The translations under genes and the position numbers were made by a program. A stretch of DNA of 22,255 nucleotides from a virus: IMG/VR virus record IMGVR_UViG_3300008107_000468, positions 1 to 22,255 of that record; one strand, given 5' to 3'. The notes under the pieces are model-generated. The model worked only from the letters and a program-made list of their open reading frames with translations, ran no database searches and had not been told where the DNA came from. Shown one piece after another: positions 1 through 22,255 of this stretch (its first letter is position 1; each line of letters begins with the position of its first letter).

Positions 1-249
1 GGTACTCCGACAATTACTACAGACTGGGGAGCCTTCACAGAGACTAACCCAAATGGTGTTACTGGATACCGTTGCAGAAATGCAATGGAGTTTGCAATAG
101 CAACAGAATGGGTCAAGGACTTAGACCCAGTAGCAATACATAAGAGAGCAGTAGCGTTGTATTCACTAGATGCTATTGCACCACAATACGAACAATACTT
201 TGCAAGACTGCTGACTCTATGGGGAGATGGCTGGTATGAGAGGAAATAA
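1..249 (+). CDS. Glycosyltransferase, GT-B type, C-terminal part
   Basis: The gene enters from outside the window and is open in frame 1 from the first base to TAA at 247-249, giving the last 82 residues. The segment GTPTITTDWGAFTET matches the conserved C-terminal donor-binding loop of GT-B (group 1) glycosyltransferases, where a G-T-P-[VT]-I-x-[ST]-D-x-G-[AG]-F-x-E pattern is typical. The rest is helical with many aromatic residues, as at the end of this fold. It probably transfers a sugar from a nucleotide donor, either to a virion protein or to host material; the acceptor cannot be seen. Its stop overlaps the next start (TAATG), so it belongs to the structural operon. The catalytic N-terminal half is outside the window, so the family is moderately and the substrate not at all supported. 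Confidence 0.6.
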   Translation, partial: GTPTITTDWGAFTETNPNGVTGYRCRNAMEFAIATEWVKDLDPVAIHKRAVALYSLDAIAPQYEQYFARLLTLWGDGWYERK

Positions 250-1145
250 TGCCAACACTTAGCGATATGATAGATGAGGTTCGCTCATCTCTAGCAGGCT
301 ACACCCTGCGTCAAGATAGAATAACCTATCTAAATAGTGCTATAACATCTACTGCTACCGCTATTCCTATTGGCTCAAGTGCCAACCTAGCAAAGGGCAT
401 TATTGAAATTGATGATGAACTTATCTGGGTTGATAATTTTAGCCAAGCAAGCAGCACGCTTAACGCAGCTCCAGGATTTGGTCGAGGCTATCAAAACACT
501 AACGCCTCACCACACGCACAGTATGCACAGATAACCCTTACTCCAACTTTCCCAAAGGTAATGATTAAGAAGGCTATCAACGATGTAATCAATAGCCTCT
601 ATCCTAAACTCTGGTCAGTTGCCTCAACTACTTTTACCTTTAATGCAAGCCAGACAACATATCCGCTACCAGATGATGTCGAGTCAATCCTTTATATGTC
701 TTGGCAGACAACAGGTTCAAGCCTTGAATGGCTACCTATCAACCGCTGGCGTGCAGACCCAATGGCAAACATTGCAACATTTAATACAACAAACACAGTA
801 AATATCTACGAGAACATCCAACCCGGACGAACAGTTCAGGTGTATTACACAACTACTCCTAACACTTTAGATAACCCAACAGATGACTACGCAGATGTAA
901 CAGGATTACCTGGTTCATCTGTAGAGGTAGTAATCCTCGGAGCCTGCTACAAACTGCTCTCTTATGTAGATGCTGGTCGTATCAACTTGAGTTCAGCAGA
1001 AGCTGACCTAAACGATACCAAGATTCCAAGCACAGCAGGCGTTGCTTCATCCCGTTATATCTATGCTCTATTCCAACAAAGACTAAATGACGAAGCGCTT
1101 AAACTGCAAGATAAATTCCCAATCCGTATCCATTACACCAAGTAA
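249..1145 (+). CDS. Virion adaptor/tail-associated protein (putative)
   Basis: A 298-residue protein. The start ATG overlaps the stop of the glycosyltransferase and has a purine-rich GAGAGGA just upstream. Residues about 50-95 hold a small beta module (IIEIDDELIWV, then GFGRGYQNT and a His-Ala pair) that recurs in the next gene as NEEIVFV followed by SRGQAGT. The middle, around 100-125, is helical and is followed by a beta-rich half with a YPLPDD turn. The C-terminus contains a helical stretch (VEVVILGACYKLLSY). Size, operon position and composition fit a head-to-tail adaptor or tail tube protein of the T7 gp11 kind, but I see no diagnostic motif. It could equally be a baseplate or neck protein. 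The CDS call is firm; the role is inferred from position. Confidence 0.6.
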   Translation: MPTLSDMIDEVRSSLAGYTLRQDRITYLNSAITSTATAIPIGSSANLAKGIIEIDDELIWVDNFSQASSTLNAAPGFGRGYQNTNASPHAQYAQITLTPTFPKVMIKKAINDVINSLYPKLWSVASTTFTFNASQTTYPLPDDVESILYMSWQTTGSSLEWLPINRWRADPMANIATFNTTNTVNIYENIQPGRTVQVYYTTTPNTLDNPTDDYADVTGLPGSSVEVVILGACYKLLSYVDAGRINLSSAEADLNDTKIPSTAGVASSRYIYALFQQRLNDEALKLQDKFPIRIHYTK

Positions 1146-1154
1146 GGCAGATAA

Positions 1155-2120
1155 ATGACTAGACAGTATTCAAGTATTAGCGTTGAGACAACGCTTAATA
1201 GCAGTATAAATACTACCGCTACTACTATGGTTCTTCCATCAATCTCTGCTGCTACAGCCTTATTGGGTGGTGTAACACTTGCTGCAGGTAACGTAGATAT
1301 CTTTACCGTTGCGATAGATGTAGACACTATCAATGAAGAAATTGTTTTTGTAACAGGTGTGTCTGGTGACACACTAACCATCAGTCGAGGTCAAGCAGGA
1401 ACAGGAAATCCCGGAGTATCTGGTATTACTCACAGCGCTGGTGCTTCCGTAAAGCACGTACTTACCTCATCTGACTTGATCTTCTTCCGTAACAATGCCT
1501 CACCTGTAGCATCCTTTGGATTTAGCGGATCTACGTCTGGAACTACTACAGTCCAGGCAACCGCTGTTGCTGGCACTACAACCCTGACACTGCCTGCTGC
1601 TACCGATACCTTGGTGGGTAAGGCAACTACAGATACTTTAACTAATAAGACTCTAACCAGTCCAACAATCAACACTGGAACAATCGCTACTCCAGCAATT
1701 ACTGGTGGCACAAGCACTAACACAGTTCTTGTCTCACCAGAAGAACGCACCACAGTATCTGCCACAGCAGCAACTGGCACTATTAACTTTGATGCAGTAA
1801 CGCAAAGCGTTCTTTATTACACAACTAACTCTAGCGCCAACTGGACTCTCAATGTTCGAGGCAGTTCGGGTACTACTCTTAATTCAATGCTTGCCACAGG
1901 CGATTCAATAACTGTTGTGTTCTTGGCTACTAACGGATCAACTGCATATTATCCAACCGCCTATCAGATAGATGGCGTTGCTGTTACTCCAAAGTGGCAA
2001 GGTGGAACTGCTCCAACTGCTGGCAATGCTTCATCTATTGATGCCTATTCCTTAACTATTATTAAGACTGCTTCAACTCCAACTTATACAATCATAGCTA
2101 GCCAAACAAAATTTGCGTAA
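1155..2120 (+). CDS. Tail fibre/spike-like protein
   Basis: A 321-residue protein rich in Thr, Ser, Ala and Gly, with almost no Cys, His or Trp. Residues about 55-100 repeat the NEEIVFV / SRGQAGTG / HSAGASVKHV module also seen in the preceding protein, which suggests a shared N-terminal attachment domain. Residues about 145-190 carry the low-complexity pattern LTLPAATDTLVGKATTDTL and TLTNKTLTSPTI, which is very common in phage tail fibres and probably forms a trimeric beta-structured shaft. The C-terminal 120 residues form a beta-rich knob. An AAGG lies 8-11 nt before the ATG, and the gene is 9 nt from its upstream neighbour. I infer that it is a structural appendage; the receptor is unknown. 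Confidence 0.7.
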   Translation: MTRQYSSISVETTLNSSINTTATTMVLPSISAATALLGGVTLAAGNVDIFTVAIDVDTINEEIVFVTGVSGDTLTISRGQAGTGNPGVSGITHSAGASVKHVLTSSDLIFFRNNASPVASFGFSGSTSGTTTVQATAVAGTTTLTLPAATDTLVGKATTDTLTNKTLTSPTINTGTIATPAITGGTSTNTVLVSPEERTTVSATAATGTINFDAVTQSVLYYTTNSSANWTLNVRGSSGTTLNSMLATGDSITVVFLATNGSTAYYPTAYQIDGVAVTPKWQGGTAPTAGNASSIDAYSLTIIKTASTPTYTIIASQTKFA

Positions 2121-2129
2121 GGAGTAGTA

Positions 2130-2969
2130 ATGCCTTTATTAGGAACTAGGGCCGGCGCTTCAGCTAGCGCTTATGGGTTAATGGTATTGCCAAAACCAAT
2201 CGTTTCAGGAGGCACTCTCACATCTGATTCTACTTACTATTACCGAACTTTTACTGTTGATGGAACTCTTAGCATAAGTGGAGCATTGCTTACTGCTGAT
2301 TTAATGGCAGTTGCAGGTGGTGGCGCAGGTGGCAGCGGCCTTGGTGGAGTTGGTGGCGGTGGTGGTGCAGGCGGATTCCGCGTGCTTACATCTCAATCAC
2401 TTGCAGTCGGCTCTTATTCTGTAACAGTCGGTGGTGGTGGTGCTGGTAATGGAACTGGTGTTGGTGGTAGTGGAACTGCTAGTTCTTTAGGAAGTTTAAT
2501 TGCAGTATCTGGTGGCGGCGGTGGTGGATCTGGCGATGCCAGTACTCCACAACCAAAGAACGGTGTTGCTGGTGGTTCTGGTGGTGGCGCGGGATTTTAC
2601 ACTGGTGGCGGTAGCCCATCTTACGGCAGCGGTGGTGCAGGAAACACTGGCGGGTATTCACCCGTAGAAGGATATGCAGGTTCTGGTTCCGCATCCTTTA
2701 CAGCAGGCGGTGGCGGTGGTGCAACAGGTGCTGGTGGTTTACCTACTGCTGGTGCAGGCGATAGTTCTTATTCATCTTGGGCAACCGTAACTTCTACTGG
2801 TTCTAGTGGGGTTTATTCCGCTGGTGGTATTGGATATGTTGGCACAACTACTAACGGACCTGTTAACTCTGGGTTTGGTGGAAGTGGTGGATGGACTGCA
2901 GGAGGCGTAGCCGTTGGAACCGGTGGCTCTGGAGTTGTTATTATTCGATACTTAAAGACGGCGGTATAA
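2130..2969 (+). CDS. Glycine-rich tail tip/receptor-binding protein
   Basis: A 279-residue protein with a GGAG ribosome site. After a short N-terminus comes a TYYYRTFTVDGTLSISG strand segment, then from about residue 65 to the end a glycine-rich region with repeated GGGGGAGG blocks, closing with GGSGVVIIRY. This is the architecture of phage glycine-rich adhesins in which Gly tracts pack as polyglycine-II helices to form a receptor-binding tip. The ending is shared almost exactly with the genes at 3538 and 4876, so the three tips are paralogous. Unlike those two, it lacks the N-terminal beta domain, which is instead encoded alone by the next gene. Codons are dominated by GGT and GGC, giving a strong nucleotide repeat. 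Confidence 0.75.
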   Translation: MPLLGTRAGASASAYGLMVLPKPIVSGGTLTSDSTYYYRTFTVDGTLSISGALLTADLMAVAGGGAGGSGLGGVGGGGGAGGFRVLTSQSLAVGSYSVTVGGGGAGNGTGVGGSGTASSLGSLIAVSGGGGGGSGDASTPQPKNGVAGGSGGGAGFYTGGGSPSYGSGGAGNTGGYSPVEGYAGSGSASFTAGGGGGATGAGGLPTAGAGDSSYSSWATVTSTGSSGVYSAGGIGYVGTTTNGPVNSGFGGSGGWTAGGVAVGTGGSGVVIIRYLKTAV

Positions 2970-2973
2970 TTTA

Positions 2974-3537
2974 ATGCCAATCCTAGGAATTATGGCCTCG
3001 GCAATGTCTGCCAATCTATGGCAACCAGAAGGCGCCTATGACTCTTTGGCTACGGTAACGCTGTCTGCTGCTACAGCATCTATTGAATTTGCTGGTATCC
3101 CAAGTACATACAAGCATTTGCAGATTAGAGGAATTGGTAGAAGCACTCAAACGCCTGATACTTCAGTAAATGTTTATTTGAGATTAAATAGTGATAGTGG
3201 TAGTAATTATTCAACACATTATTTAACAGGAAATGGTAGTAGTGCTAGCTCTGGTTCTGCAACAAGCACAACCTTTATTTATACTGGAGCAGTTACTGCT
3301 GCCGGTTCAACTGCTAGTATTTTTGAAAGTTCAGTAATTGATATTTTAGATTATGCAAACACAAACAAATATAAAACTGTAAGAACACTTGCTGGTTGGG
3401 ATGCAAATGGAAGCGGTCTTGTTAGTTTTTGGTCTGGTTCTTGGAGAAATACTAATGCGACTACAACAATTACTTTATTGCCAAATCTTGGCAACTGGGC
3501 GCAATATTCACAATTCGCACTTTACGGAATAAAATAA
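2974..3537 (+). CDS. Tail beta-domain protein without glycine-rich tip
   Basis: A 187-residue protein of the same fold as the N-terminal halves of the next two proteins. Shared landmarks are an ATASIEFAGIP strand near residue 33, a VNVYLRLNSDSGSNYSTHYL motif, a YANTNKYKTVRT segment and the closing FALYGIK. It ends exactly where the others continue from FSLYGIA into the glycine-rich region, so it is a one-domain version. The spacing to the previous gene is only 4 nt and the ribosome site is weak, which suggests translational coupling. It is probably a tail appendage subunit that could pair with the tip-only protein encoded just before it. The domain recurs in many phage tail proteins, but I cannot name a biochemical role. 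Confidence 0.7.
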   Translation: MPILGIMASAMSANLWQPEGAYDSLATVTLSAATASIEFAGIPSTYKHLQIRGIGRSTQTPDTSVNVYLRLNSDSGSNYSTHYLTGNGSSASSGSATSTTFIYTGAVTAAGSTASIFESSVIDILDYANTNKYKTVRTLAGWDANGSGLVSFWSGSWRNTNATTTITLLPNLGNWAQYSQFALYGIK

Positions 3538-4866
3538 ATGGCTACCAATACATACGTTGCATTAGACAAGGTCACCGTTGGAACTGCTACGGCATCTGTA
3601 ACTTTTAGCAGCATTAGTTCTGCATATACTGACCTTGTAATTGTGGCAAGCGGAACAGCAACAGCAGGCGGACCTTCAACCTTAGTTCGTTTTAATGGCG
3701 ATACAACTTCTAACTATTCTTACACCTATTTAACTGGAGATGGCACTTCTTCCACTTCGGGGCGTGGCTCTACCCAAACTTCTATAGTCGCTAGTTACAA
3801 TGGTGCTCCGTTTAGTTCGCCTAATACAAACATCATTCAGGTTATGAATTATACTAACACCACAACCTTTAAGACAGTTATTTGTCGAGCAGGTCAAACT
3901 TCATATGGCACAGATGCCATTGTTGGACTTTGGCGCAAAACTCCAGAAGCAATTACTTCAATAACTTTAACTACATCTTCAAGCACTTATGCCGCTGGCT
4001 CCACCTTCTCGTTGTATGGCATTGCCGCAAGCGGTGCTGGTGCCAAAGCAACTGGTGGAACTGTTTATTCAGACAGCCAGTATTACTACCACGCATTTAC
4101 AGCCAATGGTACATTCACACCAACACAATCATTGACTTGTGACTACCTAGTAGTTGCAGGCGGTGCAGGTGGCGGCGCTCAACACGGCGGCGGTGGTGGT
4201 GCAGGTGGTCTTCGCTCAACTGTAAGTGCTACAGGCGGTGGTGGCTCATTAGAATCAGCCGTAACTTTGGCTAGCGCAACTGCTTACGCAGTAACTGTTG
4301 GTGCAGGCGGTGCAGGAAGCACAAGCATTAGCAATCGTGGTTTAAGCGGTACTAACTCAAGTTTCATTGGCGGCGTAGTTTCTATTACATCTACTGGTGG
4401 CGGTGGTGGTGGTTCGCGTTTAGTTGAACAAACTGGATCAACAGGCGGCTCTGGCGGTGGCGGTGGTTTTCTTTCCCTTGGTGGATCTGGAACAGCTAAT
4501 CAAGGTGTTGCTGGTGGAAATGACTCAGGAAATAGATCAGCAGGCGGTGGCGGTGGTGGCGCATCTGCTGTCGGTGGAAATTCTGCTGTAGGGTCAGTTG
4601 GTGGCAACGGCGGCTCAGGTGTTGCAACTTCAATTACTGGATCATCAGTTTCATACGCAGGTGGCGGTGGTGGTGGATCTTCGGGTGGTGGTGCCGCTGG
4701 AACAGGCGGCTCAGGCGGCGGCGGCGCTGGATCAACAGGTTCTGCAACTGGTACGGCTGGAACAACTAATTTAGGTGGCGGTGGCGGTGGTGGTGGCTTC
4801 GACGCAACAGCAGGCAACGGCGGCAACGGCGGTTCAGGTATTGTAATCATTCGGTACGCGAAGTAA
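3538..4866 (+). CDS. Two-domain tail protein: beta domain plus glycine-rich tip
   Basis: A 442-residue protein starting immediately after the stop of the previous gene with no clear ribosome site, so it is probably coupled. Residues 1-165 are the beta domain (ATASVTFSSI, VRFNGDTTSNYSYTYL, FSLYGIAA). A linker with QYYYHAFTANGTFTP leads at about residue 200 into a long Gly region with poly-Gly runs up to seven residues, ending GGSGIVIIRYAK. The reverse strand of the Gly region reads as an artificial proline-rich ORF, a shadow of GGT/GGC codons. The likely function is receptor recognition at the tail tip, by analogy with polyglycine adhesins. Closest relatives in the window are the next gene (same architecture) and the split pair upstream. 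Confidence 0.75.
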   Translation: MATNTYVALDKVTVGTATASVTFSSISSAYTDLVIVASGTATAGGPSTLVRFNGDTTSNYSYTYLTGDGTSSTSGRGSTQTSIVASYNGAPFSSPNTNIIQVMNYTNTTTFKTVICRAGQTSYGTDAIVGLWRKTPEAITSITLTTSSSTYAAGSTFSLYGIAASGAGAKATGGTVYSDSQYYYHAFTANGTFTPTQSLTCDYLVVAGGAGGGAQHGGGGGAGGLRSTVSATGGGGSLESAVTLASATAYAVTVGAGGAGSTSISNRGLSGTNSSFIGGVVSITSTGGGGGGSRLVEQTGSTGGSGGGGGFLSLGGSGTANQGVAGGNDSGNRSAGGGGGGASAVGGNSAVGSVGGNGGSGVATSITGSSVSYAGGGGGGSSGGGAAGTGGSGGGGAGSTGSATGTAGTTNLGGGGGGGGFDATAGNGGNGGSGIVIIRYAK

Positions 4867-4875
4867 GGGGAGATA

Positions 4876-6240
4876 ATGCCAAATAATTATGTCTTACTAG
4901 AACGCATCGAACTCAACGCTTCGGCAGCTTCGGTAACCTTCTCCAACATTCCGCAGACCGGTTATACTGATCTGAAGATTGTTGTATCTGCGCGGTCAAC
5001 TGATGCTAATAATATTTACATAACATTTAATGGAGTAACTACTTCTTACGCTTCACGCTTTCTGTATGGAACTGGTTCTGCCGCAGCCTCAGGAAACGAT
5101 GCTACACGTTATGTTGGAACAACAAATGACTCAACCACAACTGCTAATACTTTCGGTAATGCAGAAATTTATATTCCTAATTACACATCTAGTAATTTTA
5201 AGTCAGTATCAACAGACTCAGTAGGCGAAACAAATGCCACTACTATTTATTCTGTTTTGGATGCTCAACTGTGGTCTAATACAGCAGCAATTACAAGCAT
5301 TGCTTTAGCCCCTTCATCTGGTTCCTATGTCCAATACTCAACCTTCAGCCTCTACGGTCTAGCAGCAGTCGGCACTACACCTGCCATTGCGCCAAAGGCT
5401 AGCGGTGGAAATGTGATTGCAACTGATGGTACTTACTGGTATCACGCCTTCCTTGCATCAGGAACATTTACTCCGCAGGTTGGTTTAACTGCTGATGTGT
5501 TAGTCATTGCAGGTGGCGGTTCTGGTGGAAGTTACTACGGCGGTGGTGGTGGTGCTGGTGGAGTATGTAATCAGACATCAAGGTCAATAGTTACAGGTTC
5601 TTATACCGTAACTATCGGTGCTGGCGGAGCCAGCGCAAACGCAGTACAGGGAAACAACGGTAGCAATTCTGTTTTTGACACTATCACTGCTAATGGCGGT
5701 GGCGGTGGTGGTCGTTGGGTAACAACTTCTGCTAATGGAAGCGCTGGCGGTTCCGGTGGTGGCGGATCAATGGGAACTGCTGCTGGTAACTCAACTACAG
5801 GCGGCGCTGCGAATCAGGGTACATCTGGTGGAGCAACAGGCTATGGCTTTGCTGGAGGAAATGGTTATCGCGGAACTCCGCCTGCTTACAAAGGTGGCGG
5901 TGGTGGTGGCTCCGGTGCTGTTGGTGCTAACGCAACAACTGATAACACAACTCCTGGTGCAAACGGTGGTGCGGGATTAAATACTTGGTCAACTTGGGCA
6001 ACCGCAACTTCAACTGGTGTCAGCGGTTACTACGCAGGTGGTGGCGGTGGCAGTACAGAGGGTTCAACACCAGGTACTGGTGGTGCTGGTGGTGGAGGAA
6101 CTGGATCAATCGGCGGATCATTAACCGTAGCAACATCTGGAATAGTTAACACAGGTTCTGGCGGTGGGGCAGATGGTGCAATCGTGCCATCTGGCGCAGG
6201 CGGTTCGGGAATTGTTATTATTAGATATCCAATAGTTTAA
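4876..6240 (+). CDS. Two-domain tail protein: beta domain plus glycine-rich tip
   Basis: A 454-residue paralogue of the preceding protein, with an AGGGGAG ribosome site. The N-terminal beta domain (ASAASVTFSNIP, IYITFNGVTTSYASRFLYG, FSLYGLAA) spans about residues 1-168. The hinge GTYWYHAFLASGTFTP leads to the Gly-rich tip at about residue 205, which ends GGSGIVIIRYPIV. The tip contains a WSTWATATSTG segment also found in the 2130 gene (WATVTSTG), so tip segments are shared across paralogues in a mosaic way. It probably binds receptor. Several related tips in tandem imply either a hetero-oligomeric tip or a reservoir for recombination. Confidence 0.75.
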   Translation: MPNNYVLLERIELNASAASVTFSNIPQTGYTDLKIVVSARSTDANNIYITFNGVTTSYASRFLYGTGSAAASGNDATRYVGTTNDSTTTANTFGNAEIYIPNYTSSNFKSVSTDSVGETNATTIYSVLDAQLWSNTAAITSIALAPSSGSYVQYSTFSLYGLAAVGTTPAIAPKASGGNVIATDGTYWYHAFLASGTFTPQVGLTADVLVIAGGGSGGSYYGGGGGAGGVCNQTSRSIVTGSYTVTIGAGGASANAVQGNNGSNSVFDTITANGGGGGGRWVTTSANGSAGGSGGGGSMGTAAGNSTTGGAANQGTSGGATGYGFAGGNGYRGTPPAYKGGGGGGSGAVGANATTDNTTPGANGGAGLNTWSTWATATSTGVSGYYAGGGGGSTEGSTPGTGGAGGGGTGSIGGSLTVATSGIVNTGSGGGADGAIVPSGAGGSGIVIIRYPIV

Positions 6241-6251
6241 GGAGAAATAGA

Positions 6252-6569
6252 ATGTCACATTGGGCAGAGATAGATGAGAACAACATTGTTGTTCGAGTAC
6301 TTGTAGGCGATAACAATGACCCTAACGGCGACGAAGGCTACCAATGGTTGCTAGATAACCTTGGTGGTACTTGGGTTAAGACCTCATACAACGGCAACAT
6401 CCGCAAGAACTACGCAGGTATCGGTTACTCATACGATGCAACCCGCGATGCGTTCATTGCACCTAAGCCAGAGTGCCATCCAGACGCGGTGGTATTTGAC
6501 GAAGAGACTTGCACCTGGTCTTGTCCAGATGCCACACACGTAGTAATTATAGGAGAAGAAAATGTCTGA
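6252..6569 (+). CDS. Small conserved tail-accessory protein
   Basis: A 105-residue acidic protein with a strong AGGAG site. The opening MSHWAEIDENNIVVRVLVGDN and the later YAGIGYSYDATRDAFIAPKP resemble a small protein often found next to tail-fibre genes of aquatic phages, usually of unknown function. The end is rich in Cys, Trp and acidic residues (CTWSCPDA). It overlaps the next gene by 8 nt. Position directly after the receptor-binding genes suggests a fibre assembly chaperone or small structural component, but this is inference. I do not see a known catalytic motif. Confidence 0.6.
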   Translation: MSHWAEIDENNIVVRVLVGDNNDPNGDEGYQWLLDNLGGTWVKTSYNGNIRKNYAGIGYSYDATRDAFIAPKPECHPDAVVFDEETCTWSCPDATHVVIIGEENV

Positions 6570-6789
6570 TAAGAAACTAATCGTTGATCTTGCTAAAGGC
6601 ACACAGACTTACGTTGATCTAACTCCAGAAGAGATCGAACAGCGTGCAGTAGATGCACAGGCTGCTGCTATTGAAAAGGCAGAGCGCGATGCTGAGGCAG
6701 AAGCAAAGGCTGATGCAAAACTATCAGCACAAGCAAAGCTCGCAGCACTTGGCTTAACCGGTGAAGAGATTGCAGCACTGTCTAACTGA
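6562..6789 (+). CDS. Small Ala/Glu-rich coiled-coil protein
   Basis: A 75-residue protein with an AGGAG site inside the end of the upstream gene. Residues 1-25 hold a short beta part (IVDLAKGTQTYVDLTPEEI). The rest is an Ala/Glu/Lys helix predicted to coil, ending KLAALGLTGEEIAALSN. Small proteins with this N-terminal and C-terminal pattern are common beside phage tail-fibre genes; their role is unknown, perhaps assembly. The stop at 6787-6789 is followed in the +1 frame by 22 more open codons up to TAA at 6851-6853 (see findings), and a small hairpin (5-bp stem, 6799-6812) lies just beyond the stop. Confidence 0.55.
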   Translation: MSDKKLIVDLAKGTQTYVDLTPEEIEQRAVDAQAAAIEKAERDAEAEAKADAKLSAQAKLAALGLTGEEIAALSN

Positions 6790-6865
6790 AGACCTGTTCC
6801 CGCTAGCGCGGGACATTGATGATGCGGTAGATGAAGCAGAATTACAAATATACTAAGGAGTGGCA

Positions 6866-8779
6866 ATGCCATATGGCGATGATATAACCGAGGGAATCCC
6901 CTACGTACTCTCCAACCCTGCAGGATCTACTGCCTATATTCCAACTGGTCCAGCCTACGACGTAGCCTTTGCATCACAACCGTTCTTTCTTGCTGCATCC
7001 GATGAACAACCTTATCGTCGAGTAACAGCGCAGTATCGCAAGCAACAGATTGACCAGACGCGTGAACCTGGTGAGCAGACACTTACCGGTTGGTGGGTTA
7101 GAAGTCAATCCTCGTTCCACTTAGGTGCGGGGATTAAGTATTTCGAGCCTATACAAGAAGAGTCTTTGCGCTTTCAATACACAGAGTCTAAAGGTATAGA
7201 TGTCTGGACTAGAGGACAAGCGACTCTGCTAAATGATACTGCTTCGTTCTATTCAGGTGCAGCCCCTGCTCAGATGATCGGTGTCAACGATGGCACCAAT
7301 GATTGTATTATCTTTACAGATGGAACTGCTCTAAAAAAACAAGCAACATCTGCTGGATCACCTACCACTATTGCTCAAGCTGGTACAGCATCTACTATCT
7401 ACAGCCTTACTACTGATGGTTCAAACTATTATTTTATTAACGGCACCAAGATACACAAAGGTTCAGTCGGGGCGACACCTGCTGATTCTGAAATCTATGA
7501 CACCCCATCAGTAACTAGAGCAACGATCCGCTATGTAAAGCAGCGCCTTCTTGTTGCCATTGGTCCTGCTATCTATGAACTTAACGCTAACGCTACATCA
7601 TCTGCAGCGCTACCTACTGCTTTGTACACCCATCCTAATTCATCTTGGGTATGGTCAAGTATCTCTGAAGGACCACAGGCTATCTACATTTCAGGTTATG
7701 ATCCAAACGGAACATCATCATCTGTCTTTAAGGTTGGCCTTGATGCTACAACTCCAAACGCTTTAGGTTTCCCAACACTAGAAACACCTACCGTTATTAT
7801 TGATATGCCAAACGGTGAGCGCATCAATGACTTTGATGTTTACCTTGGCACTTATGCTGTACTTGCCACCAGTGAAGGTTTTAGAGTCGGCATTGCTGAC
7901 GCAACTGGAGATGTTCAGTATGGGCCGTTGCTCTTTAGAGATGCCGCCTGTAACGCTATCGCTTTCAAAGATAGTTATGCCTACCTTGCAACCCTTGTAG
8001 ATAGCGAAGCAGGGCTAGTGCGAGTAGATCTATCTACAACTGTCTTAGCTAGTTCTCTGTATTTTCCTTGGGCTTGGGATCTTATTGCTGCTGGAAATGG
8101 AACAGCCTCAACTCAGGTTGCCTTCTTTGGTAACTCAGACAGGTTGGCATTTAATACTGGCAATAACATCTGGGCTGAATCTACAACTAACCTAGTAGCA
8201 ACAGGTTACCTACGTACCGGTTATATCCGCTACAACACACTTGAGACTAAGATCTACAAACTATTACAAGCTCGTATTGATACTGCCAATGGTGGTCTTA
8301 GTATTGAATCTATTGACTCAAGAGATACCACATACAACATTGGTACATTCTCACAAGGAACAACTGTTCCTGAGATCAACGTAAACTACCCAACTACAGC
8401 ACAAGAGTATCTTGGCTTTAAGTTCACTATGTCTAGATCAACTACTGATGCTACCAAGGGTCCACTATTTACTGGATACCAGTTAAAGTCACTGCCAGCA
8501 GTTCCCCGTCAGCGCCTGATCCAATACCCAGTCTTCTGCTATGACCACGAGAGCGACAAGTTCAGCAACGAAGTGGGATACGAAGGATCTGCCTATGCTC
8601 GTATGTCTCAATTAGAGCAGATTGAAAATGTTGGTGACACCATCCGCGTTCAAGATTTTAGAACCGGTGAGTCATACCTTGGCATCATCGAAGAGATGGA
8701 TTTCATCAACAGAACTCCAGAAGATAAACGATTCTCTGGATTTGGCGGCACACTCCTAGTCACGATTCGGACGGTCTAA
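6866..8779 (+). CDS. Large beta-rich tail protein (tail tube/nozzle-like)
   Basis: A 637-residue protein. A GTG six nt upstream is in frame, but AAGGAG at 6855-6860 sits at the right distance from ATG 6866, so I chose 6866. The protein is dominated by repeated short strands with turns: DGSNYYFING, QRLLVAIGPAIYEL, SSVFKVGLD, TYAVLATSEGFRVGI, DSYAYLATLVDS. That spacing is expected of beta-propeller blades around residues 150-420. The C-terminal third is another beta domain. Size, blades and position before the lysis genes resemble the nozzle proteins of podovirus tails (T7 gp12 type). This is an analogy rather than a proven relation. Its TAA overlaps the next ATG (TAATG). Confidence 0.6.
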   Translation: MPYGDDITEGIPYVLSNPAGSTAYIPTGPAYDVAFASQPFFLAASDEQPYRRVTAQYRKQQIDQTREPGEQTLTGWWVRSQSSFHLGAGIKYFEPIQEESLRFQYTESKGIDVWTRGQATLLNDTASFYSGAAPAQMIGVNDGTNDCIIFTDGTALKKQATSAGSPTTIAQAGTASTIYSLTTDGSNYYFINGTKIHKGSVGATPADSEIYDTPSVTRATIRYVKQRLLVAIGPAIYELNANATSSAALPTALYTHPNSSWVWSSISEGPQAIYISGYDPNGTSSSVFKVGLDATTPNALGFPTLETPTVIIDMPNGERINDFDVYLGTYAVLATSEGFRVGIADATGDVQYGPLLFRDAACNAIAFKDSYAYLATLVDSEAGLVRVDLSTTVLASSLYFPWAWDLIAAGNGTASTQVAFFGNSDRLAFNTGNNIWAESTTNLVATGYLRTGYIRYNTLETKIYKLLQARIDTANGGLSIESIDSRDTTYNIGTFSQGTTVPEINVNYPTTAQEYLGFKFTMSRSTTDATKGPLFTGYQLKSLPAVPRQRLIQYPVFCYDHESDKFSNEVGYEGSAYARMSQLEQIENVGDTIRVQDFRTGESYLGIIEEMDFINRTPEDKRFSGFGGTLLVTIRTV

Positions 8780-8982
8780 TGCAAGCACAAGACTATGCAA
8801 CCGTAGCAGTTGCTGTGATGACCATCATCGGTGGGTTTATAGGCGCAGTGCGCTGGTTAGTTAAGCATTACTTAAATGAATTAAAACCCAATGGTGGATC
8901 AAGCGTAAAGGATTCAGTTGCAAGATTGGAGCGACAGGTTGAAGAAATTTATCGTATTCTTCTTGCTCGCAATAAGCCTTAG
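8779..8982 (+). CDS. Small membrane protein with coiled coil (lysis module)
   Basis: A 67-residue protein. Residues 8-28 form one transmembrane helix (VAVAVMTIIGGFIGAVRWLV), followed by a basic stretch and, from about residue 43, an amphipathic coiled coil (SVARLERQVEEIYRILL). This is a type II membrane protein with a short helical extracytoplasmic or cytoplasmic tail, comparable in layout to small inner-membrane spanins or holin partners. A lipoprotein gene begins inside its 3' part in another frame. Position immediately before the holin and endolysin genes supports a lysis role. Topology cannot be fixed from sequence alone. Confidence 0.6.
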   Translation: MQAQDYATVAVAVMTIIGGFIGAVRWLVKHYLNELKPNGGSSVKDSVARLERQVEEIYRILLARNKP

Positions 8983-9127
8983 CGGTTGCGCTCAGTACCA
9001 AGGATGGGTTAGATATCCGTGCCAAGAGTACGAGAACTGGGATAACCCAGAATGTAACCCGCCTCAATGTATTGCAACAGGCAGTTGTACAAAAGACATT
9101 ATCCCGGAAGGTACGTTTAATGGCTAA
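8918..9127 (+). CDS. Small Cys-rich lipoprotein overlapping the upstream gene
   Basis: A 69-residue protein starting at TTG 8918, inside the coiled-coil part of the previous gene in a different frame. It has a textbook lipoprotein signal: basic RLKK at 7-10, hydrophobic core 11-21 and lipobox L-S-G-C with Cys24 as the lipidation site. The mature part is about 46 residues with four further cysteines in a YPCQEYENWDNPEC / QCIATGSC context. Similar small lipoproteins occur next to lysis genes in aquatic phages. The overlap by 65 nt resembles the Rz/Rz1 arrangement. The exact start is uncertain: other in-frame TTG codons lie downstream, and no ribosome site is obvious. It overlaps the next gene by 8 nt. 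Confidence 0.65.
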   Translation: MQDWSDRLKKFIVFFLLAISLSGCAQYQGWVRYPCQEYENWDNPECNPPQCIATGSCTKDIIPEGTFNG

Positions 9128-9392
9128 GCAAAGATTTAGTAATGAACAATTAAAGGCTCGACTGATTGTATTTATCGGAGTAATCCTAGCCTTAGTATTC
9201 CTAGGCTCAGTCTTTGGAATCCTTTGGGCTTTGATATTTGTAACTCAACCGCTAGGTGAACAAGCTCCTAACGATAGGGCTTTCATTGAACTATTAACTA
9301 CGCTGACTGTGTTCCTTACAGGCAGCCTAGGAGCAGTGCTTGCAAGCAACGGACTCAAGGATAAGAGTAAGGATGACAATGGGACAACGTAA
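9120..9392 (+). CDS. Two-TM membrane protein, holin-like
   Basis: A 90-residue protein starting at ATG 9120; GGAAGG just upstream supports it over an in-frame start 48 nt earlier. Helix 1 covers residues about 13-38 (LIVFIGVILALVFLGSVF and on to LWALIFV). After a polar loop (QPLGEQAPNDRAF), helix 2 covers about 52-70 (LLTTLTVFLTGSLGAVLAS). The tail is charged (KDKSKDD). Two TM segments, small size and position before an endolysin fit a class II-like holin. Similar proteins are common in aquatic phages, often unannotated. A second holin candidate lies after the endolysin, so which one makes the hole is open. It overlaps the start of the endolysin by 14 nt. Confidence 0.65.
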   Translation: MAKQRFSNEQLKARLIVFIGVILALVFLGSVFGILWALIFVTQPLGEQAPNDRAFIELLTTLTVFLTGSLGAVLASNGLKDKSKDDNGTT

Positions 9393-9888
9393 AGAATTTA
9401 TTGAAACTGCTAAGGCAGAGGTCGGAACTATTGAAGGACCTAAAGATAACGAGACAAAGTACGGAGCCTTTACCAAGTCTAACTTCCTGCCTTGGTGCGG
9501 AAGTTTCGTTAACTGGTGTGCCAACCAAGTTGGCTTAAAGATTCCTAACTGCGTATCAACAGTTGTAGGCGCTAAAGCGTTTATGAAGAACAACCAATGG
9601 GAAGATGTAGCCGATGCAGAACCACTGCCAGGTTATATCGTGTTCTTTGATTTCCCAGGAGATGCGTTAAACCGCATCAGCCACGTAGGAATTGTTATCA
9701 AGAACAACGGAGATGGAACCATCAACGTTATCGAAGGTAACACTAGCCCAGATAAAACGGGTGACCAGCGTAACGGTGGTGAGGTCTGCCTCAAGCGCCG
9801 TGCGTATACAGCAAAGAATGGATCCAAGATCAAGAAGTCACTACCGGTGTACATCGTTGGTTTTGGTAAACCAGTCTTTAAGTCATAA
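9379..9888 (+). CDS. Endolysin, CHAP-domain peptidase/amidase
   Basis: A 169-residue enzyme. AAGGA at 9369-9373 points to ATG 9379; ATG 9373 and an upstream TTG are in frame but poorly placed. The whole protein is a CHAP (cysteine, histidine-dependent amidohydrolase/peptidase) domain. The catalytic Cys40 sits in PWCGSFVNWC, His102 in RISHVGIVI, and the third position (Glu119 or Asn121) in VIEGNTS. CHAP endolysins cut peptide or amide bonds of peptidoglycan at the end of infection. There is no separate wall-binding domain, so the enzyme is short. It has no signal peptide, so release through a holin is expected, and both neighbours are holin-like. Confidence 0.88.
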   Translation: MGQRKEFIETAKAEVGTIEGPKDNETKYGAFTKSNFLPWCGSFVNWCANQVGLKIPNCVSTVVGAKAFMKNNQWEDVADAEPLPGYIVFFDFPGDALNRISHVGIVIKNNGDGTINVIEGNTSPDKTGDQRNGGEVCLKRRAYTAKNGSKIKKSLPVYIVGFGKPVFKS

Positions 9889-9897
9889 GGAGAAACA

Positions 9898-10089
9898 ATG
9901 AACACAACTAAGTTAGTTGCTATTGCAACAACCTATGCTCGTGCAGCAGTACCAGCAGTGGTAGCGCTATACGCGGCTGGAATCACAGATCCAAAGACAT
10001 TGGCCTACGCTTTTGTCACAGCTTTTATTGCGCCAATTTGGAAGTCACTAGACCCAAAGGCAAAAGAGTTTGGTCGTGGTGCTAAGTAA
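9898..10089 (+). CDS. Small membrane protein, holin candidate
   Basis: A 63-residue protein with a good GGAG site 9 nt after the endolysin. Residues about 13-27 (ARAAVPAVVALYAAGI) and 34-48 (LAYAFVTAFIAPIW) form one or two membrane helices separated by a TDPKT turn. The C-terminus is basic (KSLDPKAKEFGRGAK). Similar proteins follow endolysins in actinophages and are usually called holins. It is the last gene before a strong terminator, consistent with the end of a late operon. Confidence 0.6.
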   Translation: MNTTKLVAIATTYARAAVPAVVALYAAGITDPKTLAYAFVTAFIAPIWKSLDPKAKEFGRGAK

Positions 10090-10113
10090 TTAGCCCATAA
10101 GCGCGAGGCAATG

Positions 10114-10149
10114 GCCCTCCACCCTTCGGGGTGGGGGGCTTCTTTTTTT
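10114..10149 (+). terminator. Strong rho-independent terminator after the lysis genes
   Basis: The arms GCCCTCCACCC (10114-10124) and GGGTGGGGGGC (10129-10139) form an 11-bp stem with one G-T wobble, closed by a stable TTCG tetraloop. It is followed by the T-rich run TTCTTTTTTT (10140-10149). It ends the structural/lysis operon and also insulates the convergent HNH gene that stops at 10154. Confidence 0.93.
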
Positions 10150-10153
10150 GTGC

Positions 10154-10507
10154 CTAAAATATGCCAGAGTCACTATCATTATGCAGGTGTGTCTTTAACC
10201 GGTGGCAGTTGGCACACAGGGTTTGCAAGTTAACAGGGTCGTTGTTATGACTGTTTCCGTCTATGTGGTCTACATCCAACTGACTGCTATGTTCAGGTAC
10301 GAATCCGCAATGCTCGCAAGCATCTTTCTTGTGCAAGGTGTATGGATACTGGCTTTTCTGGATGTTTCTTTTATAGACAGTCCTGCAGCGAAAGCGACCA
10401 GCAGGAGTGGAGTGATGCTTGTTGCGGATCTTTATCTTGGTTGGACCACAAACTGAGCAGATTGCTCTGCGATTTATTTCATCTACTTCAGATAATTTGT
10501 GATTCAT
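10154..10507 (-). CDS. HNH endonuclease
   Basis: A 117-residue protein. I use the ATG at 10507; a longer reading to 10567 would run into the upstream gene. An N-terminal Cys17-x2-Cys20 zinc knuckle precedes a typical HNH domain: Cys64-x2-Cys67 zinc pair, the Asp80-His81 catalytic pair in DVDHIDGN, Asn93 in DPVNLQ, and Cys98-x2-Cys101-His102. HNH enzymes nick or cut DNA using one metal ion. In phages they act as homing endonucleases or help terminase. This one is far from terL and stands in reverse orientation with one partner gene between two plus-strand operons, so a selfish homing element is plausible. It overlaps the upstream gene by 20 nt. Confidence 0.87.
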   Translation of the reverse strand: MNHKLSEVDEINRRAICSVCGPTKIKIRNKHHSTPAGRFRCRTVYKRNIQKSQYPYTLHKKDACEHCGFVPEHSSQLDVDHIDGNSHNNDPVNLQTLCANCHRLKTHLHNDSDSGIF

Positions 10508-10748
10508 CTTTGTCCACCGGACAAGGAACACGGACGAGATTACCGCAGTTGACGCAGGTAGCGTCAAGGAAATACCAGACTAGCTCGTAGTCATCAAAGG
10601 CCGCCATAACGCTAAAGACCTGCGACCCACACGGACACACGTGAACAGGGCCTAAAGCCCTTAAATCGGTGCCGTAAGGCTCAGGAAGGCCATCGTGTGG
10701 TACTTTACGGCTGAATAATTTAGGCATAACAAAGGGGTGGAACCGCAT
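10488..10748 (-). CDS. Small zinc-ribbon-like protein
   Basis: An 86-residue protein with a strong AGGAG seven nt before the ATG at 10748. The N-terminus MPKLFSRKVPHDG follows an in-frame second Met at position 8. It has a CPCG pair around residue 38 and a CVNCG pair around residue 70, so a zinc ribbon is likely, with a hydrophobic beta core between (FSVMAAFDDYELVWYFLDA). I do not recognise a named family. It is co-transcribed with the HNH gene and the frames overlap. It could help DNA binding or be an unrelated early protein. Confidence 0.65.
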   Translation of the reverse strand: MRFHPFVMPKLFSRKVPHDGLPEPYGTDLRALGPVHVCPCGSQVFSVMAAFDDYELVWYFLDATCVNCGNLVRVPCPVDKDESQII

Positions 10749-10778
10749 TGCTCGGCTCCTTCCTGTGGTCAGTCGCCT

Positions 10779-10796
10779 CGGCCCTGGTAAGGGCCG
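10779..10796. repeat. Perfect 7-bp hairpin between divergent genes
   Basis: The arms CGGCCCT (10779-10785) and AGGGCCG (10790-10796) enclose the loop GGTA. There is no T-run, so this is not an obvious terminator. It lies in the leader of the reverse-strand HNH operon if that operon starts at the -10 box near 10825. Confidence 0.6.
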
Positions 10797-10822
10797 CCTA
10801 CTGTTATTCGCCTACGGCTCAT

Positions 10823-10828
10823 ATTGTA
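10823..10828 (-). promoter_or_regulatory. -10 box for the HNH/zinc-protein operon (candidate)
   Basis: The reverse strand reads TACAAT, five of six matches to TATAAT and a fit to the actinobacterial TANNNT pattern. I see no good -35 box at 16-18 nt. Transcription would start near 10815 and give a leader of about 65 nt containing the 10779-10796 hairpin. Confidence 0.4.
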
Positions 10829-10832
10829 ATCT

Positions 10833-10883
10833 CCGATAGTGTCGCTCCGCGACGACACGCCGATAGGTGATAAGATTTGTTTT
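10833..10883 (+). promoter_or_regulatory. Leaderless promoter with flanking operator-like repeats
   Basis: TAAGAT at 10871-10876 fits the actinobacterial -10 pattern TANNNT and lies seven nt before the ATG of the protease gene, so the transcript probably starts at or next to that ATG. No ribosome site precedes the ATG. Just upstream is the inverted repeat GTGTCG (10839-10844) / CGACAC (10853-10858), itself bracketed by two copies of CCGATAG (10833-10839 and 10860-10866). This repeat covers the -35 region, which suits a repressor or activator site. Confidence 0.5.
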
Positions 10884-11444
10884 ATGACAACACTGGTAGG
10901 AATCCAAGGACCTGACTTCGTAGTGATGGGTGCTGATTCGCAGATAACCGATAACGATCAGCGGATCATTAGCACTCAGACGCCCAAGATAGTACGCAAG
11001 GGTAAGTACCTGTTAGGTGTGACTGGTGACTCACGCCCAGGAGATATCTTGATCTATAACTGGAAGCCTCCGATGTATAAACGCCAAGATCCTGTGGATT
11101 GGATGGGAAGGGTTGTCATACCTTCGATCTACAATGCGTTCAAAGATAATGGCTACGAACCAAACGACAAGGAAGCGAGCTTCGCTTACCTACTTGCCTT
11201 TGATTCGTATCTGTTTTCTATCGGCTCGGATCTATCCTTTAATGGTAGTGAGAACGGACTATTTACGGCAGGTAGTGGTGGTCCATACGCACTCGGTTAT
11301 CTGTACTCACTCAAGCCCGGTTCATACAAGAGCCTGCTAATGGCAAAAGTAATTGCAGAAAGAGCAGTAAAGATCGCGTCGGTTCTTGACATCAATACCT
11401 GTCCACCGATTCAATTAGAAACTCAACAGAGAGGATGGGAATAA
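10884..11444 (+). CDS. HslV/proteasome-beta-like Ntn-hydrolase protease
   Basis: A 186-residue protein. I start at ATG 10884; the in-frame GTG at 10839 lies in the upstream repeat. After removal of Met the chain begins T-T-L-V-G-I, so Thr1 is a candidate N-terminal nucleophile, as in HslV and proteasome beta subunits. Asp17 (GADSQIT) is in the family position, Lys34 (TPKI) is within one residue of Lys33, and Ser130 lies in GSGGPYALG, nearly identical to the HslV segment GSGGPYA. LLGVTGDSRPGD matches the following strand-turn. The family forms barrel-shaped rings that degrade proteins fed by an ATPase (HslU, Mpa/ARC). No ATPase is in the window, so a host partner or ATP-independent action is implied. 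It heads the early operon and its stop overlaps the next start (TAATG). Confidence 0.82.
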   Translation: MTTLVGIQGPDFVVMGADSQITDNDQRIISTQTPKIVRKGKYLLGVTGDSRPGDILIYNWKPPMYKRQDPVDWMGRVVIPSIYNAFKDNGYEPNDKEASFAYLLAFDSYLFSIGSDLSFNGSENGLFTAGSGGPYALGYLYSLKPGSYKSLLMAKVIAERAVKIASVLDINTCPPIQLETQQRGWE

Positions 11445-11533
11445 TGCTTGGATTTTTATTTGGTTTGCTATTTGGTTTCGTTGGGGCGTATGCTCTTGAC
11501 TATTACCTTACGTGGAGGGATAACCGCAGATGA
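11444..11533 (+). CDS. 29-residue single-TM protein
   Basis: Its start overlaps the protease stop (TAATG) and its TGA overlaps the next ATG (ATGA), the same coupling used through this operon. The protein is one hydrophobic helix (LGFLFGLLFGFVGAYAL, residues 2-18) and a charged end (DYYLTWRDNRR). A small inner-membrane protein of unknown function. Its coupling to a protease gene is suggestive, but no motif ties them. Confidence 0.55.
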   Translation: MLGFLFGLLFGFVGAYALDYYLTWRDNRR

Positions 11534-11715
11534 AAGTAAACGAGTACTTAGATACTCGCCTTGCTGCTTATAGGGGTTTGATTGAACGCAAAGAATTGCG
11601 TGAATCAAGTTGTCCTTTTTGCGGAGAAAAAATTCAGAACTTTGAATACACAAAAGGTATGGTCACAGCTTTCGATATGGTAAAGGAATTTATTAATGGT
11701 AATAGAAAACCCTAA
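11530..11715 (+). CDS. Small protein with one CxxC
   Basis: A 61-residue protein starting at ATG 11530, overlapping the membrane-protein stop. Residues 1-27 are helical (MKVNEYLDTRLAAYRGLIER). A single CPFCGEK motif at about 28-33 is followed by a helix (GMVTAFDMVKEFING). With only one Cys pair it may bind zinc as a dimer or not at all. No family recognised. It overlaps the nuclease gene by 20 nt. Confidence 0.55.
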   Translation: MKVNEYLDTRLAAYRGLIERKELRESSCPFCGEKIQNFEYTKGMVTAFDMVKEFINGNRKP

Positions 11716-12655
11716 GGAACTGTTGCTGCACGTACTGCACTCTAAAGATGCAGGTCGTGACCGCAGTAAGCAAACACAGGTAGGTCCGTCAGAGATCGGT
11801 GGCTGCCGTCGTAAGGTTTGGTACCGGTTGAACGCACAGCCAGAGACTAATGAGAATCAGTCAAAGCTGGCAGCAATTATGGGTACTGCTATTCACGCTG
11901 CTATCGAAGATGCAATCACCACGCTAGATCCAGAAGGTAAGGATTACCTAGTTGAGACTGCAGTTGAGTACGGTGATATGAGAGCACACGTTGACTTATT
12001 CGTACCGGGTATCGGTGCAGTCATTGACTGGAAGACATCTAAGGTAAAGAACCTTTCATACTTTCCGTCAGTGCAACAGCGCTGGCAAGTACAGGTCTAT
12101 GGCTATCTGCTATCTAAGAACGGTCACGAAGTAAAGACTGTAAACCTAGTAGCCATTGCACGTGATGGTGATGAGAAGGATATTAAAGTCTATTCTGAAC
12201 CATACGATGAAGCATCAGCGCTAGAAGCGCTACAGTGGTTGGCTAATGTCAAGGCTTTGCAAGAAGCACCAGCACCTGAGAAGGATGCAAACTTCTGCAA
12301 GAACTACTGCCAGTACTACGACGCATCTGGAGAGATGGGTTGTGTAGGTCTAATAAAAGAACGTATCGTCCTTAGTGAAGTCGTGATTGAGGACGCACAA
12401 GTTGACACCCACGCATTGAAGTACCTTCAGTTAGATGAGAAGATCAAAGAGCTGGAGAAGGAAAAGGATTCCTTGAAGTCATCCTTCGAGGGAACTACTG
12501 GCGTTACTGCTAGTGGTATTCAGATCAGTTGGACAACGGTTAAAGGTCGTGAGACAGTTGACTATGAACAAGTAGAAAAACTATTAGGCTTTTTACCGAA
12601 GTTAGTTGGTAAAGAATCTATTAGATTAAACATCAAACCAAGTGGAGGAAAGTAA
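11696..12655 (+). CDS. Cas4/RecB-like PD-(D/E)XK nuclease with Fe-S cluster
   Basis: A 319-residue protein, with AAGGAA upstream of ATG 11696. The nuclease core is visible: His67 (GTAIHAAIED), Asp100 (AHVDLFV), Asp111-x-Lys113 (VIDWKTSK) and a QVQVYGYL helix at 131-138. Cys37 (GGCRRKVWY) pairs with the C-terminal cluster Cys201-x3-Cys205-x10-Cys216, the four-Cys layout of the 4Fe-4S AddB/Cas4 family. It probably acts as an exonuclease resecting DNA ends in phage recombination or host DNA breakdown. Residues 235-262 form a charged coiled coil that could bind a partner. The zinc-tail protein follows immediately. No CRISPR genes are present, so a Cas4 role in spacer acquisition is unlikely. Confidence 0.85.
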   Translation: MVIENPKELLLHVLHSKDAGRDRSKQTQVGPSEIGGCRRKVWYRLNAQPETNENQSKLAAIMGTAIHAAIEDAITTLDPEGKDYLVETAVEYGDMRAHVDLFVPGIGAVIDWKTSKVKNLSYFPSVQQRWQVQVYGYLLSKNGHEVKTVNLVAIARDGDEKDIKVYSEPYDEASALEALQWLANVKALQEAPAPEKDANFCKNYCQYYDASGEMGCVGLIKERIVLSEVVIEDAQVDTHALKYLQLDEKIKELEKEKDSLKSSFEGTTGVTASGIQISWTTVKGRETVDYEQVEKLLGFLPKLVGKESIRLNIKPSGGK

Positions 12656-12656
12656 T

Positions 12657-13052
12657 ATGCCAGCACCAGAATCAACAAAGTTTCAGGTTAACTACAGTTT
12701 ACCTAACGGAACTTTAGTAAACATTTATGCAGCAAGTGTTTCAGAATTAGAAGCAGGTCTTGCAGATCTAGCAATGAACGCACTTAATATTCGTGCAACC
12801 GGTGCAGAACTATCAGGTGGTGCAGTAGCACCAGCATCAGCGCCAGCACCAACAGTTGCAGCAGTTGCTGCAGCATTTAATGCAACACCAGTTGCTACCT
12901 CTATACCAGCATCTTTTGAGACAGTTCAGAACTGCCGTCACGGACAAATGACTCTACGTACTGGTACATCAGCTAAGGGACCTTGGAAGGGCTATATGTG
13001 TGCTGCACCAAAGGGTGCAACAGACAAGTGCGACACTATCTGGATCCGATAA
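12657..13052 (+). CDS. Recombination-linked protein with C-terminal zinc motif
   Basis: A 131-residue protein; GGAGG eight nt before ATG 12657 fixes the start. Residues 1-50 form a beta/alpha domain (FQVNYSLPNGTLVNIYA, then an Asp/Leu-rich helix). Residues 55-88 are an Ala/Pro linker. The tail holds C-R-H-G-Q-M near residue 93 and later YMCAAPKG and DKCDTIWIR, a C/H-x(n)-C-x(n)-C set that could bind zinc. Actinophages often carry a similar GTSAKGPWKGY zinc tail. Coupling to the upstream nuclease suggests DNA binding or ssDNA handling, but the function is unproven. Confidence 0.6.
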   Translation: MPAPESTKFQVNYSLPNGTLVNIYAASVSELEAGLADLAMNALNIRATGAELSGGAVAPASAPAPTVAAVAAAFNATPVATSIPASFETVQNCRHGQMTLRTGTSAKGPWKGYMCAAPKGATDKCDTIWIR

Positions 13053-13056
13053 TTGT

Positions 13057-13323
13057 ATGCGCGAGCCAAGGTTCTTTGAAGACCCTGCTTGCGCCACAGT
13101 AGGTGGAGATTTCTGGTTTCCAGAAAAGCACGACGGAACCAGTAACTCTACTGAAATGCTACTGGCTATCTCCATTTGTAAGAAGTGTGTTCATCAAACT
13201 GAGTGCGCTGAATGGGGAATAAACAACGAACGCTTTGGTATATGGGGCGGGGTAACTGAAAGACAACGACGAATCATTCGTCAACAAAAGAATATTACGT
13301 TGAGAGGGGAAGACGTTGCTTGA
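13057..13323 (+). CDS. whiB: WhiB-family Fe-S transcriptional regulator
   Basis: An 88-residue protein from ATG 13057, four nt after the previous stop. It carries the four cluster cysteines Cys12 (DPACATV), Cys41, Cys44 and Cys50 (CKKCVHQTEC) in the C-x2-C-x5-C layout, followed by the GIWGG turn at 61-65 and a basic tail (TERQRRIIRQQ) that contacts DNA. WhiB proteins bind a 4Fe-4S or NO-sensitive cluster and act on the principal sigma factor of Actinobacteria. Phage copies may silence or redirect host genes, as shown for mycobacteriophage TM4 WhiB. Its location in the early operon, between a nuclease and an ATPase, suggests early expression. This is the main host-range marker in the window. 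Confidence 0.95.
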   Translation: MREPRFFEDPACATVGGDFWFPEKHDGTSNSTEMLLAISICKKCVHQTECAEWGINNERFGIWGGVTERQRRIIRQQKNITLRGEDVA

Positions 13324-14167
13324 TCTATCACGTGCCTGGAGAGGTGTGCTTACCAAGGCAACACCACTTCCTGACGTGTGGTTAGCACTGTCTGCCAAGC
13401 AGATTAAGTTCCGGCGAGGACAAGTCTGTATGGTGGCGGCTGCACCCAACGCTGGTAAGAGTATGTTTGCTCTTATCTATGCGATGAAGGCAGGCGTTAA
13501 AACTCTTTTCTTCTCAGCAGATACAGACACCACAACTGTAATGATGCGAGCTGCAGCAGCAGCCTCCGGTCATTCACAGGTATCGGTAGAATTGAACTTA
13601 TCTAAGGACAGTCACTACTACGATAAACACTTTGACAAACTAAGCCATATCAAATGGGTCTTTGATTCGTCGCCGTCACTAGACGATATCGAGTTAGAGA
13701 TAAAAGCATACGTGGAGTTATACGGCGAGGCTCCAGAGTTAATAGTTATAGATAACTTAATGAACGTGGCAGCAGAGACTGATAATGAATGGGCTGGTCT
13801 GCGTGCAATTATGATGGAGTTGCACGATATGGCACGCAAGACAGAAGCCTGTGTGTTAGTACTGCACCACGTCTCTGAGCAAAGCGAGTATGGCTCACCG
13901 TCAAAGCCACCTGCTCGCCGTGCTATTCACGGTAAGGTAAGTCAATTACCTGCCTTGATCCTAACCCTTGGGTATGATCCAAACCAAGCGGTTCTTTGCG
14001 TTGCTGCTGTGAAGAACCGTTTTGGTCCCCATACCGCTGATGCCTCTGACTACGCTACGCTCTTCGTGAACTATGCGGCTTGTCAGATATCAGATAAAGA
14101 TGCGTGGGGTGTTATGATTAAAAACGATGCAATGAACAACTACCAGGGTAACTACATAGTCCAGTAA
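13316..14167 (+). CDS. RecA/DnaB-like ATPase, probable replicative helicase
   Basis: A 283-residue protein starting at TTG 13316, overlapping whiB by 8 nt, with GAGGGG upstream. Walker A is AAPNAGKS (residues 42-49) and Walker B is LIVIDN (142-147). A VLVLHH strand near 176 fits the RecA-fold sensor. These match the AAA_25/DnaB-RecA-like group used by phages as replicative helicases or recombinases. It lacks the N-terminal primase-binding domain of full DnaB, so it is short for a helicase. The two primase genes downstream support a helicase role, and the upstream nuclease leaves a recombinase possible. Confidence 0.78.
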   Translation: MLDLSRAWRGVLTKATPLPDVWLALSAKQIKFRRGQVCMVAAAPNAGKSMFALIYAMKAGVKTLFFSADTDTTTVMMRAAAAASGHSQVSVELNLSKDSHYYDKHFDKLSHIKWVFDSSPSLDDIELEIKAYVELYGEAPELIVIDNLMNVAAETDNEWAGLRAIMMELHDMARKTEACVLVLHHVSEQSEYGSPSKPPARRAIHGKVSQLPALILTLGYDPNQAVLCVAAVKNRFGPHTADASDYATLFVNYAACQISDKDAWGVMIKNDAMNNYQGNYIVQ

Positions 14168-14177
14168 GGGATATAAA

Positions 14178-14345
14178 ATGAGTGATGTTGAAAGAGAAGT
14201 TGCTATTCTTAAAGTAGATCTGGCTAACTTCTTCAACGCTATGATCCAATCCGGCATTGTCGAGATTGTCAAAGATGAAGAAGGACAGATGGTTTACAAA
14301 ACCAACAAGGTAGTACTGGTAGATGAGTCAGTACAACAAGACTAA
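14178..14345 (+). CDS. Small hypothetical protein
   Basis: A 55-residue protein with AAGGG before ATG 14178. Mixed helix (REVAILKVDLANFFNAMIQ) and a short strand-rich end (QMVYKTNKVVLV). The C-terminus overlaps the next gene by 23 nt. It fits the operon's tight packing, but I recognise no family. Confidence 0.55.
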   Translation: MSDVEREVAILKVDLANFFNAMIQSGIVEIVKDEEGQMVYKTNKVVLVDESVQQD

Positions 14346-14766
14346 AGGTTCTCAGTTTGAGACAGATGTAATGAAGTGGCTCCGCAAAATGGGTGCCATT
14401 GCAGAACGTCTGACTAAAGCTGGGGCAAAGGATGAAGGCGACATCGTTACTGTTATCGCAGGGGAAACTTACATCCTTGAACTAAAGAACAGGCAGACGC
14501 TCACCCTGCCTCAGTTCTGGAAAGAAGCACAGGTTGAGGCGTTTAACTATGCGAAGGCTAGGGATCTTGGGGAAGTTCCACTGTCTTATGTCATAGTTAA
14601 GCGTCGCAACGCTCCCATAGAACAAGCGTGGGTAATTCAAGATCTAACACAATGGCTAAAGGAGAAGAAAATGCCAGTACCAGAAGGTGAAATCACCACA
14701 TCAGAGATACTAAGCACCGATGAAGAAGTAGAACTTGCACCAGATGAGGAACAGGATCAAGCGTGA
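14323..14766 (+). CDS. Holliday-junction-resolvase-like PD-(D/E)XK nuclease
   Basis: A 147-residue protein whose N-terminal core has the archaeal-type Hjc/VRR-like nuclease layout: Glu13 in KGSQFETDVMKWL, Asp40 in AGAKDEGDIV, and Glu53-x-Lys55 in YILELKNRQ. These three acidic positions plus Lys form the metal site. It probably cuts branched DNA before packaging or during recombination. The last 35 residues are very acidic (TDEEVELAPDEEQDQ) and probably disordered, perhaps for partner binding. A restriction-type or general nuclease is the alternative. It ends in a GTGA overlap with the next gene. Confidence 0.8.
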   Translation: MSQYNKTKGSQFETDVMKWLRKMGAIAERLTKAGAKDEGDIVTVIAGETYILELKNRQTLTLPQFWKEAQVEAFNYAKARDLGEVPLSYVIVKRRNAPIEQAWVIQDLTQWLKEKKMPVPEGEITTSEILSTDEEVELAPDEEQDQA

Positions 14767-14930
14767 TCTGCATAAACTGCCTTAAAGCGGGCGAGGAGAA
14801 CAAGGCTAATCATCTAAAGCGTGCAGCACACTGGCACGAGAAGTGCGAGGGATGCGTATGCCAGCACAAGACTGGAACAGGTTGGGTAAAGGGCGAAAAG
14901 GTCGCACTGATGCAAACTCAATCCCCATAG
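14763..14930 (+). CDS. Small zinc-finger protein (CxxC/HxH/CxxC)
   Basis: A 55-residue protein starting at GTG 14763, sharing GTGA with the previous stop. It has Cys3-x2-Cys6, then His22, two further histidines, and Cys28-x2-Cys31-x-Cys33-x-His35 (CEGCVCQH), followed by KTGTGWVKGEK. Similar short proteins with a CQHKTG ending are widespread in actinophages, with unknown function. It overlaps the primase zinc-domain gene in another frame by 73 nt, so the two are dual-coded there. Confidence 0.6.
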   Translation: MICINCLKAGEENKANHLKRAAHWHEKCEGCVCQHKTGTGWVKGEKVALMQTQSP

Positions 14931-15229
14931 CACCGGTAGTTCGGTTCTTCGGTGGTGAAGTAAGAGAAGGTCAAGACGTATCGGTTAAGTGCTGCTTGCA
15001 TAGCGACACTCGTAGGTCTGCTGTAATAAATACATATAACAATTTATATTTCTGCCACACCTGCGGTAAGGGTGGTAATGCAGTCAATATTGTCTGCATC
15101 ATAGAGAACTTGGAGTTTAAGGATGGCCTCAAACGCGCAGTCGAAATTGCTACTGGAAGCGGCGCAGCGATACGCTCAAGAGGTAAGTCCAGAGGTGCTG
15201 GTCGCCCTAGCAGAACGTGGGATATCTGA
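14858..15229 (+). CDS. DNA primase, CHC2 zinc-binding part
   Basis: A 123-residue protein. GAGGG at 14847-14851 is six nt before ATG 14858, so I prefer it over GTG 14843 or ATG 14852. Cys45-x2-His48-x17-Cys66-x2-Cys69 exactly matches the CHC2 zinc motif of DnaG-type primases, including the HTCGKGGNAV segment. This domain recognises template and the start site. The C-terminus (RSRGKSRGAGRPSRTWDI) is basic and unlike a primase, and the next 107 nt are coded in the +1 frame for the TOPRIM protein. Either the primase is genuinely two subunits, or the parts are joined by a frameshift. Confidence 0.85.
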   Translation: MPAQDWNRLGKGRKGRTDANSIPIAPVVRFFGGEVREGQDVSVKCCLHSDTRRSAVINTYNNLYFCHTCGKGGNAVNIVCIIENLEFKDGLKRAVEIATGSGAAIRSRGKSRGAGRPSRTWDI

Positions 15230-15776
15230 ACAGGTAGCTGCACGTTTCCAGTTAGGCACAGTCACTGAACCAATCAACGGTCACGAGATGTATGATGGAT
15301 GGATATCTATCCCTTACATCACTGCTGGTGGTGGTTGCGTAGGTTTTAAGTTCCGGCGCATAGATGATGGCAAGCCCAAGTATGGCTCGCCAACAGGACA
15401 GAAGGCACACCTATACAACGTATCCGATGTGCTACTTATGTCTCCTTATATTGTTATCTGCGAAGGTGAACTAGATGCAGTAATTACTAGCGGGATGCTA
15501 GGTATTCCAGCAGTTGGAGTACCTGGCGTACAGTCTTGGAAGCCACACTTTCCTAAGCTCTTTAACGGTTACGATACGGTCTATGTTGTCGGTGATAACG
15601 ACGTCAAAGAAGATGGATCTAACCCCGGTGCAGAGTTTTCTAAGCGTGTCGCTAACGAGATAATCAATTCACAAATTGTTACACTACCTCCAGGATTAGA
15701 CATCAACGACTACTACTTGGCCTACGGTGCAGATGCAACAAAGGCTTTGCTAGTGGGTGAAACGAAAGGTGAGTAA
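15123..15776 (+). CDS. DNA primase, TOPRIM catalytic part
   Basis: A 217-residue protein starting in the 3' end of the zinc-domain gene. A helical N-terminus (YAQEVSPEVLVALAERGIS) matches the region before the primase core in phage DnaG-type proteins. The TOPRIM motif is clear: Glu114-Gly-Glu116 (VICEGELDA) and Asp158-x-Asp160 (VVGDNDVKED). It polymerises RNA primers with two metal ions. The ATG lies directly after AAGG with no spacing, so initiation by coupling, or a +1 frameshift from the upstream gene, is likely. No helicase domain is fused; that activity may come from the RecA/DnaB-like gene upstream. Confidence 0.85.
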   Translation: MASNAQSKLLLEAAQRYAQEVSPEVLVALAERGISEQVAARFQLGTVTEPINGHEMYDGWISIPYITAGGGCVGFKFRRIDDGKPKYGSPTGQKAHLYNVSDVLLMSPYIVICEGELDAVITSGMLGIPAVGVPGVQSWKPHFPKLFNGYDTVYVVGDNDVKEDGSNPGAEFSKRVANEIINSQIVTLPPGLDINDYYLAYGADATKALLVGETKGE

Positions 15777-15782
15777 AGAAGA

Positions 15783-16166
15783 ATGGCAAATGATGCTACA
15801 GACTATTCAGCATATGGGCTTCCAGATCCTAGAAGTGGATATGGAAACCGAGACTATCTCGATACGACCTTTACCAACAAGGTAGATCCAGAGTTCATTG
15901 TAGATGTATGGCGCATTATGGATGCAGCGGGCAACCTACTGATCCGTAAGCACCACGACTACGGCCCAAAGAATATTGCTGGTTCACCGGGTGGCCCACT
16001 CAACGGACTACGTGTGCGTATGTGGGACAAGATAGCCCGTATTAACAATCTAATTGACTCAGAGGTAAGTCCATCTAATGAATCACTTCGTGATAGCTTT
16101 CTTGATCTGCTTAATTATAGTGCTATTGCAATGATGGTATTGGATGGCAGTTGGCCTGATGAGTAA
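15783..16166 (+). CDS. DUF1599/Nmad1-like nucleotide-related protein
   Basis: A 127-residue protein, mostly one domain. RKHHDYGPKNIAGSPGG, then GLRVRMWDKIARINNLI and ESLRDSFLDLLNYSAIAM, are the conserved blocks of the family called DUF1599 or nucleotide modification associated domain 1. This family is helical and is found in phages, often near base-modification or nucleotide-metabolism genes. The exact reaction is not established. Here the only modification gene in view is the frameshifted C5-methyltransferase. I am fairly sure of the family and unsure of the role. Confidence 0.75.
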   Translation: MANDATDYSAYGLPDPRSGYGNRDYLDTTFTNKVDPEFIVDVWRIMDAAGNLLIRKHHDYGPKNIAGSPGGPLNGLRVRMWDKIARINNLIDSEVSPSNESLRDSFLDLLNYSAIAMMVLDGSWPDE

Positions 16167-16791
16167 TATCCACCCGATCATTCTTGAGGTAGCACCGTCT
16201 GTTTCATACGTTGTCTACCGCAGATACAAAGCCTTCGTCGAGAAGGATGATATCTATCAAGAGTGTATTGCTTGGGCTATGACTCGCACTGATGACTTCG
16301 ATGAGATGCTTAACGTTGAAGATGCTGATGAGCGAAGGCATAACGAGCAGAAGATTGCTTGGCGTATGCGTCGTGTAGCAGAACGCTATGCTCGCAAGGA
16401 GAAGGCTAACAAGTCCGGCTATCAGACTTCTGATGAGGCGTACTACCAGACTGCTACCTTGGGTCAGCTACTGCCATATGTTATCGCCTCTGTCCTTGAC
16501 GGTACAGTGCTAGAGCAAGCACAAGAGATGATTATTGACGGTCAACCAAAGGGTTCTTCTTCACCGGCAGAAGGCGGTACGCTGCTTGCTAGTCTGATAG
16601 ATATCAAGAAGGCTTATCTGCTATTAGAACCAGAAGATCAGAACCTATTGCGCTACCGTCATCACGATAGTTATACCTTTAAGCAGATGTCTGCACTCCT
16701 TGAGTGCGCTATCTCTACTGCAGATCGTCGCTGTTCAGTAGCCTTGCGTAGATTGCAGGATAACCTGGGCGGTGAGACTCCCTGGAAATGA
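16159..16791 (+). CDS. Sigma-70-region-4-like HTH protein
   Basis: A 210-residue protein if ATG 16159 is used, which overlaps the previous stop in ATGAGTAA; ATG 16144 is a longer alternative, and neither has a clear ribosome site. The first two thirds are helical and charged (KDDIYQECIAWAM, RMRRVAERYARKEK). The C-terminal 50 residues contain LLEPEDQNLLRYRHHDSYTFKQMSALLECAISTADRRCSVALRRLQ, the spacing of a sigma-factor region 4 HTH. It could be a phage sigma-like regulator directing late transcription, or simply a DNA-binding protein with this HTH. A canonical region 2 is not evident, so the sigma call is tentative. Confidence 0.55.
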   Translation: MSNIHPIILEVAPSVSYVVYRRYKAFVEKDDIYQECIAWAMTRTDDFDEMLNVEDADERRHNEQKIAWRMRRVAERYARKEKANKSGYQTSDEAYYQTATLGQLLPYVIASVLDGTVLEQAQEMIIDGQPKGSSSPAEGGTLLASLIDIKKAYLLLEPEDQNLLRYRHHDSYTFKQMSALLECAISTADRRCSVALRRLQDNLGGETPWK

Positions 16792-17171
16792 AAGAGGCAG
16801 ACCTCTTCGCCTATCTTAAAGGTAGCCTATACCCAGACCTAGTAAAGAGTCCGGGGATCTATGATAGTTATGATTGCACCAGCGAGAAGGCTGCTCATTA
16901 CATCGAACTTAAATGTAGGCAGACTCACTATCCAACCCTGCTTATCGAAGAGATTAAGTATCGCAAGCTCATCACTCAAGCAGCAGAGCGTGATCTTATC
17001 CCGTATTACATTAACTCTACTCCACTTGGTATCTATTCCTTTGACCTTATGGATCTACCGGAACCAGAATGGTATACAGAAGTGATGCCAGTGTCTACCG
17101 AGTTTGAGAACAAGAATAAGGTTTACAAGTTAGTAGGTTACTTAGATATAAACGAGGCGGTAAAGCTGTGA
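16788..17171 (+). CDS. Small PD-(D/E)XK nuclease-like protein
   Basis: A 127-residue protein, ATGA-coupled to the previous stop. DSYDCTSEKAAHYIELKCRQ has an acidic residue followed by Glu40-x-Lys42, like the core of a PD-(D/E)XK nuclease; the IEEIKYRKL helix then follows. The second half is beta/alpha without further motif. The pattern is too short for certainty. If a nuclease, it is the third of this fold in the operon. Confidence 0.5.
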   Translation: MKEADLFAYLKGSLYPDLVKSPGIYDSYDCTSEKAAHYIELKCRQTHYPTLLIEEIKYRKLITQAAERDLIPYYINSTPLGIYSFDLMDLPEPEWYTEVMPVSTEFENKNKVYKLVGYLDINEAVKL

Positions 17172-17338
17172 TCTATTCTTTTAACTGCGAGTGCGGTAGC
17201 ACCAGAGATATCGAGCAATCTATCCACGCTGAGGTAATAGAGCCTATGTGTACCGATTGCCACAAGTCTATGCAACGAGTCTGGTCTTCTCCCGCTATCA
17301 CCTTCAAGGGTAAAGGCTTTTATAGTAACGGTGGATAA
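17168..17338 (+). CDS. FmdB-like zinc-ribbon protein
   Basis: A 56-residue protein starting at GTG 17168, sharing GTGA with the previous stop. It has Cys7-x-Cys9 (FNCECGS) and Cys28-x2-Cys31 (CTDCHKS), then RVWSSPAITFKGKGFYSNGG. The SPAITFKGKGFY ending is typical of the FmdB-type zinc ribbon seen in bacteria and many phages. The first pair is CxC where CxxC is usual. Its role is unknown; zinc-dependent binding is likely. It is the last gene of the early operon. Confidence 0.8.
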   Translation: MIYSFNCECGSTRDIEQSIHAEVIEPMCTDCHKSMQRVWSSPAITFKGKGFYSNGG

Positions 17339-17340
17339 AG

Positions 17341-17382
17341 CACTAACCCCCACCGGAAAGAGGTTAACGGTGAGGGCTAGTG
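17341..17382. repeat. Imperfect hairpin between convergent operons
   Basis: The 15-nt arms at 17341-17355 and 17368-17382 pair at 13 of 15 positions around a 12-nt loop. It sits between the stop of the plus operon (17338) and the stop of the reverse methyltransferase (17408). There is no T-run, so it may end transcription weakly in both directions or stabilise 3' ends. Confidence 0.55.
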
Positions 17383-17407
17383 GTCTTGCTGTCCCGAGAG
17401 AAGGTTC

Positions 17408-17821
17408 TTAGATAGTATCACAGATACCTTGGATGATCCACTCTACGACAGGCACGGCAACTGCGTTGCCCATTTGTTTGTAGCGAGTTGAGTCCGGTTG
17501 TCCTGCTGTCCAATCATCAGGAAAACCTTGCAATCTTTCACACTCTACTGGAGTTAAGCGGCGTACACCGCTTTGATCTGAAAGCATTGACACGTTGTTT
17601 CCTCCCGTACCCATACGTGATGTAAGAGTATTCATAGTTTTGTCTTGAACTCTAGCTCCGTCGTGATAGTGAGGATGAAAGACAATTACTGTCGTTCGTA
17701 CATCACCATTATCAAATGCGTTAAGCGTTGGCATTACTCCTCCTTTAATCCAAGTTTCGTAGTCATCCACATTCTGTGCTCTCCTACTCTTGGTGAACCA
17801 CAAGGTTCTCACTTCCTCCAC
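17408..17821 (-). CDS. dcm: C5-cytosine methyltransferase, C-terminal fragment
   Basis: A 137-residue open frame in a different phase from the N-terminal fragment. It carries motif IX-like RRLTPVECERLQGFPDDWT and motif X-like RYKQMGNAVAVPVVEW, which close the catalytic fold, plus KSRRAQNVDDYETW and PTLNAFDNGDVRTT of the target-recognition region. The first codons (MEEVRTLWF, via a GTG) are probably not natural: coding similarity starts at about KSRRAQ. Together with the next feature it makes one enzyme of roughly 400 residues, interrupted by a shift near 17790-17805. Confidence 0.8.
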   Translation of the reverse strand: MEEVRTLWFTKSRRAQNVDDYETWIKGGVMPTLNAFDNGDVRTTVIVFHPHYHDGARVQDKTMNTLTSRMGTGGNNVSMLSDQSGVRRLTPVECERLQGFPDDWTAGQPDSTRYKQMGNAVAVPVVEWIIQGICDTI

Positions 17822-18599
17822 CTAGATCTCCACCATTGGCACGTAAGGTGCCAACTCCTTCTATGTATCCACCAAAGGATGATGAAGTAACTACTACATT
17901 GTCTTCTGGTCGTTTGTAACCACTAGCGGTAAGGGTAGTTACTCCTTCGGAGTACTTAGCGAAACCTGTTTGACCAAAGCTTCTTGCAGTGCTGGTGGTA
18001 GGGTCTTGCCCCTTCGATTGGCTCGTCGAAGGATCCCTTCGCAAGCCTTGTGGCTTAAAAAGTATTTCGGCAGGACTTGATGAGTTATTAGAACGTCTGC
18101 CAACGATGAAGACACGGCGCCGTCGCTGGGGTACTCCGAAGTATTGAGCATCAAGCACCCGCCATCCAACAGAATACCCGAGGTCGGCCATCGTCCCGAT
18201 GACGACTCCAAAATCTTTTCCGTTGTTACTGGATAACAGACCAGGGACGTTTTCGATGACGAAGTATTCTGTTTTCGTTTCTTCCACAAGTCTTGCAATT
18301 TCCCAGAAAAGCCCGCTTCTTTCACCAGCAAGACCAGCCCTCTTGCCAGCGACACTGAGGTCTTGGCAGGGAAATCCTCCTGTAATAATACCTTTGCTTG
18401 GATTAAATCCGGCATTTATTAAATCCTCTCCCTTAACTGTAGTTACATCTGTGAACCGTGTTGCTTCTGGGAAGTGCTTAGCAAGCACCTCGTTACACTT
18501 CTTATCTATCTCTACTGAGGCAACTACCTTTACTCCCTGCCGTTGCATAGCAAGGTCAAAGCCCCCGACTCCTGCGAATAAACTAACCCCGGTCAGCAT
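17784..18599 (-). CDS. dcm: C5-cytosine methyltransferase, N-terminal fragment
   Basis: A 271-residue frame from ATG 18599, sharing TGATG with the stop of the lysozyme-like gene. It has motif I FAGVGGFD (8-15), the catalytic Pro-Cys78-Gln (GGFPCQDLS), ENV (116-118) and the QRRRRVF motif VIII. It methylates C5 of cytosine using S-adenosylmethionine, probably to protect phage DNA from host restriction. It stops at TAG in the target-recognition region, where motifs IX and X are missing and occur in the next frame. Without them the enzyme should be inactive unless the fragments associate or a frameshift occurs. The sequence cannot separate real decay from an assembly error. Confidence 0.85.
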   Translation of the reverse strand: MLTGVSLFAGVGGFDLAMQRQGVKVVASVEIDKKCNEVLAKHFPEATRFTDVTTVKGEDLINAGFNPSKGIITGGFPCQDLSVAGKRAGLAGERSGLFWEIARLVEETKTEYFVIENVPGLLSSNNGKDFGVVIGTMADLGYSVGWRVLDAQYFGVPQRRRRVFIVGRRSNNSSSPAEILFKPQGLRRDPSTSQSKGQDPTTSTARSFGQTGFAKYSEGVTTLTASGYKRPEDNVVVTSSSFGGYIEGVGTLRANGGDLGGGSENLVVHQE

Positions 18600-19021
18600 C
18601 AATACCAGCCTCGTCTGTCGCTGTGGCGGAGAGCGCGACACGCGCTCCCTGAATAGCGATGGCTAAGGTATCTAAGGCCGTGTAGGACTTGGAGTTCAGG
18701 TCTGCTACTGCGTTCTCTAAGGAGTTGAGCAATTCCGTAAGCGCTTGATCCCTGCTGGTTCTTTGCGAGGTGGTCAAACCTTGACTCACGGGTCCATAGG
18801 GTGATAAGGCACGCTGTCTCTCGCTTCGTATATCCGAGAGCGCGACTATATTCTCTTGCGATCCGTTTGTTGTTTCGCTTCTCATCTATCGTCGCCTTCG
18901 TCCTCTTTGATATCTGTGGAGTAACTATCGAGTGATCCGGTGATAGATGAGTAGGTGCGAGTATCCATAGCAGGGATAGTGTTACCGTCAATATCAACCC
19001 ATTTTTTACCCATTTCAACAT
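18599..19021 (-). CDS. Membrane-anchored lysozyme/transglycosylase-like protein
   Basis: A 140-residue protein from ATG 19021, with AAGG upstream in the reverse strand; an in-frame earlier Met exists. Residues 8-22 form a membrane anchor or signal (GLILTVTLSLLWILA). The domain then shows CLITLWTRESRFDHLAKN, with Glu79 in the ES pair as the catalytic acid, SSAYGIAQLL, HGLRYLSHRYSGSACRALRHS and a GWY end. This is the order of actinobacterial SLT/lysozyme-like domains, with the loop after GIAQ shortened. It probably cleaves glycan strands, at entry or exit. Its first 140 nt overlap the next gene in another frame, and both frames look genuine. Confidence 0.8.
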   Translation of the reverse strand: MLKWVKNGLILTVTLSLLWILAPTHLSPDHSIVTPQISKRTKATIDEKRNNKRIAREYSRALGYTKRETACLITLWTRESRFDHLAKNQQGSSAYGIAQLLRERSSRPELQVLHGLRYLSHRYSGSACRALRHSDRRGWY

Positions 19022-19172
19022 CTGCCACCTTCTCCTGTTCAAGTAATTCCTTGTAAGTTTCCGGGTAGGCATTTGCCAACCTCACCAAGGCGCGATCTCG
19101 CACCCTTCGATAGTTCCTTTGACGCACAGCCATACGCTTAGCGCCTTCTACTCTGCTACCTGTCTCCGTCAT
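18882..19172 (-). CDS. Small basic/acidic phage protein (actinophage type)
   Basis: A 96-residue protein with GAGGA eight nt before ATG 19172. The core MAVRQRNYRRVRDRALVRLANAYPETYKELLEQEK followed by GKKWVDIDGNT resembles a short protein found in many actinophages, whose function is unknown. The N-terminal half is strongly basic, the end acidic (IKEDEGDDR). The C-terminal 140 nt also encode the start of the lysozyme-like gene. It overlaps the previous small membrane protein by 17 nt. Confidence 0.65.
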   Translation of the reverse strand: MTETGSRVEGAKRMAVRQRNYRRVRDRALVRLANAYPETYKELLEQEKVADVEMGKKWVDIDGNTIPAMDTRTYSSITGSLDSYSTDIKEDEGDDR

Positions 19173-19245
19173 TTAACTTATCCTCTATCACTATAAGCGC
19201 GTATATGACTACTAATACTACTATTAAACCTGCAAATATCTCCAT
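19156..19245 (-). CDS. 29-residue single-TM protein
   Basis: Starts at ATG 19245, sharing TGATG with the previous stop, with GGGGGTGA upstream. It is a hydrophobic helix (IFAGLIVVLVVIYALIVI) and a charged end (EDKLNDGDR). Same length and design as the tiny membrane protein at 11444, though the sequences differ. It ends inside the next gene. No family recognised. Confidence 0.5.
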   Translation of the reverse strand: MEIFAGLIVVLVVIYALIVIEDKLNDGDR

Positions 19246-19502
19246 CAGTTCACCCCCTTTAGCAGTTGATACATCTCGGTTACATCTAGCGGTTGTCCTA
19301 CCGGTTGAGCGTCTAGATCATCGCTCTCCCACCCTGATACCAGCAACCTAGACCCCTTCGGGGCAAGGTGCAACCAGGATATGGCGTCGAAGGCTCTCTC
19401 TCCACCCCATCTAGTCTCACCGTCTGGCTCTATCACTTCATAGAATAGCTTCAGTTCCGATCTGACGGGGTGAAAGGCTATTACTTTGCCTAGTTTATCC
19501 AT
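19245..19502 (-). CDS. Small conserved actinophage-type protein
   Basis: An 85-residue protein from ATG 19502, overlapping the previous gene by 8 nt, with GAGAGGA upstream. Notable segments are GGERAFDAISWLHLAPKGSRLLVSGWESDDLDAQPVG and PLDVTEMYQLL. The ISWLHLAP / LLVSGWES / QPLDVT pattern resembles a family often seen in actinophages with no known function. It is compact, with no membrane segment or Cys. Confidence 0.65.
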   Translation of the reverse strand: MDKLGKVIAFHPVRSELKLFYEVIEPDGETRWGGERAFDAISWLHLAPKGSRLLVSGWESDDLDAQPVGQPLDVTEMYQLLKGVN

Positions 19503-19728
19503 TGCTCTTATCCTCTCCTGCTAGTAGTAGTCCATTGGTAATAAGGCTAGCCCACATATCTTCTGCCGGCTTATCCTCTTCCACTGCCTTGATTAAGTTT
19601 AACTCTTCCATAGCCCTCACCATTCTCTTTAGGTTGCGTGTGCCATTCGGGATATCTCCCACTATTAGTTGCTCAATGCCTACCTGCTGGCATAGTTTAG
19701 CCTTAGCCTCCCAATATTCTTTATTCAT
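19495..19728 (-). CDS. Small hypothetical helical protein
   Basis: A 77-residue protein, ATG 19728, with GGAGG six nt upstream (in the tail of the preceding gene). Mostly alpha-helical (YWEAKAKLCQQVGIEQLI, NLKRMVRAMEELNLIKAV). No recognisable motif. Part of the tightly coupled reverse operon. Confidence 0.55.
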   Translation of the reverse strand: MNKEYWEAKAKLCQQVGIEQLIVGDIPNGTRNLKRMVRAMEELNLIKAVEEDKPAEDMWASLITNGLLLAGEDKSNG

Positions 19729-19819
19729 ATTTTTCCTCCAAGGTATCGTAAGTTTCGTCTTCGCCCTCTTCTTCGTCTAACCCTAAAGCTATGTCGTCTT
19801 CTAAGCGTGGTTCGCTCAT
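19721..19819 (-). CDS. 32-residue acidic protein
   Basis: ATG 19819 has GAGGAA four nt upstream, a better site than ATG 19867 in the same frame, which lies in the promoter. The protein is MSEPRLEDDIALGLDEEEGEDETYD plus TLEEKYE, very acidic. It could mimic DNA or simply serve as a coupling leader for the next gene, which starts inside it. No family recognised. Confidence 0.5.
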   Translation of the reverse strand: MSEPRLEDDIALGLDEEEGEDETYDTLEEKYE

Positions 19820-19845
19820 CTTCTTCCTCTTTCTCTTGTTGTCGT

Positions 19846-19874
19846 AGTGTAGCGCAGTCTCCCCCATTGGTGGG
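19846..19874 (-). promoter_or_regulatory. Promoter of the reverse-strand operon (candidate)
   Basis: On the reverse strand TACACT (19851-19846) fits the actinobacterial TANNNT -10 box. A start at about 19839 would give a roughly 20-nt leader ending in the GAGGAA site of the first gene. The inverted repeat CCCC-ACCAAT-GGGG lies just upstream, where an operator or -35 element would be. No canonical -35 hexamer is visible. Confidence 0.5.
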
Positions 19875-20008
19875 GTAACCTCGCCCTCTTTCTCTCCCTC
19901 ACTCTCGCCCTCACCCGCACCCGCTGCCAGGCACCGGCAAGCCGTTAGCCAGAGAACACCGCGCCCCGACCCAACCGATCAGGGCGCGACATTCGCGCCG
20001 TCTAAAAG
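19868..20008. other. Intergenic region with polypurine repeats and a hairpin
   Basis: About 140 bp without a convincing gene. The reverse strand has a purine run with GAGGGCGAG twice (around 19878-19912). Farther out, CGCGCCC (19960-19966) pairs with GGGCGCG (19982-19988) as a 7-bp hairpin with a 15-nt loop, which may end the upstream small membrane gene's transcript; it lacks a T-run. Small reverse frames here have no good start. Confidence 0.5.
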
Positions 20009-20152
20009 CTAGAAACACTCAGCCATTGACCCCCAACAAAAGCGACTTTCAACCCACCACAATTTGGTGGAAACTTGCCACAACAGCCAAGCCAAAACCG
20101 CAAAAACCGGAATTCCTCTCAGCGCAAAGCGCCCACGTCGGTTGAGTTTCAT
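20009..20152 (-). CDS. 47-residue membrane protein
   Basis: ATG 20152 lies two nt after the previous stop. Residues 1-13 are basic (MKLNRRGRFALRG), then IPVFAVLAWLLWQVS is a membrane helix, then a Trp-rich end STKLWWVESRFCWGSMAECF. A short basic-TM-Trp/Cys protein of this pattern is familiar from actinophages and actinobacteria, without assigned function. The same frame continues upstream, but the overlap with the previous gene makes 20152 the likely start. Confidence 0.6.
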   Translation of the reverse strand: MKLNRRGRFALRGIPVFAVLAWLLWQVSTKLWWVESRFCWGSMAECF

Positions 20153-20153
20153 A

Positions 20154-20519
20154 TTAAATCCACTCGTGGCGCAAGACATACCCGCGCCGATCTTCGGAAG
20201 GAAAGAGGACATAGGACAGAGAGTAGACAAGGTGGAAACCCATATCCATACCCGCACCACCAACGCGGATTACTCTTGAACCGTTTCTTTCCTTAAGAGT
20301 TCCTGTCTGCATCGCGTGGCTTGCGTACCAAGTAATATCCAAAATGCGCCCCTCGTGGGCGGTTAATAGGGTGATGTCTCTGCTCATACCGCTAGAAGAA
20401 ACCCATTTAAGAGATGTCCACACCGTCGGGCGGTCTTGTTTAGCAAACACCTCGCGCAAAAAGTCTTGAGCCTCTTGCGTTTTCTTTTCTGCCTCTTGTT
20501 TTTTGGTCATTGTTTCCAT
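20154..20519 (-). CDS. Conserved phage/bacterial protein (SGMSR motif)
   Basis: A 121-residue protein. I choose ATG 20519 because AGAGG is seven nt upstream; the frame continues to 20615 through a region with hairpins. A basic, charged helix (KKQEAEKKTQEAQDFLREVF) leads to the conserved segment SLKWVSSSGMSRDITL, then VGGAGMDMGFHLVYSLSYVLFP and a GYVLRHEWI end. Proteins with SGMSR and GMDMGFHLVY occur in phages and bacteria with unknown role. The family is recognised by pattern only; no catalytic residues are known to me. Confidence 0.7.
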   Translation of the reverse strand: METMTKKQEAEKKTQEAQDFLREVFAKQDRPTVWTSLKWVSSSGMSRDITLLTAHEGRILDITWYASHAMQTGTLKERNGSRVIRVGGAGMDMGFHLVYSLSYVLFPSEDRRGYVLRHEWI

Positions 20520-20557
20520 TTTCTTGCCTCTTTCTAGTTGGTTTCTGACCTCGTCAG

Positions 20558-20589
20558 GCGCTGAGTAACAGCGCGACCCCTTGCGGGGT
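20558..20589 (-). repeat. Tandem hairpins between two genes
   Basis: On the reverse strand ACCCC-GCAA-GGGGT (20589-20576, a GNRA tetraloop) is followed by GCGCTG-TTACT-CAGCGC (20574-20558). Both stems are perfect. They lie in the 77-nt gap after 20597 and before the ATG at 20519. No T-run follows, so transcript processing or a regulatory leader is more likely than termination. Confidence 0.55.
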
Positions 20590-20596
20590 TTCGGTC

Positions 20597-20791
20597 TTAG
20601 TGCTGATAGCCACACTCACAATTTAGGGCGGGGTCTGTGAGTTGGTAAATGGTTTCCTCTGTGAATAGTTCCAACAATTTCCAAGTGTCGGCGGTGATGT
20701 TGTTATCGAAGTTTGGCAAATGCTTTGCGATTACATTGGAAAAGTCTTCAATAATTGCAAGGTGTAACTCTTCGCGTTGTTGTTGGTTCAT
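20597..20791 (-). CDS. Small hypothetical protein
   Basis: A 64-residue protein, ATGA-coupled to the previous stop. Mostly helical (LHLAIIEDFSNVIAKHL, TWKLLELFTEETIYQL), with a CECGYQH ending that could bind zinc with a partner. Unknown function. Confidence 0.6.
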   Translation of the reverse strand: MNQQQREELHLAIIEDFSNVIAKHLPNFDNNITADTWKLLELFTEETIYQLTDPALNCECGYQH

Positions 20792-20982
20792 CTGTTTTTG
20801 TCTCCTTCTAAATAGTCTCCGTTAAGGGTTACACGAACAGCGTCGGCACTTTCCCATTTCCAAAACTCACCGTCACATTTAGGGCAAGCACTGGAGAAAA
20901 TTAAGCCGTCGTTTATCATTTCAATTTGTTGTGCGTCTTTTGTGTTCCAGTTACAAAGAACACAAGTCAATTCATCAAACAT
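20788..20982 (-). CDS. Small zinc-ribbon protein
   Basis: A 64-residue protein with AAAGAGG six nt before ATG 20982. CVLC at 7-10 and CPKC at about 33-36 form a zinc ribbon; FWKWES and VRVTLNGDYL are beta segments. Zinc ribbons of this size often bind nucleic acid or modify polymerase, but I cannot assign one. It is the first gene of the reverse operon, next to a promoter. Confidence 0.65.
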   Translation of the reverse strand: MFDELTCVLCNWNTKDAQQIEMINDGLIFSSACPKCDGEFWKWESADAVRVTLNGDYLEGDKNR

Positions 20983-21030
20983 TCTTAACCTCTTTCGTAG
21001 CTCTGATTGGTTGGGTGAGCCACTAGGAAA

Positions 21031-21058
21031 AGGATAGCAGAAAAGATGAGGGTGTCTA
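21031..21058 (-). promoter_or_regulatory. Promoter of the zinc-ribbon/SGMSR operon (candidate)
   Basis: On the reverse strand TAGACA (21058-21053, five of six to TTGACA) and TATCCT (21036-21031, TANNNT type) are 16 nt apart. The leader to ATG 20982 would be about 42 nt and includes AAAGAGG. Confidence 0.5.
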
Positions 21059-21177
21059 CCCTATTTGCAGAGATTTCTTTTATTTGCTTGAGGCTGTGGA
21101 TACCAGGAAACGCGGTCGGGCGTGTCGCCGGTACTGCTTGGGTTCATTTGTTAGGCAGATCGGGTCAGCAATTCGGG

Positions 21178-21242
21178 GCAGTTGGGGTCATTACTTGCCA
21201 GCAGTTGGGGGCGATTGGTTGGTCGGTTGGCTGTTGGGTTGG
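21178..21242 (+). repeat. G/T-rich direct repeats with G-quadruplex potential
   Basis: GCAGTTGGGG occurs at 21178-21187 and again at 21201-21210, 23 bp apart. From 21217 the sequence reads GGTTGG-TC-GGTTGG, then GTTGGGTTGG to 21242. Four or more GG tracts in 14 nt are a two-tier G-quadruplex pattern. Confidence 0.7.
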
Positions 21243-21390
21243 TTACTTAATACAGCAACACTATGGGGTATATCCCGCCAGAAACAGAGTCAGCCCTCCA
21301 AAGATTTACAAACCAAACCCTTTACAGTACCGCGCCGAATGTCTAACCCTGCACAATACGGTCAGACTTAGGCAGACAGACCCCCCGTTG

Positions 21391-21419
21391 TTGAATCCTG
21401 TGACCTGTACCGTTATACC
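21391..21419 (+). promoter_or_regulatory. Promoter toward terL (candidate)
   Basis: TTGAAT (21391-21396) and TATACC (21414-21419) are separated by 17 nt, sigma-70-like spacing on the plus strand. The terL start would be about 190 nt downstream, so the leader would include the hairpins near 21491-21592. Confidence 0.4.
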
Positions 21420-21490
21420 GGTAACAGTGGCTGCCTCTTACGAGGCCCCTAGGCCGAGTACTGACTTACCCCTCAGTTCGCTGTGGCTCC

Positions 21491-21592
21491 TTCGGGCGCT
21501 AAGCCCGAACTGCCCGGTACTTTTAGTAGGGTAAGTTCTATCTAAAATATTAGATCCGCTAAATTCCCCTCTGCCCGCTAAATGAATCGGGC
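21491..21592. repeat. Hairpins and 9-bp direct repeats before terL
   Basis: TTCGGGC-GCTAA-GCCCGAA (21491-21509) is a perfect 7-bp hairpin; its right arm is part of CGAACTG, which can pair with an upstream CAGTTCG instead. ATCTAA-AATA-TTAGAT (21540-21555) is a perfect 6-bp repeat. CCGCTAAAT occurs at 21556-21564 and 21575-21583, 19 bp apart. The second copy sits in GCCCG/CGGGC (21573-21592). Confidence 0.6.
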
Positions 21593-21613
21593 TTTAATCT
21601 GTAGGAGGAATAC

Positions 21614-22255
21614 GTGGCAGAGAACTCCGCCGACATCGCCAAGCGAATAATCCTCGGCGCTGTCGCAGAAGGTATGACCATTGAGGCAGCTACTGCCTCG
21701 GCTGGTAAGTCTATTAAGACTTATGAGTATTACCGCCGCACCGATAAGATATTTGCGGATAAGATTGATCGAACCCGCCTTGGTCTAAAGGACAAGCAGT
21801 TCCAGGGTGGCGACGTACACGATATTGATTTCGTGGAGTTCCGCGAGAAGTTCCTACACTCTCAGACTTTTCCACATCAGATAAATCTAATAGATGTAAT
21901 CGAAGGTCGTGAACCTTCGTGGCTGCACCCCAGTATGAAATATGAACCGGGCCTTGCCGCCAACCGCGTTCTCATAAATATTCCACCAAACCACGCCAAG
22001 TCAATTACGGTCACCGTAGACTATGTGACGTGGCAGGTAGCCCGTAATCCGAACTTCCGTGTTCTGATTGTATCCCAGACGCAGCAACTAGCTGCTGACT
22101 TTCTCTACGCCATCAAGCAAAGACTGACACATCCAATGTACGCAGATCTGCAAAGTGCTTATGCTGCTGGCGTAGGGTTTAACTCTAAGTCTGCCTCTTG
22201 GCAGGCAACCCGCGTTACCTTTGGTGATGAACTCCGCGAGTCATCTGAAAAGGAT
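21614..22255 (+). CDS. terL: Terminase large subunit, N-terminal part with HTH
   Basis: Open from GTG 21614 to the end of the window, 214 residues, with a perfect AGGAGG ribosome site ending six nt before it. Residues about 10-45 (IILGAVAEGMTIEAATASAGKSIKTYEYYRR) look like a helix-turn-helix, as in small-terminase DNA-binding domains. The ATPase starts later: VLINIPPNHAKSITVTVDYVTW is the atypical Walker A of phage terminases, and FRVLIVSQTQQLAADFLYAIKQRL fits the adjacent strand-helix. TerL drives DNA into the capsid using ATP and then cuts it. No separate small terminase is visible upstream, so the HTH may serve that function. The nuclease domain is beyond the window. Confidence 0.88.
   Translation, partial: MAENSADIAKRIILGAVAEGMTIEAATASAGKSIKTYEYYRRTDKIFADKIDRTRLGLKDKQFQGGDVHDIDFVEFREKFLHSQTFPHQINLIDVIEGREPSWLHPSMKYEPGLAANRVLINIPPNHAKSITVTVDYVTWQVARNPNFRVLIVSQTQQLAADFLYAIKQRLTHPMYADLQSAYAAGVGFNSKSASWQATRVTFGDELRESSEKD

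Follow-up and report, generated by a model that had tools for sequence, protein, structure and literature searches.

A gene for a proteasome-like N-terminal-nucleophile protein lies at positions 10884–11444 (+ strand) of IMG/VR virus record IMGVR_UViG_3300008107_000468, and in some related phages its slot is occupied by an unrelated metallopeptidase-like gene that the initial annotation of this DNA had overlooked. We analysed positions 1–22,255 of that record (G+C 46.7%; 'the window'). Our preferred reading, to which we give a probability of roughly 0.6, is that the 186-residue product is an early, self-compartmentalising threonine peptidase that works without an unfoldase, proteasome-like and nearest to BPH, and that the locus is kept for peptidase activity.

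The first part of the window carries tail proteins, an endolysin, a short hydrophobic ORF and a divergent intergenic region, followed by the protease gene. Between 2130 and 6240 lie genes for three Gly/Ser-rich proteins, close to one another and with a common repeat-rich domain at the C terminus (PHROG 2295); they represent duplicated fibre-like genes. A divergent ORF with CxC motifs (10488–10748, − strand) is a conserved neighbour upstream of the promoter region. Downstream, all on the + strand, come a 29-residue single-span membrane peptide (MLGFLFGLLFGFVGAYALDYYLTWRDNRR; 11444–11533), the ATG of which overlaps the protease stop codon; a 61-residue ORF with a CxxC motif that varies among relatives (11530–11715); a PD-(D/E)XK/Cas4–RecE-like exonuclease (11696–12655); a gp49-like protein; a WhiB-like transcription factor (13057–13323; Pfam WhiB, 1.4e-12); a DnaB-like replicative helicase (13316–14167); and then a resolvase-like nuclease, primase parts and a sigma-factor-like protein. 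The WhiB match marks the virus as an actinophage, and by tail protein and helicase its nearest named relatives are LanE43-AprF5 and LanE43-AprE7, with which phages of 'Ca. Planktophila' were first brought into culture (PMC10202952). On these sequence grounds the window virus and its relatives are actinophages whose closest cultured kin infect 'Ca. Planktophila'. A C5-cytosine DNA methyltransferase is divided between two ORFs that adjoin or overlap, both in the window (17408–18641, − strand) and in a 41-kb relative (L243, 5021–6228), which makes an assembly error unlikely.

The initial annotation had described the protein as a proteasome-beta-like phage protease from a Thr-Thr pair after Met, Asp17, Lys34 and Ser130. 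All of these residues are present (T2, D18, K35 and S131 when Met is counted, in a protein that begins M-T-T), and the family assignment was borne out, well past what chance would give, by matches to Pfam Proteasome (9.1e-6, above the gathering score) and to PHROG 1040, 'peptidase HslV family' (1.3e-22, residues 1–181). The residues singled out in the protein are Thr1, Asp17, Lys34 (equivalent to Lys33), Gly47, Ser130, Asp168 and Thr171. Across 155 distinct relatives from two freshwater phage clades, Thr1, Thr2, Asp17, Ser18, Lys34, Gly47, Arg50, Gly129, Gly131 and Thr171 are invariant, Ser130 is either Ser or Thr, and Asp168 is either Asp or Asn; in all 155, Thr immediately follows the start codon, a conservation that the initial annotation had proposed looking for in other actinophages. 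A set of 20 diverse phage sequences with 18–33% identity retains T1, D17, K34, G44, G129, G131 and A135 without exception (Thr1 numbering). dN/dS was 0.01–0.10 for pairs that included the window and 0.11–0.33 for five other pairs.

An AlphaFold monomer model built on a 54-sequence alignment (mean pLDDT 93.1) has the four-layer alpha-beta-beta-alpha fold with helices H1–H4; the C-terminal H5 is absent. The N-terminal Thr that removal of Met would expose, the equivalents of Asp17, Lys33 and Gly47 and the four-layer fold that characterize the PF00227 clan were thus all found in the window protein. Loss of Thr1, Asp17 or Lys33, or a wrong fold, had been named as refuting the assignment; none was seen in the 155 relatives or in the model. 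The structural comparison that the annotation had suggested placed BPH first and HslV close behind: Foldseek returned BPH (5ovs) on top (E 9e-12, TM 0.78), the best solved match of a profile search against the PDB was again BPH (4e-12, residues 2–182), and VIA-align scored BPH (Z 20.4) level with 20S beta subunits, with HslV also at a Z of about 20.

The name HslV itself was not supported. HslV (ClpQ) has in common with the window protein the fold, a Thr1 directly after Met and the GSGGPYA motif, but the window protein reached only 28.6 bits where TIGR03692 requires 157.75 and 29.3 where NF003964 requires 137, about fivefold short of these curated NCBI equivalog models, and neither an HslU gene nor the basic pore cluster was found. 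Its H1–H2 linker, longer than that of HslV, contains a PP motif that is also found in BPH and is absent from HslV. Where HslV has a basic cluster (PMC5777263), the H2–S7 pore loop of the window protein's relatives is 11–16 residues long; acidic residues outnumber basic ones in each member of the clades, by 1–3 in the window's own clade. BPH (5ovs/5ovt) forms a double ring with an acidic pore loop and has no known unfoldase (PMC5777263). It resembles the window protein in the Thr1/Asp17/Lys/Gly/Ser set, the lack of a propeptide, the PP in the H1–H2 linker, the net acidic pore loop and the lack of any unfoldase gene that could be found; the two differ in that identity is only about 21%, that the window protein is encoded by a phage, and that its pore loop is shorter and less acidic.

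Phage-borne members of the proteasome-like superfamily have been described as PPH, which has about 140 residues and lacks H2, and as AAH (Fuchs 2021, PMC8665760). The window protein shares with these and with PHROG 1040 homologues the catalytic residues and the absence of an AAA+ partner, but the actinophage M-T-T branch groups apart from the proteins of other phages and bacteria that were compared; PPH does not apply because helix H2 is present (residues 70–88) and the protein is 186 residues long. By phmmer scores, the window, Planktophila-phage and DSL-LC01 clades form one M-T-T branch (median 74–80 bits among the three), which single genes of Pitbull, Pumpernickel and Tunturi_5 join more loosely. 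Scores fall to about 40 bits against the M-T-C/M-T-V group found in phages of proteobacteria and firmicutes, bacteria and a few plasmids, with HslV and BPH farther still by single-sequence score. Plasmid homologues from Paraburkholderia, Streptomyces, Bacillus and Rhizobium are distant (24–30% identity); within the more distant M-T-C/V group, the genes from Rhizobium, Paraburkholderia and Streptomyces may be AAH. The group is abundant in freshwater: one scan matched at least 600 stretches, and 575 of the 600 listed were relatives. A scan of a genome collection gave one distant MAG match only, from which neither host nor provirus could be deduced, and our literature search found no papers joining Nanopelagicales with proteasomes. 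Among the more distant relatives, Aeromonas phage 2L372X (L068) has two adjacent proteasome-like genes, one of M-T-C type (899–1450) and a short V-T-T type starting at 1468. Two Vibrio phages (L065 and L071) have an M-T-C homologue near a polypeptide deformylase gene, the product of which could help to expose the N-terminal Thr.

A promoter-like site conserved in relatives, newly described here for the window clade, lies directly ahead of the protease gene. The window has, 7 nt ahead of the ATG, an extended −10 element, TGA-TAAGAT (TGATAAGAT; 10868–10876, + strand), which follows an inverted repeat GTGTCG...CGACAC and is the predicted promoter of a leaderless or nearly leaderless mRNA. A TANNNT ending 6–10 nt before the start codon occurred in 80 of the 88 distinct 60-nt upstream sequences of the window clade, 51 of them with a TGN extension, against a mean of 11.8 and a maximum of 20 in shuffled upstreams, and as this is the spacing of leaderless transcripts we predict a leaderless start. 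A sigma-70 pattern scan of the window had not listed this promoter because the scan demands a −35; the site emerged from comparing relatives. Within the Planktophila-phage clade, such a −10 site was present in only 7 of 50 upstreams. The inverted repeat (GTGTCG-CTCCGCGA-CGACAC; 10839–10858, + strand; one copy in the window, 0 expected by chance) is a probable operator or leader element, and its GACACGC core recurs in 79 of 88 window-clade upstreams and in 31 of 48 upstreams of the metallopeptidase-like gene. We rejected it as a repeated operator, as the window has a single copy and the core is not enriched. In two relatives (L004 and L048, near position 6001) the usual promoter gives way to an HNH endonuclease gene that overlaps, in a different frame, the beginning of the protease ORF; as the protease begins with ATC and not ATG in these records, its translation must start in an unusual or a coupled way. 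The initial annotation had placed the protease at the head of an early operon: the gene order, its lead of the run of replication genes and its own promoter-like site agree with that description, and it is from this arrangement that we infer early timing.

Slots were sampled by anchoring on the exonuclease, not on the protease, which gave 62 contigs with enough upstream sequence and 58 slots from a sister subclade. The threonine protease occupied 54 of the 62 and all 58 of the sister slots. Over the 120 slots, which come from related contigs and are not independent events, 112 held the threonine protease, 8 an HExxH metallopeptidase-like gene, none both and none neither. Each of the eight exceptions encodes, in the slot, an HExxH protein some 110 residues long (the L286 copy runs into unread bases), and a profile search found no threonine protease anywhere in those eight records. 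Mutual exclusion extended to long records, with no threonine gene in 12 of 12 metallopeptidase-type records and no metallopeptidase-like gene in 10 of 10 threonine-type records; the slot records are metagenome contigs, which may be incomplete. On an exonuclease tree (105 rows, quick search), slot state required seven changes, at least four of them forced by well-supported branches.

Alignment of the DNA of L271 and L373 showed similarity that spans the promoter up to the ATG, disappears within the ORF and returns around the stop codon and membrane-peptide start. The pair L109 and L332 gave the same ORF-for-ORF pattern, except that L332 has an additional small ORF (1214–1357) between the promoter and its metallopeptidase-like gene. 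In these alignments the exchange between the two gene types runs ORF for ORF from start to stop codon, and on the exonuclease tree it has happened repeatedly. The initial annotation had also linked the 29-residue membrane peptide to the protease, as a protein that could localise it; the ORF is real, its ATG overlapping the stop codon and its sequence kept in the window's subclade, but the link to the protease has partial support, since the peptide follows either type of slot gene and is absent from the sister subclade.

In the family of the exchange partner, HExxH is present in all 62 proteins, and H53, E54, H57, E74, E75 and D78 are invariant, giving HExxH plus a downstream acidic ligand. The same −10 arrangement precedes 34 of 48 family members and the exonuclease lies downstream in 47 of 62. 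The closest named family is PHROG 1233, which has no annotated function; Pfam matches to DUF6782 (1.2e-5) and M78 (1.6e-4) fall just under the curated cut-offs, and a sequence search of the PDB with the family gave nothing useful. A model (pLDDT 86) had weak fold matches, with no Foldseek E under 0.001 and VIA Z up to 5.5, the better of which were mostly zincins (minigluzincins, IrrE and Wss1). The invariant HExxH motif, the sub-threshold Pfam matches and the weak zincin fold matches point to a candidate metallopeptidase, weak by family score. The PHROG 1233/DUF6782/M78-like proteins share slot and promoter-like site with the threonine protease and are unrelated to it in sequence, fold and chemistry (HExxH, zincin-like).

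With two unrelated peptidase types replacing each other under one promoter, peptide-bond cleavage stands out as the property kept, and a slot that always holds one or the other seems reserved for a protein-cutting enzyme. It is unlikely that the slot is instead a general exchange site for accessory genes, for example anti-defence genes, in which two peptidase-like proteins with unrelated jobs turned up through sampling coincidence. Such a site could accommodate the extra small ORF between promoter and gene at the metallopeptidase-like locus of L332 and the HNH genes at the promoter in L004 and L048, and the nearest folds of the metallopeptidase-like protein include IrrE, Wss1/Spartan and ArdC-like zincins with DNA-linked roles; yet all 120 exonuclease-anchored slots held one of only two peptidase families, none being empty, and several independent exchanges preserved the promoter and the ORF boundaries. 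The swap with a metallopeptidase-like protein likewise weighs against a non-proteolytic Ntn enzyme (an amidase, or a transpeptidase-ligase like connectase) and against a decoy that would upset the host's own proteasome, readings to which we give a very slim chance. Ntn chemistry permits transfer reactions, connectase is a monomeric ligase among the proteasome-like proteins (PMC8665760), and actinobacterial hosts may have a proteasome to disturb; however, the model lacks the two-helix S3/S4 insertion of connectase, and a pure decoy would have no need of the full protease catalytic set that is strictly kept here.

Readings also diverge on how the enzyme would receive its substrates. The initial annotation had suggested a borrowed host ATPase of Mpa/ARC or Clp type, and we found nothing in favour of such borrowing in particular. 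A reading in which, as in HslVU, the ring associates with an unfoldase, here a host AAA+ protein (ClpX, ClpC or Mpa/ARC type), and breaks down folded host proteins is improbable: HslV is a close fold match, the GSGGPYAL motif is HslV-like and host AAA+ proteins would be invisible in phage genomes, but the curated HslV cut-off is far from reached and a longer, net acidic loop stands in place of the basic pore cluster. AAA or AAA_2 domains were found neither in the window, which agrees with the earlier remark that it contains no HslU, nor in 12 records of related viruses (the longest 41 kb, possibly fragments), against 14 of 14 positive control genomes; the DSL-LC01 record does have AAA matches. 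No co-occurring AAA+ partners were reported for the new superfamily homologues either (PMC8665760). The lack of AAA and AAA_2 domains in the phage records and the net acidic H2–S7 loop, neither of which is proof, favour a BPH-like, unfoldase-independent mode.

A head-maturation or scaffold-removing protease, early by position only, is rather more doubtful. In the cultured Planktophila phages LanE43-AprE7 and LanE43-AprF5 (PMC10202952), a homologue with about 30–33% identity immediately follows the portal gene and precedes a protein of some 1.7 thousand residues, and no known prohead protease family was detected among the head-region proteins scanned. The window-clade gene, however, sits outside the portal–capsid block, beside exonuclease, helicase and primase and with its own promoter-like site; homologues in other phages adjoin ThyX, thymidylate synthase/DHFR, dCMP deaminase, deformylase or DNA ligase; and an enclosed ring would hardly be able to reach an assembled shell. 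As the Planktophila-phage homologue follows the portal gene and has no promoter-like site, unlike the window gene, its role there may differ. In LanE43-AprF5 (L242) it occupies 17155–17691, between the portal gene and that of a 1711-residue protein and far from the replication genes.

BPH is a tetradecameric double ring that has no known unfoldase, and HslV is a dodecameric double ring. In the unfoldase-independent reading that we prefer, the protease would be made early from its own leaderless-type promoter, removal of fMet would expose Thr1, and catalysis would proceed by chemistry like that of HslV and the 20S beta subunit. The protein would most likely form a double ring like that of BPH or HslV, which would cut unfolded or specifically recruited proteins or peptides, whether of host, defence or phage origin, with no dedicated AAA+ unfoldase. 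BPH itself cleaved neither casein nor standard peptide substrates (PMC5777263), and activity of the window protein is therefore not to be taken for granted. What the locus would need is peptidase activity, its ORF having been swapped several times for an unrelated HExxH protein with the same promoter and the same downstream genes.

The peptidase-only slot with repeated exchange is, like the conserved −10 element, new. We propose, at about even odds, that freshwater actinophages have an early 'protease slot' in which, within one promoter and membrane-peptide/exonuclease context, a threonine protease and a zinc metallopeptidase have been exchanged ORF for ORF many times; the two would be functionally equivalent or would be arms-race alternatives against the same host process. 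Fuchs 2021 (PMC8665760) found no Actinobacteria-specific phage with AAH, a gap on which this abundant freshwater group bears. Phage relatives of the proteasome had been listed before with no known role, and, to our knowledge, genetic evidence that such a gene is kept for peptide-bond cleavage comes here for the first time, from the repeated swap for a protease of other chemistry. Cultured Planktophila phages carry a homologue, which makes bench testing possible.
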